Positions 1 through 64,000 of a DNA stretch of 64,000 nt are shown here, one piece after another. The stretch spans positions 1 to 64,000 of the forward strand of contig NZ_JANIBJ010000021.1 in NCBI RefSeq assembly GCF_024505185.1. The letters are read 5' to 3'. Every line of letters starts with the position of its first letter. Position 1 is the stretch's first letter. The notes below the pieces were generated by a model. The model did no database searches and was not told the origin of the DNA. It saw only the letters and a program-made list of their open reading frames with translations. Made by a program: the position numbers and the translations under genes. Source of the stretch: Methylomonas subterranea. GTDB taxonomy: Bacteria; Pseudomonadota; Gammaproteobacteria; Methylococcales; Methylomonadaceae.

Positions 1-724
1 AACGCTTCTTGGTGCGCATCTGGGCGGCTTGTCAAGTTTCTAAGCCGCCTGCGCGGCGGCGAACAGTTTTGTACAGGCCGTTGCGGCGGCGGATTTTTTC
101 TAAGCCGCCTGCGCGGCGGCGAACACCACCTGATATTGAGTGGCGCCGACCACCGTTTTCTAAGCCGCCTGCGCGGCGGCGAACACATTTCCGGCGGCAA
201 CGGCGGACTGGGGTACTTTCTAAGCCGCCTGCGCGGCGGCGAACAAAATCCTGCGGATCGTTGCTGCCGTCGATCATTTCTAAGCCGCCTGCGCGGCGGC
301 GAACACCCTGGATGCGTTCGAGGCCACATTGACCACTTTCTAAGCCGCCTGCGCGGCGGCGAACTCTTCCAGTCCGCGCCTTCGCTGGCTGCGGTTTTTC
401 TAAGCCGCCTGCGCGGCGGCGAACGCAGTGTCTTCAATCACCGCCCGCTGTCCAGTTTTCTAAGCCGCCTGCGCGGCGGCGAACTTTGTCGATACCGCAA
501 CCAGCAAGGTTTTGTGTTTCTAAGCCGCCTGCGCGGCGGCGAACCGGATAGAGCAATGCAAACGGTTGCAACGCGATTTCTAAGCCGCCTGCGCGGCGGC
601 GAACTCTATTGCGCTCAAAATGCCGCGCTATCTGAATTTCTAAGCCGCCTGCGCGGCGGCGAACCTTATCACAGATCGGGTCCTTGTTTGGTTTGATTTC
701 TAAGCCGCCTGCGCGGCGGCGAAC
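1..724 (-). CRISPR. Type I-F CRISPR array, 12 full repeats, truncated at left edge
   Basis: A 28-bp repeat recurs with a strict 60-bp period at 37, 97, 157, 217, 277, 337, 397, 457, 517, 577, 637 and 697. All copies look identical. Spacers are 32 bp; the leftmost (4-36) is 33 bp, and bases 1-3 match the end of one more repeat, so the array continues outside the window. In the minus-strand sense the repeat starts GTTCGCC and ends TTAGAAA, the type I-F pattern. It contains a 6-bp stem (GCCGCC/GGCGGC) with a 5-nt loop, the substrate shape cut by Cas6f. The adjoining I-F cas genes agree. The GTTC end faces right, so transcription runs leftward from the leader at 725-831 and the newest spacers should be on the right. 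The stem is unusually GC-rich for I-F. No spacer matches anything I could see elsewhere in the window. Confidence 0.98.
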
Positions 725-831
725 TGAAAGGCTTTTCGAATTTAACCAGCAATTTCAAAAAGCTAGCGTATTTTATGCAGGAAAAGGAATGTTTCGAAGA
801 GAAATTATAAGCAATTGAAAAACAAAAGCTT
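725..831 (-). promoter_or_regulatory. CRISPR leader
   Basis: This AT-rich stretch lies between the last repeat and the 3' end of cas1, on the side where I-F leaders sit (next to the GTTC end of the repeat). It should hold the array promoter and the adaptation signals. I found no exact IHF consensus site. The role is inferred from position and orientation. Confidence 0.7.
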
Positions 832-1773
832 TTAAGAAAGCTTGGCAACGAAGGTAAAAAGACGGTCCAGGATTTCTTCTTGCTGACAGGTTTCTATTAA
901 GGAATTTCTAAAGTCGCGTTGACTGGATTTTTCCGCACCAGCCAGAAATGCGGCAGGCATGACAAAGGCATCCTTGACCAAATCCGCGATATCGAACACC
1001 AACGCACCTCGCCGCGTTTTACCGTGCAGCAAGGGTAGCGAAAAACTGATCCCCAAGCCGTTCAAAACCGTCGCCGCATAGCCGTAGGCAATGTAATTGC
1101 CGTGATCGAGAAAGCCGTTGATGCGGTCGGCAGTAGTTTCCGATGCTCCTTTTCCTTCTTCGCGCTTGAATTCATTCACTTTCGAGGCTTCCGCCAACTT
1201 GGCATACAAGGCTTTGGCCCACTGAGCCTCCGCCAACAACAAGCGCTGACTGCTGTCGGCAGCGACAATGTCGTTTTCGAAACGTTTTAGCAGTGCGTCG
1301 GGTATCGCGACTTTGCGTTTCAACAACTCGGCGTTATCCGACCAGGCCTCTAAAGTCCATGCCATCCGTTGGCGCAACAAGCGCCGACCCATTTCAACAC
1401 GAGTGTTTTCATCGAACCAAGCCTTAACCCAAGCCTGCATGTATTCGGTAGGACGGTATTCGCTTTGCGGGGCGAGAAACACAGCATCGGCCACCGAAAA
1501 CAACGGAGAACCGCCGGAACCGCAAAAGCCGACCAGCACATTGGCATCGGCTAGGCGGCGGGCGGCGGCATCGGTGATCGAGGTGCCCTTGCCAAGTAAT
1601 AAGAAGGCGGTGTTGCGTTCCGGAATATTGAAAAAGCGTTCGATGGCTTCGCCGGTTTCAGTCAGGTAAACCACCCGTTCGTCTTTCTGCATCACCCGCA
1701 CGTGTTCCAGATAAAACACGTTAGCGCGCTTCGATAGCAGAATACTGCGCGGTTTGACTTGCGGTTTGCTCAT
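832..1773 (-). CDS. cas1: CRISPR integrase Cas1, type I-F
   Basis: Cas1 is the integrase that, with Cas2 (here the Cas2 part of the Cas2-3 fusion), inserts new spacers at the leader end. The 313-aa protein has family motifs SKRANVFYLEH near residue 14, GFCGSGGSPLF near 82 and PQSEYRPTEY near 102. The catalytic metal ligands of the family can be placed at E182, H250 and D264. The start at 1773 was chosen because its ATG overlaps the cas6f stop as ATGA; an upstream in-frame ATG (1854) would add 27 residues inside cas6f. The gene is the last of the minus-strand cas operon and ends about 110 bp from the array. In most I-F loci cas1 stands next to cas2-3; here the two are on opposite arms. Confidence 0.96.
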   Translation of the reverse strand: MSKPQVKPRSILLSKRANVFYLEHVRVMQKDERVVYLTETGEAIERFFNIPERNTAFLLLGKGTSITDAAARRLADANVLVGFCGSGGSPLFSVADAVFLAPQSEYRPTEYMQAWVKAWFDENTRVEMGRRLLRQRMAWTLEAWSDNAELLKRKVAIPDALLKRFENDIVAADSSQRLLLAEAQWAKALYAKLAEASKVNEFKREEGKGASETTADRINGFLDHGNYIAYGYAATVLNGLGISFSLPLLHGKTRRGALVFDIADLVKDAFVMPAAFLAGAEKSSQRDFRNSLIETCQQEEILDRLFTFVAKLS

Positions 1774-2345
1774 ATCGGCAAATCCGGCAACGAAAACGCG
1801 CGGCTGGCGACCGATAAGCCGTAGCTGTCCGGCTCTATATCGCGGTTTTGCCATTCCGCCGGCGGCTCGACTGAATCAATTGCGATATACAAGCCGAATT
1901 GCTGGCCGGTGCTTTGGCTATTGATGATGAAATACGGCAGGCGCCGTTCGTCGGCTTGCAGCATGCGTCGTTGCCGCAAGCCGTCTTCCGGGTGGCGGCC
2001 GGCCTTGCGTGACGGAATCCGATAGCGGGCGTAACGCAACCAAGGTCCCTCGTAGTTCTGCCCGACCTTGCGCGGGTAACCGAGTTGTACTTGGTTCTGA
2101 AATACGTGGTGGCCGGACACGGCTTCCTGTAGCACGTCCAGATCGTCCCGATCCCCGGCGAATACCCGCAATTTGGCGAATGGAGCTTCGGTAAAACCCG
2201 GCAATGCCAACGCGTAACGGCTCGGCTGTTGTTTGAACACACCGTGTAAAACCCGTAGTGCGGCACCTGCCAGCACCGGCGGCGGCAAGCCGGCGCCGCG
2301 TCCGCCGTTTTGGAGGTTTAAATCGACGTAGTGGCGCGGGATCAT
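1770..2345 (-). CDS. cas6f: CRISPR endoribonuclease Cas6f (Csy4)
   Basis: Cas6f cuts the precursor crRNA at the base of each repeat hairpin and stays bound to the 3' handle in the Csy complex. The 191-aa length matches the family (about 187). The N-terminus (RHYVDLNLQ) matches the family start. H34 sits where the catalytic histidine lies (LRVLHG), and the SQSTGQ motif carrying the active-site serine is at about 143-148. An arginine-rich stretch at about 113-136 (RKAGRH, RQRRM) corresponds to the RNA-groove helix, and the protein ends with the family-type YGLS segment. The start overlaps the cas7f stop and the stop overlaps the cas1 start, both as ATGA, which suggests translational coupling. 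Confidence 0.95.
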   Translation of the reverse strand: MIPRHYVDLNLQNGGRGAGLPPPVLAGAALRVLHGVFKQQPSRYALALPGFTEAPFAKLRVFAGDRDDLDVLQEAVSGHHVFQNQVQLGYPRKVGQNYEGPWLRYARYRIPSRKAGRHPEDGLRQRRMLQADERRLPYFIINSQSTGQQFGLYIAIDSVEPPAEWQNRDIEPDSYGLSVASRAFSLPDLPI

Positions 2346-3436
2346 TTGCCGGCTTCCGAATAGACGCCGCCGCGAATCAGGCTGGCGGTCACGAACATAC
2401 CGTCCGGGCTGGCGGGGTCGAGTTGATTTAAGCGTTTGACTAAGTCAAAGGCTCTGGATTTTGTTTTTTCATCTCTAAAGAACCGCTGCGCCTCCAAGCT
2501 TGCCCCATTAGGTTCTATCGCTATCGGACGCCCTTGGTAAAGGCTGGCTTCCGGGTACCAAGTGTCAATGGTGCGTAATGCGTTGGATATTTTCTGGTCG
2601 CGCAAGGCGGCATGACCCATAAAGCGTTTTCCAGTTGTTTTATCCTCAGTTTCAGGTTTACCCACTGCGTACAACGACTTAGAAAATCCCGATGGCTTAT
2701 CTCGATTATTTGGTCCCCAGTCGATGTAATTCTGCGACGGAAAAACTTCGATCGCGCCTTTAACGCCGAATGAAACCCGAGCCACGATGTTCAATGTGGC
2801 CAGACTATCGCCGCGCAAGCCTTGCAAAACCAGCTCAGCCACTTGGCGTTCGTCTGCGGAATAATCATCGAAGTGGTGTAACGGAATCGTCAGCGCGTTA
2901 AATTCGGCCACTTTACTTTCGGCATGAAAAACCTCGACCAAAATGTTTTCCGCCAACAAGCGATTACGCCATAACCAGCGGGCATTGGCGATATTGCGGG
3001 CGTAGCGGCGGGCGATTTCGGCGGCGCCTTCGCTGGTTTTGGCCCGTTCGATGAAGTTATCGATACTGGTGCGCACCGCAGTGATTTCCGGCTCGCTGTC
3101 CTTAGGGCCGGGCGCGCAAGCGAACAAGGCTTGCTTGAAATCCAGAAAGCGCAAAGCAAAGGTGACAATCAGGGCTTCGGCGTTGGGCTCCAATTTCGAG
3201 GTGTCGGTGGTTTGGATATTTGATACTTCCTGACGTTTGGCTTCGGCGGTCATAGCGGTTTCAGCGTCGCCGGTTTTGTTGATGTTCTGAGTGCCGCGTA
3301 TACCGTGACGCAACACGTGTACCGGGTAGGGTAGATATTGGCCGTCTATCTCGTTATAAAACAAGGCATCGGAGATCACGATGCCGCGTTGAAACGACAA
3401 TACGCCGGGAAGTTTTTTAAATACTGCATCGCTCAT
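2342..3436 (-). CDS. cas7f: Cascade backbone Cas7f (Csy3)
   Basis: Cas7f forms the six-subunit backbone of the type I-F surveillance complex along the crRNA spacer. The 364-aa protein is close to the usual length (about 340). Hallmarks are ANARWLWRNR near residue 150, EVFPSQ near 230, the ALRTIDTWYP segment near 285 and the C-terminal ASLIRGGVY. These match Csy3 of I-F1 systems rather than the divergent Cas7 of I-F2. The gene overlaps cas5f and cas6f by 4 bp at its two ends, so expression is probably coupled. Confidence 0.95.
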   Translation of the reverse strand: MSDAVFKKLPGVLSFQRGIVISDALFYNEIDGQYLPYPVHVLRHGIRGTQNINKTGDAETAMTAEAKRQEVSNIQTTDTSKLEPNAEALIVTFALRFLDFKQALFACAPGPKDSEPEITAVRTSIDNFIERAKTSEGAAEIARRYARNIANARWLWRNRLLAENILVEVFHAESKVAEFNALTIPLHHFDDYSADERQVAELVLQGLRGDSLATLNIVARVSFGVKGAIEVFPSQNYIDWGPNNRDKPSGFSKSLYAVGKPETEDKTTGKRFMGHAALRDQKISNALRTIDTWYPEASLYQGRPIAIEPNGASLEAQRFFRDEKTKSRAFDLVKRLNQLDPASPDGMFVTASLIRGGVYSEAGK

Positions 3437-4248
3437 GGGTTTAGCTCCTGTTGAGTCACTAGAAATACATCATCTTGCGGCCAATGGCCGCGCCACAACG
3501 GCAATGGGCGTTCGCCCCAGTGGCGGGGTGAAACGTATTGCGCCAAGCCGACCAGCGGTTCAGCGTAAGCATGCGGGTAAGCTTCCCGCACACCGCCGCG
3601 TTGGGCAAAATCGGTGATCGCGGCATAGCCCAAGGTGGTTGGCACTAGCCAAGATTCGGGTAGTTGGTTAGGTTTGGTTTCATCGGTTTTTGGCTTCGAC
3701 CGACCGCAAGCGGCGATCAAACCGTCCAGCGGATCACCGTTTTCCAGCAAATCCCGCCGTTCGACCAACCAGAAACCGCCGCGCAGCCTGCGCTTGACGG
3801 CATCGACATCGTTTAAAGCTTCAGCCGGTTCATGGCGGATGATTTGACCGCCGGCCAGCCTGGCACCGTGTAGAAAATCATGAATTTTTGACAATGAGGG
3901 CAGGCCGTCATCGGCGGAAAACGCCAGTAACAGCGACCAGGTCAAATGGCAAGAGGCCGTGGGTTGCAATGACAAGGCGTGCTTATTGGTGGACGCGTAA
4001 TCGGCGCCGTCGATGAACACCGCGCCGCGCCGTTGTTGCGGATGAAACTTGTAAAAACGTTCGCCCAGCAATTGGCCGTGATGATGAAAAATGCCGACCG
4101 CCCGAGGAAAGCGCCGGCAATGTCGGCCCAGATTGTGGGCAAACAGGTTGGCCGCCACCACTGGCGCGGCATTGATCAGCCACCATGCCGATTGAGCATT
4201 GGCATTCTGAATTTCCAGCCGTGGTAACAACAAATACTCGTCGTTCAT
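3433..4248 (-). CDS. cas5f: Cascade subunit Cas5f (Csy2)
   Basis: Cas5f caps the 5' handle of the crRNA and pairs with Cas8f in the tail of the complex. The protein opens with the Csy2 signature LLLPRLEIQNANAQSAWW and contains the ARLAGG segment near residue 130 and SWLVPTTLGYAA near 200. At 271 aa it is shorter than the P. aeruginosa protein (about 327) but keeps the recognisable blocks at both ends. Short ATGA-type overlaps join it to the cas8f 3' part and to cas7f. Confidence 0.9.
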   Translation of the reverse strand: MNDEYLLLPRLEIQNANAQSAWWLINAAPVVAANLFAHNLGRHCRRFPRAVGIFHHHGQLLGERFYKFHPQQRRGAVFIDGADYASTNKHALSLQPTASCHLTWSLLLAFSADDGLPSLSKIHDFLHGARLAGGQIIRHEPAEALNDVDAVKRRLRGGFWLVERRDLLENGDPLDGLIAACGRSKPKTDETKPNQLPESWLVPTTLGYAAITDFAQRGGVREAYPHAYAEPLVGLAQYVSPRHWGERPLPLWRGHWPQDDVFLVTQQELNP

Positions 4249-5105
4249 CGAACCGCCTCCTCAAGCCAGCGGGCTATCCGTTGCAACGAGCCGCCATCCA
4301 AAGGTAAAAACAAATCGTCGCCGGTTTTGTAACGGCCAATGGCGGTGGCAATACGCTCAGCAAAGGTTCTGGGCCAGGCTTTATCGCGTTGACTCGGGTC
4401 TATCAGGCCGCGAATCACGGTATCGGTTAATTCGTCCGACAAAAAGTGTTCGCCGAGCAAGTCACGTTGCTTTTCCAGCAAGCGCAAGGCTTTACGCCCT
4501 TGCATCAACACGCCTTGAGCTACATCGAGCACTAATTGGCGCTCCCGGTCGCGATGGCGCATATCGGTCGGAATCTGGCCGCCATGTTGGGCCGCGACTT
4601 GTTCGCGCCAGGTTTTCCAGGCCAGCATCGCCCGATAGGGAAGGCGAATGGCAATACCTTGATGGTGTATTGCCCACGCGGCACGAATGACGCGGTTTTC
4701 GGCGGGGGTTGCAAAGTAAAGTGGACTGCTTAGGTCTTTTGCATACAGACTAACGTTTTGGGGCTTTGAGCCGCCAATGCCCAAAATGCCTGTATCGATA
4801 AATTTCTGATTCCTATCTTTGGCTAATTCATTGTGAGCTTGTGTGCGTCTATTGATTTCTTTACTTAAGCTGCCACAGGGAAGTGGTGTAATGGCCATGT
4901 AATCGCTTCCCTTTGGCAATAACAATTGTCTGAGACGTGGTTCTACTTGAAGTAATCCGTTCGGAGTGGCATACGACTTAGAAATAAATTCGAGCAACGA
5001 CATTTTTAGATGCTTTAGATCTTCACCGTCGCTTTCGATTGTCTCGATAGACTCAGTCTCTAATCGTTTAATTTGCTTTATGGCGTTGTTTTTTTTTGGT
5101 TGCAT
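4245..5105 (-). CDS. cas8f: Cas8f (Csy1), C-terminal part, separate frame
   Basis: Cas8f is the large subunit of the I-F complex and reads the PAM. This 286-aa frame carries the family block GGSKPQNVSLY near residue 114, like GGTKPQNIS in P. aeruginosa Csy1, then a helical C-terminal half. It is much shorter than Csy1 (about 434 aa) and lacks the N-terminus. The missing part seems to be encoded by the overlapping frame at 5068-5367. The junction is a run of nine A (5089-5097 on the complement); with eight A the two frames would join into about 377 residues. The ATG at 5105 has no visible ribosome binding site, which speaks against an independent start. So this is either a frameshifted cas8f, a slippage-expressed gene or a sequence error. 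Confidence 0.8.
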   Translation of the reverse strand: MQPKKNNAIKQIKRLETESIETIESDGEDLKHLKMSLLEFISKSYATPNGLLQVEPRLRQLLLPKGSDYMAITPLPCGSLSKEINRRTQAHNELAKDRNQKFIDTGILGIGGSKPQNVSLYAKDLSSPLYFATPAENRVIRAAWAIHHQGIAIRLPYRAMLAWKTWREQVAAQHGGQIPTDMRHRDRERQLVLDVAQGVLMQGRKALRLLEKQRDLLGEHFLSDELTDTVIRGLIDPSQRDKAWPRTFAERIATAIGRYKTGDDLFLPLDGGSLQRIARWLEEAVR

Positions 5106-5367
5106 TATCGGCAGAACTGATTTGACCCGCTGAAAATTGGACGTAATCCAAGCCTAGCGCCAAACCATGTTCCATCAAACAGCGGGCCGAAACATACGGC
5201 ATAGGTAAGCTGCTTTGATGCCCAAGCCGCACGCCGAACGCTTCGGCATTGGAGTTGACAATTTTGGCCGAGAAATGCACCAACTCGCCGGCTTCGGCGC
5301 GATAAACCTGCAAAGGAATTTTCTGCCAAGGCGGTTGCTCTTTTTCTCTTTTAGGGGGCTTTGCCAT
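5068..5367 (-). CDS. cas8f: Cas8f (Csy1), probable N-terminal part, separate frame
   Basis: This 99-aa frame is the first in the minus-strand cas operon and has a good ribosome binding site (GAGGAG, about 6 nt before the ATG at 5367). It overlaps the next frame by 38 bp and ends shortly after the A9 run. The text around residues 30-60 (VHFSAKIVNSNAEAFGVRL) resembles the HPDA-type N-terminal block of Csy1 proteins, but the similarity is weak by eye. Assignment to cas8f rests mainly on position, the start signal and the fact that removing one A fuses it in frame to the recognisable Csy1 C-terminal part. Alternatively it is a small separate subunit. Confidence 0.65.
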   Translation of the reverse strand: MAKPPKREKEQPPWQKIPLQVYRAEAGELVHFSAKIVNSNAEAFGVRLGHQSSLPMPYVSARCLMEHGLALGLDYVQFSAGQISSADNATKKKQRHKAN

Positions 5368-5480
5368 TTAATCTCCTCAAAAAGTACGAATTTCGTTTAT
5401 TCAGATTAAATGTGCTTTTGCATTTTGTCAACAAAAAACCTATCCTTTCAATATACAAAAACCGAACATTTAGCCTTGCC
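5368..5480. promoter_or_regulatory. Divergent promoter region of the two cas arms with palindromic operator candidate
   Basis: This AT-rich spacer separates the minus-strand cas8f operon from the plus-strand WYL regulator and cas2-3. Leftward, a perfect TTGACA (complement of 5427-5432) is followed by TTTAAT at 15 bp or TAATCT at 17 bp. Rightward, TTGTCA (5425-5430) precedes an AT-rich AATATA at about 19 bp. The inverted repeat TTTTGT-CA-ACAAAA (5423-5436) overlaps both -35 boxes, and a second short palindrome ACGAA-T-TTCGT lies at 5386-5396. One repressor bound here could silence both arms; the neighbouring WYL protein is the obvious candidate. Promoter assignment is by eye. Confidence 0.55.
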
Positions 5481-6290
5481 ATGAGCCATTACCGTCCTCC
5501 CAACGAAGTCGATTACTTTATTCTGCGCCGCGCCGTGCGCTATGGCTCGGTAACTCGCCGAGACGTGATCGATGCGTTCGGCAAAATCGGCACGACCAAG
5601 GCCAGTTTGGCAATGGATGGGGCGGCGACGCATTGGCCGGATACCTTGGAACGTACCGGCAAAGCGGTAAAGCTGCGCTCAAACGCACCCATTCCGGCGC
5701 AAGCCTCGGAGGAACAGCTGATGAATTGCCTGGATCAAGGCTTGTTTGCGTTGCGAGATACCGGATTGCGCGCCGACGAACTGCCAGTCAACATCGTGCA
5801 ATGGACCCGGAATGCGCCGCAAACACCCGGCGTATTGTTGACGATCAGCCGCGCGTTGGCACATCACGGCGATTTGCGAATTTTTTATGTTGGCTTACGC
5901 CGCGATGAAGCGCCGCGCTGGCGTTGGTTGTTGCCGGCCGGTTTGGAGCGCATGGGCGATCAATGGCGATTGATCGCTCAAGATTTGGAAGATGCCGGTC
6001 ATCCACTAAAAGTCTTCGTCCTGCCCCGTATTACCGACGCCGAATTGGCCGGGCGGAAATTGCCGAAGGAGTTGATCCGATTAGCCGCCGACGATTATTT
6101 AACCGATGTACCGGTTCGCTTGAACGAAGCCTTGAGCGAGGCCCAGCAAGCGGTATTGCGGCACGAATTGAACGTCGTTGATGGCAAAGTCAGGCTTCCC
6201 AAGCGCGGCATATTCGAATTTTTACGCCGTTTTTCCGACCAGCCCGCCAACGCCAATGCGATCTGGCCACCTTTGCTCAAGGAGGATTGA
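5481..6290 (+). CDS. WYL-domain transcriptional regulator (CapW/BrxR-like) of the CRISPR locus
   Basis: This is a predicted DNA-binding regulator of 269 aa. Residues about 10-70 look like a winged helix-turn-helix (FILRRAVRYGSVTRRDV). Residues about 120-200 resemble a WYL domain: a strand with IFYVGLRR, then LPAGLERMGDQWRLIAQD, where WRL replaces WYL, and a closing LKVFVLPRI. A C-terminal segment follows, as in the HTH-WYL-WCX layout of BrxR and CapW, repressors found with phage-defence systems. I used the ATG at 5481; the longer open frame runs into the promoter region. The stop overlaps the cas2-3 start (TGATG), so the two are cotranscribed and probably coupled. It likely regulates the divergent cas promoters and itself. 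Domain calls are by eye. Confidence 0.75.
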   Translation: MSHYRPPNEVDYFILRRAVRYGSVTRRDVIDAFGKIGTTKASLAMDGAATHWPDTLERTGKAVKLRSNAPIPAQASEEQLMNCLDQGLFALRDTGLRADELPVNIVQWTRNAPQTPGVLLTISRALAHHGDLRIFYVGLRRDEAPRWRWLLPAGLERMGDQWRLIAQDLEDAGHPLKVFVLPRITDAELAGRKLPKELIRLAADDYLTDVPVRLNEALSEAQQAVLRHELNVVDGKVRLPKRGIFEFLRRFSDQPANANAIWPPLLKED

Positions 6291-9250
6291 TGCACGTTTT
6301 ATTCGTCTCGGCCTGCGAGAAACGGGCGATAAAGAAAACCCGCGCAGTGCTGGACAGTTTCGCACTCCGCACTGGCGAAAAGGCGTGGGCCACACCGATT
6401 ACCACCGAAGGCTTGCACGAAGTACGTTTGGCACTGAAACGGGTTGCTACCCGACAAACCGCGGTAGCCTGTTACCGCAATGAAGGCCGGCAACGGATGA
6501 AACTATTGTGGATCGTCGGTTCCCGTAACGCATTCGGGCCGGATGGACATTTTCCGGCCGGCTATCGACTGGCGAAAAACACGACACCTATAGCGGAATG
6601 GTTACGAGTCGCTTCGCTGCTGGCGCAAGCCGCCGGTTGGGGGCATGACATCGGTAAGGCTTCCACACTTTTTCAAGCCAAGTTGCGAGCGGCAACGCCG
6701 AGCAAAGACGCCGTACGCCATGAATGGGTATCGATGCGGGTATTGCAATTGATGCGCGCAGGCAAAAATTGGGACGATGCTTGGCAAAGCTTGCGTGGGA
6801 CGAAAATATTACAAGACAATCGACTAGAGAATGGCCTGCATTCAGCGGCCGACACACTGGATTATTTGTTGGTCACTCACCACCGCTTATTGGGTCCTAT
6901 CAAGGCCATGACCGAACCGGACGAAAGCAATCACTTTTCCGGCGAAATTATCGACTTGGCACCGCAAGGCGCATTATCCGAAAAACCTTTTGAAACAATA
7001 CCAGCACTGTTGGCACGTATAGAGCAAAAAACTGCCGATAAATCGGCGGCTTATTGGCGAGGAATTAGCGTTTACACCCGTGCCGCGCTAATCATGGCCG
7101 ATCATGTCATTTCCGCTAGACCTTACGGAAAGCCTCCCGAAGACGGCATGTTCGCCAACACCAAAGCTGGCAACCTTGACCAACCGTTGAACTGGCATTT
7201 GAATGAAGTGGCGCACGCCGCCGGCGATTTCGCCTATCGCATCGGTAATTTGCGTTTACCAAGCTTAAGCGAACAAAGCTTGGAGGCGATTTGCCAACCG
7301 GTGACCAAAGCTGCGTACCAATGGCAAGACCGCGCCGCCGATGCCTTGGCGGCTTTTCGGCGGGACTCCGATTTACCGGTATTGGCGTTGAATATGGCCG
7401 GCACCGGTAGCGGAAAAACTCGAATGAACGCTCGCGCCGCTTGCGTCCTAAGCCAAGGCCGAGTCCGTTTTGCCGTGGCATTGAATCTACGCGCCCTGAC
7501 GCTGCAAACCGGCGATGCCTATCGCGAACAATTGGCAATTGGCCCGGACGAATTGGCTTGCATCATTGGCGATCGGATCACCACCAAACTTCATCAACAA
7601 AGCCGGCTGGCGACACCGGACGATGCCGACGAAAACGAGGCCGAAACCGAGTTCGACGTAACGCCGGGCGAGTTCGACGTTCCGGCTTGGCTAGAAGAAT
7701 TCGCCGCTGGTAAACCGAATTTCAACACCATACTCGGCGCGCCAATCTTGATTTCCACCATCGATTTTTTGATCGCCGCCGGCATGCCACATAAACAAGG
7801 CCATCATGTCGCAGCGCTACTGCGTTTGCTCGATAGCGATCTGGTGCTGGACGAAGTGGACGGTTACGACCCGAAGCCTTTGGTTGCGGTGTTGCGTTTG
7901 GTACAGATGGCAGCGCTGTTTGGGCGCAACGTGATTTGTTCAACCGCGACCTTGGCAGAGCCGGTGGCCAATGCACTTTACGAAGCCTATTATAGCGGCG
8001 CACGGATGCGCGCTGCGTTGGAAGGCAGTGAACCGGCGTTCGCCTGCGCTTTGTTCGATGATACTCGACTAATACCGGACATTGTTCGCTTCAACGCTAG
8101 CTTCGCTTTTGCCGATCTCTACCGGAAACGTATCGAACGGCAGAGACAAAAGACACCAACCATGGCAGAGCGGTTAGCGTTTTTGCAAACGGTCACCGAA
8201 CGTTCGCCCAGTTGTTGGCAAGAATCCGTAGCGACTGCGGCGGAACGCCTGCACGCGGCGCACGGCTGGACTCACAAAGCCAGCGGTAAACGGGTGTCGT
8301 TCGGTTTGGTCCGAATGGCAAATATTATTCCCGCCATCGCCACCGCTCGATTTTTGGCGGAACGACTACCCAATTCCAGGATTGCATGCTATCACTCCCA
8401 GGATTTTCTGATTCAGCGATTTTTGAAAGAACAAACCTTGGATCGTTTGCTGAGGCGTCATAATGGTAATACCGCCATTGAAGCCGATCTTGAAATCCGC
8501 GATCTACTAGCCGCCTCACCTTATGACGAAACAATATTCATCGTAGTTGCTACCCCGGTCGAGGAAATCGGACGCGACCATGATTTCGATTGGGCGGTGA
8601 TAGAACCCTCCAGTACACGTTCTATCGTACAGACTGCCGGCCGAGTCAATCGTCATCGACATGACAAAGTCACGGAACCGAATATCGCCATCATGCAGTA
8701 CAACCACCGATGGGCGCGTAACGAGAAGGTCGTGTTCTGTAAACCGGGTTACGAAAGTGGGGATTCACCCTATAACACCAAGGATCTTTCTGTTCTATTG
8801 GACTGGCAAAATTTAAGGGCCATCGATGCCGGGCTGATGTTCGATGGTCATCGGTTTGCACAGTTTGATAACGATGCTATCGATCGAATGCTTAATAAAC
8901 CGCTTGATAGACAATTCGATTTGAATCAGGCAACCCCATGGTGGATCGGCCAAGCGCTGTACGAGGCTTATCCCCTCAGGGACAAAGAGCGTCAGGATGA
9001 GTTTTATTTGGATGAAGACGGAAAATTTCGTTTGATCGACTTTTCCGGTTCTGTAGAGAGACGTGATTTAGTGCACCAGGAACCAAGTAAAAATACTTGG
9101 CTGACATGCGATACCGATAGCTTGTTCGAACATTGCCATAGCCATGGCATAGCTACGAAAATGGGAATGAAGGTAACCGTTCCTGCGCTGAAAGATAACA
9201 GCGTTTTAATTTACGATAGTTCTTTTGGGTTCTTTGTCGACAACGAATAG
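6290..9250 (+). CDS. cas2-3: Cas2-Cas3 fusion, type I-F helicase-nuclease
   Basis: In type I-F, Cas2 is fused to the N-terminus of Cas3, so one protein serves both spacer acquisition and target shredding. Residues 1 to about 75 form the Cas2-like part (MHVLFVSACE start). The HD nuclease motif GWGHDIGKAS is at about 117-126. The helicase P-loop GTGSGKT is near 370, the Walker B-type LVLDEVDGYD near 518, and later helicase motifs include QTAGRVNRH near 780. At 986 aa it is near the family length (about 1076 in P. aeruginosa) and shows no breaks. A strong ribosome binding site (AAGGAGG) lies just before the ATG at 6290. It is the distal gene of the plus-strand arm. Confidence 0.95.
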   Translation: MHVLFVSACEKRAIKKTRAVLDSFALRTGEKAWATPITTEGLHEVRLALKRVATRQTAVACYRNEGRQRMKLLWIVGSRNAFGPDGHFPAGYRLAKNTTPIAEWLRVASLLAQAAGWGHDIGKASTLFQAKLRAATPSKDAVRHEWVSMRVLQLMRAGKNWDDAWQSLRGTKILQDNRLENGLHSAADTLDYLLVTHHRLLGPIKAMTEPDESNHFSGEIIDLAPQGALSEKPFETIPALLARIEQKTADKSAAYWRGISVYTRAALIMADHVISARPYGKPPEDGMFANTKAGNLDQPLNWHLNEVAHAAGDFAYRIGNLRLPSLSEQSLEAICQPVTKAAYQWQDRAADALAAFRRDSDLPVLALNMAGTGSGKTRMNARAACVLSQGRVRFAVALNLRALTLQTGDAYREQLAIGPDELACIIGDRITTKLHQQSRLATPDDADENEAETEFDVTPGEFDVPAWLEEFAAGKPNFNTILGAPILISTIDFLIAAGMPHKQGHHVAALLRLLDSDLVLDEVDGYDPKPLVAVLRLVQMAALFGRNVICSTATLAEPVANALYEAYYSGARMRAALEGSEPAFACALFDDTRLIPDIVRFNASFAFADLYRKRIERQRQKTPTMAERLAFLQTVTERSPSCWQESVATAAERLHAAHGWTHKASGKRVSFGLVRMANIIPAIATARFLAERLPNSRIACYHSQDFLIQRFLKEQTLDRLLRRHNGNTAIEADLEIRDLLAASPYDETIFIVVATPVEEIGRDHDFDWAVIEPSSTRSIVQTAGRVNRHRHDKVTEPNIAIMQYNHRWARNEKVVFCKPGYESGDSPYNTKDLSVLLDWQNLRAIDAGLMFDGHRFAQFDNDAIDRMLNKPLDRQFDLNQATPWWIGQALYEAYPLRDKERQDEFYLDEDGKFRLIDFSGSVERRDLVHQEPSKNTWLTCDTDSLFEHCHSHGIATKMGMKVTVPALKDNSVLIYDSSFGFFVDNE

Positions 9251-9340
9251 CCGGCACCAATTCGCCGCAACTCCAGACCACCGGCGCTGCATCGATACGG
9301 GAAAATTTAATAGTTTTCGCGGGAGCGTATTACTCCCCCC

Positions 9341-10558
9341 TCAATACAAATCGCTCAGGCTGAGCTTGCGCAGTTTGGGCGCCAATTTTGCCGTTGCCGC
9401 GACCACGATCAGGGTCATCGCCCCGCCGAACACTACCGACGGTACCAAGCCCAGCCAGCGCGCGGCGACGCCGGACTCGAAGGCGCCCAGTTCATTGGAC
9501 GAACCGATAAAAATGCCGTTGATGGCGGACACCCGGCCGCGCAAGGCGTCGGGCGTGGACAGCTGCAGAATGGTCGAGCGCATCACCACCGATACGCCGT
9601 CGCAAATGCCGGACAGCATCAGGCACAGGGCGCCTAGCCAAAAATTGGCCGCCAGCGCAAACGCTATCATGCACAAACCGAAGCCGGCCACGGCCGCCAA
9701 CAACCAACTGCCGGCATGGCGGTTTATCGGATGGCGGGCCAGGAACAGGCCGGTCATTACCGCCCCGGCCGCCGGCGCGGCCCGCAAAATACCCAGACCC
9801 TCGGCGCCGTATTGAAACACTTCATGAATAAAGGCCGGCAGCAGCGCCACCGCCCCGCCGAACAATACCGCGAACATATCCAGCGACTGCGCGGCCAGCA
9901 CCACCTGGTTGTTGAATACAAAGCGCAATCCCTCGCCTATGCTGGCGAAAATCGGCACCGATTCCGCCGGCGGCGGCTGCTTGATCCGTAGCGTCAACAA
10001 TGCCGTTGCCGCCACCGCGCATAATCCAGCCGCCACGCCATAAGCGGCGCTCTTGCCGACCCAGGCCACCAGCGCGCCGCCCAGGGCCGGCCCGCCCACC
10101 AGACCGAAATTGATCACCGAGCTGCCTATGCCGGACGCCTTGGCAAACGCTTCCCGAGGTAACACCAGCGCGAACAACGCGCTGTAGCTGGGCCCCAGAA
10201 AGGCTCGGGCCACGCCGGTACAGGCAATCGTGCCGTAAATCCACCGCAAGGGATCGCCAGGCAGGCGCGCGTCGGCCGCCAGCAGCAATGTTACGGCATT
10301 CAACGCCAGTAGCCCGCAGGCGACGATCCCGAACCAGCGCCGCGAATAATGATCCACTGCGTAACCGGCAAACAGTGCGCAGCAAAAGTAGGGAACCACT
10401 TCCGCCAAGCCCACCAAGCCCAGGGCCAGGGTGTCGCGGGTCAATTCGTAGACATGCCAGCCCACCACGGTGGCCATCACCTGGTAAGCCAGTACGGCCA
10501 AGCCGCGAAAAGTCAGGAGTTTGAAAAATGCACTGTTGATAATGCCGGGAGTCGCCAT
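9341..10558 (-). CDS. MFS transporter, EntS-like exporter family
   Basis: This 405-aa integral inner-membrane protein has about 12 hydrophobic helices, the layout of the major facilitator superfamily. The region YAVDHYSRRW near residue 67 fits the loop 2-3 MFS motif, and LRGRVSAINGIFIGSSNELGAF near 325 is typical of the MFS_3 (EntS/TMS) group, which contains siderophore and drug exporters. The substrate cannot be read from sequence. It points toward the cas2-3 gene with a 90-bp gap and stands alone on its strand. Confidence 0.8.
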   Translation of the reverse strand: MATPGIINSAFFKLLTFRGLAVLAYQVMATVVGWHVYELTRDTLALGLVGLAEVVPYFCCALFAGYAVDHYSRRWFGIVACGLLALNAVTLLLAADARLPGDPLRWIYGTIACTGVARAFLGPSYSALFALVLPREAFAKASGIGSSVINFGLVGGPALGGALVAWVGKSAAYGVAAGLCAVAATALLTLRIKQPPPAESVPIFASIGEGLRFVFNNQVVLAAQSLDMFAVLFGGAVALLPAFIHEVFQYGAEGLGILRAAPAAGAVMTGLFLARHPINRHAGSWLLAAVAGFGLCMIAFALAANFWLGALCLMLSGICDGVSVVMRSTILQLSTPDALRGRVSAINGIFIGSSNELGAFESGVAARWLGLVPSVVFGGAMTLIVVAATAKLAPKLRKLSLSDLY

Positions 10559-10711
10559 GTATGTCCTGATAACGCACCGCCCGACAGGCCGAGCGGTGGA
10601 TTGCGAAAAAGCTTCAGTTTACCGGGCTTGCCGCCATCCGGATGCTGGGCGTGGTAAAAAATCGAAACAATTCCTTCTTACTCGGGAGGCAGCTTAAATG
10701 CCGATAACTCC

Positions 10712-10730
10712 CTTCTCCCGCCGGGAGAAG
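10712..10730. repeat. REP-like palindrome (CTTCTCCC-GCC-GGGAGAAG)
   Basis: An 8-bp perfect stem with a 3-base loop, followed by a GAGGGTA-type tail. The same family of palindrome with similar flanks recurs at 43670-43854 and 47690-47735. It is probably an extragenic repeat and may also act as a terminator. Nothing else recognisable lies in 10559-10880. Confidence 0.7.
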
Positions 10731-10884
10731 GTTTGGATGAGGGTACATAAATCAATGGCTTATTAATTATATCCTCCTCGCCCCAACCCCCTGCCGCAAG
10801 GAGCTTTTACGACAGCTGCCGGAGCGGATAATGACCAAACAGAAACGGCCGGGGTTCGCTCAACCCAGCCGGCCCCGGGCCTTA

Positions 10885-10998
10885 CTCTGAAGGTCACGTT
10901 GGAAGTGAGGCCTAGTCTCGATCGGCAAGGCCGTCATCGCGACTGTGCATCGCTCCGACGAGACTGCTTTTCATGAGCAGGAGGCCTGCCTTCATGAG
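10885..10998. ncRNA. Candidate structured RNA or 3'-UTR element (nested inverted repeats)
   Basis: Four complementary pairs nest in the right order: CTGAAGG (10887-10893) with CCTTCA (10989-10994); AGGCCT (10908-10913) with AGGCCT (10982-10987); AGTCTCG (10914-10920) with CGAGACT (10959-10965); and TCGG (10922-10925) with CCGA (10955-10958). The inner stem thus reaches 11 pairs with one bulge and encloses smaller hairpins. On the minus strand it follows the stop of the gene at 11001 directly, so it may be its 3'-UTR or an independent small RNA. I do not recognise a known family. The strand is undecided. Confidence 0.35.
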
Positions 10999-11000
10999 TG

Positions 11001-11456
11001 TTAGGCAAAATATAGCCCGCGCAATTCGAGCATGGACTTGGCGCTCAAGGTTTGACCGTCGCTTTTGCGGTTGACCGTGTACATGCCGTTGACGAGCAGG
11101 ATTTCCTCGCCATCGCCGGCAAAGCCGACCACGTTATGACTGGCGTCCAGGGGGATCCGGTGCAGACCGCCGCCGTGGCTGTTGAAGTCGGCAATAATCC
11201 CGGCGTGCGGCGGATTCTTTACCGAATCCCACCACGGCAGCTTGCCGGCATCGTGCGTCCAGGTTTCGCCCAGGGCTTCCGGCGGCAGACAGCGTTCAAC
11301 CAACCTTTGGCCGACCACGGCATATTGCATGCGGCTGATTTTCTCGGGTTCCGCGCCCAAGGTTTCCCGGCATTCCAGAATATCGCCGTTCAGAAATGCA
11401 TCGGTTGCGGATAGGACGCGGTTCCAAACGCCGTCAAGATTTTTGTGTTCAAACAT
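11001..11456 (-). CDS. Conserved-looking hypothetical protein, 151 aa
   Basis: I do not recognise this protein. The start at 11456 is chosen because AAGGGG lies about 7 nt upstream; the open frame extends 46 residues further without a better signal. The protein is soluble, with no signal peptide or membrane segment. An N-terminal helical part (about 1-60) is followed by a glycine- and histidine-rich stretch (DFNSHGGGLHRIPLD near 95) and a probable beta-rich C-terminus. It stands between a structured element downstream and a divergent gap before the RND gene. A real gene is supported by the ribosome binding site and even codon use. Confidence 0.6.
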   Translation of the reverse strand: MFEHKNLDGVWNRVLSATDAFLNGDILECRETLGAEPEKISRMQYAVVGQRLVERCLPPEALGETWTHDAGKLPWWDSVKNPPHAGIIADFNSHGGGLHRIPLDASHNVVGFAGDGEEILLVNGMYTVNRKSDGQTLSAKSMLELRGLYFA

Positions 11457-11724
11457 TTCAATCCCCTTGGTCAAATTAATGTGAAAAGACATCAACAGAC
11501 CAAGCAAAATCATGACCAATTTCCGCCGGCCGCCAAGTCGGCAAACCGCAACACGGCAAAAACAGCTAACGCTTTGTTTTTTAAAGGACTGCATATTTAA
11601 ACACCGAATATGCAGGGCGAACCGGGTGAAAAACCGCTGCAGCGCGACTATCGGACAGTGTCCGACAATTTAGCGAATTCCCGACAAAAGCAGTAGGGAA
11701 ATCAGGGTTTTTGACGGCGGTTTT

Positions 11725-14700
11725 TTAATCGTCGGTAAGCGAAGCAAGCGGCACGGCAAATCGCCCGAACCTCAACAATATCGTCGGCAGCAACAGCAGA
11801 TTCAACACCGTCGACGACACCAGTCCGCCGATGATGATGGCCGCCATCGGCCCCATGATTTCCCGGCCCGGATTGTCGCTGTCGAAGGCCACCGGCAGCA
11901 TGGCCAAGGCCGTCACCAGCGCTGTCATCAGGATGGACGGCAGCCGTTCCTGAGCGCCGCGCAGCGCCGTCGCCGCCAACCAGGCTTGGCCTTCGATTTC
12001 GACCAGATGCCGGTAATGCGAAATCAGCATGATGCAGTTGCGCACGGTGATGCCGAACAGGGTCACAAAGCCGACGAAAGAGCCCACCGACAGCGCGGCA
12101 TCGGTCAATACCACCGCCAGCACGCCGCCCAGCAGGGCAAACGGCAGGTTAAGCAGGGTCAACACCGTATGCCGCAGGCTGCCCAGCGCAATGTAAATCA
12201 ACACCAGCACCCCGGCGCCGGCCAACAACGAATGCATGATCAGATCCCGGCGGGCCTTGGCTTGCTCCAGCGCCGCGCCGATAAATTCCGGATAACTTTC
12301 GTCGGACCATTCCAGCTGTTTCGATAAGCGCTGTTTCAATTCCCGCATAAAATCGTCCATGTCGCGGTCTTCGACATTGCAGGTCACGGTCTGCGCCCGC
12401 AATCCGCCTTGATGCAGGATGTTGTAACGGCCCTCGCCGTGGCGGATATCGGCGACTTGTTCCAGCGACACCCGTTCGCCGTCGGCATTTTTCAGGGCAA
12501 TTTGCCGCAGCGATTCGGCGTGTTTTTTCATATCGGCCGGCAAGGTCACGGCCACGTTAACAATCCGGTTGCCTTGAATATGCTTGCCGACGATACGGCC
12601 TTCGTATGCGGTTTCCAGCGCCGCCATGACCTGGGCCGGGCTGATGCCGCGAAATTGCAGCCTATCCAGGTCCAGACGCACGTCCAGCATGGCGGTGGCC
12701 GGCGGCGAGCGCATTTGCACATCCACCGCGCCGGGGATGGCTTCGACGATTTGCGCGGCGGCCCTGGCTTTGTCGTCCAGCGCCGCTAAATCGTTGCCGT
12801 AAATATTCAGCACCACGGCCGCCGTGTAGCCGGAAATGGTTTCATCCACCCGCTCTGTCAGAAAGGTGTTGGCCTCGTAATGTATGCCGGGGAAAGCGTC
12901 CAAAATGCGCCGCAAGCCGTCCAAAACCCGTTGTTGTTCGGCGCCGGGCAAGGGCTTGAGCCTAACCTCGTATTCGCTGTAATGGCTGCCGTAAGTGTCC
13001 GCGCCGCGCTCCGCCCTGCCCGCCCACTGCGATACAGATTCCACGCCGTCGACCGCCAGAAAGCGTTCCGTCAGCAGGCTGCCGACCCGGATGGATTCGA
13101 TCAGGGAAGTACCGGGCACGCTGGCGGTATGCACGATGAAATGGCCTTCGCGCAATTCCGGCAGGAATTTGTGTTCCAGGCGTAAAAAGGCTAATACCCC
13201 CAGCAGAAACAGCGCCAGACAGCCCAGGGCCACCGCATTGAAATGCCGCATCACCCATTGCAATAGACTGGCATACAGCGGCTTCAGTCGTTTGATCAGC
13301 GGCGGCTCGCTGTCGTCGGCCAACCGGCGTTTCAGCAGTAAATGGCATAGGGCCGGGGTCAAGGTCAATGCCACGGCCAAAGACATCATGATCGCCAGGA
13401 TATAGGCATGACCCAGGGGCGCAAACAAACGTCCGGCCACGCCATCCAAAGTCAACAGCGGCACGAACACCAGCGCGACAATAAAGCTGGCGTAGACCAC
13501 TGAACCGCGTACTTCCAACGAAGCCCTTTGAATCACGGCGGCCACGCTGTCCGGGCGGGCCTTATGCCGATTTTCCCGCAGGCGGCGAAAGATGTTTTCA
13601 GTGTCTATGATGGCGTCGTCCACCACCTCGCCCAAGGCTATCGCCAGACCGCCCAATACCATGATATTCAGATTGACCCCCATCTGCAGCAACACAAGCA
13701 CCGCCGACATCAAGGACAAGGGTATCGCCAGCGCCGCAATCAAGGCGCTGCGTAAATTGAAGAGAAACAGGTACAGCACCAGCACCACGAACAGACCGCC
13801 GAACAACAGATGGCCGGCCAGATTATGCACCGAGGTTTCGATGTAATCGGCGGGGCGGAACAGGTGCGAATAGAAATCCACGCCTTGCTGCTTGAACAGG
13901 GGTTCCAAGCCGGCCAGCACGCTTTCCACCCGCCGAGAAACCGACAAGGTGTTGGCGTCGAACTGGCCTATCACCATCAGCACCACGCCCGGTTTGCCCA
14001 TGATCTGGGCGGCACTGATCGGCGGCTCGGCGGCATAGCGGATGTCGGCCACGTCGTTCAAGGTAATGCCGACGCCGTCCTGGCGTTTTACCACCAAGCG
14101 TTTGAATTGTTCGGGATCGGCCGGCTGGCCGCTGACTTGCAAGGTAAAGCGCTGATTGTCGTTTTCGATGAAACCGGCGCCGCTGGTCTGGTTGGCGCCG
14201 GCCGCGGCGGCCACCACCTCGTCCAGGGTCAGATTAAAGCGCAACAAGGCCTCCGGCCTGACCTGCACCTGCAATTGCCGCACCTCTCCGCCGAATACAT
14301 TCACATCGGCCACGCCGGGCACGGCCAGCAGGCGCGGCGCCAAGGTCCAGTCCACCAGACCACGCAATTCCATCAAGGATTTGCTGCCCGAACTCAAGCC
14401 TATGGTCAGCACCGTCGACGAGGACGACGACAGCGGTACCGCCACCGGGATGCCGATGCCGGCCGGCAGTTTCTGCCCCAGGCTGGACATGCGTTCGGCC
14501 ACCAGCTGGCGATTGCGGTAAATATCGCTGTCTTCAGCGAAGGTGGCGGTGATGATGGAAAGGCCCTGTATCGATTCGGAGCGCAAGCTTTCCAGGCCGA
14601 TCAAGGGGCGGACGGCGGTTTCTATCGGCAAGGTCACCAGCACTTCCACCTGCTCGGCGGCCAAGCCCGGCGCTTCGGTTTGTATGATGACCCGCTTGGG

Positions 14701-14829
14701 AGCGAATTCCGGAAAAATATCCAGGCCCGCGCTGCTAAAACGGTATGCGCCGTAGGCCATCAGCAACAAAGCCAAGGCGACCACGACGCCGGAATAACGG
14801 ATGGAAAAACGGATCAGGGTAGCGAGCAT
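11725..14829 (-). CDS. RND efflux permease, heavy-metal efflux (CusA/CzcA) type
   Basis: RND permeases export substrates across the envelope using the proton gradient, normally with a periplasmic adaptor and an outer-membrane channel. The 1034-aa protein has the internal duplication of the family: one TM helix at each repeat start, large periplasmic loops and clusters of TM helices near 340-500 and 865-1020. The segment LGEVVDDAIIDTENIFRRLREN near residue 400 matches the heavy-metal (HME) subfamily, with acidic residues in TM4. I took the second ATG (14829), which gives the usual start MLATLIRFSIRYSG; the ATG at 14850 would add seven residues. No adaptor or channel gene is next to it, so it may use partners from elsewhere. 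Confidence 0.85.
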   Translation of the reverse strand: MLATLIRFSIRYSGVVVALALLLMAYGAYRFSSAGLDIFPEFAPKRVIIQTEAPGLAAEQVEVLVTLPIETAVRPLIGLESLRSESIQGLSIITATFAEDSDIYRNRQLVAERMSSLGQKLPAGIGIPVAVPLSSSSSTVLTIGLSSGSKSLMELRGLVDWTLAPRLLAVPGVADVNVFGGEVRQLQVQVRPEALLRFNLTLDEVVAAAAGANQTSGAGFIENDNQRFTLQVSGQPADPEQFKRLVVKRQDGVGITLNDVADIRYAAEPPISAAQIMGKPGVVLMVIGQFDANTLSVSRRVESVLAGLEPLFKQQGVDFYSHLFRPADYIETSVHNLAGHLLFGGLFVVLVLYLFLFNLRSALIAALAIPLSLMSAVLVLLQMGVNLNIMVLGGLAIALGEVVDDAIIDTENIFRRLRENRHKARPDSVAAVIQRASLEVRGSVVYASFIVALVFVPLLTLDGVAGRLFAPLGHAYILAIMMSLAVALTLTPALCHLLLKRRLADDSEPPLIKRLKPLYASLLQWVMRHFNAVALGCLALFLLGVLAFLRLEHKFLPELREGHFIVHTASVPGTSLIESIRVGSLLTERFLAVDGVESVSQWAGRAERGADTYGSHYSEYEVRLKPLPGAEQQRVLDGLRRILDAFPGIHYEANTFLTERVDETISGYTAAVVLNIYGNDLAALDDKARAAAQIVEAIPGAVDVQMRSPPATAMLDVRLDLDRLQFRGISPAQVMAALETAYEGRIVGKHIQGNRIVNVAVTLPADMKKHAESLRQIALKNADGERVSLEQVADIRHGEGRYNILHQGGLRAQTVTCNVEDRDMDDFMRELKQRLSKQLEWSDESYPEFIGAALEQAKARRDLIMHSLLAGAGVLVLIYIALGSLRHTVLTLLNLPFALLGGVLAVVLTDAALSVGSFVGFVTLFGITVRNCIMLISHYRHLVEIEGQAWLAATALRGAQERLPSILMTALVTALAMLPVAFDSDNPGREIMGPMAAIIIGGLVSSTVLNLLLLPTILLRFGRFAVPLASLTDD

Positions 14830-14989
14830 GAATGGACCGGCCGATGACAAATAGCGCCTATTGTGCCCTGCCGAGCCGGTGCGGGTCTATGCCCAGCCTT
14901 AAACCGCTTCCGGCAATGGCCGCTTGGCGTTTAAAACCGCTTACGTTATGCTGAAACTCCATCGTCCGCCAGTTGCCCACCGATACACC

Positions 14990-16585
14990 ATGAAGCCATT
15001 ACCCAAAAACCCCCAAGCCGGCGAATTGCAGGCCCTGCATCAGCTATATCAAAGCGGCCAATTGGCGCTGGCCGAACACAGGGCCCTGGCCCTGTCGACG
15101 CACTACCCCAAATCGGCGGCGCTGTTGAATTTGCTGGGCATGTGTCAGCAAGGCCAGGGCAAGCTGCGCGAAGCCGCCGCCACCTTTCGTAAAGTTCTGA
15201 CATTGGATCCGGCCATCGCCGAATTGCATTTCAATCTGGCGGCAATTTATACCCAGTTGCACGACGTCAAGGCCGCCATGGCCAGTTACCGCAAAGCCTT
15301 GCAACTGAAACCGGACTTCAGCGTGGCGCATTTCAATCTGGGCGCCTTGCTGCAACAGCAAGACCAATTGGCCGAGGCCGCCAAGCATTATCAACAGGCC
15401 GCGCGCGCGCAAGCGGACTTTTTCGAAGCCTGGGTCAACTGGGGCGCGGTCATGCAACTGCGCGGCGATCTGCAAGCCGCCGAGCAGTGTTACCGCAAGG
15501 CCCTGGCCCTGCATGACGACGCCAAGGGCCATTTCAATCTGGGTACCACGTTATATGGGCAGGGCGAACATGCGGCGGCCATGACCGAATTCCGGGAAGC
15601 CCTGCGCCTGGACCCGCAAATGGCCGACGCCTGGAACGATATCGGCGAGATTTACCGCGACCAGGGCGACATGGAAGCCGCCGTGCGCAGCTACCGGCAA
15701 GCCTTGCAGACACAGCCCAGCCATGCCCGCGCCAACTACAACCTGGGTGAATGCTATTGCCTGGGCGGCCAACTCGAACAAGCCGTGCCCTACTTTGCCG
15801 CCTCCGATTTCGCCGACGCCCGGGAACGGGTCTTGCAATGCCTATATAAAACCGGTCAATTCGAAGCCTTCAAGCAAAGCCTGGACCAATTGGCCGACAG
15901 CACGCCGCACCACTCCATTCTGCTGGGCACCTTGTCCACCCACTACGCCATCAATTTCCGCCAGCCCAACAGCTACCGCTTTTGCCGAAACCCGATGGAT
16001 TTCGTCCTGCATACCCGCATAGAAGAACTGGCAATTCCCGACAGCCCGCTGCTGAATCAGCTGCTGCACGACATCACCCATCTGGCCATCGCCGAACGTA
16101 AACAAGGCCGTTTGTATTACGGCAAGCAATCCGCCGGCAACCTGTTGCAACGGGCCGAGCCGTCGTTTCAAAAATTGGCCGGCTTGATCCGCGCCAAGGT
16201 CAAAGCCTACCAAAAACAGTTTGCCGGCAGTCAGGACAGTCTGATCCGGCTGTTTCCCAAGCAGCTGGAATTTGCCAGCTCCTGGTATCTGCGCATGCGG
16301 CAAGGCGGGTATTTGACATCGCATATCCACGAAGAAGGCTGGATCAGCGGCTGCGTGTATCTGCAATTACCCGATAAATGCGGCGGCCACGAAGGCAGCT
16401 TCGAATACGGCACCGACGGCGACGATTACCCGCGTCTGCACGACGAGTTTCCCAGCCGTATCGTCGATCAGGCAGTCGGCGACTTGGTGCTGTTCCCCTC
16501 CTCGCTATTCCACCGCACCATTCCGTTTCAGTCCGACCAGGAGCGGGTCTGCGTGGCTTTCGACATTAAACCCGGGGTGGCTTAA
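14990..16585 (+). CDS. TPR-repeat protein with C-terminal 2OG-Fe(II) oxygenase-like domain
   Basis: The 531-aa protein has about eight tandem 34-residue TPR units at roughly 45-300, with repeated A-x-A-x-x-x-Y-R-K-A-L and HFNLG-type blocks, a protein-protein interaction scaffold. The C-terminal 200 residues look like the putative 2OG-Fe(II) oxygenase family (2OG-FeII_Oxy_5): LTSHIHEEGWISGCVYLQLP near 440 supplies a histidine-acid pair, and GDLVLFPSSLFHRTIPF near 500 supplies the second histidine. It may hydroxylate a protein or small molecule; the target is unknown. The ATG at 14990 was chosen since family-like text starts there; ribosome binding is weak. It diverges from the RND gene. Confidence 0.75.
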   Translation: MKPLPKNPQAGELQALHQLYQSGQLALAEHRALALSTHYPKSAALLNLLGMCQQGQGKLREAAATFRKVLTLDPAIAELHFNLAAIYTQLHDVKAAMASYRKALQLKPDFSVAHFNLGALLQQQDQLAEAAKHYQQAARAQADFFEAWVNWGAVMQLRGDLQAAEQCYRKALALHDDAKGHFNLGTTLYGQGEHAAAMTEFREALRLDPQMADAWNDIGEIYRDQGDMEAAVRSYRQALQTQPSHARANYNLGECYCLGGQLEQAVPYFAASDFADARERVLQCLYKTGQFEAFKQSLDQLADSTPHHSILLGTLSTHYAINFRQPNSYRFCRNPMDFVLHTRIEELAIPDSPLLNQLLHDITHLAIAERKQGRLYYGKQSAGNLLQRAEPSFQKLAGLIRAKVKAYQKQFAGSQDSLIRLFPKQLEFASSWYLRMRQGGYLTSHIHEEGWISGCVYLQLPDKCGGHEGSFEYGTDGDDYPRLHDEFPSRIVDQAVGDLVLFPSSLFHRTIPFQSDQERVCVAFDIKPGVA

Positions 16586-16671
16586 TAGGCTAAACTCTAA
16601 CGAAATGACTACTCCGTATTGCCTTAAACCGGCCTCGGCGACAGATTTTTCAACCCGGAGGAAAAATCCTC

Positions 16672-17898
16672 ATGCCCCAACAAGACATAGACTTACATAG
16701 CGCCATCACGGCCTTGAGCTGCTCGCTGGACTTGGTGGGCATAGACGAAATCAGGCACGGCAAGCGGGTGGCGATGATGGCTTACCATATTGCCGGCGCT
16801 TTAAACTGGCCTGACGCCGAACAAATCAGCCTGTTGCACGCGGGCATGCTGCACGATTGCGGGGTGGCGCAAATCCGCGAGCATCGGCAATTGACCGAGA
16901 CCTTGGAATGGTCCGGCGCCGATGCCCATGCGCAACGCGGCGCCGACTACTTGGCCGCCTGCCCGCTACTGGCGCATCTGGCGCTGGAGATTCGCTATCA
17001 CCATACCCGCTGGGAGCAGCTGCTGCTGTTACCGCTGGATCAACGCACCCGCCTGCGCGCCAATTTGCTGTTTCTGGCCGACCGTATCGATGTATTGCAA
17101 GTACCTTACTTGAACAGCGAACAGATTCTGACCGCCGCTCCCGACATCGTGGCCCGTCTGCAAGGCTTGTCCGGCAGCCTGTTCGCACCGGAACTGCTGG
17201 ACGCCTTCGCCCGTGTCGCCGCCAGCCAGGCCTTCTGGCTGTCCATGGACCCCGATTATCTGGACGAGGATTTGCGCGCCCTGGGCAAGAATGTAGCTCA
17301 TGTGGCGCTGGGTTACTCGGCGCAACGCGAACTGGCCCACTTGTTTTCCCGGGTGGTGGATGCCAAAAGCCCGTACACTGAACAACATTCGGAACGCGTG
17401 GCCTTGATCGCCCGTCAATTGGCGGCGGATTTCGGCATCGGCGACCAGGAACTGGAACAGGTTGAAATCGCCGGCCTGTTGCACGACATTGGCAAACTGC
17501 GGGTATCGGAAGACATCATCGATAAACCCGGCAAATTGACCGCCGCCGAACGCGCCAGCATGCAACGGCACAGTTACGATACCTACCGCATTCTGAGCAG
17601 GGTGTTCGCCGACAGCAAAATTCCGGTCTGGGCCGGCTTTCATCACGAAAATCTGCGCGGCGAAGGCTACCCGTTCAAATCCGCCGGCGCCGCGCAGGAT
17701 CTGGAGTGCCGCATCATCAGCGTGGCGGATATTTTTCAAGCCCTGGCGCAAACCCGGCCCTACCGCGCAAGCATGGCCCTGGAGGCCGTCTTGGACAACC
17801 TGCGCCAGCGGGTCGGCGCGGGCGAACTGGATGAAAGCGTGGTCGGCATGTTGACCCGGCAAGGCGAGGCGTATTACCGGCTGGCGCGCGGCGACTGA
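16672..17898 (+). CDS. Tandem HD / HD-GYP protein, putative c-di-GMP phosphodiesterase
   Basis: HD-GYP domains hydrolyse c-di-GMP. This 408-aa protein has two HD modules. The N-terminal one (about 25-180) has HAGMLHDCG and a later HH pair but no GYP motif, so it may be structural. The C-terminal one (about 215-400) has HSERVALIA, LLHDIGKLRV near 275 and HHENLRGEGYP near 325, a good match to the HHE...G-x-GYP signature. There is no signal peptide, receiver domain or membrane segment. GGAGG lies before the ATG. It sits between the TPR gene and dnaB on the same strand. Confidence 0.85.
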   Translation: MPQQDIDLHSAITALSCSLDLVGIDEIRHGKRVAMMAYHIAGALNWPDAEQISLLHAGMLHDCGVAQIREHRQLTETLEWSGADAHAQRGADYLAACPLLAHLALEIRYHHTRWEQLLLLPLDQRTRLRANLLFLADRIDVLQVPYLNSEQILTAAPDIVARLQGLSGSLFAPELLDAFARVAASQAFWLSMDPDYLDEDLRALGKNVAHVALGYSAQRELAHLFSRVVDAKSPYTEQHSERVALIARQLAADFGIGDQELEQVEIAGLLHDIGKLRVSEDIIDKPGKLTAAERASMQRHSYDTYRILSRVFADSKIPVWAGFHHENLRGEGYPFKSAGAAQDLECRIISVADIFQALAQTRPYRASMALEAVLDNLRQRVGAGELDESVVGMLTRQGEAYYRLARGD

Positions 17899-17976
17899 GC
17901 GCGGGCCAAAATTCGCCGGCCCGATGCGTTATAATCGCGGCCCCGCCAATAACCTCAGCTTTCGTTTAAGCCGCCG

Positions 17977-19371
17977 ATGTCCGAAGACTATTATTTCGCC
18001 CCCGACCACGCCTTCGAATCCCTGAAAGTACCGCCGCATTCCCTGCAAGCCGAGCAATCGGTACTGGGCGGCCTGATGCTGGACAACCAGACCTGGGATT
18101 CGGTGGCCGATAAAGTCGTCGAAAGCGATTTTTACCGCCGCGACCATCAACTGATTTTCCGCGCCATCGCCCAGCTGGCGGAAAAACAGGACCCCTTCGA
18201 CGTAGTGACCCTGTCCGAGGTGCTGGAAAGCACCGGCGAACTCAAGGACGTCGGCGGTCTGGCCTATTTGGGCATGCTGGCCAAGGACACCCCCAGCGCC
18301 GCCAATATCGTCGCCTATGCCAACATCGTCCGCGACCGCTCTGTATTGCGACAGCTGATTCACGTCGGCACCGAAATTTCAGACTCCGCCTTCAGCACCG
18401 AGGGCCGGGAAACCGCCGATCTGCTGGAAAACGCCGAACGCAAGGTGTTCGAAATCGCCGAACAGCGCCAACGAGGCCAGGGCGGTTTCGCGCCGATCAA
18501 ATCCTTGTTGGCCAAGGCCGTCGATAAGATCGAAATGCTCTACGAACAGGACGGCGACATCACCGGCGCCAGTACCGGCTTTACCGACCTGGACGAAAAA
18601 ACCTCCGGCCTGCAACCCGCCGATTTGATCATCGTGGCCGGCAGGCCTTCCATGGGTAAAACAACAATAGCCATGAACATGGCCGAAAACGTGGCATTGA
18701 AAAGCGGCATGCCGGTGGCGGTGTTCAGCATGGAGATGCCGGGCGAGGCTTTGGCGATGCGGATGATGTCGTCGCTGGGGCGCATCGACCAGCACAAGGT
18801 GAGGACCGGCAAGCTGGACGACGACGATTGGCCGCGTCTGACCTCGGCCATCAATTTATTGGCCGAAACCAAGCTGTTCATCGACGACACCCCTGCCCTC
18901 ACCCCGACCGAGGTGCGTTCCCGCGCCCGCCGTCTGACCCGCGAACACGGCCAGTTGGGTTTGATCGTGCTGGACTATTTGCAGCTGATGCAATCGCCCA
19001 GCAGCGGCGACAACCGGGTGCAGCAGATTTCCGATATTTCGCGCGGTTTGAAGGCGCTGGCCAAGGAAATGAATGTGCCGGTGATCGCCCTGTCGCAGTT
19101 GAACCGCAACCTGGAGCAACGCCCCAACAAACGGCCGGTCATGTCGGATTTGCGCGAATCCGGCGCTATCGAGCAGGACGCCGACTTGATCATCTTCGTC
19201 TACCGCGACGAGGTCTACAACGAGGACAGCCCGGACAAGGGCATCGCCGAAGTCATCATAGGCAAGCAGCGTAACGGTCCGCTCGGCACCGTGAGGCTGA
19301 CCTTTTTAGGCCAATACACCCGCTTCGAGAACTTCGCCGGGGTTTATTCCGGCAGCGAGGATTACGAATGA
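17977..19371 (+). CDS. dnaB: Replicative DNA helicase DnaB
   Basis: DnaB is the hexameric helicase that opens the replication fork. The N-terminal domain starts around VPPHSLQAEQSVLGGLMLD (residue 12), and the RecA-like domain has P-loop GRPSMGKTT near 227, the AVFSMEM segment near 250 and IVLDYLQLM near 330. The 464-aa length is standard and there is no intein. The stop overlaps the alr start as ATGA. The dnaB-alr order is common in gammaproteobacteria. Confidence 0.97.
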   Translation: MSEDYYFAPDHAFESLKVPPHSLQAEQSVLGGLMLDNQTWDSVADKVVESDFYRRDHQLIFRAIAQLAEKQDPFDVVTLSEVLESTGELKDVGGLAYLGMLAKDTPSAANIVAYANIVRDRSVLRQLIHVGTEISDSAFSTEGRETADLLENAERKVFEIAEQRQRGQGGFAPIKSLLAKAVDKIEMLYEQDGDITGASTGFTDLDEKTSGLQPADLIIVAGRPSMGKTTIAMNMAENVALKSGMPVAVFSMEMPGEALAMRMMSSLGRIDQHKVRTGKLDDDDWPRLTSAINLLAETKLFIDDTPALTPTEVRSRARRLTREHGQLGLIVLDYLQLMQSPSSGDNRVQQISDISRGLKALAKEMNVPVIALSQLNRNLEQRPNKRPVMSDLRESGAIEQDADLIIFVYRDEVYNEDSPDKGIAEVIIGKQRNGPLGTVRLTFLGQYTRFENFAGVYSGSEDYE

Positions 19372-20450
19372 CGCCGGCCGCTTACGTACATCTGGATCTG
19401 GATGCGGTGCGGCATAATCTGGCCCAGGTCAAACGCTACGCGCCGAACAATAAAGTCATGGCTGTGATCAAGGCCAATGCCTACGGCCACGGCATCACCC
19501 GGGTGGCCAAGGCCCTGGAGCAAGCCGACGGCTTGGCGGTGGCCCGAGTCGACGAAGGCGTGCGTTTGCGCAAGGCCGGTTTTTCCCAGCCCATTACCGT
19601 ATTGCAAGGCTTTGTCTGCGTCGACGAATTGCTGCTGATGCTGCAGCACCAGTTGGATGCGGTGGTTCACACGCCGCAGCAAATCAGCCTGCTACAGCAG
19701 CAAAGCGCCGCGGATGCGGGTTTATCGATCTGGCTGAAAATGGACACCGGCATGAACCGGTTGGGCTTCAAGGGTGCCGATTTCAACGCCGCCTACCAAC
19801 AGCTATTGGATTGCCCGTTGCTCAAGCAGCCGATCAATCTGATCACCCATTTCGCCAACGCCGACGATTTGCTGGACGACAAGACCCGGCGCCAGATCGA
19901 CCGCTTTAACGAGGTCGTGTCGGGCTACCCCGGCCAGCGTAGCATCGCCAATTCGGCCGGGATACTCGGCTGGCCCGGCATCGTCAGCGACTGGGCGCGG
20001 CCGGGTCTGATGCTGTACGGCTGCTCGCCGTTTGCTGGTAAAACCGGCGCCGATTTCGGCTTGCGGCCGGTCATGAGCCTGCATTCGCGCTTGATAGCGG
20101 TCAAAAACGTTGCCGCCGGTGAAACCGTCGGGTACAGCGGCACCTGGCAGTGCCCTACCGACACCCGGCTGGGCGTGATTTCAATAGGCTACGGCGACGG
20201 CTACCACCGCCACACCCGCGCCGGCGCGCCGGTGTTGGTGAATGGCCGGCGGGTACCGCTGATCGGCCGGGTCTCCATGGACATGATTACAGTGGATTTG
20301 AACAGCCAACCCGCCGCCCAGCCCGGCGACCCGGTCACGCTATGGGGCGACGGCCTGCCGGTTGAAGAAATCGCCCGCCACGCCGACACCATACCGTATA
20401 CCCTGTTGTGCGGGATTACGCAGCGGGTGCAGATCGTCGAGCATGCATGA
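19368..20450 (+). CDS. alr: Alanine racemase
   Basis: This PLP enzyme interconverts L- and D-alanine for peptidoglycan synthesis. The 360-aa protein has the PLP lysine in VIKANAYGHG (K35) and the second catalytic tyrosine region TVGYSGTW near residue 249, with the usual ISIGYGDGYHR and GRVSMDM blocks after it. The length is normal. It is translationally coupled to dnaB by a 4-bp overlap. Directly after it the base composition drops toward AT-rich, marking the border of the cassette-like region. Confidence 0.97.
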   Translation: MTPAAYVHLDLDAVRHNLAQVKRYAPNNKVMAVIKANAYGHGITRVAKALEQADGLAVARVDEGVRLRKAGFSQPITVLQGFVCVDELLLMLQHQLDAVVHTPQQISLLQQQSAADAGLSIWLKMDTGMNRLGFKGADFNAAYQQLLDCPLLKQPINLITHFANADDLLDDKTRRQIDRFNEVVSGYPGQRSIANSAGILGWPGIVSDWARPGLMLYGCSPFAGKTGADFGLRPVMSLHSRLIAVKNVAAGETVGYSGTWQCPTDTRLGVISIGYGDGYHRHTRAGAPVLVNGRRVPLIGRVSMDMITVDLNSQPAAQPGDPVTLWGDGLPVEEIARHADTIPYTLLCGITQRVQIVEHA

Positions 20451-20574
20451 CCACAAGGAAAATAGTGGGGTAAGAAAAAATGATATACGGAAGCAAAAAT
20501 TATCTGCTCATCAACAAGTTAGCTTATCAATGGGCAAACTCCGGTAGATATACAGTTAACTATCTAATTCCTTG

Positions 20575-21316
20575 TTATGCAGAAAATTCAGTCGGAGCGA
20601 GCGAAAATTGAAAGGAAAGTACATTGCACCAAGTCTAAACGCCGGGGCCTTTAATTGCCCAAATTGCCACGTGTATACAAAGCAACACTGGTATTACATG
20701 CAGGGATCAGCGCAACCAAATGGATACGGAATGAATAGGCGAGATGATCGCTTTATGGTCTCGTACTGCGAACATTGCGATTTCCCTACCATTTGGCTCG
20801 GCGAATCAATTATATTTCCTCTCAATATGACCGCTGAGCCGCCTAATCAAGATTTACCAGAGGAGATAACAGAGGATTATGATGAGGCAAGAGCAATAGT
20901 TAACCTCTCTCCCAGAGGTGCCGCTGCGCTTTTGAGATTGGCAATACAAAAGCTCTGCGCTCACCTTGGACAGCCTGGGAAAAATATTAACTCTGACATA
21001 AAAGGATTAGTAGCCGCTGGCTTGCCTCCGAAGGTTCAGGAAGCTCTTGATAGTGTTCGAGTGATCGGAAACGAGTCGGTCCATCCCGGAACAATTGATC
21101 TCAAGGATGATCGAGATACAGCTAACCAACTTTTCCGATTGGTAAATTTCATTGCACAGAAGATGTTGACTGAGCCTCGAGAAATCGACGAGATTTACAG
21201 CAGTTTGCCGGCGGATAAGCTCAAGAGCATTCATGAACGGGACAACTAATGCATAACAATGCCATAAACTCGGACCCAAAAAAAGCTGCGCTTTTTTGGC
21301 CCGGTTACGGCTGGCG
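20575..21316 (+). mobile_element. Candidate integron gene cassette carrying a DUF4145 gene
   Basis: The segment has the layout of an integrated cassette: it starts at a G/TTATGC junction (20574/20575), holds one gene beginning about 33 bp in, and ends in an attC-like site whose R'' core GCATAAC is the exact complement of that starting GTTATGC, as required because both belong to the same site in the circular cassette. The next junction G/TTAGGT is at 21316/21317. No integrase gene or attI is visible in the window, so this would be an isolated cassette. The insert is visibly more AT-rich than dnaB-alr. Confidence 0.6.
20608..21249 (+). CDS. DUF4145 domain protein with N-terminal zinc ribbon
   Basis: The 213-aa protein has two CxxC knuckles (CPNCHVY and CEHCDF, about residues 17 and 51) that should form a zinc ribbon, and a helical C-terminal DUF4145 domain starting at SPRGAAALLRLAIQKL near 105, with VRVIGNESVHPG near 150. 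DUF4145 occurs in restriction and other defence-linked proteins; its biochemical role is not settled. The start is uncertain: I use the TTG at 20608, which has GGAG upstream, while an earlier TTG at 20572 would lie on the cassette junction. The gene is the payload of the candidate integron cassette and ends 1 bp before its attC. Confidence 0.75.
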   Translation: MKGKYIAPSLNAGAFNCPNCHVYTKQHWYYMQGSAQPNGYGMNRRDDRFMVSYCEHCDFPTIWLGESIIFPLNMTAEPPNQDLPEEITEDYDEARAIVNLSPRGAAALLRLAIQKLCAHLGQPGKNINSDIKGLVAAGLPPKVQEALDSVRVIGNESVHPGTIDLKDDRDTANQLFRLVNFIAQKMLTEPREIDEIYSSLPADKLKSIHERDN

Positions 21317-21322
21317 TTAGGT
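21251..21322 (+). other. attC-like recombination site
   Basis: The 72-bp site begins with GCATAAC and ends with GGCGTTAGGT. The arms pair imperfectly as in attC sites: TAAC-AAT-GCCA on the left with TGGC-GTTA on the right, then CGGACC with GGCCCG, closed by a central CCAAAAAA/TTTTTTGG hairpin. The 5' TAACAAT and 3' GCGTTAG are typical of attC. It follows the DUF4145 stop codon by one base. Confidence 0.6.
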
Positions 21323-21348
21323 TTCTTTTTAGTGTGCATCAACTCTCA

Positions 21349-21696
21349 ATGGAAAACATGACCGTCATATACCAGTTTCCCACCTACGTTGCCGAGGTAA
21401 TGGAGGTTATCGGCGATGGGAATTGGTTTGTCCACAACTTCAAAGTTGGCGTACATTCCGAAGCGCTGAATTTGGTAGGTTATCTTTACAATGCTGAGTT
21501 TGATGGAAGCTCATACACAGCATGCGTCGATCTGAATGTTTTCCAATTCTTGGTTAACTCGGTTAAGAAAAATGCACCGAAATATGAATATCGAATGGCA
21601 ATTGCATACCTCGCGTTCTTTCAGATTGCGGGAATAGAAGTTGACCCCACTTACGCTGTGTATGAAAAAGTAAACCATCAACCAGAACCCGCGTAA
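21349..21696 (+). CDS. Hypothetical protein in possible second cassette, 115 aa
   Basis: I do not recognise this protein. It starts about 30 bp after the G/TTAGGT cassette junction, as a cassette gene would. Starts are possible at GTG 21334, ATG 21349 or ATG 21358; none has a strong ribosome binding site. The protein has no signal peptide or clear membrane helix and is rich in aromatic residues (YRMAIAYLAFFQIAG near 87). A matching attC (core ACCTAAC) is not found downstream; the region instead runs into REP-like repeats, so the cassette may be truncated. Confidence 0.5.
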   Translation: MENMTVIYQFPTYVAEVMEVIGDGNWFVHNFKVGVHSEALNLVGYLYNAEFDGSSYTACVDLNVFQFLVNSVKKNAPKYEYRMAIAYLAFFQIAGIEVDPTYAVYEKVNHQPEPA

Positions 21697-21697
21697 G

Positions 21698-21905
21698 GCG
21701 GATTCGGAGCGGTAGCGACAATCCGCCATGGTATTGGCCATGACTCTGTCCTCTACATGGCGGATTGCTATCGCGAATCCGCCCTACGCCCTGCGCCGCG
21801 AAGGCAACATCGTCCAGAGCCCTAGGTTCGATTAGCGATAGCGTAATCGGACGCATGTTTATGATATTCCTTCCTCCAATAACGCTACGCTAATCGGAGC
21901 TACAC
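21698..21905. repeat. Cluster of REP-like palindromes
   Basis: Several imperfect inverted copies of GGCGGATT and GATTAGCG...CGCTAATC-type sequence lie here: GGCGGATTCGG near 21698, AATCCGCC near 21720, GGCGGATTGC near 21761, GAATCCGCCC near 21776, GATTAGCGATAGCG near 21832 and ACGCTACGCTAATCGG near 21882. They look like extragenic palindromes and show no coding potential. They separate the cassette-like region from the toxin-antitoxin pair. Confidence 0.65.
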
Positions 21906-21981
21906 ACGCTATTTGCCGCTAGGCAAGAGGCGTTATCAAGCTTAATATAGAGCAAAATCTTGTACAAACCGAGGGACATCC

Positions 21982-22281
21982 ATGAGCATTGCCAGCAGCG
22001 ACATCGTGCCTTTTTCCGAAGCCCGGACCCATTTATCCAGCTTGGTCAGCGAGGTTCAAGCCGGCAAGGAAAAAATCATCACCAAAAATGGCGAAGGGGT
22101 GGCCGCCTTGATCGCGGCCGACAGACTGGATCATTACCACCGTCTGGAACGCGCCCATATTCATTTGTTGTGTCTGCGGGAAATTGAGGCCGGCTTGGCG
22201 GATGTAGCGGCGGGCCGTCATCAAGATGCGCGGCAAGCGCTAGCTAAAATCAAACAAAACCGCGCGCCTTCGGACCGATAG
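21982..22281 (+). CDS. Antitoxin, Phd/YefM family
   Basis: The 99-aa protein opens with the Phd/YefM DNA-binding fold: IVPFSEARTHLSSLVSEV followed by ITKNGEGVAALIA (residues about 8-45). Such antitoxins bind their own promoter and neutralise a ParE/RelE toxin through the C-terminal half. The predicted toxin gene starts 3 bp after its stop, giving a typical two-gene operon. A GAGGGA ribosome binding site precedes the ATG. Confidence 0.85.
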   Translation: MSIASSDIVPFSEARTHLSSLVSEVQAGKEKIITKNGEGVAALIAADRLDHYHRLERAHIHLLCLREIEAGLADVAAGRHQDARQALAKIKQNRAPSDR

Positions 22282-22283
22282 CG

Positions 22284-22640
22284 ATGCAGGTGAGGTTCAC
22301 CGATAATTTCCTCGGCAACTTGGACAGCATCGAAAACTATTGGCGTGAAGCCGGCTTCCCGGCCGGCTACGACCGGTTACTTGAAACCCTCAGCACTGAG
22401 GTCATTCCCAATCTCGAGTCATATCCCGAGATGGGACGGCCGTTTGCCCGATATGGGGCAGAATCCGCCGAGGCCAAAATCCGCATCGACAAGCTGGGCA
22501 CGTTCTACACTGAGATTCGCGAATATCTTTTGGAAGATTATTTGCTGCTGTATTTATTGACCGACGCTATCTACATGCTGGCGGTCAAACATCATAAGCA
22601 GCTGTCCTACGATTTTCAGCGTTTATGGCTGAATCAATAA
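22284..22640 (+). CDS. Toxin, ParE/RelE superfamily
   Basis: The 118-aa protein resembles the RelE/ParE toxin fold: an N-terminal VRFTDNFLGNLDSIENYW, a middle segment ending in R-x-D, and a C-terminal LLLYLLTDAIYMLAVKHHKQLSYD. ParE members poison gyrase and RelE members cut mRNA; sequence by eye does not decide. It forms a pair with the Phd-like antitoxin and its 3' end overlaps the long upstream frame of radA, leaving 17 bp to the chosen radA start. Confidence 0.8.
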   Translation: MQVRFTDNFLGNLDSIENYWREAGFPAGYDRLLETLSTEVIPNLESYPEMGRPFARYGAESAEAKIRIDKLGTFYTEIREYLLEDYLLLYLLTDAIYMLAVKHHKQLSYDFQRLWLNQ

Positions 22641-22657
22641 CCTCATTCGAACGCACC

Positions 22658-24028
22658 ATGGCTAAAAAGCAAAAATCCGCTTTCGTCTGCACCGAGTGCG
22701 GCGCCGACTACCCCGGCTGGTCCGGGCAATGCAATCAATGCGGCGAGTGGAATACCATCAAGGAAGTCAAACTCGGCTCAGGCAAAGCGGCGGCGCGGGA
22801 TAATAGCGGTTACGCCGGTGCCCGTAGTGAAGTGCGTTTGCTGTCCGAGGTCAATCTAGCCCAGGCCGAGCGCATATCTACCGGTTTGGCCGAATTCGAC
22901 CGGGTGTTGGGCGGCGGCATCGTTACCGGCAGCGTGGTGTTGATCGGCGGCGCGCCGGGCGCCGGCAAAAGCACTATCCTGTTGCAAGCCATCGCCCATA
23001 TCGCCGAGCGGCTGCCAGTGCTGTATGTGTCCGGCGAGGAATCGTTGCAGCAAATTGCCGAACGCGCCCAACGGCTGGGATTGAAAACCGCCGGCATCAA
23101 AATGCTGGCGGAAACCTCGGTACAGCAGATTTGCCAGGTATTGGACGAGGAACAACCCAAGGTGGTCATCATCGACTCGATTCAGGTCATGTACACGGCC
23201 GATTCGGATTCGGCGCCCGGCTCGGTGTCGCAGGTGCGGGAATCGGCCAGCTATTTGACCCAGTACGCCAAACGCAGTGGGGTGTCGTTTTTTATGGTCG
23301 GCCACGTCACCAAGGACCAGTCGCTGGCCGGGCCGATGACACTGAGCCACATCGTCGACGCCCAAGTGGTGCTGTCGTCCACCGACGACTCGCGCTTCCG
23401 GGTATTGCGGGCCGATAAAAACCGTTTCGGCAGCGTCGGCGAACTGGGCTTTTTTGCGATGGAAAGCAGCGGTTTGAAGGAAGTGAAAAATCCGTCGGCG
23501 ATGTTTTTATCCCGCGCCGAAAAACCCTCGCCCGGCAGCGTGGTGACGGTGTTGTGGGAAGGCACCCGGCCCTTGCTGGTGGAAATCCAGGCCCTGGTCA
23601 CCGAAAGCCAGTACGGCAATCCGCGCCGGCTGGCGGTAGGTTTGGACCAGAACCGGCTGGCCATGCTGTTGGCTGTATTGTCGCGCCACGGCGGCATTTT
23701 CACCGGCAACGACGAGATTTACGCCAACGTGGTGGGCGGCATCAAGGTATCGGAAACCAGCACCGATCTGGCGATTATGGTCGGCGTGGTATCCAGCCTG
23801 CGCGACCGCATCATTCCCTACGACACGGTATTTTTCGGCGAAGTGGGTTTAAACGGCGAAATCCGCCCGGTCGCCAACGGCCACGCCCGCCTCAACGAAG
23901 CCGCCAAGCACGGTTTCAAAAAAGCCGTCATCCCGAAAAGCAACAAACCCAAGGACGGCGTGAAGAATCTGCAGATTCATGCGGTCAGCAATATTCAGGA
24001 AGCGCTGGCGGTATTGAACGATTTATAA
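22658..24028 (+). CDS. radA: DNA repair protein RadA (Sms)
   Basis: RadA is a RecA-like branch-migration helicase in recombination repair. The 456-aa protein has the N-terminal zinc finger (CTECG...CNQCG), the Walker A GAPGAGKST near residue 97, the RadA-specific KNRFG motif near 257 and a Lon-like C-terminal domain. The ATG at 22658 gives the canonical MAKKQKSAFVCTECG start. The stop overlaps the convergent gene at 24023 by 6 bp, leaving no room for a terminator between them. Confidence 0.97.
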   Translation: MAKKQKSAFVCTECGADYPGWSGQCNQCGEWNTIKEVKLGSGKAAARDNSGYAGARSEVRLLSEVNLAQAERISTGLAEFDRVLGGGIVTGSVVLIGGAPGAGKSTILLQAIAHIAERLPVLYVSGEESLQQIAERAQRLGLKTAGIKMLAETSVQQICQVLDEEQPKVVIIDSIQVMYTADSDSAPGSVSQVRESASYLTQYAKRSGVSFFMVGHVTKDQSLAGPMTLSHIVDAQVVLSSTDDSRFRVLRADKNRFGSVGELGFFAMESSGLKEVKNPSAMFLSRAEKPSPGSVVTVLWEGTRPLLVEIQALVTESQYGNPRRLAVGLDQNRLAMLLAVLSRHGGIFTGNDEIYANVVGGIKVSETSTDLAIMVGVVSSLRDRIIPYDTVFFGEVGLNGEIRPVANGHARLNEAAKHGFKKAVIPKSNKPKDGVKNLQIHAVSNIQEALAVLNDL

Positions 24029-25570
24029 AAACAGCAACTCCGGCGCGATGCGTTGCATGAATACCTTGCGGTATTCCTCAGCCTTGCGCACCTGCATGCT
24101 TTCCAGCGGATTGTAATCGTCGGTAATCAGGATGCCGGCACTGTCGTCCATGACATGGGCATGATCCAGCAGCCATTGGGCGTATTTGTCCGGATTGCCG
24201 CTGTCCAGCACTATCGGCCCATTGGAGGCCAAAAAGATGAAATCGGTAAATTCGGCTTTTTCAGTGATGTAGACACTGACTTCCGGCAAGACGCTTTTGA
24301 GGGTTTTGTAGACGGACGCCACCGCCTCGGCACCCTCTCCATGGGTATAGCCGACGTAATTCAAGGCCAGCACGCCCTGGTTTTTCAATAGGCCCTTGAG
24401 TTCCCGCAGCATTTCCACCGTCAGCAAATGGGTGGGCTCGGAGCCGCCGGTAAAACAATCGTGGATAACAAAGTCGTACTGCTTTTTTAGCTTGGTGACT
24501 TCGTAGCGGGCATCGCCGACGATGAAATCGCCGGTTGGCTTGAAATGAAAATAGTCCAGCGCGGCGGAAGCCACGGCCGGATCGATTTCCATGGTGTCGG
24601 TGGTCAACCCGCGCGATTTAAGATCCCTGGCCACATGGCCGCCGCCCAAGCCGATCAGCAAGGCATCAGTGGCTTGCGGACGAAACAGCGGCAGCCCGCT
24701 CAAAACCGCTTGATAGCTCAACAGGCTGCGGCCGTGTTCTAGCTCGACCGCGCTGAGTACCGACGAGTCGGACAGCAGCAAGCGATAGCCGTGATGCAAA
24801 TCGTCGACCACCCGCACCCAGCCGTAAACGCTTTCCTCCGCGTGTACCACCTTAAAACCCTTGCCCGCCGCATGCGGGGTGGCATAGCCATTCGCACTCA
24901 GCAGACCGACCGCAATACCGATCAGCCATAAGGGCAAAGCAGCCGATGCCTTGTTGAAACCGGCCCTGTCCCGCCACATCAATGGCAAGGCCCACGCAAA
25001 CAGCAGCAAACTCAAGGAGAATATGATGGCGCGGGTACCAAACAGCGGCAGCAGATAAAAGCCCAGCACTAACGTTGCCACCACGCTGCCCAGGGTACTG
25101 ACGGCATATACCGAACCCACCGCCCTGCCCACGCCGCGCAAATCCCGCGTGGCCAGCTTGATCGCAAACGGCCCCACCATGGCCAGGGCCGTCAACGGTG
25201 CGCTGAATAACAGCAAGGCGCTGGCGAACGCGCCGGCCCGTATTCCCATAAGGTTGGTCAACTGCATGACCGGCGCGCTGACGAAGGGAATCACCACCGT
25301 GGTCAGGGACGCCAGGGCAAAGATGTGCGCCAGCCGAATGCGCGGGTAACGGTCGGCCAGAAATCCGCCCAGATAGTAACCGGTGGCCAAGGCGATCATG
25401 GTGACTGCTATCAGCGAAGACCATACGTGCAGACTGACGCCGTAATACGGAGCGATGATGCGGGTGCCGAGCAGTTCCAGTATCATCACCGCGCCGCCGC
25501 CGCAGGTTACGGTTGCCAGCAACCCGGCCTTGCCTATGGCCACCGTTTCAGGAAAAGATTTTTTGGACAT
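24023..25570 (-). CDS. Membrane-anchored spermidine synthase-like methyltransferase-fold protein
   Basis: The 515-aa protein has an N-terminal membrane half with about seven or eight helices (residues 10-225) and a C-terminal cytosolic domain with a polyamine-synthase fold: DALLIGLGGGHVARDLKSRG near 300 is the nucleotide-binding motif, followed by an acidic strand end (TMEIDPAV) and FVIHDCFTGG near 365. Such fused proteins are widespread, and their substrate is mostly unproven. I chose the ATG at 25570 (MSKKSF); an ATG five codons earlier is possible. It converges on radA with a 6-bp overlap. A terminator hairpin for the upstream PEP-CTERM gene lies 30 bp before its start. Confidence 0.8.
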   Translation of the reverse strand: MSKKSFPETVAIGKAGLLATVTCGGGAVMILELLGTRIIAPYYGVSLHVWSSLIAVTMIALATGYYLGGFLADRYPRIRLAHIFALASLTTVVIPFVSAPVMQLTNLMGIRAGAFASALLLFSAPLTALAMVGPFAIKLATRDLRGVGRAVGSVYAVSTLGSVVATLVLGFYLLPLFGTRAIIFSLSLLLFAWALPLMWRDRAGFNKASAALPLWLIGIAVGLLSANGYATPHAAGKGFKVVHAEESVYGWVRVVDDLHHGYRLLLSDSSVLSAVELEHGRSLLSYQAVLSGLPLFRPQATDALLIGLGGGHVARDLKSRGLTTDTMEIDPAVASAALDYFHFKPTGDFIVGDARYEVTKLKKQYDFVIHDCFTGGSEPTHLLTVEMLRELKGLLKNQGVLALNYVGYTHGEGAEAVASVYKTLKSVLPEVSVYITEKAEFTDFIFLASNGPIVLDSGNPDKYAQWLLDHAHVMDDSAGILITDDYNPLESMQVRKAEEYRKVFMQRIAPELLFL

Positions 25571-25590
25571 GGTTGTTTTCAACACTGTAA

Positions 25591-25636
25591 AAATGAAAAC
25601 ACCCCCGGCCCGCTTCCAATTTGCGTTCCGGGGGTG
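25591..25636 (-). terminator. Rho-independent terminator (or attenuator)
   Basis: On the minus strand a 9-bp GC-rich stem, CACCCCCGG with CCGGGGGTG (25628-25636 and 25600-25608 in plus coordinates), is followed by TTTTCATTTTT. It lies after the PEP-CTERM gene and just before the start of the polyamine-synthase-like gene, so it most likely ends the upstream transcript. Confidence 0.75.
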
Positions 25637-25742
25637 ATAAAGGCGTCCCAGCCTTACGGGCTTCCTGATCCGCTTCCCGCCTTCGCCATCCTGGCTGATG
25701 CGGGAATTATTCCAATATGGGCAAATACCTTAACCCAAGCGT

Positions 25743-26519
25743 TCAAGCCGCCAATTGTTTACGGCGGCCGAAACCGATCAGACCGGCCATGGCGCTACCG
25801 AACAGCCAAACCGCGCCGGGCACCGGCACCGGTTGCACTGCGGCTGCCGCCGCGGCAAGGGACTGCACACCCAAATAGGCAACGATGCCATAAGTACCGT
25901 CGTTCAACAGTGTTATGCCATCGGTGTCATAAATAGGCGCAGATGCACCGCCAACCGCCAAGGTATATTCGCCCGCTTTCAAGAAGTAGTTGGTCAAATA
26001 TTCTGGCAAATACGCAGAATTTGAATCGTTTTTGCTGGTGATGTATTTGATGGTATTAACTTGGCCGCCGTTGTTACCCATGGTGGTATCACCCAATGCG
26101 TTGAAAAGGCCATTGAAATTAACGGAATCAAAGTTGTTGACTGGCGCATTTTCGTATGAACTTGCAGGCACTAAACCACTGTACAAGCTAAACCCGACAT
26201 TTAGCGAGCCAACTGAAGTGAACGTAGGTGCGGAAGCGCTTTGTACCCCAGCGCCATTAAAGTTGGGAAAAGTGCCCGCACCGGTGGCCGCTACAAAAAT
26301 ATCAACAAAAGAATCTTCCGCTAAAGTGAAATTAAACCAACGGATATCATGGCTGTTGCCCAAGGTAGGTTCTGTACCTTGAAACCAACCAAAATCACTA
26401 GTCACCGAAGCAACAAACGGATTCATAACATCTAAACTTCTGTAACCTACGTGCGCATTGGCTTGGGTAGCGAATGCCATCCCAAACAATACGACAGCCG
26501 CCGCGATAATATTTTTCAT
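25743..26519 (-). CDS. PEP-CTERM-type secreted surface protein
   Basis: The 258-aa protein has a clear Sec signal peptide (MKNIIAAAVVLFGMAFATQA, cleavage after residue about 22) and a C-terminal sorting tail: VPVPGAVWLFGSAMAGLIGF followed by GRRK, the PEP-CTERM variant with VPxPGAVWLFG and a basic end. Exosortase should recognise and process it, usually with exopolysaccharide export. The mature part is low in cysteine and rich in N, S, G and aromatic residues. Its start has a GAGG ribosome binding site. A candidate c-di-GMP-responsive element lies about 110-180 bp upstream, and a terminator hairpin follows. No exosortase gene is nearby. Confidence 0.88.
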   Translation of the reverse strand: MKNIIAAAVVLFGMAFATQANAHVGYRSLDVMNPFVASVTSDFGWFQGTEPTLGNSHDIRWFNFTLAEDSFVDIFVAATGAGTFPNFNGAGVQSASAPTFTSVGSLNVGFSLYSGLVPASSYENAPVNNFDSVNFNGLFNALGDTTMGNNGGQVNTIKYITSKNDSNSAYLPEYLTNYFLKAGEYTLAVGGASAPIYDTDGITLLNDGTYGIVAYLGVQSLAAAAAAVQPVPVPGAVWLFGSAMAGLIGFGRRKQLAA

Positions 26520-26626
26520 AAATTCAATCCTCTTTTACTGTTTAATTATTGATATTTAACAGCAATGCTCTCAGCGCTTCCCTTGAAAATAGTGTAGTCG
26601 CTTCGATCCTCCCCATCACTATAGGA

Positions 26627-26698
26627 GGCAGCCCGGCCTTCTTGTTTTTTGTCAAGAACCGTAGCTTTCCGAACCCGCCTCGCAACGGGAGTGGCAAC
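26627..26698 (-). promoter_or_regulatory. Candidate variant c-di-GMP-I (GEMM-like) riboswitch
   Basis: Read on the minus strand, the element matches the GEMM layout: an outer helix GUUGCC/GGCUGC, a P2-like stem CCCGUU-GCGA-GGCGGG capped by a GNRA tetraloop, a joining segment UUCGGAAAGCUACGG resembling the conserved GACGCAAAGCCACGG, then a stem UUCUUG/CAAGAA and GGCCGGGCU before closing. Key positions differ (GGAAAG for GCAAAG), so it would be a variant class. It is upstream of and in sense with the PEP-CTERM gene. The rest of 26520-27159 holds no gene. Confidence 0.5.
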
Positions 26699-27002
26699 AT
26701 TGAATCAGGTTAAATCCCACTTCAAAAGCAGGTTTGATTTACGGCTTTTAAAGCCGTCCCTACCGAGACCTGAAACAACGAAAGTCTGAATACAATATCC
26801 GGACCACTTATCTAAAACCATAACTCTTTCATATTATTAAATATTTCACTAATATACCGAATCAATAACATCTTAATTAAGCTATGTTATTTGCCACATC
26901 TGTTTTAGGTGTTTTCGCTTGCGGCCCGATGTTCAATTTCATGGTTCCGACTCGCATCCATTACCTGGAATTTTCGTTATTGCGGGTAAGAAAAATCCCA
27001 GG

Positions 27003-27155
27003 TAGATTATGTGCGTTTGACCTACCGTATGAAAAATGAAAGACGCAACAGTCACCGCTTGTAAAGCGGCAACCATGGTGGGCGGGTACGGATATCCGGC
27101 TTACGGCTGAAGCTGCAACCCGGAATAATCAGGAAGCGCAATAAAATTTAAGGAG
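27003..27155 (+). other. Gene-free leader of unknown structure before a small membrane gene
   Basis: This stretch precedes the gene at 27160 and contains several short inverted repeats (CCGCTTGTAAAGCGG near 27056, CGGATATCCG near 27088). It fits none of the riboswitch patterns I checked (TPP, FMN, cobalamin, glycine, GEMM). An AAGGAG ribosome binding site closes it at about 27150. Confidence 0.25.
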
Positions 27156-27159
27156 AAAA

Positions 27160-27459
27160 ATGCAAAAAGATAGCAACATGCCACTTTGGGTTTTTTTGGC
27201 ATTTTCAAGTATAGAAACCCGCCGCGCCGCCTTGCTGTTAATCTGGAGCAGTTTATTGTTTACGGTTTACTGCATTCCGTGGGTTATTTATTACGAAAAC
27301 CCCTGGGTAGCCAGACTGTTTTTAATCGACGATTGGGAATGGTTTGCGATGATGGTGCCTATGACGCTTTGGTATTGGCTGAGCATGAAATGGGTGGATA
27401 AAAATCGCGGCTGGAATGTGGCGATGGTGGAAAACGTTAAAATTCGCCGCACCGAATGA
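27160..27459 (+). CDS. Small two-helix membrane protein, unknown function
   Basis: I do not recognise this 99-aa protein. It has two hydrophobic segments, about 25-45 (LLLIWSSLLFTVYCIPWVIY) and 62-76 (WFAMMVPMTLWYWL), rich in tryptophan, and a positively charged C-terminus. An excellent ribosome binding site (AAGGAG, 6 nt before the ATG) supports it as a real gene. It stands alone, tail to tail with the PilZ gene. Confidence 0.65.
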   Translation: MQKDSNMPLWVFLAFSSIETRRAALLLIWSSLLFTVYCIPWVIYYENPWVARLFLIDDWEWFAMMVPMTLWYWLSMKWVDKNRGWNVAMVENVKIRRTE

Positions 27460-27492
27460 TTCGCTACCCGTCCGCGACCGGTCGCGGACGGG

Positions 27493-27870
27493 TCATTTGG
27501 GCGATATGCCGCACAACGCATCCAATTCCCGGCCGAGCAACTCGCTATCCCCCGAATTCAGCTCAACCAGCCGGCGTAAATTGGTAATGCTGTCGATATC
27601 GATATGCTCGCATTTGAAGCCGATTTGACTGCCGACTCCGTGACTGATTTTTAGCGCCATGCCGATCAGCACGGTATCGGACAATTTCAACAGCAATTGG
27701 TAGGACTGGCTTTCATTCGCGGGCCAGGGTTTTTCAAATTCCAGCAGACAACCTTTAAGCGAGATGTCGACCACTCTGCAGGGTATTTGAGCGTCGCCGT
27801 CCGCCAACACCGCTTCGGCGTTATATAAAACCCGCTGATATTGTCTTTTTTCCCGCTCGCTTTCCGCCAT
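27493..27870 (-). CDS. PilZ-domain c-di-GMP-binding protein
   Basis: The 125-aa single-domain protein has the PilZ ligand motifs: RxxxR in RQYQR (residues about 9-13) and the D-x-S-x-x-G motif in DISLKG near 36. PilZ proteins bind c-di-GMP and pass the signal to motility or polysaccharide machinery. It lies 6 bp after the FHA gene on the same strand, so the two form an operon, probably linking c-di-GMP and phosphopeptide sensing. Confidence 0.88.
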   Translation of the reverse strand: MAESEREKRQYQRVLYNAEAVLADGDAQIPCRVVDISLKGCLLEFEKPWPANESQSYQLLLKLSDTVLIGMALKISHGVGSQIGFKCEHIDIDSITNLRRLVELNSGDSELLGRELDALCGISPK

Positions 27871-27876
27871 CGAGCC

Positions 27877-28524
27877 TTACTCCAAAAAGAATTGCATCGG
27901 GGTTTTGTCGACCTCGATGATGTCGTTATGCTGCAACAATACAGTATTTTCTCCCAAGGGCTGTTTGTTGACAGCCAAACCGTGGTGACCCTGCAGCGCC
28001 GAAACGTAATAACCATCCTTGCGCCTGGCAATCACTATGACGCCCGCGCCTTCATGTCCAAGGCGGGTCATGGCCTTTTTCAGCGGCAAGATGCGGCCGA
28101 TATGCGGGCCGTCCATGATCTGCAAATTGGCGTCCTGCTGTTTGGCGGCCGCTTCCAGTTTTTGGTTAAGCGCATGCACATCGGCGTCGCGCGAAAAGCT
28201 TGCCGGTGCCGCGGCGGGCTCTGCATCCAGGAAGGATTCGGTCAGGGTGTATACGATGTAATGCTTGCCGACATTGATGACGTCGTTGTTTTGCAGGCTC
28301 CATTCCTTGGTGGCTTGATTATTGATCAGCAAGGGGAATTTTTCATTCAGTTGCTTGACGATGCAAGCACCATCCTTGATGATGACCACGGCATGCGCGG
28401 GCGCCACCGCCAAGCTGTCAACCACGATTTCATTGGTTTCGTCGCGACCGATATGAATCACCCCGGCATCGTATATGCCTGAATGAATGGGTTTATCTTT
28501 GAAATAGAGGGTGAATTTTGCCAT
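27877..28524 (-). CDS. FHA-domain protein, two FHA modules
   Basis: The 215-aa protein carries an FHA module at about 20-95 (HIGRDETNEIVVDSLAVAPAHA, with the G-R and S/P-x-x-H pattern) and a second, more degenerate one at about 140-212 (LGHEGAGVIVIARRKDGYYV). FHA domains read phosphothreonine, usually in regulation or secretion. A linker rich in A, P and Q joins them. No kinase gene is adjacent. The PilZ gene follows 6 bp downstream. Confidence 0.82.
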   Translation of the reverse strand: MAKFTLYFKDKPIHSGIYDAGVIHIGRDETNEIVVDSLAVAPAHAVVIIKDGACIVKQLNEKFPLLINNQATKEWSLQNNDVINVGKHYIVYTLTESFLDAEPAAAPASFSRDADVHALNQKLEAAAKQQDANLQIMDGPHIGRILPLKKAMTRLGHEGAGVIVIARRKDGYYVSALQGHHGLAVNKQPLGENTVLLQHNDIIEVDKTPMQFFLE

Positions 28525-28564
28525 TACTGTTATCTAGGATTCCCTGCGACCGGATTGTAGTATA

Positions 28565-28612
28565 GACGTTGAAACGTCACTTGCCGATTTCTTGAAAATT
28601 ATTTTCAACGTC
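28565..28612. repeat. Inverted repeat in the FHA-pta divergent region
   Basis: Perfect 10-bp arms GACGTTGAAA (28565-28574) and TTTCAACGTC (28603-28612) flank 28 bp. The position, between divergent genes, fits a regulator site or a hairpin in the FHA leader. No regulator can be named. Confidence 0.4.
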
Positions 28613-28741
28613 ACATATTCAAAGCCATAGTGTAGCTGCTCCAGCCCTTTTGACTCCAATCCGCTGACGGTTTGCCCGGCAAGGGTATTTAAACCTCCCG
28701 CATTTACAGTAGAATCAAGCCACCACAACGGCCCGGTAACG

Positions 28742-30874
28742 ATGATGAACACATCCAGCCCAATGATCGAACAGCAATCGTTGATTTCCCAGAATATCTA
28801 TATTACCGGCACCGACAGAAATAGCGGCAAATCCATCATTATGTTGGCGATTATGGAGATGCTGACCGGCCATGCCGGCAAGGTCGGCTTTTTTCGTCCC
28901 ATCATTCAATCCGGCGACAAACTGGACGAGTTGATTCAGTTTATCCAGTTCCGTTATCAATTGGACCTGCCCTACGAAGCCATGTACGGCTGCAAGAGCC
29001 AGGAGGCCAGCGAATTACTGGCCACCGAGCAATACGACGAACTGCATAAAATCATTCTGGCCAAATATCGGGCATTGAAAGCCAGCCGGGAACACGTGTT
29101 GTGCATAGGCTCCGATTACCGGCACGGCGACTCGATGTTTGAATTCGATTTTAACGCCCAGGTTGCCAATAACCTGGATTGTCTGATGCTGCCGGTTATA
29201 CCCGGCGGCGGACTGGACAATTTGCAGTTGTTAAACAATCTGGCCAGCCTGAAACTAGAATTGCACGAGCACGATAACGCGGTACTGGCGGTGGCGATCA
29301 ATGGCGTGGCATCCACCCAAGTGGAAACCTTGCGGGCCGGTTTGAATCAGGCCGGCGATTTCCCGATCTACGTGGTGCCGGCGGAACCGTCGCTGGAAAA
29401 ACCCACCTTGGGCAATATCGCCCAGGCCCTCGGCGCCAAACTGTTTTCCTCCGACAACAATGCGCTCGGCCGCGAGATCCACCATTACAAAGTCGCGGCC
29501 ATGCTGGTGCCGGATTTTCTGGACTATGTGCAGGCCGGGGATTTGATCATCACGCCCGGCGATCGCGCCGACATCATTCTGGCCAGCCTGCTGACCTATC
29601 ACTCCACCAATTATCCGCAAATTTCCGGATTGTTGCTGACCGGCCACCAGGAACCCGCGCCGCAGGTACAGGCCTTGATCGACGGCCTGGGTGATCTGCC
29701 CTTCGCCGTGCTGGGTGTGGACACCGACACCTTCACCACCGCTATGCAAGTCAGCCAAATACCGGCCCGCCTGCATTCGCAAGACGACAGAAAAATCGCC
29801 AAGGCCCTGGGTTTGGTGGAAAACAACATCGACATGAGCGAACTGCGCCAGCGACTGTTGGCCAAGGCCAGCCATAAAATGACGCCGCTGATGTTCGAAT
29901 ACGACATGCTGCAACGGGCCAAGGCCCGCAAGCAGCACATCGTGTTGCCGGAAGGCACGGAGGAACGCATTTTAAGGGCGGCGGAAATTTTGCTGCTGCG
30001 CGACGTGGTCAGAATCACCTTGCTGGGCAATGAAGCGGAAATCCGCCAAAAAATTCAGGCCCTGGCGCTGAAGTTGCCGGATGTAGACGTCATAGACCCC
30101 ATGACCTCCGAACTGCGACCGCTATTCGCCCAAGCCTATTACGAAGCCCGCAAGCATAAAAACGTCATTTACGCCACCGCATTCGATCTGATGGGCGACG
30201 TCAGTTATTTCGGCACGCTGATGATACACCTGGGCTTCGCCAACGGCATGGTGTCCGGCGCGGTTCACTCGACTCAGCACACCATTAGGCCGGCTTTCGA
30301 AATCATCAAAACCAAACCCGGCGCATCCATCGTCTCCAGCATATTTTTCATGTGCCTGGAAGACCGGGTGCTGGTCTACGGCGATTGCGCGGTCAACCCC
30401 AATCCCAATGCCGAAGAACTGGCCGCCATTGCCATCAGCGCCGCCGATACCGCCAGAGAATTCAACATCGAGCCGTTGGTCGCGATGCTGTCCTATTCCA
30501 CCGGCGACTCCGGCAAGGGCGAAGCGGTCGACAAGGTCCGCGAGGCGGTCAGAATCGCCCGCGAGCTGCGGCCGGATTTGAAACTGGAAGGCCCCATGCA
30601 ATACGACGCGGCGGTAGACTCCGGTGTTGCCAAAACCAAGTTGCCGGGCAGCGAAGTGGCCGGCCGGGCTACCGTGTTTATCTTTCCGGACCTGAATACC
30701 GGCAATAACACTTACAAGGCAGTGCAACGTTCGTCCGGCGCCATCGCGGTGGGACCGATATTGCAAGGCCTCAACAAACCCGTCAACGATTTGAGCCGGG
30801 GTTGCACGGTAGCCGATATCGTCAACACCGTTATCATTACCGCCATACAGGCCCAGGAAAGCGACGCCCCATGA
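28742..30874 (+). CDS. pta: Phosphate acetyltransferase
   Basis: Pta converts acetyl-CoA and phosphate to acetyl phosphate, the first step of acetate formation. The 710-aa length is that of the long, enterobacterial-type enzyme. The N-terminal domain has a P-loop-like GTDRNSGKS near residue 19, the middle has the DRTGG-type domain, and the C-terminal catalytic domain (about 390-705) includes IVLPEGTEERILRA and TGNNTYKAVQRS near 650. The stop overlaps the next gene by 4 bp, in an operon with a DUF2380 gene and ackA. Confidence 0.96.
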   Translation: MMNTSSPMIEQQSLISQNIYITGTDRNSGKSIIMLAIMEMLTGHAGKVGFFRPIIQSGDKLDELIQFIQFRYQLDLPYEAMYGCKSQEASELLATEQYDELHKIILAKYRALKASREHVLCIGSDYRHGDSMFEFDFNAQVANNLDCLMLPVIPGGGLDNLQLLNNLASLKLELHEHDNAVLAVAINGVASTQVETLRAGLNQAGDFPIYVVPAEPSLEKPTLGNIAQALGAKLFSSDNNALGREIHHYKVAAMLVPDFLDYVQAGDLIITPGDRADIILASLLTYHSTNYPQISGLLLTGHQEPAPQVQALIDGLGDLPFAVLGVDTDTFTTAMQVSQIPARLHSQDDRKIAKALGLVENNIDMSELRQRLLAKASHKMTPLMFEYDMLQRAKARKQHIVLPEGTEERILRAAEILLLRDVVRITLLGNEAEIRQKIQALALKLPDVDVIDPMTSELRPLFAQAYYEARKHKNVIYATAFDLMGDVSYFGTLMIHLGFANGMVSGAVHSTQHTIRPAFEIIKTKPGASIVSSIFFMCLEDRVLVYGDCAVNPNPNAEELAAIAISAADTAREFNIEPLVAMLSYSTGDSGKGEAVDKVREAVRIARELRPDLKLEGPMQYDAAVDSGVAKTKLPGSEVAGRATVFIFPDLNTGNNTYKAVQRSSGAIAVGPILQGLNKPVNDLSRGCTVADIVNTVIITAIQAQESDAP

Positions 30875-31398
30875 TGAAACGCTTATGCGCTGCTCTGCTG
30901 TGCGGCTTGATCTGCCCGAGTTTGCCCGCCGAGACCCGCATCGCCATCCTGGATTTCGAACTCAAGGATCTGACGCTGGCCCCCGGCATTCCGGCCGAAC
31001 TCGAACGCACCGCCGCCATACGACCCTTATTGACCGAGGAACTGGCGTCCGCCGGCTACAGCATCGTTTCCATACCGCCTAGCGTCCAACAGGCCGCCAA
31101 CGCCGGCGCGGGCTATTTGTTCGACCATGCCGACGCGGCGGCCGACCTGGGCCGACAATTCGAGGCCGATTTCGTTTTGGTGGGACGCCTGCATAAACCC
31201 AGTTTTCTGTTCGCTTACCTGATGGGACATTTGGTGAGGGTTGCCGACCGCCGCTTGATAGGCAACTTCATCACCGAGTCCAAGGGTCCCGGCAAGCAGC
31301 TGGTTGTCAAGGCCGTGGAGACCTTGGCCGACAAAATAGACGGCGCGCTGGAAAACCGTTACAGTCCGCCGCCGCCCGGCAGCTCGAAAATCCGCTGA
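30871..31398 (+). CDS. Secreted DUF2380-like protein inside the pta-ackA operon
   Basis: The 175-aa protein has a short signal peptide (MMKRLCAALLCGLICPSLPA, cleavage near 20) followed by TRIAILDFELKDLT, the start of DUF2380-type periplasmic proteins, and a strand pattern ending in ADFVLVGRLHKPS near 110. Its function is unknown. The start overlaps the pta stop (ATGA) and ackA begins 36 bp later, so it is expressed with the acetate pathway genes. A role tied to acetate or redox stress would be a guess. Confidence 0.75.
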   Translation: MMKRLCAALLCGLICPSLPAETRIAILDFELKDLTLAPGIPAELERTAAIRPLLTEELASAGYSIVSIPPSVQQAANAGAGYLFDHADAAADLGRQFEADFVLVGRLHKPSFLFAYLMGHLVRVADRRLIGNFITESKGPGKQLVVKAVETLADKIDGALENRYSPPPPGSSKIR

Positions 31399-31434
31399 CG
31401 CCCCAAAGCATACAATCGAACCCAACCCATCCGC

Positions 31435-32628
31435 ATGAAAATACTAGTTCTCAACGCCGGCAGTTCATCCATCAAATACAGCCTGTTTGCCATGAGCGAC
31501 AGGCGGGTCTTGCTCAGCGGCATCCTCGAACGCATCGGCGAGGCCATGGCGACGCACCGCTATCGTTTAAGCGACGCCGAGCCGGTGTACCTGGAACTGC
31601 CGCTGGTCAACCACCAGCAAGCCCTGCAAACCCTGTTCTCCAGCTTGGCCGCCAGCGGCGCCGTGCGTGACGGCGAATTGGCCTGCATCGGTCACCGCGT
31701 GGTGCACGGCGGCGAAATGTTTCGCCAGCCGGCCTTGATCACGCCGGAAGTCATAAAGCAGATCGCTGGCATGATACCTTTGGCCCCTCTGCATAATCCG
31801 GCCAATCTGCTGGGCATTGAAGAATCGCTCAGACTGATGGGTAAACTGCCGCAAGTCGCCGTTTTCGACACCGCATTTCATCAAAGCCTGCCCGATTATG
31901 CCTACCGCTATCCGATACCCGCCGAACTATACAGCCGGCATGGCGTGCGCCGTTACGGCTTTCACGGCACCTCGCACGGCTATGTCGCCAAACAGGCCGC
32001 CGAAACCCTGGGCAAACCCTTGCAAGAATTGAATCTGATCACCCTGCACTTGGGCAACGGCGCCAGCGCCAGCGCCATCGAAAATGGCCTCTGCGTCGAT
32101 ACCTCCATGGGTATGACACCGCTGGAAGGCTTGATGATGGGCACCCGTTGCGGCGATATCGATCCGGCCCTGCATTTTTATTTGGGACGCAGCCTCGGTC
32201 TGTCCCTGGAAGCCATTGAAAAGCTGTTGAACAACGACAGCGGTTGCCGGGGTATTTGCGGTGAAAACGATATGCGCGGCATACATGCCATGGCGGATGC
32301 CGGCGATCCGGCGGCCAAACTCAGCTTGGCCATGTACGCCTACCGCATCAAGAAATATATCGGCGCTTACTTTGCCGTATTGGGTCGGGTGGATGCCCTG
32401 GTGTTTACCGGCGGCATCGGCGAAAACGACGCCTGGCTAAGGCAACAAAGTTGCGACGGGCTATCCGCCTTGGGCATCGAGCTGGATCCCGCCAGGAATC
32501 AAGCCTCTATCCTGCCTTGCGCGGCTATCCATGCCGACTCATCAAGGGTTAAACTGCTGGTCATACATACCCAGGAAGAGCTCGAAATTGCCATTCAGGC
32601 CGAGACCTGTTTGAAAAACCTGAATTAA
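31435..32628 (+). CDS. ackA: Acetate kinase
   Basis: AckA makes ATP and acetate from acetyl phosphate. The 397-aa protein begins with the signature LVLNAGSSSIKYSLF, has FHGTSHGYV near residue 177, the ATP-binding HLGNGASA near 205 and FTGGIGENDA near 322. The length is normal. It is the third gene of the pta-DUF2380-ackA operon. Type I methanotrophs can excrete acetate under oxygen limitation, which would fit. Confidence 0.97.
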   Translation: MKILVLNAGSSSIKYSLFAMSDRRVLLSGILERIGEAMATHRYRLSDAEPVYLELPLVNHQQALQTLFSSLAASGAVRDGELACIGHRVVHGGEMFRQPALITPEVIKQIAGMIPLAPLHNPANLLGIEESLRLMGKLPQVAVFDTAFHQSLPDYAYRYPIPAELYSRHGVRRYGFHGTSHGYVAKQAAETLGKPLQELNLITLHLGNGASASAIENGLCVDTSMGMTPLEGLMMGTRCGDIDPALHFYLGRSLGLSLEAIEKLLNNDSGCRGICGENDMRGIHAMADAGDPAAKLSLAMYAYRIKKYIGAYFAVLGRVDALVFTGGIGENDAWLRQQSCDGLSALGIELDPARNQASILPCAAIHADSSRVKLLVIHTQEELEIAIQAETCLKNLN

Positions 32629-32660
32629 CGGCCCATTCACTCCATAACCATTGCCCGTTC

Positions 32661-33521
32661 ATGAAACCCATCATCCCGGAAGAAACCGCCCAAAAATTGC
32701 TGAAAGGCATCACGATCCCGCCACAGCCGCAAATCATGGTGGACCTGCATATGGAAATGGCCGTCCCGGAACCCAGTTTCGTCAACATTGCCAAAATCAT
32801 CGGCAAGGATGTCGGTGTGTCCGGGTCCATTTTAAAAGTGATCAACAGCCCGTTTTTCCAATTGCGCAATCAGGTGACTTCGATTGGACAGGCCTTGAAT
32901 TTGTTGGGATTGAATAACGTCATCAACATCGTCAATTCCCTGTCCATTCGCAATTCGCTGACCGATACCACGCTGACCGAGTTGACCCGCTTTTGGGACA
33001 ATGCCCAGGACGTGGCCATGGCGGCGGCCGCCATCTCGAAACTGACCGGCGTGGCCGCGCCGGACGAGGCTTACAGCCTGGGTTTATTTCACAACAGCGG
33101 CATTCCCTTGCTGATGCATAAATTCGAGCACTACCCGTCCATCCTCAAGCGCGCCTACGCCGAGACTTCCAAATCGATTACCGACGTGGAGAACGAAACG
33201 ATAGACTGTAACCATTCGGTGGTGGGCTATTACGTCGCCAAGGCCTGGAAGTTGCCCGCTTATATCGCCCAAACCATCGCCGACCACCATAAAGTCGAGC
33301 CGATTTTTGCCGACAAAATCGCCTGCGAACAAAGCGAAAAAAACCTGTTGGCCATATTGAAACTGGCGGAAACCACCTGTAAAACCCACGGAATGCTGGG
33401 CTATGCCGCCGTCGACCACGAATTCGGCCGCATCAAAAACGATCTGTTGAACTACATCGGTTTAAGCGAATACGACTTCGAGGATTTGCGGGCCGAAGTG
33501 ATTGAAATGGGCCAGCATTGA
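32661..33521 (+). CDS. HDOD-domain signalling protein
   Basis: The 286-aa protein is a single HDOD domain: ITIPPQPQIMVDLHMEM near 15, the KVINSPFF helix near 53, and LGLFHNSGIPLLM near 140. The HD residues of true phosphohydrolases are not kept, as usual for HDOD, so it is likely a regulatory scaffold. It follows ackA by 32 bp and precedes the CobW gene by 21 bp on the same strand. Confidence 0.85.
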   Translation: MKPIIPEETAQKLLKGITIPPQPQIMVDLHMEMAVPEPSFVNIAKIIGKDVGVSGSILKVINSPFFQLRNQVTSIGQALNLLGLNNVINIVNSLSIRNSLTDTTLTELTRFWDNAQDVAMAAAAISKLTGVAAPDEAYSLGLFHNSGIPLLMHKFEHYPSILKRAYAETSKSITDVENETIDCNHSVVGYYVAKAWKLPAYIAQTIADHHKVEPIFADKIACEQSEKNLLAILKLAETTCKTHGMLGYAAVDHEFGRIKNDLLNYIGLSEYDFEDLRAEVIEMGQH

Positions 33522-33542
33522 CGACTTGAAAACATCAGCGGC

Positions 33543-34526
33543 ATGACATCCGATAAAATTCCGGTCATTGTGATCACCGGCTTCCTCGGCAGCGGTAAAA
33601 CCACTTTGCTGAACCGCTTGCTGGCCGACCCCATCGAGACGGCGGTGATCATCAATGAATTCGGCGACATTCCGGTCGACCCCGCCCTGCTGGGGCGCCA
33701 GGAATTGCCGCTGACTACCCTGGCCGGCGGCTGCCTATGCTGCCAAATCAAGGGGGCCTTGGCCCCCACCTTGCGCAATTTATGGATGGCTTGGCGGCAA
33801 GCCCCAAAACCGCCCTTCCGGCGCATGCTGATCGAAACCAGCGGTGTTGCCAGCCCGGAACCGATTCTGGATACCCTGCTGCGCGACAAATGGCTATCCA
33901 GCCGCTATAACTTGGCGGAAATCGTTACCACCTTGGCCATCCCTTCCGCCCTTGCACAGCTGGATCGGTTTGCCGAAGCCAAGGCTCAAGTGGCTTGGGC
34001 CGATACCCTGCTGCTGACGCACGCGGATCTTGCCGATACGGCGCAAAGAACCGCGCTGACTGCCCGGTTGGATGCCTTGGCGCCGGCCACGCCGCGCTTT
34101 GAAAACCTCGCCGCGTACCTTAATGCAAGCAAAAATCCGCCCGCTCTACGCCGCCTGCCCGGTCCGGCCGGTCCGCCGAGACACGGCTTTTCCAGCCTGT
34201 CCCTGCAACTATCCAAGCCCATGAGCCAACCGCAACTGCTAAGCCTGTTGCGGGAATTACTGACCGGCTGGCCAAGCGATTTGCTCCGCATCAAGGGCGT
34301 GGTGAGACTGACGGACGAAGCATGCCCCATGGTCATCCAAGCGGCGGGTCGGCACTTGTACCCGCCGACGGCCCTGGCCGGCAAGGTGGCGGATGATGTC
34401 GGGGGCCGATTGGTGTTTATCGCCAGCGCCGACCCCGCGCCGCTGGCGGAGCATATACAACGGCTTTTCGGCGACAGCATCGACAAAAATGCCCTGCGCG
34501 TGCATATCGACAGTCAAGCGCCCTAA
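33543..34526 (+). CDS. CobW/COG0523-family GTPase, putative metal chaperone
   Basis: G3E GTPases of this family deliver metals such as zinc or cobalt to client proteins. The 327-aa protein has the P-loop GFLGSGKTTLL near residue 14, the NEFGD segment near 39, the family metal motif GGCLCC (CxCC) near 61 and ETSGVASPEP near 98. A C-terminal CobW_C-like domain (about 225-320) is present but short on histidines, so the metal is unclear. It converges on the gene at 34523 with a 4-bp overlap. Confidence 0.85.
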   Translation: MTSDKIPVIVITGFLGSGKTTLLNRLLADPIETAVIINEFGDIPVDPALLGRQELPLTTLAGGCLCCQIKGALAPTLRNLWMAWRQAPKPPFRRMLIETSGVASPEPILDTLLRDKWLSSRYNLAEIVTTLAIPSALAQLDRFAEAKAQVAWADTLLLTHADLADTAQRTALTARLDALAPATPRFENLAAYLNASKNPPALRRLPGPAGPPRHGFSSLSLQLSKPMSQPQLLSLLRELLTGWPSDLLRIKGVVRLTDEACPMVIQAAGRHLYPPTALAGKVADDVGGRLVFIASADPAPLAEHIQRLFGDSIDKNALRVHIDSQAP

Positions 34527-35011
34527 TCCGCTGGTTTGGCATCGCTCCCATTTTTTTTCGCCAGGGTTTCGGAAAACACAAACCCCTGGTCCATGCGCTC
34601 CATTTCTTTTTGCACTTTCTCGAACACCAGTTCCAGGGCCTCGTTGCTGAAAATCACATGCCTCATCAGATTTTCGGCGTAGGTCTGGCGTTTTTTGTAA
34701 TGGCTGTACAGCGCAAACAACAGGGCCGCCAGACCGGTGACCGAGGTTTGCACCATGGCGCTGTATCCGACGCCGATACTATCCAGTTTGAATGCGATGA
34801 CGGGCCAGACCAACAGCGCGCTACCCGCCAGCAAGGCCAAACCGAAGAAAAACTTGTTCAACAGCGCATAACTACGGGCCTTGATGAATAAATCGAACAC
34901 CATCAAATAGCGCAATTTCAATGGCTCCGACGGACTTTTCCCCCAGGCATCTGCGGCAAAGTCCGCCAACAATTGGGCACTGGTTTTATTGGCATTGAAT
35001 AAAGCAGGCAT
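34523..35011 (-). CDS. Two-helix membrane protein, unknown (SLATT-like topology)
   Basis: The start at 35011 is taken because GGAGGTG lies just upstream; the longer open frame is antisense to regB. The 162-aa protein has two membrane helices, about 55-75 (FFGLALLAGSALLVWPVIAF) and 85-102 (TSVTGLAALLFALYSHY), with charged helices on both sides and a coiled-coil-like end. This resembles the SLATT/DUF4231 layout, but no motif proves it. It lies between cobW-like (convergent) and regB (divergent). Confidence 0.6.
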   Translation of the reverse strand: MPALFNANKTSAQLLADFAADAWGKSPSEPLKLRYLMVFDLFIKARSYALLNKFFFGLALLAGSALLVWPVIAFKLDSIGVGYSAMVQTSVTGLAALLFALYSHYKKRQTYAENLMRHVIFSNEALELVFEKVQKEMERMDQGFVFSETLAKKNGSDAKPAD

Positions 35012-35131
35012 GACGCACCTCCAAATTTCGACAGACCGAAGGTAACAGTTAATCGGCGTTCGATGTGGAAATTTTATGCCTGAACCGCAAACAGCGTTAC
35101 CATAACCGGGAAAATTCAACCCTGGTTCGTC

Positions 35132-36505
35132 ATGCTGTCTCATATCCTGCCCAAAGCCGAAATCTCCATCCGCGAAAACCTCAACTGGCTGTACATTCTC
35201 AGAAATCTGATGCTGTTTGCCGTGGTGATAGGAGTGTTTATCGCCGTTCACGGCCTGGATATCGAACTGCCGATGAATCAGCTCTGGCTGGCCATTTTCG
35301 CAATCTCCATCCTTAACCTTTACACCTGGCTGCGTCTGCGCACACCGGAACCGGTCACCGAACACGAGATTTTTTCGCAGATCTGCATGGATGTGCTGGC
35401 TTTGGCCTACTTGCTGTATCTGACCGGCGGGGCCTCCAATCCGATTATCTGGGTATTTTTATTGCCGCTGATCGTCACCGCCATCATGCTGCCGCAATCC
35501 TATGCCTGGAACATGGTCATCATCACCTCGTGCATCTACACGGTATTGATTGCCTACAACGTTCCCCTGCCCGCGCTGGCCCCGCACGCCGACCACCACA
35601 ACATGACCAACCTGACGCCGGAGATGAGTCTGCGCATGCAGTTATTGGAAGACCGGCGTTATTTCAACCTGCATGTTTTCGGCATGTGGTTCGGCTTTGT
35701 ATTCAGCGCCGGCTTGGTGGCTTTTTTTATCATCGCGCTGGCAAAAACCCTCAAGGAGCGCGAACGCAGTCTGGCCGACGCCCGCGAAAGCGCCCTGCGC
35801 GACGAACGGGTGGTTTCGCTGGGCACCCTGGCGGCCAGCGCCGCGCACGACATGGGCACGCCGTTGGGCACCATTGCCATTATCGCCCACGACATGGCCG
35901 AGGAATTACCCGAGCACCGTTTCCCCGAACTGAATCAAAAGTTGGTGATTCTGCAACAACAGCTGGACCGCTGCAAACAGGCCCTATCGGTGATGTCGGC
36001 ATCCGCTGGCGAAATGCGCGCCGAATCGGGCAAGATGATGCCGGTCGGCGATTATATCGATCAAGTATTGAACCAATGGCGCACCCACAAGCCCAGCACC
36101 AAGTTGAATTTATTCGTTTCCGGCGAGGTGGAAATGTCCGCCAACATCATTGCCGAACGCACCCTGACCCACTCGCTGATCAATATTCTGAATAACGCCG
36201 CCGAAGCCACCGACAACCAGGCCGGCATCGAATTTCACGCTCGCTGGGACGCCTACACCTTGACCCTGAAAATCCGCGACTTCGGCCCCGGCCTACCGCC
36301 GGAGTTCCTGGATTTCGCCGGCCAAAAGCCGGTTAAAAGCAATAAACAGGGCATGGGCGTCGGATTGTTTTTGACCTATACCACCATCAAACGCTTGGGC
36401 GGTACAATATATTTCAACAATCTCGATTCAGGTGGCGCCTGTGTGGAAATCAGCCTGCCCATATTAACTAAGGAGAGTGCGCATGACAGAAACATCCACG
36501 GATAA
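35132..36505 (+). CDS. regB: Redox sensor histidine kinase, RegB/PrrB family
   Basis: RegB-type kinases sense the quinone pool and phosphorylate RegA. The 457-aa protein has six membrane helices in residues 20-215, including the family's quinone-site motif GGASNP near 97. The phosphoacceptor region AASAAHDMGTPLGTI near 235-250 is the RegB-specific H-box, and the ATPase domain has NILNNAAEA near 353 and a GMGVGLFL G-box near 408. The gene overlaps regA by 23 bp. In methanotrophs such a pair would tie energy metabolism genes to oxygen supply (inference). Confidence 0.9.
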   Translation: MLSHILPKAEISIRENLNWLYILRNLMLFAVVIGVFIAVHGLDIELPMNQLWLAIFAISILNLYTWLRLRTPEPVTEHEIFSQICMDVLALAYLLYLTGGASNPIIWVFLLPLIVTAIMLPQSYAWNMVIITSCIYTVLIAYNVPLPALAPHADHHNMTNLTPEMSLRMQLLEDRRYFNLHVFGMWFGFVFSAGLVAFFIIALAKTLKERERSLADARESALRDERVVSLGTLAASAAHDMGTPLGTIAIIAHDMAEELPEHRFPELNQKLVILQQQLDRCKQALSVMSASAGEMRAESGKMMPVGDYIDQVLNQWRTHKPSTKLNLFVSGEVEMSANIIAERTLTHSLINILNNAAEATDNQAGIEFHARWDAYTLTLKIRDFGPGLPPEFLDFAGQKPVKSNKQGMGVGLFLTYTTIKRLGGTIYFNNLDSGGACVEISLPILTKESAHDRNIHG

Positions 36506-37031
36506 ACCCAACTTACTGCTGGTCGACGACGACGTCACTTTTTGCTCGGTATTGAAGCCGGCCCTGGAAAAACGCAATTTCCAGGTTACGGTGGCGAACG
36601 ATGTCAACACAGCCATGCAGTTAGCCGAACAGACCGAACCCGAGTACGCGGTCATCGATCTGCGCATCGGTTACGACTCCGGCCTGGAAATGGTTAAGAA
36701 ACTGATAGAGCTGGACAGCAACACCCAAATCGTCATGCTGACGGGTTTCGCCAGTATTGCCACGGCGGTGGAAGCCATTAAACTGGGTGCCATACACTAT
36801 CTGACCAAACCGGCCAGCCCGGATGAAATCGTCAACGCCCTGCACAAAAACGAAGGCGACGCCAGCGTGGCCATCAGCGACAACCCGCTATCTGTGAAAC
36901 GCCTGGAATGGGAGCATCTGCAAAAAGTATTGATGCAGCACGACGGCAACATCTCGGCCGCCGCCCGGGCGCTGAACATGCACCGGCGCACCTTGCAACG
37001 GAAGCTGGAAAAGCGTCCTGTGCGGGAATAA
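36483..37031 (+). CDS. regA: Response regulator, RegA/PrrA family
   Basis: The 182-aa protein has a receiver domain (LLLVDDD near 12, phosphoacceptor D59 in AVIDLRIG, lysine in LTKPAS near 110) and a C-terminal Fis-type helix-turn-helix, GNISAAARALNMHRRTLQRK, nearly invariant in RegA/ActR/RoxR. The start at ATG 36483 lies within the regB end and gives the usual length. It is the partner of the overlapping regB. Confidence 0.93.
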   Translation: MTETSTDKPNLLLVDDDVTFCSVLKPALEKRNFQVTVANDVNTAMQLAEQTEPEYAVIDLRIGYDSGLEMVKKLIELDSNTQIVMLTGFASIATAVEAIKLGAIHYLTKPASPDEIVNALHKNEGDASVAISDNPLSVKRLEWEHLQKVLMQHDGNISAAARALNMHRRTLQRKLEKRPVRE

Positions 37032-37063
37032 CGGCTCATTCACTTTTTTTTTCGGTCTTCCTC

Positions 37064-37471
37064 ATGGTTAAATTTTTCGACTGGCTGGCATTGCCGGCTT
37101 ACTGCGGCTTGATTTACTGGTTATCGAACCAGCAATCGCTACCCGTGCCGCCGTTGTTTGAATTTCAGGACAAAGTCATGCACTTCGGCGCCTATTTCGT
37201 GATGGGCATTTTCAGCTGGCGCTGTTTTCGCCATCTGGGCCTGAGCGGCCGCCGACTGGCGCTGGTCGGTTTTTTGTTTTGCAGCGCTTACGGCATATCC
37301 GACGAATGGCATCAATCGTTCGTACCCGGCCGCAGCAGCAGCGGCTGGGATTGGCTGGCCGACAGCCTGGGCGCGGCGGTCGCCGTGCTGGCGTTAGCTC
37401 TATGCAGTCTAAAGCCGAAAGTAGCCAGGCCAAGCTGGCTGAATTTTATTATCGGATCGCAAAAAACCTGA
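37064..37471 (+). CDS. VanZ-like family membrane protein
   Basis: The 135-aa protein has four predicted helices and the VanZ-like pattern: a start such as WLALPAYCGLIYWLSNQ, a DKVMHFGAYFVMG segment near 40 and SDEWHQSFVPGRSSSGWDWLAD near 85. VanZ-like proteins are linked to glycopeptide or lipid-related resistance in some bacteria, but most members have no known role. It follows regA by 32 bp. The longer upstream frame is a shadow of regA. Confidence 0.8.
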   Translation: MVKFFDWLALPAYCGLIYWLSNQQSLPVPPLFEFQDKVMHFGAYFVMGIFSWRCFRHLGLSGRRLALVGFLFCSAYGISDEWHQSFVPGRSSSGWDWLADSLGAAVAVLALALCSLKPKVARPSWLNFIIGSQKT

Positions 37472-37589
37472 AGCTCGCCCCGGCCCGCGTTGCCGCGTAG
37501 AGCCTGGAATTTTCCGACCAAAGCCGGCTAAACGGTTTTTAAGGTTGACTTGGGCGCGATAACCCTGTTTAATGCGCGGCTCTTGACGG

Positions 37590-37665
<76 letters not shown>

Positions 37666-38533
37666 CCACCTTGATTTCGCCTGCGCGTACTATCTTTACG
37701 CTAACCGGTCTGGCAAGACTCCATATCAGACATAAAAGAACGGGTAAAATAATCGTAAAACCGCGTTCTACGTAAAAAACAGGAGTGAAAAACTTATAGC
37801 CATTAAGCTAAATGCATCATTCGGTCAATGGCGTAAAAACACAGCAATGTAGATTGCCTTGTTTTTATAGTCCATCCTGTTAGTTTACGCGTTACCAGTA
37901 GTTGCTATCTCCACCTATAATTAATTGCCATATTTGAATAAGCAACCAGACCGCTGCAATCCTAAGCATCCAGTGGTCACCGAATTTATAAAACACCATC
38001 CAGTCTACGAACCAAGGAATCTGGCAAGGATCGACGTCTAGGTTGCGGATACCTTGGATATATCCCCCTTGGCGACAAGGCCCGCAAAGTTACGATGACA
38101 ACCACAGCCGTAAGTCCTCCTAAATCCGACAACAGTAATCGCTGCCGTTAGCCTTGCGCCGGCTAAACCAACAACATCGGCCTTTCTTCCGCCAACGGCA
38201 CGAAATTGTTTAGCACCTGGGCGGAAATATATGGGCGCAGTCGCGTATTCTATCATCCCCCGTCAGCGATACTCAGCAACCGAAAACACCTAATTCGTTC
38301 TTGATAAAACTATTTTTCGATAACATGGCCACCGCATTATTGTCAATAAGTAAATCCCAGTAAAGATTGTAACTAAAAAAAAAATTAGACTACCCAAATG
38401 GGCACTGAAACGACGTAAGCCATAACCAGGGGCTTTGCGCGGCAATTAACCGGCTCATTGCGATCTATTTTATGAGTTTTACTATTTTATCTATTATTAG
38501 AATTTTTACACTCAATTAAATGCCGGATTTAGC
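37666..38533. other. 868-bp gene-poor AT-rich region after tRNA-Phe
   Basis: No convincing gene is visible. Short open frames (the longest on the minus strand, 38038-38256) have neither a ribosome binding site nor recognisable content. The composition differs from the GC-rich genes to the left and continues into the SDR gene. It may be a decayed island edge. Confidence 0.5.
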
Positions 38534-39466
38534 ATGAAAACATTTCAGGATATATGGCGTAGCGCAAAAGTTACACGCCATTTATATATAGGCCCCGTTT
38601 CACTAATATTCCATTTCCGAAGAAAACCTAAAATAACTAATAACCTTTTGCTTTCTCTCAAGCGGAAATTATTCCACCATTTTTTTCTTGAAAACATAAA
38701 TGAAGCCATAAATACTCTAAAGCAAGAGCACCAGGACTTTTATAAAAAAGAATCGACTTCTCGTCAAATAGCCGTAATCGTTGGCGTTGGTCCAGGCTTT
38801 GGGTACAGCCTCGTTGAAAAGCTTGCGATAGCTGGCTATCATGTAGTTGCTGTATCGCGTGATGCCGGCCGCCTGGAGAAGCTGGTGAATAGACTTATTC
38901 TGCTTAATTCGAATATTTTAGCTTACAGTTGTGACGCAACTGATGAATCGGCTGTAAAAGAATTGTTTTCTTACGTTAGTAAAAATTTTGGAGTGCCACA
39001 TTTAGTTGTTTACTCTGTACAGTATTTTTCTCCTGGCCGCGTAACTGAAGTAGAATTGCCTGCATTCGAGGAAGGATGGCGCAATAACTGTCTCGGCGGA
39101 TTCTTAGTGGCGAGGGAGGCCTGTCGAGCGATGCAAGCTGAAAAGCGAGGCACTATTTTATTAGTTGGCTCAACCTCGTCTTTATTTGCACGTGAAGACC
39201 ATTTAAATCTTGCTGTTGGCAAATTCGGCTTAAGAGCCCTGGCACAAGTTTTAGCTCGTGAAGCATGGCCTTTTGGCGTCCATGTAACTCATTTGATAAT
39301 CGATGCCGAAATAGACGAGGGAGTGGAAAGAAACGTCAACCGACCAAAGGCAAATCCGAATAATATTGCAAATTCGGTATTGTTTTTGCATGAACAATCT
39401 CCAGACTCCTGGACCAGTGAGATGGACACCCGACCAAATCAGGAAAAATTTTGGGAACACTGCTAA
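38534..39466 (+). CDS. Atypical short-chain dehydrogenase/reductase
   Basis: The 310-aa protein has an N-terminal extension of about 75 residues, then a Rossmann fold: VIVGVGPGFGYSLVEKL near 80 is the NAD(P)-binding glycine motif. The SDR serine region is STSSLF near 215, but the YxxxK motif reads LAVGK (LNLAVGKFG), so the catalytic tyrosine is missing while the lysine stays. The end block AWPFGVHVTHLIIDAEID fits an SDR group of unknown function. Activity as a classical reductase is doubtful. Codon use is AT-rich and unlike the neighbours, which suggests transfer. Confidence 0.75.
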   Translation: MKTFQDIWRSAKVTRHLYIGPVSLIFHFRRKPKITNNLLLSLKRKLFHHFFLENINEAINTLKQEHQDFYKKESTSRQIAVIVGVGPGFGYSLVEKLAIAGYHVVAVSRDAGRLEKLVNRLILLNSNILAYSCDATDESAVKELFSYVSKNFGVPHLVVYSVQYFSPGRVTEVELPAFEEGWRNNCLGGFLVAREACRAMQAEKRGTILLVGSTSSLFAREDHLNLAVGKFGLRALAQVLAREAWPFGVHVTHLIIDAEIDEGVERNVNRPKANPNNIANSVLFLHEQSPDSWTSEMDTRPNQEKFWEHC

Positions 39467-40034
39467 GTAGCTTTGAGTTTTCACAACCTGCCTACGACAA
39501 GTGTGCCTGTTTATAAAAGTTGAAAGTTCTTGCAAAGAACTAATTTTAGCATCTATAAAGTGGCACAAATCACTATATGCCCCTCTGCCGCCCAAAGGCG
39601 TTTCTTTTGAAAAATCCCCCTGCATTTTTCAAAGAAAATACCCGGACCCAAAACCGGCCGGCACCCACGCCGATTGAGAGCATATCAGTATATTTAAAAT
39701 CTTTCGCAGTTGTTGCTCGCGCTTCAATACGCGGGTGACCTAGTACAACCTTCACCCAATCCTGATAAATTGCAGTAGACGGCGGCTGTCGTTTTCGCAC
39801 CCGAATAGCATTATACAAATCCCAGAACGGCTTCGGCTGTTCATCGCAACACACCTTCGCTGCCCACCTCTGCGTCAATCCCTCACAATTTCCGCACCCC
39901 ACATTCGACCGCTTGACAGAGCGTTCCTCACACTACAGGTAAGGTATCTGTAAGTTTCGGGTAATGTCCACGCAAGGTTCCTGAAAGGTCGGCTCATTAC
40001 ACTGCTGGCAAAACAAAGGCAGGAGACTTCCCCG
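39467..40034. other. Gene-poor region between SDR and USP genes
   Basis: No supported gene. A 109-codon open frame on the minus strand (39573-39902) has no ribosome binding site or recognisable domain. A perfect TTGACA at 39913-39918 with TACAGG 15 bp later is a weak promoter candidate for the usp-SulP operon. A GGCAGGAG ribosome binding site for the next gene lies near 40017. Confidence 0.4.
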
Positions 40035-40481
40035 ATGAAACGCACCATCTTCATACCCACCGATTTTTCGGAGGCATCGCTAGGTTTGGTGGCGCATACC
40101 CTACTACTGGCGGGTGACGACGAAATTGAAATCGTGTTGACCCACTGCTTTTTCTTAAGCGATTCGATAGTCGAATTGCTTTTTTTCGATAAGGAGGAGT
40201 TATTTAAATCGTTGAAAAGCGCTCAATTCGATAACGCTTTCAGGACGCTACGCAACAAGCATTCTCGGGCCAAGGTGAAGTTCAGATGGGAAATTTTCAC
40301 CGGATTTAATCTGGCCGCCTTTAAAAATTTCGTTTCGGGCAATCGGATCACCGAAGCGGTGATGCCGCAGCCCTACTTCCCCTTGACCGACACAACGGGA
40401 AATTTCGACCCCACTCCTTATGTGCGCCGCAGTCGACTTCCGGTCACCGTAGTTGCGCACTACGCCACGCTAATCGCTTAA
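40035..40481 (+). CDS. Universal stress protein-like protein
   Basis: The 148-aa protein starts with RTIFIPTDFSEAS, the first strand and loop of the USP fold. The rest is divergent, and the GxxG-9x-G(S/T) nucleotide motif seen in ATP-binding USPs is absent (the end reads RRSRLPVTVVAHY). It probably does not bind ATP. It lies 22 bp before a SulP transporter that itself carries USP domains, so it may interact with it. An AGGAG site precedes the ATG. Confidence 0.7.
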   Translation: MKRTIFIPTDFSEASLGLVAHTLLLAGDDEIEIVLTHCFFLSDSIVELLFFDKEELFKSLKSAQFDNAFRTLRNKHSRAKVKFRWEIFTGFNLAAFKNFVSGNRITEAVMPQPYFPLTDTTGNFDPTPYVRRSRLPVTVVAHYATLIA

Positions 40482-40503
40482 CTCAGACAATAGGTAATTT
40501 ATT

Positions 40504-42882
40504 GTGACCACCCTGACACATTTAGACTCCTTTGGCACCGAACCCCGGGAGCCGCGGCAGCCGGAACGCTCGCCAATATGGCAGCGCTTGATTTTGTTCA
40601 ATACCCTGATCGATAGCCGGTTTGAAGACATAAAGAAGGAAAGCTGGATCAAGACCACCTACAGGGACATGAGCGCCGGCCTGATCGTAGCCTTGACGGC
40701 GATTCCGATGGCGATGGGGTTTTCGATGGCCATGGGCTTAAGGCCGGAACAAGGAATAATCGCCGGCGCGCTGGGCTGTATCATCGGCCGCACCTGGGGC
40801 GGCTCCAAATACCAAGTCTACGGGCCGACAGCGGCCTTTATACCCATCATCGGCGGTTTGATCGCCAAATACGGCGAAGCGGGCGGCGGAAGCTTGGCCG
40901 AAGCCCATGGCTTTTTGGTGTTTGTATCCATCATCGCCGGCATTATCCTGATGTTGATGGGCGTGTTCGGCTTGGGTAAACATGCCAAGGCGGTGCCCAA
41001 TTCCATCATCGTCGGCTTTACCGTCGGCATTGCGGTGGCTATCGCCTTAAGTAACTTCGAATCGATTTTGGGCATTGAAAGCTACCAGGACCTGCTCGGG
41101 GAGGACGAGGATATCAAGGGCGGCCTGTTGCATAACCTGGCGTTGGCTTACGGCAATATAGATAAGATCAACCTGTGGTCGGTCGCTTTGGGCCTTGGAA
41201 CCTTTTTTATAACCAAACTGTTGCTGCGCATATCGATTTTTATCCCGGCACCCTTGCTGGCAATTGCAACCAGCACCTTATTGGCCGCCACCTTGCTGGC
41301 AGACAAAGGCGTCATTTTGGTCAGAGACATCTACGGCTCCATTCCCAACAATTTTTTCGTATTTACCCCGCCGGTGCTACCCGCAATGACCTCCGGCGTG
41401 GCGTTTGACATTGCTTACTTTGTGTTTGGTATCGTTTTCGTTTCCGCCGTGGAAAGCGTACTGTGCTCTTCGATGGCAGACCGCATGGCCAATAACCGGG
41501 GCACGCCCTTCAATCCGGATAAGGAATTCTGGGGACAAGGTTTGGTGCAAGTCTTTACGCCCATGCTGAACGGCTTCCCTTGCACCGGCGCCCTGGCCAG
41601 AACAGCCACCAGCATCAAGGCCGGCGCGGTGACCCCGCTGGCGGGCTATTTCAAGGCCATTTTCAAATTGTCGTTGGCGTATTACATTGCCGCCTACCTG
41701 GAGATGGTGCCGATGGCTTGTATCGGCGGCATCCTGCTGTGGGTGGCTTCCAACATGATCAAGGTGTCTGAAATTAAGGAAGTGCTCAATCACAACCGCT
41801 TTCATGCCCTGTTGATGACCTTTACCGCAATCATGGTGCCGCTGACGGATTTTCTGACCGGCGTATTGTCCGCCCTGGTAATTTTCTTTGTGGCGCGAAG
41901 GTTCCTCGATAAGCCCTTCGCGGGCCACCGTCCGGCAAAAGCCTCTAGCGGCAAAACTTTCGCCGCGGCCGCCATTGCGTCCAAACCGGGTTATTTCAAC
42001 CGGGTAATCATACCGCTGGCCTTGAATGAACACGACGGCTATCTGTTAAGCTACGCAGCGCAATTGGTCAACTCCGGCATGGTGGGCCATGCGCACTTTA
42101 TCTTCATAGAAACAGCGCCGGCCGGGAACCGCGCGCATGGCGGACGCGATGCGGACAAGCTGATGAAGCAAGCGGTGGAGCAGGCCTTCGGCACGCTCGA
42201 AGCAGCCACTTACCAACACCTCAAGGCGCAGAGCCGGCTCGATACCTTGGTCGATTATGTGTTAAAAAACTCCATAGACTTGGTACTTTTGGGCCATGGG
42301 GATCACGGCAACGCCCACCATTCCCTGGCTCAACGCCTTGCCATGCTTTGCGGTTGTTCGGTCTGGATGGTGCCGGAAAATTTCGCAAACCGCATCCAGC
42401 GCATAATCGCTCCAATCGATTTTTCGCCGGTATCGGCGGATAGTTTGACCCAAGCCTGTGCCATTGCCGCGAAACAGGCCGTACCCGAAATAGTGGCAAT
42501 CCATGTCTACGCCGACGAATCCGTCATCCGTTATGACGAACACGCGCTGATCAAGCGCGGGGAAGAAGAAGCTCGATTCGCCAAACTCATGGCTAGTGTC
42601 GATACGCATGGCGTGCTGATTAAGCCCTTGTTCCTGGAAAGTATCAAGACCGCCGATGAAATACTCAGGGAAGCCGCAAGCCATCAAGCCGACCTGATTG
42701 TGATCAGTACCCGCGGCCATAGCAAGGCGGCCAGTATTTTGCTCGGAAGCGTGACCTCTTCCGTCATGTCTGCAGCGCAAATTCCGGTATTGGCCGTTAA
42801 ACATTACGGCGCGCATTTGTCCTTATGGCAGACACTGTTGGCCAACCATCCCTTGAGCAGGCCGGAAGCGAAAACCAATTGA
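40504..42882 (+). CDS. SulP-family anion transporter fused to two C-terminal USP domains, putative bicarbonate carrier
   Basis: The 792-aa protein has a SulP membrane domain at about 50-470 (AGLIVALTAIPMAMGFSMAMG near 60, YGPTAAFIPIIGG near 107, GFPCTGALARTATSIKAGA near 360). In place of the usual STAS domain it has two USP-like domains, about 495-630 and 635-770; the second has RGHSKAASILLGSVTSSV, a good ATP-binding USP motif. The next gene encodes a beta-carbonic anhydrase, so bicarbonate is the likely cargo (BicA-like), though sulfate cannot be excluded. The start is a GTG at 40504. The USP domains could sense ATP and gate transport (inference). Confidence 0.85.
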   Translation: MTTLTHLDSFGTEPREPRQPERSPIWQRLILFNTLIDSRFEDIKKESWIKTTYRDMSAGLIVALTAIPMAMGFSMAMGLRPEQGIIAGALGCIIGRTWGGSKYQVYGPTAAFIPIIGGLIAKYGEAGGGSLAEAHGFLVFVSIIAGIILMLMGVFGLGKHAKAVPNSIIVGFTVGIAVAIALSNFESILGIESYQDLLGEDEDIKGGLLHNLALAYGNIDKINLWSVALGLGTFFITKLLLRISIFIPAPLLAIATSTLLAATLLADKGVILVRDIYGSIPNNFFVFTPPVLPAMTSGVAFDIAYFVFGIVFVSAVESVLCSSMADRMANNRGTPFNPDKEFWGQGLVQVFTPMLNGFPCTGALARTATSIKAGAVTPLAGYFKAIFKLSLAYYIAAYLEMVPMACIGGILLWVASNMIKVSEIKEVLNHNRFHALLMTFTAIMVPLTDFLTGVLSALVIFFVARRFLDKPFAGHRPAKASSGKTFAAAAIASKPGYFNRVIIPLALNEHDGYLLSYAAQLVNSGMVGHAHFIFIETAPAGNRAHGGRDADKLMKQAVEQAFGTLEAATYQHLKAQSRLDTLVDYVLKNSIDLVLLGHGDHGNAHHSLAQRLAMLCGCSVWMVPENFANRIQRIIAPIDFSPVSADSLTQACAIAAKQAVPEIVAIHVYADESVIRYDEHALIKRGEEEARFAKLMASVDTHGVLIKPLFLESIKTADEILREAASHQADLIVISTRGHSKAASILLGSVTSSVMSAAQIPVLAVKHYGAHLSLWQTLLANHPLSRPEAKTN

Positions 42883-43006
42883 CGCGATAACGACCTTGAA
42901 AATACGGCCTTGCCGCTCGATGCCACAGAATTATTAAGCATGAAACAACCAGCCATATTCCGGGTGAGTTTATGACTCACCCGGCTCAATTCAACACGAG
43001 GAAAGT

Positions 43007-43648
43007 ATGAAAACCTTAACCAAGGAAATGCAGGCAGCCATCACCCCGACAATGGCTTTAAACTTACTGGACGAAGGCAACAAGCGCTTCATCAATAACC
43101 TGAAAATAAACCGCAATTTGCTGCAACAGGCCAATGAAACCTCCGACGGCCAACACCCTTTTGCGGTTATTTTGAGCTGCATCGATTCCCGCACCTCGGT
43201 CGAACTGATTTTCGACCAAGGTTTGGGCGACGTATTCAGCATCAGAATTGCCGGCAATATTATTAACGAAGATATTCTGGGCAGTATGGAATTTGCCTGT
43301 AAAGTGGCCGGATCGAAATTTATTGTGGTTTTAGGGCATAGCAAATGCGGCGCCATAAAAGGTGCTTGCGACCATGTGGAAATGGGAAATCTGACGACTC
43401 TGCTTAATAAGATACAGCCGGCGGTCGGCGATGAAACCAGCGAAACCGAAAACCGCAATTCGAGCAATAGCGAATTTGTGGAAAAAGTCGCTGTGATTAA
43501 TGTAAAAAGAACGGTCAACGCGATTATGGAACTCAGCCCTATTTTAAGAGAAATGATAGAGCGCGGCGAAATCGGCATAATCGGCGGGATCCATGATATA
43601 GCGACCGGCGAAGTGGTCTTTTTCGATGATACTTTGATTATCAATTAA
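43007..43648 (+). CDS. Beta-carbonic anhydrase
   Basis: This zinc enzyme interconverts CO2 and bicarbonate. The 213-aa protein has the ligands and active-site pair in SCIDSR (C58, D60, R62) and GHSKCGAIKGA (H111, C114). No signal peptide, so it is cytosolic. AGGAAAG precedes the ATG. It follows the SulP-USP gene in the same direction with 124 bp between, and together with the USP gene forms a likely inorganic-carbon uptake unit. Confidence 0.93.
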   Translation: MKTLTKEMQAAITPTMALNLLDEGNKRFINNLKINRNLLQQANETSDGQHPFAVILSCIDSRTSVELIFDQGLGDVFSIRIAGNIINEDILGSMEFACKVAGSKFIVVLGHSKCGAIKGACDHVEMGNLTTLLNKIQPAVGDETSETENRNSSNSEFVEKVAVINVKRTVNAIMELSPILREMIERGEIGIIGGIHDIATGEVVFFDDTLIIN

Positions 43649-44079
43649 CGTAATTATTTCGCAATTCTGTTCCCTCTCCCTCCGGAGCGTGTTGCAAAAG
43701 CCCCCTCTCCTTGCGGGAGATGGTTGGGGTGAGGGGGATGAAAACCAATAAATCATTGTTTTATATACCCTCATCCTAACCTTCTCCCAGCGGGAGAAGG
43801 GGGGGTGATCGGCTTTTACGACGCCCTCCTCCGGGAGAGTGTTGGGGTGAGGACATCAAAAACCGAAATTTGATGCGCGACAACTACATACAGTCATACC
43901 GGCGCAAAAGGTCAGGCCTGTAGGAGCGACGCCCAGTCGCGATAATAGCCTTTCACATCGCGACGGCGCGTCGCCCCACCATGACTTTAATAGCCATGAT
44001 TGTTTTTAAAAAAATAACCGGAATAATCGGCCAAACCGCAACCCTTAAAGCCGATGCCCGCCAATAGCCAAACAAGCCC
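43649..44079. repeat. Intergenic cluster of REP-like palindromes
   Basis: Several repeats fill this gap: CCCTCTCC...GGAGAT with GGTTGGGGTGAGGG tails (about 43670-43738), CTTCTCCCAGCGGGAGAAGG (43781-43800), CCTCCTCCGGGAGAGTGTTGG (about 43826-43846), and a second type, TAGGAGCGACGCCC with TCGCGAC...GCGTCGCCCC (43921-43978). The first family also occurs at 10712 and 47690. No gene is visible. Confidence 0.75.
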
Positions 44080-44769
44080 ATGAATATCCTGCTGATAGAA
44101 GACGATCCGGTTTTGACGGATGGATTGTATTACTCCCTGAGTAAGTCGGGTTTTGAGGTAACCCCGGCCACTACCGGCCGCTATGCCGAAGCGCTGCTGT
44201 ATGCCAAGGACTTCGATTTGATTATTCTGGACTTGGGCTTGCCGGATATGGACGGTTCGCATTTTCTGTCGAAATTGCGATTACGCAAGAATCCTATTCC
44301 GGTATTGATACTCACCGCCAAGGATGCCGTCAACGACAAGGTGGAATGTCTGAAAAAAGGCGCCGACGATTACATGGTCAAACCTTTCGATTTGCATGAA
44401 CTGGAAAATCGCATCCATGCCCTGATCCGCCGCTGTTACGGCAATTTCAGCAAGGATATCGTCTGCGGCAGGTTAACCCTGGACACCCGCGAACATAGGG
44501 TATCCCTGGACGGCAATCCCTTGATATTGTTTCCCAAGGAATACGCCTTGCTGGAATTCTTTTTATTGAACCGCGGCAAAGTGCTGAGCAAGGATAAAAT
44601 CGCCCAACGCCTTTTCAGCGACGATGTGATTAGCGACAATACCATCGAGGTGAGCGTTCATAGATTAAGGCGACGCCTGAGCCCTTATGGCGTCAATATC
44701 ATCACATTGAGAGGCTTGGGTTATATGATAGAAGACAAATCGATTTTCGATGCAACGGGCAACGAATAA
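44080..44769 (+). CDS. OmpR/PhoB-type response regulator (orphan)
   Basis: The 229-aa protein has a receiver domain (IEDDP, phosphoacceptor D51 in LILDLGLPDMDG, MVKPFD near 105) and a C-terminal winged helix with SVHRLRRRL near 192, the layout of QseB/PmrA-like regulators. No kinase gene follows it directly; the next gene is on the other strand. It closely resembles the regulator at 45505, whose kinase is adjacent, so both may answer to the same kinase. Confidence 0.88.
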   Translation: MNILLIEDDPVLTDGLYYSLSKSGFEVTPATTGRYAEALLYAKDFDLIILDLGLPDMDGSHFLSKLRLRKNPIPVLILTAKDAVNDKVECLKKGADDYMVKPFDLHELENRIHALIRRCYGNFSKDIVCGRLTLDTREHRVSLDGNPLILFPKEYALLEFFLLNRGKVLSKDKIAQRLFSDDVISDNTIEVSVHRLRRRLSPYGVNIITLRGLGYMIEDKSIFDATGNE

Positions 44770-44885
44770 TCGCCCATCATCTTTCAATCGAAACTATCCA
44801 AGGTTTCGTCACAAACAACTTCCCTGTTGTTCGAGGACCAGCTGAATTAGCCTGGAAACGGTAAAAAACCAATGGCGGCGGATTA

Positions 44886-45320
44886 TTAACCCAACACAAA
44901 ATACAGCATGGTAAAGGTGCCCAGCGTAAACTGGCTGCATAATTTAATTTTTAACAACAATGTTTGTTCGCGCCAAAAATCCATTGCCTGCATTTTTTTA
45001 CGGATAAAATAACTTTTCAATTGTTTGCAAACACGCCGATACCAACCCGGCAGCGCGCGTAATATCCATAGCCCCATCGCGCTTAAAATACCGACCATGA
45101 TGTAAAAAACAATGATTTCGGTTGTTCTGGGGCTGGTATGGAATAGATGTTCAATAACAATATCCAAACTGCTTTCGCATAATTCGAACAGATAATGCGC
45201 AATCACAAACAACAGGTGAAGCATGGACAACAGCAGGTCGAATATCAGGTCGTAGCTGGTCAATATAATTAAGGCCAGCGTCAATACTATGAGCGATTTA
45301 TATTTTTCGATTGATAACAT
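44886..45320 (-). CDS. Membrane protein of unknown function
   Basis: I do not recognise this 144-aa protein. It has three or four hydrophobic segments (about 10-25, 28-48, 66-90 and 122-142) separated by a basic stretch (WYRRVCKQLKSYFIRKK near 93). It is inserted between two related response regulator genes, on the opposite strand, and could be controlled by them. Start choice follows the first ATG at 45320. Confidence 0.6.
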   Translation of the reverse strand: MLSIEKYKSLIVLTLALIILTSYDLIFDLLLSMLHLLFVIAHYLFELCESSLDIVIEHLFHTSPRTTEIIVFYIMVGILSAMGLWILRALPGWYRRVCKQLKSYFIRKKMQAMDFWREQTLLLKIKLCSQFTLGTFTMLYFVLG

Positions 45321-45504
45321 GGTTTAATTATGGGTTTATTGAGGTAAATGGTATTTATTCAGCAGCGTCCGCATACAATCTCACCATCCTCCTCCGGAAA
45401 ACGAAATTGCAGGCTGAATCCGGTTGCCGAACTGGCTCCGAGAGATTTTCGGTTTTTAATTTAAAATTTAAACCTTACATTTACCTGACAACAGACGCCA
45501 ATTC

Positions 45505-46176
45505 ATGAAAATTTTGCTGGTCGAAGATGACGCCGTCTTGGTGGACGGTTTGATTCACACGTTGGGCAAAGCCGGTTACGAGGTGAACTGCGCCATGACC
45601 GGCGCCCGCGCCGAACATCTATTGACCACGCAAGACTTCGAACTGGTGGTACTGGACTTGGGCCTGCCGGATGCGGATGGCTTGGAACTTTTGCAAGGCA
45701 TCAGGCAACGTAAACAGCCTCTTCCCGTCTTGATCCTGACCGCTCGGGACAGTCCGAACGATAAAGCCCGGGGCATGGAAAAAGGTGCCGACGACTACCT
45801 AACCAAACCCTTCGAGCTGACGGAATTGGAAGCACGCATTCACGCCTTGATTCGACGCTGCTACGGCGGCTTTCAATGCGATATCGTCGTCGGCCGATTA
45901 GCCTTAAATACCCGCGACAACCAAGTGCTGCTGGACGGCTTGCCCTTGCCGCTATTGCCGCGCGAGTACGCCGTCATGGAACTTTTACTGCTGGAAGCCG
46001 GTAAAGTCGTGAGCAAGAGTCGCCTGGGTCAACGGCTATCGCCGAAAGCGGGCGCCCTGCCCGACAACGCCATAGAAGTTTATATTCACCGGGTCAGAAA
46101 GCGCGTGGAAAGTTACGGCATTACCATCAAAACGATACGCGGCCTGGGTTATTTGTTGGAAACCATCGATGCCTAA
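45505..46176 (+). CDS. OmpR/PhoB-type response regulator (QseB/PmrA-like)
   Basis: The 223-aa protein has the receiver motifs VEDDA, D51 in LVVLDLGLPDADG and LTKPFELTELEARIHAL near 103, then a winged-helix DNA-binding domain ending in IKTIRGLGYLLE. It overlaps the kinase gene by 8 bp, a normal two-component operon. It is a paralogue of the regulator at 44080: the two align through most of their length, including LEARIHALIRRCYG against LENRIHALIRRCYG. Confidence 0.92.
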   Translation: MKILLVEDDAVLVDGLIHTLGKAGYEVNCAMTGARAEHLLTTQDFELVVLDLGLPDADGLELLQGIRQRKQPLPVLILTARDSPNDKARGMEKGADDYLTKPFELTELEARIHALIRRCYGGFQCDIVVGRLALNTRDNQVLLDGLPLPLLPREYAVMELLLLEAGKVVSKSRLGQRLSPKAGALPDNAIEVYIHRVRKRVESYGITIKTIRGLGYLLETIDA

Positions 46177-47575
46177 AAGCAAAAGCCTCAGAAAAGCCAT
46201 TCTGCAACGTCTACTGGTGCCGCTGATCTTGTTTATCAGCTGCGAAACCGTGCTGTCCTACTATGTGACCTTGCATTACGTCAACGAAACCTACGACCGC
46301 TGGCTGTTGGACTCCGCCAGTTCGCTGGCCCAGGAGATCAAGATCAGGGACGCCAAGGTGCTGGTCGAATTATCCGAGTCCGCGCTGGAGATCGTCCGCT
46401 GGGACGAACGCGACAAAACCTTCTTCAAAATTTTTTCCGAGAGCAAGGGTTTGCTGGCCGGCGACAGCTTCGTGCCGGAACCCAAGGCCGACCTGGATTT
46501 TGCCGGGCCGGTGTTTTTTTCGGCCGATATCGACCGGGAGCCGGTCAGAGTCGTTGTGTTGCGCGTGCAGCGGGCGGACATACAGGACACATTTTATGTG
46601 CACGTCGCCGAAACCCTGAAAAAACGTCACACCATGATGATGGATATATTGTTGGCGGATTTGATTCCTCAATTGGCCATGGTGCTGTTTGCCAGCGGCT
46701 TCCTGTTAAGCGGCTTAAGCCGGGGCTTGAAGCCATTAAAGGTACTGGCCGACGAAATCTCGAAACGCTCCCCCCACGATTTGAGCCTGATCGCCGATAC
46801 CAACGTTGTGATCGAGGTCAAGGCCTTGACCGACACCATCAACGGTCTGCTGACTCAACTATCCGCAGCCATAGAGGGCCAGCAAAGGTTTGTCGCCAAT
46901 GCCGCCCATCAACTGCGAACGCCGCTGGCCGGATTCTCCCTGCAGGTCGAGCGGGCATTACGGGAAGAGCATATGGCAGACATCAAACCGGCCCTGATCC
47001 AGATGCGAAAAAGCGCCGAACGCCTGTCCCATACCGTCAACCAGTTATTGGTATTGGCGCGGGCGGAACCCGTTGACGGTATAAACCATTTTCAAACCCT
47101 GAACTTATGCGAGCTGGTCCGCAACAATTGCATGGAATGGGCCTCCAAGGCCGCGGCCCGGCAAATGGAGCTGGGATTCGAAAGCGCTCGGGAAAACATA
47201 TCGATTGAAGGAGACGAAACCCTGCTGGGCGAAATGCTGAATAATTTGCTCGACAACGCCATTGCCTACGGCGGGCCGATGGGACGTATCGCGGTCGAAG
47301 TGAAGCCGCATCCCTACCCCACCGTGATAATCGAAGATGATGGTCCCGGCATTCCGGAGCAGGAGATTGAAAAAGTATTCGAGCGCTTCCATCGGGTGCC
47401 GGGCAGTGTCGGCAACGGTTGCGGATTGGGTCTGGCAATTGTGAAGGAAATCGCCAACCTGCACGGTATCAAGCTGGAATTGAGCCACGTAAGCCAAACT
47501 TCCGGCACCCGGGTCATTCTAACGTTCCCGCCCGCAACGGCCGTGAGCGGGAGCGGTTTTTCGCCGGTGGTATGA
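46169..47575 (+). CDS. Sensor histidine kinase (QseC/PmrB/TctE-like)
   Basis: The 468-aa membrane kinase has TM helices at about 14-33 and 165-188, a periplasmic sensor between them, a HAMP-like linker, the H-box FVANAAHQLRTPLAG near 245, the N-box NLLDNAIAYGG near 360 and G-boxes DDGPGIPEQE and GCGLGLAIV near 390-420. It starts inside the end of the regulator gene, so it is the partner of the regulator at 45505 and possibly of the one at 44080. The signal is unknown. Confidence 0.9.
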   Translation: MPKSKSLRKAILQRLLVPLILFISCETVLSYYVTLHYVNETYDRWLLDSASSLAQEIKIRDAKVLVELSESALEIVRWDERDKTFFKIFSESKGLLAGDSFVPEPKADLDFAGPVFFSADIDREPVRVVVLRVQRADIQDTFYVHVAETLKKRHTMMMDILLADLIPQLAMVLFASGFLLSGLSRGLKPLKVLADEISKRSPHDLSLIADTNVVIEVKALTDTINGLLTQLSAAIEGQQRFVANAAHQLRTPLAGFSLQVERALREEHMADIKPALIQMRKSAERLSHTVNQLLVLARAEPVDGINHFQTLNLCELVRNNCMEWASKAAARQMELGFESARENISIEGDETLLGEMLNNLLDNAIAYGGPMGRIAVEVKPHPYPTVIIEDDGPGIPEQEIEKVFERFHRVPGSVGNGCGLGLAIVKEIANLHGIKLELSHVSQTSGTRVILTFPPATAVSGSGFSPVV

Positions 47576-47689
47576 GGCCTCCAGAATGGACACCGCGCCA
47601 CCCCCGATTCGAGGAACGAGTCGGATTGAAACCGACAAAATTGCGGCTTAGGATGACTCCCACAATACCTTCCGCATTCCATTTGCTCT

Positions 47690-47739
47690 CTCACCGGAGG
47701 CTGTCGTAAAAGCCCCCTCTCCTTGTGGAAGAGGGTTCC
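47690..47739. repeat. REP-like palindrome at the deletion end of nhaD
   Basis: CACCGGAGGCTGTCGTAAAA leads into CCCCCTCTCCTTGTGGAAGAGGG, the same family as the repeats at 10712 and 43670. It directly abuts the last recognisable codons of the decayed nhaD, so a repeat sits at a deletion junction. Confidence 0.65.
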
Positions 47740-48511
47740 GGCATGTCGGGGTTCATCGTCAACACCGCAAACATAATAGGAATGTTGTCGACCAGCGCCG
47801 ACATCAGGCCGACGATGATATTGGCGGCCGTCGCGCCCAACTCGCCGTAAATGAATTCGAAAACGATATTCAGATAACGCCCTTTTGCCAAACCATCAAC
47901 GTGCTGATGTCGCCGAAAGGGCTGAAGGCCCCTCCGGCATTGGCCGCAACCACTATAGCAACGCAGGCCGGGGTTACGAATCTCGGCTGTTGGTCGCCCA
48001 GCGTCATCGCCACGGTGCACATGACCAAGGCGGAAGTCAGGTTGTCGGCCACCGACGAAATAAAAAACGTCAGAATACCGATCAGCCAAAACATCCGCCG
48101 ATAGCTCAAGCCCTTGGAAACCAACCAATAATGCAGTGATTGAAAAACATCTCGCTCTATCATGGCGTTGATGTAAGTCATCGCCACCAACAAAAAGAAA
48201 AACAGTTCGCTATATTCCAGAAAATTGTCCTTCAAGATCGCCGCAGTGGTGTCGGTGACGCCCCGCGCGGCATAGGCAAAGCCTATCATCGCCCAAATGA
48301 TGCCGGCGGCCAGCAATACCGGTTTGGATTTACGCAAGGCTAATTTTTCCTCGAGGATCACCAAAACGTAAGCGGCCAAAAAAACCAACAATGCCAGATA
48401 GCCGACGGTTTGCTGGGTTAGATTGAGATAAGCGTGCTCGCCGGCCGCGGCCAATACTGGGAGGGGCAAAAGACAGGCGATTGCGCATAAAATGACGGGA
48501 ATGTTTAACAT
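47740..48511 (-). pseudogene. nhaD: Decayed Na+/H+ antiporter NhaD
   Basis: The first part (48511 to about 47873) encodes a recognisable NhaD N-terminal half: a signal-like start, several TM helices, SSVADNLTSALVMCTVAM and the family motif GGAFSPFGDISTLMVWQKG. The frame then breaks. A different frame continues with EFIYGELGATAANIIVGLMS and ALVDNIPIMFAVLTMNPDM, which belong near the NhaD C-terminus. So roughly 150-200 residues are deleted with a frameshift, and the final residues are lost where a REP-like repeat begins. The gene cannot make a complete antiporter. The start is either 48511 or 48544. Confidence 0.85.
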
Positions 48512-48641
48512 CTCGATTGAAAAAATAGTATCCAAGAACAACAACGGCAGCGGTTTGCCGCGTCGAGTTTAACCCTATCCGCCAAGCCCAGCGGCGCCGG
48601 CGGCGGAACGTCCAACCATGAACTCTACAAAAACACCGGGA

Positions 48642-51600
48642 TTAAACATCCCCACCCACGCCTTTAAACTTCTCGACAAAAGCGGCAATTTTTTGGAAAA
48701 CGCTGTGCTTTTTACTGAGGTATTGCGGGTTTAACGGGCTCATCTTGGGCAGAATGGCATTCAGCTCGGTGCCGTTGTCACTGGCAAACTCCCGCTTCAG
48801 CGAAGTAGCGATATAGCGCCTCGCGGCCTCGGCATTCAGGTTCTCGGCACTAATCAGCTCATGCGCTTCGCGCTGTTGCTCCGCTTGCGCAAAAATAAAG
48901 AAGGCATCAATCACACTGGCCTTATCGCCAATCTGATCCAGGTCGGTTTGGTTAATAAAATCAACCAGCAAGCTCTCCTTGGCACGGTTGCCCAAGCTGG
49001 CGCGAATCACCCGACGCACGTCTTCAACCAGCGCTGCTTTGTCTTTGACTTTTTTATTGTTCTCAAAAATCAATTCCAGAATGTAATCCAGATTGATTTC
49101 TTGAGATTTCAGCAGGTCCACCTCAAATACCACGTCATCCCAATCGATGGTGGAATTTTCCTTTTCGACGGCGGATTTTTCCCGCCGCAGCCAGTCGCGG
49201 ATGTCGTTATAGGTGGAGCGGTAATCCTGAATTTTCCGCTCGGCGGGGACTTTGATGGCTTGCAGCGCAATCAGGTCGTCATCGCTCAGATAATGTTGGG
49301 CTTTGAATGTCTCAACCGCCTCCTGGTCGTTCATGTCGACGCTCTGCAAGGCTTTCAGACTGGCAAATTCATCGTAGTTTTGCAGCACGTTCTCAACGCG
49401 CAAATATTCGCCAAACAGTTTCGCAAAAGCTTTTTTGTCGGACTCTTTTTCAATGGCAGTTGGATCAGGAAAGCGCTGCCCCAACTCAGCGACCACATCC
49501 ACAAAGCCGCGCCGCGCCTCGCCGGTCGCCACATCGGTAAAGCCTTCCATGTATTCCTTGTAGCTCTTTTCCAGCACCACGTTCTTGGTGTTCTTATCAC
49601 CGAACAAGGTGATAGCGGCTATGGTCGCCTGCTCCAGGTCGCGGAAGGTGACGATATTGCCGAAGGTTTTGGTGGCGTCATAAATACGGTTGGTTCGCGA
49701 ATAAGCCTGCATCAAACCGTGGTAGCGCAAGTTCTTATCGACGAACAAGGTATTCAGCGTGGGGGCGTCAAAGCCGGTCAAGAACATACCTACCACAATC
49801 AGCAAGTCGATTTCTTTGGCTTTCACTTGCTTGGCAAGATCGCGGTAATAGTTCTGGAATCCGTTGCCATCCACGCCAAAATTGGTTTTGAACAGCGCGT
49901 TGTAGTCCGCAATGGCCGCGCTTAAAAACTCCTTGGCACTGCTGTTCATGGCTGAAACATCAAAACTCTCATCCTGAATTTCGCCCACCGCATCCTGTTC
50001 TTCATTGGCCGCAAACGAGAAGATGGTGGCCACTTTCAGCGGCTTGTCGCTGGCTTTTTGCAAATCCTTCAACGACTCGTAATACAGCTTGGCGGCATCC
50101 ACACCACTCACGGCAAACATCGCATTAAAGCCTTTGGCCCCAGCCTGTAAGCGATGAGTTTTTTGCCGGAAGTTATTCAAGATGTACTGTGAAATTTCCC
50201 GAATACGCTCGGGGTGCAACAAGGCTTGCTTGTTTTCTGCCGCGCTGAGCTTAAGCTCATCCTGCTCGGTTTCGATGGCTTTGAACTGCGGGCGCACATC
50301 GTTGTAGTCCACTTTGAACTTCAGTACTTTTTCATCGCGGATGGCATCGGTGATGACGTAAGCATGCAATTCACGGCCAAACACGCTGGCGGTGGTGTCG
50401 GCACCCAAGGCGTTTTGCGGGAAGATCGGCGTGCCGGTAAAACCGAACTGATAGAACTTCTTGAATTTCTTCTTCAGGTTTTTCTGCGCTTCGCCAAACT
50501 GGCTGCGGTGGCACTCGTCAAAAATAAACACCACTTGCTTGCTGTAGATGGCCAAGTCATTTTCACTTTTCATCAGGTTGTTAAGCTTCTGGATGGTGGT
50601 GACAATGATCTTGTTGTCGTCCTTATCCAAGTTGCGTTTCAGCCCGGCAGTGCTGTCCGAGCCATTGACGCTATCCGGTGAAAAGCGCTGGTATTCCTTC
50701 ATGGTCTGGTAATCGAGGTCTTTCCTATCCACCACAAAAAACACCTTATCGATAAAGTCCAGCCCCGTCGCCAAACGCGCCGCTTTAAAACTGGTTAAGG
50801 TCTTGCCCGAGCCGGTGGTGTGCCAGATATAACCGCCGCTTTCGGTGTTGCTCCAGTTTTTGGCTTGATAGGCGCTGTTGATTTTCCACAGAATCCGTTC
50901 GGTGGCGGCAATCTGGTAAGGGCGCATTACCAGCAAGGTATCGCTGACATCAAACACCGAATAATGCAACAGCACATTGAGCAGGGTGTTTTTCTGGAAG
51001 AAGGTTGCGGTAAAGTCTTTTAAGTCCTTAATCAGCCCATTATCGGATTTCGCCCAGTTCATGGTGAAATCGAAGCTGTTTTTGTTGCGCTGGGTGGTGT
51101 TGGCAAAATAACGGCTATCGGTGCCGTTGGTAATCACAAACAGCTGCAAATACTTAAACAAGGAATGCTCGCTGTTAAAGCTCTCTTTGCTGTAGCGATG
51201 CACCTGATTAAACGCCTCGCGTATCGCCACGCCCCGTTTTTTCAGCTCCACCTGCACCAGCGGCAAACCATTCACCAAAATCGTCACATCGTAGCGATTG
51301 GCGTACTGTTTACTCCCCTCCTTTGCAGGGGTGGCGCAAAGCGCCGGGGTGGTTTCAAACTGATTGATGACTTGCAGCTTATTGCGGGCAATGTTCTTTT
51401 TATCCAACAGGTAGATGTTCTGGATACGGCCATCGTCAAACACAAAGTCGTGGATAAAGTCATCATGAATCTTGCGAGTTTTATCGACGATGCTATCGTT
51501 GGGCCTATCCAGCCAAGTCTCCACAAAACGCAGCCATTCACCATCGGAAAACTGCATGTTGTTCAGCGCCTGTAAAGCCACGCGCACATTGGCCAGCAGC

Positions 51601-51776
51601 TTATCGGGCGTGTTTAACTCGGGCGCATATTCATAGCCCTGATTTTGCAAATCCTGAATAAATTCCCGCTCCAAATCGTATTCGCTTTGGTAGCTTTCGC
51701 TAACTTTATAGTCCTTGGTGTATTTATCCAGAACGATAAAATTAGTGGATTCGGCAATCGTTTTATACTCTGTCAC
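48642..51776 (-). CDS. hsdR: Type I restriction enzyme, R subunit
   Basis: HsdR supplies DNA translocation and cleavage for a type I R-M complex. The 1044-aa protein has the nuclease core near residues 155-185 ([23 protein letters not shown], a PD-ExK pattern), Walker [13 protein letters not shown] near 318, a DECHRSQFG motif II near 415, and a helical C-terminus that docks on HsdM. In residues about 141-155 a piece of palindromic repeat is inserted in frame ([13 protein letters not shown]), just before the nuclease core. The start overlaps the yhcG-like stop by 4 bp. It is the last gene of the hsd operon. Confidence 0.95.
51314..51356. repeat. Palindromic repeat embedded in hsdR
   Basis: CCCCTCCTTTGCAGGGG followed by TGGCGCAAAGCGCC and GGGGTGG, the same family as the repeats in hsdS and the DUF559 gene. 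It stays in frame in hsdR and adds about 14 residues. Confidence 0.75.
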
Positions 51777-52810
51777 TGGTTTGATTCTCCATATCCCTGT
51801 GCTAGCTCGTTTTCAATCTCTTGCACTGTTGGCAACTGTGACTGCACCGACAAGGGAATATCTTTGGTGATGAACGAACTCACCCCCATGGGTTTGTTGA
51901 TGTCGCGCAGGGCGTATTCCACATCCAGCTTGTCTTTGTCCTTACACAAGATCAGGCCAATCGTGGGCTGGTCATCCTCAGCACGTAGTTGGTCGTCTAC
52001 TGCCGACAAGTAAAAATTGAGTTTGCCAATGTACTCGGGCTTGAATTCGCCCGCCTTTAATTCGATCGCCACGTAGCACTTCAATCGGGCGTGATAAAAC
52101 AACAAATCCAGAAAGTAATCCTTGCCATTCACGACCAAGGGGTATTGGCGCCCAAGGAACGCAAAGCCCTTGCCTAGCTCCAGCAAAAAACGGGTGATCT
52201 GTGCCACCAGCTGGTTTTCGATATCGCGTTCAACCGCCTGCGGTGCGAGGGTCAAAAAATCGAACACATAAGGATCTTTCAGGCTCTGTTGCACCAGCTC
52301 CGATTGGGGCGCCGGTAAAGTTTGAGCAAAATTACCGACCGCCTTGCCCACACGCTCATGAAAACGCTGCTCAATTTGCCACGCTAGCACCGTGCGGCTC
52401 CAGCCATGCTCGATGCAGGCCTGCGCGTACAGCAAAACCAGCTCCACCGATTTGACCTTAGCCAACAAGGTGCGCACGTGTCCCCATGGCATTTGTCCCA
52501 CAGGCTGCGGGACAAATTCAAATTGCGGGCTGAAAAAGGCATAAAACTGCCGCATGGCAAACAGGCTGGTACGAGAGAACCCCTTCATGCCGGGGTAAGT
52601 GGCCTGCAAATCCAGCGCCATTTGCTCCACCACCGCCGAGCCCCAAGCACGCTCGCGTTGCCACGCATCCAACTGGCTGCCAATGTCCCAATACAGATTC
52701 AACAACTCAGCATTCACCGCCAACACCGCACGGGTTTGCGATGTTTGAATACGCTGCTTAATGACTGCCAGCGCCTGACGGTAATCGGTGTGGTGAGTAA
52801 TCTCGCTCAT
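51773..52810 (-). CDS. YhcG-like PD-(D/E)XK nuclease family protein (DUF1016)
   Basis: The 345-aa protein has a helical N-terminal domain (about 1-170, [11 protein letters not shown] near 38, [10 protein letters not shown] near 107) and a C-terminal nuclease-like domain with [26 protein letters not shown] near 215-240, which fits the PD-(D/E)XK signature (D, then E-x-K). Members are often carried inside restriction loci and mobile elements. It is tightly placed between the broken rhuM and hsdR, overlapping hsdR by 4 bp, so it is part of the hsd operon. Confidence 0.85.
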
Positions 52811-52812
52811 TC

Positions 52813-53245
52813 CTATGTGTCCCTGTTTTGCAGCAGCTCTTTCACTTCACGGTCGAAATCGAATTCGACGCGTTGTTGCTTGTTAAACTTTTCATATTCC
52901 GCAATAGCTTGCCTGTGTCGAATTGACACTGTAACCGACCGAAATCACCGCATCCAGATTGTAATACTTGGTCTTGCTGGTTTGGGTTTTGCCCTCAATC
53001 GCCCCATGGGCAGTGGTATGTTCCAAAATGGAACACACCACATCTTCTTGCAGCTCATGGCTTTCGAAAATGTTTTTCAGGTGCTTGGTAATAGCTGGGC
53101 GCTGCACGCCAAACAACTCAGCCATGCGCTCCTGCGTCAGCCAGATAGTTTCATTACTGAGCAGCACCTCTACTTTGATTGCGCCATTGGGCGCGGTGTA
53201 GAGCAAGAATTCCGTGGTTTGGTCTTGCAGGCTTAGGTTAGGCAT
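52813..53245 (-). pseudogene. RhuM-family gene with internal deletion and frameshift
   Basis: The first 110 codons match the RhuM (virulence RhuM) family: TEFLLYTAPNGAIKVEVLL, ETIWLTQERMAELFGV near 33 and KYYNLDAVISVGYSVNS near 93. The frame then ends after ASYCGI. In another frame the DNA continues with AIAEYEKFNKQQRVEF and FDREVKELLQ to a stop at 52813, the typical RhuM C-terminal end. The whole middle is missing, so an internal deletion with frameshift inactivated it. The start overlaps the DUF559 gene by 8 bp. RhuM genes often ride in type I R-M operons. Confidence 0.85.
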
Positions 53246-53804
53246 AGGGTTCCTTCCTGATGCGCTGGAAATTATTCTCTTCCTCTGAAGGGGCGAGCTT
53301 CAGTTGCTCGGTTACGCACTCTGCAAACGCCGGGAGTTTATTCCCTTCCTCCGGAGGTCTCCCGGTTAGTGCTGGGTTATTCATTTCATCTGGAAGACAG
53401 GCGGGGGTATTCCCCTCCTCCGGAGGGGTGCCCGTCAGGGCGGGGTGGTTCTTCAAAAACGCCACAACCCCGTCCAAATTCTGCAAAACATCTTTCGCCA
53501 ACAGGCGAATCACCGTTAACCCCAAACTACACAGCCATTCATCTCTCTGGGCATCTTCAAGCTGCTTGCTGTCGTGAGAACTGCCATCCACTTCAATCAC
53601 AACCGCCTTTTCCGCACAGTAAAAATCGACGATGTAGTTGCCAATAATTTTTTGGCGATCGAAATCCAAGCCATTCAGTTTGTCTGATTTTAATTCAAGC
53701 CAAAGTAACGCTTCGTGCAGTATTCCCGCTTTGCGCAAAGCTTTGGCCTTATCGCGCAAAGCAGGGTTATAAGGGAGGGATTGGTAAGCTTTGGTTTTGC
53801 GCAT
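53238..53804 (-). CDS. DUF559 (Vsr-like) nuclease-domain protein with embedded repeats
   Basis: Residues about 1-115 form a DUF559 domain of the Vsr/very-short-patch-repair nuclease fold: LRKAGILHEALLWLELKS, DFDRQKIIGNYIVDFYC near 48 and VVIEVDGSSHD near 68. The tail (about 118-188) consists mostly of translated palindromic repeats: [27 protein letters not shown] and a degenerate APSEEENNF. The domain is complete without the tail. It sits between hsdS and the rhuM remnant. A biological role in restriction is possible but unproven. Confidence 0.8.
   Translation of the reverse strand: MRKTKAYQSLPYNPALRDKAKALRKAGILHEALLWLELKSDKLNGLDFDRQKIIGNYIVDFYCAEKAVVIEVDGSSHDSKQLEDAQRDEWLCSLGLTVIRLLAKDVLQNLDGVVAFLKNHPALTGTPPEEGNTPACLPDEMNNPALTGRPPEEGNKLPAFAECVTEQLKLAPSEEENNFQRIRKEPYA
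53340..53460. repeat. Two palindromic repeats embedded in the DUF559 gene
   Basis: TTCCCTTCCTCCGGAGG (about 53344-53360) and TTCCCCTCCTCCGGAGGGG followed by TGCCCGTCAGGGCGGGGTGG (about 53410-53449). Both are translated as part of the C-terminal tail. Confidence 0.8.
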
Positions 53805-53814
53805 GGTGGCCTCG

Positions 53815-55340
53815 TTAGGCTAAGCCTTCGGTACCACCCCGCCCTTCGGGCACCCCTCCAAAGGAGGGGAATTGGGTGCGCTGTACCTTTGATCCATGGG
53901 GTGCGGCGAAGTCATTCTCCGCCTCTGGATGTATACCCATCAGGGTTAGGTTATTCCCCACCTCTGAAGGTGCCGGGGCGAAGTTATTCCCCTCCTCTGA
54001 AGGTGGCGGAGCGGGGTTATTCCCCACCTCTGAAGGTGCCGGGGCGGGGTTATTCCCCTCCTCTGGAGGGGTGCCCGTCAGGGCGGGGTGGTGGAAGCTC
54101 AACAGCAAATCGCGGTAATACTCATACTGCTTTTGGCGCAAGGCAATTTCGCGGGGCAAGCCTTCGCTGATGGAATTGGTCAGGGCGTCGAATTTATCGA
54201 GGATGGCGACGATGCGGGCTTGTTCGGCGAGTGACTTTTCAGGATCGTTTGGATAGGGAATCGGGATGGCTATTTTTGAAAAGCCGTTAATCAGCAATGT
54301 ATTGACTTTGGTTCTTGCCACATACTTTGCTTTCTCTGCAATGAATGATGCCGTTTGCATGCAATAGGACACAAATTTCGGATTCAATGAATGCCGGAAA
54401 GCGTAGCAGTGGTCGTGAATGGCAACTTTTTCATCTCCGAGCCATGCCACGGCCTTACCAACATCGTCGACCGTCTCTCCAACGTCGGTTAGCACTACGT
54501 CTCCCGGTTTTGCATAGCGTAGAGACCCAGCCATATCGCTTCTGACCTGAGAAAGCGCACGAGTCGTAAAAACGCCATACCGAGTGTATATCTCACCGTA
54601 ATGGATAACGCTGATGCCGTCTTCAACATAATCGGCTTTAGTAAAGCGTTTTCCGCGAATGAATTCCCCAATTTCGCCCAACGTCTTCCACTCCACATCC
54701 CGACCACCCCGCCCTTCGGGCACCCCTCCAGAGGAGGGGAATTCAAAACTCAACAACTGGTCGCGATAGTAGTTGTATTGTTTTTTTCGCATGCTAAGCT
54801 CGGCGGTCAGCTCGGCGGTCAGCTCGGTAAAGGCGTCCAGAATGCGGACGATTTCGGCTTGGATCTCAAGCGATTTTTTGGGATTTTCAGGGCAAGGGAT
54901 GGGAATTTCGAACTTATCAGTATCTGGCGTTGCAATTTGCGGCATTTGCATCTTACTGCCAATGTTCTGAAAGTGGGGTTCATTCAGTTTCAGAAAATGG
55001 TAAACATACTTGATATGGATTCCGTCGTTTTTTGAATGGTATGACCACATTTCATTTTTATGAGAAAACGGTTTGTCGTAATACTCGAATTCTATAACAC
55101 CACGAGATTTGACGATAATTGAAGGCTCGTTATTTAAGTCTTTTGCGGGTATATCTTCAAAATCAACGAATGCAACAGTTTTACCGCCAGCGAAAATTTT
55201 CACCGGGGCACCATCTTTATGAATTTCTTTCATCTGGCCAGCGGTGATCTTTGTGCCCTTAGTTCTAACAAGCGCATCCCCGATTGGTTTCCACTTTACC
55301 GAAACGCCATCCACCAGCTTCCCCAAAAAGTTCAGGCTGC

Positions 55341-55344
<4 letters not shown>
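53815..55344 (-). CDS. hsdS: Type I restriction enzyme, specificity subunit with in-frame repeat insertions
   Basis: HsdS recognises the target sequence through two TRDs. TRD1 covers about 1-175; the first conserved helix region is near 180-200 ([18 protein letters not shown]). A palindromic repeat then adds about 12 residues ([13 protein letters not shown], near 202) before TRD2 starts ([18 protein letters not shown]). The second conserved region ends [19 protein letters not shown] near 415, and from 418 to 509 the tail is made of translated repeats, including four 33-bp tandem units. So repeats lie after the same LLSF motif in both halves. The start overlaps the hsdM stop (ATGA). Confidence 0.92.
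53836..53876. repeat. Palindromic repeat at the hsdS 3' end
   Basis: CCACCCCGCCCTTCGGGCA followed by CCCCTCCAAAGGAGGGG. It encodes the last residues of HsdS ([13 protein letters not shown]). Confidence 0.8.
53950..54092. repeat. 33-bp tandem repeat array in the hsdS tail
   Basis: Units start at 53950, 53983, 54016 and 54049 with the pattern GTTATTCCCC(A/T)CCTCTGAAGG, exactly 33 bp apart; the last runs into a full palindromic repeat (GTGCCCGTCAGGGCGGGGTGG). Each unit encodes 11 residues, such as [12 protein letters not shown] multiple of three keeps the frame, so copy number can change without breaking HsdS. Confidence 0.9.
54706..54741. repeat. Palindromic repeat between the two halves of hsdS
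   Basis: CCACCCCGCCCTTCGGGCA and CCCCTCCAGAGGAGGGG, in frame between the central conserved region and TRD2. Confidence 0.8.
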
Positions 55345-56897
<1,553 letters not shown>

Positions 56898-57157
56898 GTG
56901 TTTCCTGTTTAAATACGTTTTGATTCGTCAGCGGCTTTTAAGCAACTTGCCATTTTAACGAACGCGGTAAGTTACGCCAAATCGATACCTTGTTAAACCA
57001 GCGTTCCAGTGAAATTCATGGAGGGAGCGATGCAGTGCCTTCATGGACCTTAGGAAAAACCGCGGGCAAAATAAACCTATGCCGAGCGGGATTTTGACGG
57101 CGGCTCGGGTGTAGGACAGGACTATCTAACTTTATCCAACAGACTGGCGAAACGCTA

Positions 57158-58330
57158 TCAGCGCGCCTCGCCGAACCAATGCTGAGTGCGCTTGCAAAAC
57201 CCGACCAGGGCCAACATCAGCGGCACCTCTATCAATACGCCGACCACGGTAGCCAGCGCGGCGCCGGACGACAGGCCGAACAGCATCACGGCGGTGGCGA
57301 TGGCGACTTCGAAATGGTTGGAGGCGCCTATCATGGCCGATGGGGCGGCGTTTTCGTAGGAAAAGCCCCACAGCTTGGCGGCCCAATAGGTAATCGCGAA
57401 AATCAGCACGGTTTGTATCGCCAACGGAATCGCAATCCACAATATGGTCAACGGATTGGCGGTGATCACCTCGCCCTTGAAGGAAAACAGCAGCACCAGC
57501 GTCAGTAATAAGGCGATGATGGTGATGGGTGTCAGCAGATGCAGGAATTTTTGTTCGAACCAGTCCAGGCCTTTATGGGCGATAATCCATTTACGCGAAT
57601 AAAACCCGGCCAGCAAAGGCAAGGCCACATAGATGCCGATGGACAACAACAGGGCTTCCCAAGGCACCGGCAATTGGCCGACGCCCAGCAGGAATCCGCC
57701 GATCAAGCCGTACAACAGCAGCATCGCCAATGAGTTGATCGCCACCATCACCAGGGTATGGCCGGCATTGCCCTTGGCCAGATAGCCCCACACCAGCACC
57801 ATCGCGGTGCAGGGGGCCACGCCCAACAAAATGCAGCCGGCCAGATAGCTGCGCCATAGCGGCACTTGCAGCATTTTAATGCCGTCTTGCAACACCACGG
57901 TGCCGGCACCGTATTCGGAACCGACCGGCAAATCCAGGCCAAACGGCATTTTGACCAAATCCACCGCATCGGCGCCGATCAGGCCTTGAAACAAACCGCC
58001 CAAAAACAAATAGGCGATACCGTACATCGTGAACGGCTTGATCGCCCAGTTGACGATTAATGTCAGGCTGACCGGTTTGATGCTCTTGCCGGCCTTGACC
58101 ACTTCGGCGAAATCTATCTTGACCATGATGGGATACATCATGAAAAACAGGCAGATGGCAATCGGTATCGATACGACCGGCGCTCCGTTAATGGTGAGGC
58201 TCATGCCGTCCAGGGTCTTGGCGAAATCCGGCGCGTAAGCCCCCAGCAGTATGCCGGCGGCAATGCACAAGCCCACCCAGAGGGTCAGATAACGTTCGAA
58301 AAAGCCCATGGGGTGTTGTTTGGCTGTCAT
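57158..58330 (-). CDS. acr3: Arsenite efflux transporter Acr3
   Basis: Acr3 exports arsenite from the cytoplasm. The 390-aa protein has about ten TM helices. The family cysteine is in [16 protein letters not shown] near residue 155, and the conserved acidic residue is in [14 protein letters not shown] near 335. The start at 58330 fits the family N-terminus; the longer frame upstream lies in the arsI-like gene. It is the last gene of the ars operon and may take arsenite passed on by the ArsA ATPase, which is known for Acr3 as well as ArsB. Confidence 0.93.
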
Positions 58331-58376
58331 GGTGTTGGCCTCGTTGGTTTTGTTTTTAGTGGTCCAAGTCCGCCGA

Positions 58377-58811
58377 TCATTCGGGTTCCGTGGCTTTGCA
58401 GCAGGGAGAAAGCTTGTCGACCCGAATGACGGGATCTTCGCCGAACAGCGGTATCGAATTGAGTGAATGAAAGGCTTCCCAGGCGATGCCTTGCGGGTCG
58501 ACGCTCCAGTATTTGTCCGATTGCACGTAACAGCAGGTGGCTTGTTTTTGTTCCGCAACCGGCAGAGCCGCGTCGACCAAGGCCTGCTGCACGGCTTCCA
58601 GTTCCTCGCTCGATTCCACCTGTACCCCTAAATGATCCAGTCCCGCTTGGCGTCCGCGACTGGAAATGGCGAAATTCACCCGCGGATCGTCCAACAGCCA
58701 TTTGGCGTAGTCGCTTTTTAAGACGCTCGGTTGGCTTTGGAACAAGGCGCTGTAAAAGCGGATGTTTTGTTCGAGATCGTCGACGGCGATATGGATATGC
58801 AGGCGTTTCAT
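58377..58811 (-). CDS. arsI: ArsI/CadI-like dioxygenase, putative C-As lyase
   Basis: ArsI breaks the carbon-arsenic bond of trivalent methyl- or aromatic arsenicals. The 144-aa vicinal-oxygen-chelate protein starts [19 protein letters not shown] (H5 or H7 as first iron ligand), has HLGVQVES near 60 (second His), the vicinal cysteines in [12 protein letters not shown] near 93, the region that binds the arsenical, and GIAWEAF (Glu ligand) near 112. The CC pair and its context match ArsI, but CadI-type proteins share much of this, so substrate is inferred. It lies between arsC and acr3. Confidence 0.8.
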
Positions 58812-58825
58812 GGGAATGGTTCCGG

Positions 58826-59347
58826 TTAATTTGAATTTATGTCTGGCGAGGACTGCGTGGCGCCAAGTTCGTCGACCCTGTTTTTCAAGGTGATGGCGTC
58901 CAGTTTGTGCAATGGCAGGTTGCAAAACAATTCGATGCGCCGTTTCAGCAACAAGTAGGTGTCGAAAAACAATTTTTGCACCCGCTCGTCGTCGGCATAC
59001 AGCATGGCCGGGTCTTCCACGCCCCAATGCGCGCGCATCGGCTGACCGGGCCAGACCGGGCAAGGCTCGCCGGCGGCTTTGTCGCAGACGGTAAATACAA
59101 AATCGAAGCTCGGCGCGTCCTCGGTTGTGAATTCCCGCCAATCCTTGCTGCGTAATTCGCCGGTGTCATGATTCAAGCTGTTCAGCAATTGGAGCGCGGC
59201 GGGATGGACGTAGCCTACGGGATGACTGCCGGCGCTATAGCCACGAAATCGGCGGCCGCCGATTTGATTCAATATCGCCTCGGCCATGATGCTGCGCGCC
59301 GAGTTGCCGGTACAGATGAATAAAACCCGATAGGTTTTGTCCGTCAT
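58826..59347 (-). CDS. arsC: Arsenate reductase, LMW-phosphatase type (second copy)
   Basis: This 173-aa enzyme reduces arsenate to arsenite. It has the P-loop CTGNSARS near residue 13, and the two further redox cysteines in VCDKAAGEPC near 87-95, the layout of thioredoxin-coupled ArsC. RAHWGVEDPA near 103 follows. The start MTDKTYRV at 59347 is preferred over the ATG six codons earlier. It is longer at the C-terminus than the first copy (61508) and clearly diverged from it, so this is not a recent duplication. Confidence 0.9.
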   Translation of the reverse strand: MTDKTYRVLFICTGNSARSIMAEAILNQIGGRRFRGYSAGSHPVGYVHPAALQLLNSLNHDTGELRSKDWREFTTEDAPSFDFVFTVCDKAAGEPCPVWPGQPMRAHWGVEDPAMLYADDERVQKLFFDTYLLLKRRIELFCNLPLHKLDAITLKNRVDELGATQSSPDINSN

Positions 59348-59369
59348 ATCGCTTTCCGATATCAATCTA

Positions 59370-61124
59370 TTAATGGCCGACCAGCGTCAGCAAGCGTTCG
59401 ACGCCTATTGGCTCTTGTTGCAGCAAAGGCACCACGGCATGCCGCTGGGTATGTTGCGTGGCGACGGCCTCGATTTCGGGTAGCTCATTAGCCGCCCTTT
59501 GTCGCAGTAATGGCGATTTAGCTTTACTTGCCGCGACGCTGGCATTGATGATCCAGGCCCAGACAGCCATGCCGGCGCGTTTCAGGTCGGCTTGCAGATT
59601 GGCGGCTTCCAATACCGGCGTGGTCTCCGCCAGCGTGACGATCAGCACCTTGGTGCGATGCTGGTCCTGTAAGCGCATTAACGGCGTCGTGTAATGCAAG
59701 TCCTTGGCGTCCATTTGCCGGCCGACTTCGCGGTGATAGGCGCCGGTGGCATCCAGCAACAGCAAGGTATGGCCGGTCGGCGCGGTGTCCATCACCACGA
59801 ACTGGCTGTCCGCTTCGCGAATGATGGCGGAAAAGGCCTGGAACACCGCGATTTCCTCGGTGCAGGGAGAGCGCAGGTCTTCCTCCAATAAGGCGCGGCC
59901 TTGCTCATCCAATTTAGCGCCCTTGGTCTCCAGCACATACTGGCGGTAGCGTTCGGTTTCCTGTTGCGGGTCGATGCGGCTGACGGCCAGATTGTCCAGC
60001 GTGCCGTTCAGGGTCTCGCTCAAATGTGCGGCTGGGTCCGATGTGGTCAGGTGCACCGGCAATCCGCGCCGGGCCAATTCCACCGCAATGGCGGCGGCCA
60101 GGGTGGTTTTGCCGACGCCGCCCTTACCCATCAGTAGAATCAAACCGTGTTGGTCTTGGGCGATTTCATCCACCAGATCGGACAGCTTGGGTTCGTCCGG
60201 TTCCAGAGGCGAATCGACGGCGATTTCGGTCGTTGTGGGGGTGTCTTCGAATAGTTGCCGCAATGCGGTCGGGCCCACCATATTGAACGGCTTCAGCATC
60301 AGCCTGTCGCACGGCAGCCTTTGCAAAACGTCGGGCATGTTTTGCAGCGCGGCGAGTTCGCGTTCGTGTATGGCGGCTGCTAGCGGATCATTTTCAGCTT
60401 CGCTTTGCGGCAGGATGCCGTTGATGAGCAAATGCTGTTGCGACAAGCCAATCGCCGCCAGTTCCGCATGAGTGCGAGCGACTTCGCGCAAGGGGGCTTG
60501 CTGGGCGCGCGCAACCAGAATCAAACGCGTGCGCCGGCTATCGGCCAAGGCGTCGACGGCGGCCTTGTATTGCTCGCGCTGTTTCTCCAGGCCCGCCAAC
60601 GGTCCCAGACAGGATGCATCGCCCTTGCCGGCGTCCAAGAAACCGCTCCAGGCGCCGGGCAGTTGCAACAGGCGCATGGTGTGGCCGGTCGGCGCGGTAT
60701 CGAACACGATATGGTCATAGCCAGCCGTCAGCGCGCTATCGGTCAGCAGCGCGGTGAATTCGTCGAAGGCGGCGATTTCAGTGGTGCAAGCACCGGATAG
60801 TTGTTCTTCCATGCTTTTGACGACGGATTCCGGCAACAATCCCCGCACCGGCCCGACGATGCGGTCGCGGTAGGCTTGGGCGGCCGCTTGCGGGTCGATC
60901 TCCAGCGCCGACAAGCCGGGCACGTTTGCTATCGCCGTGATGGTGTTGCCGATGTTGACGCCGAATACTTGGCCCACATTGGAGGCCGGGTCGGTACTGA
61001 CCAGCAGCACCTTGCGACCGGTCTCGGCCAAATGAATGGCCGTGGCGCAGGCCACCGAGGTCTTGCCGACGCCGCCCTTGCCGGTAAAAAACAAAAAGCG
61101 CGGCGGTCGATCGAGGAATTTCAT
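59370..61124 (-). CDS. arsA: Arsenite-translocating ATPase ArsA
   Basis: ArsA is the ATPase that powers arsenite efflux. The 584-aa protein has two homologous halves, each with a P-loop (FFTGKGGVGKT near 13 and LMGKGGVGKTT near 330) and the signature DTAPTGHT near 143 and 450. Cysteines in LSGACTTEI, ASCLGPL and LRSPCTEEI match the metalloid-binding Cys of the family. The start at 61124 gives the family N-terminus. It lies 10 bp after arsD, its usual metallochaperone partner. Confidence 0.95.
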   Translation of the reverse strand: MKFLDRPPRFLFFTGKGGVGKTSVACATAIHLAETGRKVLLVSTDPASNVGQVFGVNIGNTITAIANVPGLSALEIDPQAAAQAYRDRIVGPVRGLLPESVVKSMEEQLSGACTTEIAAFDEFTALLTDSALTAGYDHIVFDTAPTGHTMRLLQLPGAWSGFLDAGKGDASCLGPLAGLEKQREQYKAAVDALADSRRTRLILVARAQQAPLREVARTHAELAAIGLSQQHLLINGILPQSEAENDPLAAAIHERELAALQNMPDVLQRLPCDRLMLKPFNMVGPTALRQLFEDTPTTTEIAVDSPLEPDEPKLSDLVDEIAQDQHGLILLMGKGGVGKTTLAAAIAVELARRGLPVHLTTSDPAAHLSETLNGTLDNLAVSRIDPQQETERYRQYVLETKGAKLDEQGRALLEEDLRSPCTEEIAVFQAFSAIIREADSQFVVMDTAPTGHTLLLLDATGAYHREVGRQMDAKDLHYTTPLMRLQDQHRTKVLIVTLAETTPVLEAANLQADLKRAGMAVWAWIINASVAASKAKSPLLRQRAANELPEIEAVATQHTQRHAVVPLLQQEPIGVERLLTLVGH

Positions 61125-61134
61125 GGCGTGGACC

Positions 61135-61491
61135 TTAGCAGCACTTGCCGCCGCTGCAACAGCCGGACGCTGGATTTTCCGCAACGGTATCGATGGCGGC
61201 CCAGCGCGCCAGTTCGCTTCGATTAGGATAGCGGCCTGCCAGCGCCACTTCGCCATCGAGCAGAATCAAAGGCAGCGCTTCAGCGCCGGAGCGTTCCAAA
61301 AACGCTTTGACCACCGGGTTTTCCGCAAAGACCAGCGGTTGTTGAGCGAGGTTGAAGCGCTCGATTTGCGCGCCGTTTTGCTTGGCCCAATCGATGTCGG
61401 CGAATACATCCACCAATTGCTGATCGACGTCCACCCCGCAAACGCCGGTGCTGCAACATAAAGCAGGATCGAAAATTTGAATAGTGCTCAT
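61135..61491 (-). CDS. arsD: Arsenic metallochaperone ArsD
   Basis: ArsD hands trivalent arsenic to ArsA. The 118-aa protein has the essential cysteines in ALCCSTGVCG (C12, C13, C18) and two C-terminal cysteine clusters (SGCCSGGKCC). The rest fits the thioredoxin-like ArsD fold. It lies directly before arsA, the usual order. Confidence 0.94.
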   Translation of the reverse strand: MSTIQIFDPALCCSTGVCGVDVDQQLVDVFADIDWAKQNGAQIERFNLAQQPLVFAENPVVKAFLERSGAEALPLILLDGEVALAGRYPNRSELARWAAIDTVAENPASGCCSGGKCC

Positions 61492-61507
61492 GACAAACTC
61501 CCAAAAA

Positions 61508-61987
61508 TCAAGGTAACAAGCCGCCGATACGGTCCAACTCGGCTTGCAGACGCGTTGGATCGTTTTTTAACTCATCCAACGGCAGGGCCAGGAAGGTCTC
61601 GATGCGGTGGCGCAAAATGCCGTAGGCAGTCTCGAAAGCGGCCTTGATTTCCGCTTCGGTGCCTTGGGCATGGGCCGGGTCTTCCACACCCCAATGGCTG
61701 CGCATGACCGAGCCTAGATAAGCCGGACAGGTTTCATTGGCGGCATTGCCGCAGACGCTGATGACGATGTCCGGCGCGGTCGGCAGGTCGTTCCAGGATT
61801 TGCTGTAATAGCCCTCGATGGAGATGCCCTTTTCTTGCAGCAATGCCACCGCGCCGCTGTTCAAGCGGCCGATGGGCTTGCTGCCAGCGCTGATCGCATG
61901 CCAGCCCGCCGGAGCCAGATGGTTGAAAACGGCTTCGCCCATCAGGGAGCGACAGGAATTACCGGTACATAGAAATAACACGTTCAT
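61508..61987 (-). CDS. arsC: Arsenate reductase, LMW-phosphatase type (first copy)
   Basis: The 159-aa protein has the P-loop CTGNSCRS near residue 7 and a redox pair in VCGNAANETC near 79-86, again the thioredoxin-coupled type; SHWGVEDPAHA near 97 matches the family. It is the second gene of the operon, 24 bp after arsR. Together with the copy at 58826 the operon encodes two arsenate reductases. Confidence 0.92.
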   Translation of the reverse strand: MNVLFLCTGNSCRSLMGEAVFNHLAPAGWHAISAGSKPIGRLNSGAVALLQEKGISIEGYYSKSWNDLPTAPDIVISVCGNAANETCPAYLGSVMRSHWGVEDPAHAQGTEAEIKAAFETAYGILRHRIETFLALPLDELKNDPTRLQAELDRIGGLLP

Positions 61988-62011
61988 GGTTTGGTCCGTT
62001 GGCTTGGTGGT

Positions 62012-62350
62012 TCAGTCTTTGTGGCAACATGCCGATGCCTCGCCGGCATCGAAGCAATGCTCCGGATGCCCGGCACAACATTCGGCCGTCAAATAATCCA
62101 CCAGCGCCTGCATCACCGACAAATTTGCCCGATAACGCTGGTAGCGCCCTTCCTGAGTCACGTTGAGCAAGTCGGCATGCGTCATGGCTTTCAGGTGAAA
62201 CGACAGATTGGTCGGCGGCAAAGTCAATTCGGCGGCAATTTCGCCGGCAACCAAACCCGTGGGAGCATGTTTTACCAATAAGCGAAATATATCCAGCCGG
62301 ATGCCGGAAGCCAACGATTCAAACAGGGTGGTGGCGATTTGTTTATCCAT
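62012..62350 (-). CDS. arsR: Arsenic-responsive repressor ArsR
   Basis: The 112-aa winged-helix protein of the SmtB/ArsR family has the DNA-binding helices in GEIAAELTLPPTNLSFHLKAM near 37-57. The classical ELCVCD site is missing. Instead, cysteines are at the C-terminus (ECCAGHPEHC near 90, ACCHKD at the end), as in ArsR variants that bind arsenite with C-terminal residues. It is the first gene of the ars operon and should repress its own promoter through the palindrome at 62364-62392. Confidence 0.92.
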   Translation of the reverse strand: MDKQIATTLFESLASGIRLDIFRLLVKHAPTGLVAGEIAAELTLPPTNLSFHLKAMTHADLLNVTQEGRYQRYRANLSVMQALVDYLTAECCAGHPEHCFDAGEASACCHKD

Positions 62351-62363
62351 GAGTCAACTATAC

Positions 62364-62392
62364 AACAATTATTGAAATATAAAAATATTGTT
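62364..62392. promoter_or_regulatory. Candidate ArsR operator
   Basis: An AT-rich imperfect palindrome, AACAATTATT with AAATATTGTT as the other arm, lies 14 bp before the arsR start. ArsR/SmtB repressors bind such sites over the promoter. Site assignment is inference from symmetry and position. Confidence 0.5.
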
Positions 62393-62580
62393 TTCGCCTT
62401 GCGGTATTTTCATGCCCGCACTGCGGCAGGCCTTTTGGCTAATCATAAAAAACAAGCGAAATTGCGCCTGTTGGCAAGCGCTGGTAAATGTCCAAGGCCG
62501 GCCCGGCGCTCGAGGACGACTTTCCATGCAAACGGAAAAGTCGCCATGTGCTTTCAGGCTAGGGCGGGTGCTTGATGTAT

Positions 62581-63021
62581 CTAATCCGCGCGCAACGGCG
62601 CCACCCTGCCGTTGCGCCGAAATTCGCGATAATCGGCCAGCACCTGGGCGTGATCGAAAGCCAGCCGCGCGGGCAGGTTGTCGAAATTGAACAGGCCGCA
62701 GTTTTTGGCGTCGTCCGCCGCCAACGGCATGCCATGGGCCCGACCCACGTAAACCGCCGTAACCGTATGATTGCGCGGGTCGCGGGCGGGATTCGAATAG
62801 ATGCCGAGCAGGGCCGTCAATGTCACATCCAGACCGGTTTCTTCCTTTGCTTCGCGAATGGCGGCCCGCTCCACGGTTTCCCCGACATCGACAAAGCCGC
62901 CGGGTACCGCCCAGCCGTAGGGTGGAAAGGCGCGTTCGATCAAAACGAATGGGTGTTGCGGATCGTCGATCAATTCGATCAGAATATCCGCCGCGAGCAG
63001 CGGCGTGACGGGTTTTGCCAT
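62581..63021 (-). CDS. Nudix hydrolase
   Basis: The 146-aa protein has a full Nudix box, [20 protein letters not shown] then ETGLDV, near residues 42-67, which binds Mg and cuts nucleoside-diphosphate-linked substrates. The preceding YGWAVPGG and the cytosolic nature suggest an ADP-ribose or nucleotide-sugar pyrophosphatase, but the substrate is not fixed by sequence. The start at 63021 (MAKPVTP) is preferred to the longer frame from 63105. It diverges from the deacetylase-like gene. Confidence 0.88.
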
Positions 63022-63131
63022 GGTAAACCTCGCGATGGGCTCAAATGGATGGAATTCTAGCGGGAGGCTTGATTTTAAGCCAGTCATCCCGCATAGGGTA
63101 ACCATTGGCGGGGTATATTGGGAGAGGTGTT

Positions 63132-64000
63132 ATGACCATGCTTTATTATGCAGATGCCGATTTTCTGGCTCACGACACCGGGCCCGGCCACCCGGAGAGC
63201 CCGGCCCGTTTGCGGGCCATCGAAACGGCATTGAGCGCCGCCGGATTTCCGGGCCTGTCGCGCCGAACCGCGACTATTCCCGAAGACATCGAGGCCAAGC
63301 TGTGCCTGATTCATACTCCGACCATGATTGCGCGGGTATTGAGCGGCATACCCGCCGAGGGCCTGAGCTACTTCGACGCCGATACGGTAGCCTCCCCCGG
63401 CTCCAGGGCGGCCGCCCTGCGGGCGGTGGCCACGGTATGCGACGCAGTGGACAGAATTATCTCCGGCGAGGCCGGACAGGCATTTTGCGCGGTTCGTCCG
63501 CCGGGGCATCACGCCATGCCGGGCTATCCGATGGGGTTTTGCCTGTTCAACAATGTTGCCATTGCGGCCGAATATGCCCGCCGCCATTACGGCTTGGAAC
63601 GCCTCGCGATTGTGGATTTCGACGTGCATCACGGTAACGGTACCCAGGCGGCGTTTTACCGGCAAGCGCAAGTGCTATACGCCTCCAGCCACCAATGGCC
63701 GCATTATCCGGGCAGCGGCCACCCTTCCGAGAACGGAGTGGGCAATATCATCAACGTGCCCTTGCCCACTGGCACCGACGGCAACACTTTCCGGGCCAAA
63801 TATCGCGAAATCATTTTCCCGGCGCTGAAAAAGTTCGCGCCGCAACTGTTGTTTGTTTCAGCCGGATTCGATGCCCATAAAGACGATCCGCTGGCATCGT
63901 TACGCCTGGAAGCCGACGATTACGCCTGGGTAAGTCGACAATTAAGGATGATCGCCGACGAATGCTGCCAAGGACGCATTATTTCCGCGCTGGAGGGCGG
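63132..64000 (+). CDS. Histone deacetylase family protein (AcuC/acetylpolyamine amidohydrolase type), 3' end outside window
   Basis: At least 289 codons are present, and the gene runs off the right edge. Family motifs are HDTGPGHPESPARL near residue 14, RPPGHHAMPGYPMGFC near 122 (the HH pair), and DFDVHHGNGTQ near 162 (zinc ligands D and H). Such bacterial enzymes remove acetyl groups from proteins or polyamines. The ATG at 63132 has GGGAGAGG upstream. Polyamine deacetylation would connect with the spermidine synthase-like gene at 24023 only by guess. Confidence 0.9.
   Translation, partial: MTMLYYADADFLAHDTGPGHPESPARLRAIETALSAAGFPGLSRRTATIPEDIEAKLCLIHTPTMIARVLSGIPAEGLSYFDADTVASPGSRAAALRAVATVCDAVDRIISGEAGQAFCAVRPPGHHAMPGYPMGFCLFNNVAIAAEYARRHYGLERLAIVDFDVHHGNGTQAAFYRQAQVLYASSHQWPHYPGSGHPSENGVGNIINVPLPTGTDGNTFRAKYREIIFPALKKFAPQLLFVSAGFDAHKDDPLASLRLEADDYAWVSRQLRMIADECCQGRIISALEG

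Follow-up and report, generated by a model that had tools for sequence, protein, structure and literature searches.

The window, i.e., the whole 64-kb stretch of DNA that was analyzed, contains the restriction genes hsdR, hsdM, and hsdS along with a yhcG-like gene and a gene coding for a predicted nuclease of the DUF559 family, several of which harbor copies of a single palindrome (Table 1). Its pattern, CCCCTCCNNNGGAGGGG, is found at 10 places in the window with up to 3 mismatches, as against a mean of 2.9 and a maximum of 7 in 100 shuffles. A sequence-only reading had placed about ten palindromes in hsdR, the DUF559 gene, and hsdS, with hsdM and the yhcG-like gene spared; their coordinates were recovered, and none of the 10 places falls in the latter two genes. 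A chance origin of the palindromes was ruled out by these shuffles and by the flank statistics of the DUF559 relatives given below.

Table 1. Coordinates of the palindromes, their host genes, and the DUF559 cassette in the window
Feature	Position	Strand	Basis or remark
hsdR, host to one copy	48642..51776	-	PF04313, PF12008 and others
Class A element in hsdR, immediately before RYDVT motif	51312-51353	+	No counterpart in hsdR of L164/L040, L047, L043, L039
DUF559 gene (predicted nuclease, Vsr-fold, PD-(D/E)XK-like)	53238..53804	-	PF04480; model and fold matches
Two degenerate copies, DUF559 C-terminal tail	53268..53380 (around 53277 and 53343)	+	
Palindrome-DUF559-palindrome cassette, 465 bp, inverted terminal palindromes	53409..53873	-	L038 DNA match; flank statistics
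Full class A element, downstream of DUF559 core, in-frame part of DUF559 tail	53409-53449	+	
DUF559 core domain	53454-53804	-	
hsdS, host to six or seven copies	53815..55344	-	PF01420
Full class A element, upstream of DUF559, doubling as hsdS 3' end	53833-53873	-	
hsdS tail: degenerate copy near 53908 and three partial 33-bp units (~53946-54042)	53905..54042	+	
Full class A element, hsdS tail	54052-54092	+	
Full class A element, hsdS central linker	54703-54743	-	Same linker repeat-free in L047

Translated palindromes in the restriction genes and the DUF559 protein

Comparison with relatives indicates that the palindromes of hsdR and hsdS are insertions. Five hsdR loci with 72-80% identity to that of the window (four distinct ones, L164 and L040 being identical in sequence) lack 12 residues found in the window protein, and the more distant hsdR genes of L049, L050, and L054 (about 45-50%) have their own palindromes, which occur in either orientation, at this very position. 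Among the six HsdS relatives read, the central linker is repeat-free in L047, and those of L039, L040, L049, L050, and L054 display copies in one or both linkers, again behind LLSF-type motifs like the LLSF motif remarked on in the window hsdS. The part of the sequence-only reading that saw translated insertions, in frame and in both orientations, in permissive linkers of restriction proteins stands, with the nearest hsdR orthologs free of the insert. The other part, a Rickettsia-like repeat dispersed across the genome, does not: in the 4.4-Mb genome of the organism, the palindrome at up to 2 mismatches is found at 5 places, all within the present stretch, and a looser core pattern at up to 1 mismatch has 5/6 of its places there. 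This absence elsewhere is what that reading had itself named as its refutation; the palindromes belong instead to the DUF559 gene.

The Pfam model PF04480 recovers the DUF559 protein of the window with E 9e-31 (106.4 bits; curated cut-off 20.6), and its C-terminal tail consists of translated palindromes. The core has the fold of the Vsr/PD-(D/E)XK nucleases, near I-Bth0305I, Vsr, and TnsA, and the candidate catalytic residues E71, D73, and H77 are intact in 53/53 sequences; we accordingly predict a Vsr-fold nuclease with an intact candidate catalytic site. A PADLOC search additionally gave a weak match to DpdF (E 3e-5, 50 residues). DUF559 matches (E up to 0.001) were obtained in 80/201, 83/149, and 68/200 of the sampled genomes, so that the question extends far beyond the window. 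Such genes are also present in the control genomes of Caulobacter and Corynebacterium, viral contigs yielded one relative, and the plasmid relatives are all below 60% identity, with one cyanobacterial plasmid locus showing other GC-rich hairpins around the gene.

Pairing of DUF559 nucleases with palindrome classes

Of 80 DUF559 relatives, 76 have a perfect CCCCTCC-n-GGAGGGG palindrome no more than 250 bp away from the gene, as against 1/96 control ORFs situated far from it, in counts that, like all those given here, ignore kinship between genomes or loci. The full 250 bp was available upstream at 73/80 and downstream at 75/80 loci; where both flanks were complete, the palindrome was present at 65/68. 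The relatives are widely spread (74/80 across 20 phyla), and two of the four clade A genes lacking such a palindrome, L098 and L099, have variants of it. Whole palindromes occur on both sides of the gene at 52/80 loci, and 42 of the 47 orientable pairs are inverted.

Other DUF559 subclades are paired with other palindrome classes. When five classes were placed on the nuclease tree, 7 changes sufficed, as against a mean of 60.7 on shuffling (0/200 shuffles as low); this count drops 15 of the 158 tree rows (10 without a hairpin and 5 'other'), assigns one class each to four two-class loci, and has no usable DUF559 domain for L007, L141, and L167. One genome combines four DUF559 genes with four palindrome classes. 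Among loci drawn with the Pfam model, palindromes were found at 27/30 in a Bacteroidota class and at 23/29 in Pseudomonadota, these being the best-scoring of longer lists, as against 3/232 far windows; one further best-scoring set overlaps the 80 relatives. The usual orientation is reversed in 14/19 of the Bacteroidota pairs. By hand-compiled genome lists, solo B palindromes occur in 33/35 genomes with a B nuclease versus 10/26 with C or D nucleases only. The class A pattern is seen without a detected cognate gene in 5/9 genomes, and class B palindromes in 59/140.

Cassette boundaries and triplex grammar

DNA from a member of the Nitrosomonadales (L038) matches the window with 85% identity over 53408-53873, and, repeat copies aside, no match continues past the outer palindrome ends. 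The unit thus displays terminal inverted repeats in the manner of an insertion sequence, as do the inverted pairs counted above, with the ends of the homology block coinciding with the outer palindrome ends; DUF559 is the one protein that it encodes, and no known transposase family is represented. Some genus mates have a second cassette where others are empty between the same flanks, and no palindrome occurs at this empty site within the stretch read. At the one empty/occupied site studied, no target-site duplication was readable, the flanks being about 90% identical and the junctions blurred.

The hairpins that flank DUF559 genes are accompanied by an exact mirror third strand in 313/344 cases (those without a pure purine arm being excluded), as against about 15 for permuted patterns. 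By their sequence grammar, the flanking palindromes are PIT/BoxC (class II) intrastrand-triplex elements, and the third strand of the class B flanks, GGGTGAGGG, is that of BoxC itself. Among 252 elements, the start ATT is conserved at 91-98% per position, and a GTAG/CGTC tag before the stem was not found. A length in multiples of three was considered and found unsupported, with remainders of 0, 1, and 2 in 138, 38, and 76 of them.

BoxC was discovered in E. coli in the 1990s; triplex folding in vitro has been reported for the E. coli element, no mobility activity was found around the E. coli copies, and PIT/BoxC elements have been described as being without a known mobility gene (PMC4666352). 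The E. coli ycjD is a DUF559 gene, with BoxC copy 9 at a distance of 167 bp and BoxC on its downstream side only, such that both partners are present in E. coli K-12. Two strains without ycjD were read as potential empty sites and set aside, with efflux genes following sapF in both.

A proposed mobile cassette, its alternatives, and known systems

The unit with its ends, the class pairing, the third strand, and the presence or absence of both the cassette and solo copies are visible across the compared genomes. We consider it rather probable that the palindrome-DUF559-palindrome unit is mobile, a cassette reduced to the minimum, and that its Vsr-fold nuclease has the triplex palindrome of the unit as substrate. 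The cassette ends comprise a pyrimidine arm, loop, purine arm, spacer, and mirror third strand, and each nuclease subfamily would recognize its own palindrome class, probably on an exposed, folded strand. We infer that the nuclease binds the palindrome, cuts at or beside it, and thereby has it copied to new places by repair or replication, either alone or with the gene. Copies would be kept at low-harm sites such as hsdS/hsdR linkers and operon junctions, and survival there would result in the translated copies of the present restriction genes. Several observations speak against the proposal: palindromes in genomes with no detected cognate gene, the four clade A genes lacking the palindrome nearby, BoxC on a single side of ycjD, the reversed pairs of the Bacteroidota, and the blurred junctions with no readable duplication at the empty/occupied site.

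A possible, if unlikely, alternative is homing into existing repeats, wherein the palindromes spread otherwise, e.g., by slippage or recombination, and the nuclease targets them such that its gene lands adjacent to them by break repair. However, in classical homing the gene splits its target, whereas here whole, mostly inverted palindromes stand on both sides; moreover, both lie inside the block shared with L038, and where the second cassette is missing, the sequence that was read contains no palindrome. Alternatively, the nuclease and palindromes could promote recombination at hsdS linkers, thereby swapping target-recognition halves. Closed frames around the 80 loci lend this some color, with HsdS domains in 24/103 near neighbors versus 2/96 far ORFs, as do the palindromes or DUF559 domains within HsdS frames; but the majority of near neighbors are not HsdS, and the E. 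coli gene and the L038 cassette have other neighbors, making such a diversifier quite improbable.

Improbable, too, is a Vsr-like repair nuclease whose neighboring palindromes are terminators or regulatory hairpins with no special link to it. PMC12907096 ties a Caulobacter DUF559 protein to an SOS response in cells without a cytosine methylase, and termination is presumed by the authors of PMC2869309; yet the class-by-class pairing, the mirror third strand, and the copies within reading frames all argue against this, as does the earlier work cited by PMC4666352, which saw neither terminator nor promoter activity. Mobilization of the palindromes as REP elements by a RAYT, the type of Y1 transposase for which the sequence-only reading had suggested a search, is highly improbable: the genome has 11 Y1_Tnp (Y1/RAYT-type) matches, but none is on the window's contig, the palindrome is confined to the surroundings of DUF559, and the elements start with ATT rather than bearing a GTAG or CGTC tag.

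Returning to the mobile cassette, a broader proposal, which we hold to be evenly balanced, is that DUF559/YcjD proteins are general mobilizing enzymes of bacterial PIT/BoxC repeats, reading the folded, three-stranded palindrome subfamily-wise, with restriction-gene linkers a recurrent home. If true, this would define a class of mobile DNA that uses a Vsr-fold nuclease without a transposase and supply a candidate enzyme for BoxC-type repeats, whose spread lacked explanation. It would also account for the low sequence complexity seen in tails and linkers of the restriction proteins discussed here, and DUF559, a nuclease family whose role is not settled, is now tied class-wise to triplex repeats.

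Rickettsia palindromic elements are translated in frame inside proteins, as are the palindromes of the window genes; unlike them, the window palindrome is limited to the neighborhood of a single nuclease gene. In REP/RAYT (TnpA-REP) systems, short palindromes flank one gene, with class-specific pairing and solo genomic copies, features that the DUF559 elements share; however, the latter have a Vsr-fold rather than a Y1/HUH enzyme, a third strand, and no GTAG/CGTC tag. Unlike the EDxHD/Vsr-fold homing endonucleases (I-Bth0305I), the DUF559 gene sits between two whole inverted palindromes rather than interrupting one target. The closest grammar, a pyrimidine arm, a purine arm, and a mirror third strand, is that of the BoxC/PIT/TM elements, for which an intergenic location in E. 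coli and no mobility gene have been described (PMC4666352); in contrast, the DUF559 palindromes flank a nuclease gene, have classes that track its subclades, and place copies inside reading frames.

Class A palindromes and the DUF559 gene

The class A palindrome belongs to the DUF559 gene. With the 117-residue core of the window's DUF559 (a Vsr-fold nuclease family, PF04480) as query, 84,980 species genomes were scanned, yielding 243 confirmed relatives. The best 80 of these 243 (clade A; 56-91% identity) were kept; taxonomic placement succeeded for 74/80, which span 20 phyla and include many metagenome-assembled genomes. Among these best 80 of 243, the 250 bp upstream of the gene contain a perfect CCCCTCC-n2-4-GGAGGGG in 73/80 and the 250 bp downstream in 55/80 (either side, 76/80; both sides, 52/80), with 42/47 orientable pairs inverted. 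The 250-bp bins adjoining the gene hold 1.74 copies upstream and 1.15 downstream, against 0-0.06 per bin past 1 kb; of the control ORFs more than 2.5 kb off in the same loci, 1/96 has a class A palindrome within 250 bp. The 252 full elements, from 76/81 sources (the window and the best 80 loci), have sharp common ends with the layout ATT-CCCCTCC-n-GGAGGGG-spacer-GGGGTGG-T and unrelated flanks beyond; the spacer is a second hairpin (stem of at least 4 in 71/96 distinct spacers vs 11% of shuffled ones). Ignoring kinship, 9/321 genomes of the taxonomic class have the class A pattern, 6 a clade A-like gene (E<=1e-20), and 4 both; five have the palindrome without such a gene, one of them holding 23 copies.

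The window palindrome is no genome-wide family. In its own genome (4,412,311 bases), TYCCCCTCCNNNGGAGGGGTG at up to 2 mismatches occurs in five places, all within the hsdR-DUF559-hsdS stretch. A looser core pattern finds 86 places at up to 2 mismatches vs 33 for a reversed control, and 6 at up to 1 mismatch, 5 of them in that stretch; many of the listed places elsewhere resemble the other class, B. The genome has three DUF559 genes: the window's sits amid class A copies, and one on another contig is flanked by class B2. Beside the single class A cluster there are 64 copies of CCCTCTCC-n-GGAGAGGG.

The sequence-only reading, which saw Rickettsia-like palindromes spread in frame through hsdR, the DUF559 gene and hsdS, thus holds in part: the whole-genome search removes the genome-wide repeat, and the copies in the restriction genes stand, with 10 matches to CCCCTCCNNNGGAGGGG at up to 3 mismatches across the window (mean 2.9, max 7 over 100 shuffles). 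Besides the hsdR copy, they lie in the C-terminal portion of the DUF559 gene and in the tail and central linker of hsdS. Comparison with homologues shows that they are insertions, as that reading had supposed: 12 residues of the window's hsdR have no counterpart at five loci whose hsdR is 72-80% identical (four distinct, L164 and L040 sharing one sequence), and the central HsdS linker is plain in locus L047. Three loci (L049, L050, L054; about 45-50% identity) carry their own palindromes, in both orientations, in the same hsdR linker, and the HsdS of these and of L039 and L040 has copies after LLSF-type motifs in one or both linkers.

Coordinates of features in the window and in Escherichia coli MG1655
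Feature	Sequence	Coordinates	Strand	Remark
hsdM, hsdS, DUF559 gene, rhuM remnant, yhcG-like gene, hsdR	window		minus	
GC-rich palindrome copy in hsdR	window	51312-51353		
RhuM-like gene	window	52892-53245		117 aa, cut short, adjoins cassette; end looks rearranged; Pfam RhuM below cut-off; PADLOC PDC-S05
Antiporter-like gene	window	47691-48544		NhaD-like by eye; seemingly split over two frames
ORFs resembling arsenic-resistance cluster	window	57158-61987		by eye (ACR3-type carrier, ArsC, ArsA, ArsD)
ycjD	MG1655	1351407-1351760		
BoxC copy 9 of 23	MG1655	1351204-1351239		167 bp off ycjD 3' end

Palindrome classes, nuclease subclades and triplex grammar

Within the window's taxonomic family, the palindromes flanking DUF559 genes of other subclades read CCCTCTCCC-n-GGGAGAGGG (B1), CCCTCTCC-n-GGAGAGGG (B2) or CCCCCCTTT-n-AAAGGGGGG (C), or are of the CCCTCCCC type (D), and each nuclease subclade has its own palindrome. 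On a 158-domain DUF559 tree (FastTree, 117 columns, many forks open), five classes are distributed over the 143 classed loci with 7 changes (4 being the minimum), vs a mean of 60.7 for shuffled classes, with 0/200 shuffles as low as 7. Genome background does not explain the pairing, since in genome G001 each of the four DUF559 genes has a different class (L030 B2, L123 B1, L140 C, L160 D), and both A and B2 occur in the window's own genome. On plasmid pAQ6 of Picosynechococcus PCC 7002 (L199), a DUF559 gene lies amid CCCCC-n-GGGGG hairpins of yet another kind.

Because an antiparallel purine-motif triplex requires a mirror arm, the 32 bases to each side of every flanking hairpin with a pure purine arm were searched for the mirror of the arm, with A or T accepted for A. 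An exact third strand accompanies 313/344 (A 189/212, B1 32/35, B2 27/28, C 36/39, D 21/22, other 8/8), vs 8.3, 2.0, 1.4, 1.3, 0.8 and 1.2, respectively, with permuted patterns; allowing one mismatch, class A is no longer told apart from control (200 vs 162 expected). The DUF559-flanking palindromes are, by their sequence, triplex motifs following the grammar of the BoxC/PIT/TM elements as set out in PMC4666352, which reports finding no mobility activities among the genes surrounding the E. coli BoxC sites. Replication sets comprised the best-scoring DUF559 loci per search with the Pfam model: a palindrome with exact third strand lies within 250 bp in 27/30 loci of a Bacteroidota class (far windows 1/116) and 23/29 of Pseudomonadota (2/116). 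In 25 genomes already with a clade A gene the count is 28/30 (0/106), a set overlapping the first and hence not independent. The Bacteroidota loci (L240-L269) reverse the usual pair orientation in 14/19, with third strands outward.

The cassette and its neighbors

The palindrome-DUF559-palindrome cassette behaves as a unit. The window (53408-53873) and a Nitrosomonadales contig (L038), where the upstream ORF is a sensor kinase, match at 85% DNA identity over 469 columns, from outer palindrome end to outer palindrome end, beyond which repeat copies alone match. Among the 10 nearest relatives, several of which have restriction genes in common with the window, the match halts within 1 base of the same downstream end in 8/10. 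The second cassette of the window's genome, of class B2, is bordered by frames resembling, by eye, an hsdR end and an hsdM start. Among 37 genus genomes, it stands between the two flanks in G000, G189 and G165, and G153 has a match to cassette and right flank; in G011, G177, G529 and G525 it is absent, and both flanks (~90-93% identity) are present with 3-18 bases between them. A few bases differ at this empty/occupied junction, and no target duplication is readable there. Solo B palindromes go with the B nuclease: they occur (kinship ignored) in 33/35 genomes that have a B gene (median 14), 10/26 with C/D genes only (median 0) and 59/140 others (median 0); the reversed pattern, as control, gave 0.

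The 103 nearest neighbor ORFs of clade A cassettes include HsdS (24), HSDR_N (7), N6_Mtase (4) and RhuM (4) domains, with HsdS in 2/96 far ORFs; the majority are not restriction genes. In stop-to-stop frames, the DUF559 domain also lies within HsdS (L016, L033, L118), HsdM (L122) and Type_ISP or MmeI-like enzymes (L129, L130).

YcjD, proposed mechanism and known systems

The E. coli DUF559 gene is ycjD, flanked by sapF and fabI; at least 80% of a query spanning it is present in 3,361/5,426 complete E. coli genomes. A fuller BoxC-like element, degenerate in K-12, overlaps the ycjD end in another strain; the upstream side has a different hairpin, not BoxC. YcjD falls nearest to the B1 rows on the DUF559 tree, on a long branch. 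In two E. coli strains without ycjD (loci L202, L203), efflux genes occupy the place after sapF.

We propose that the DUF559 nuclease would recognize and cut its own palindrome class once folded, and that repair or replication would then copy the palindrome, with the gene carried along or left behind. The chief competing explanation has the palindromes spread by another route and the nuclease home to them; against it stand the whole palindromes on both sides of the gene and, counting for little as a single site, one empty site without a palindrome.

The words ycjD, sapF and fabI are absent from the text of PMC4666352, and our literature search, covering sources other than bioRxiv and most subscription papers, found no paper tying DUF559 or YcjD to these repeats; such a link may be in print elsewhere. 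Neither the repeat family nor the nuclease family is new, but their class-by-class pairing is. The pair lacks tested defining features of REP/RAYT systems and of classical homing genes, and carries no known transposase; architecturally it works the way REP/RAYT does.
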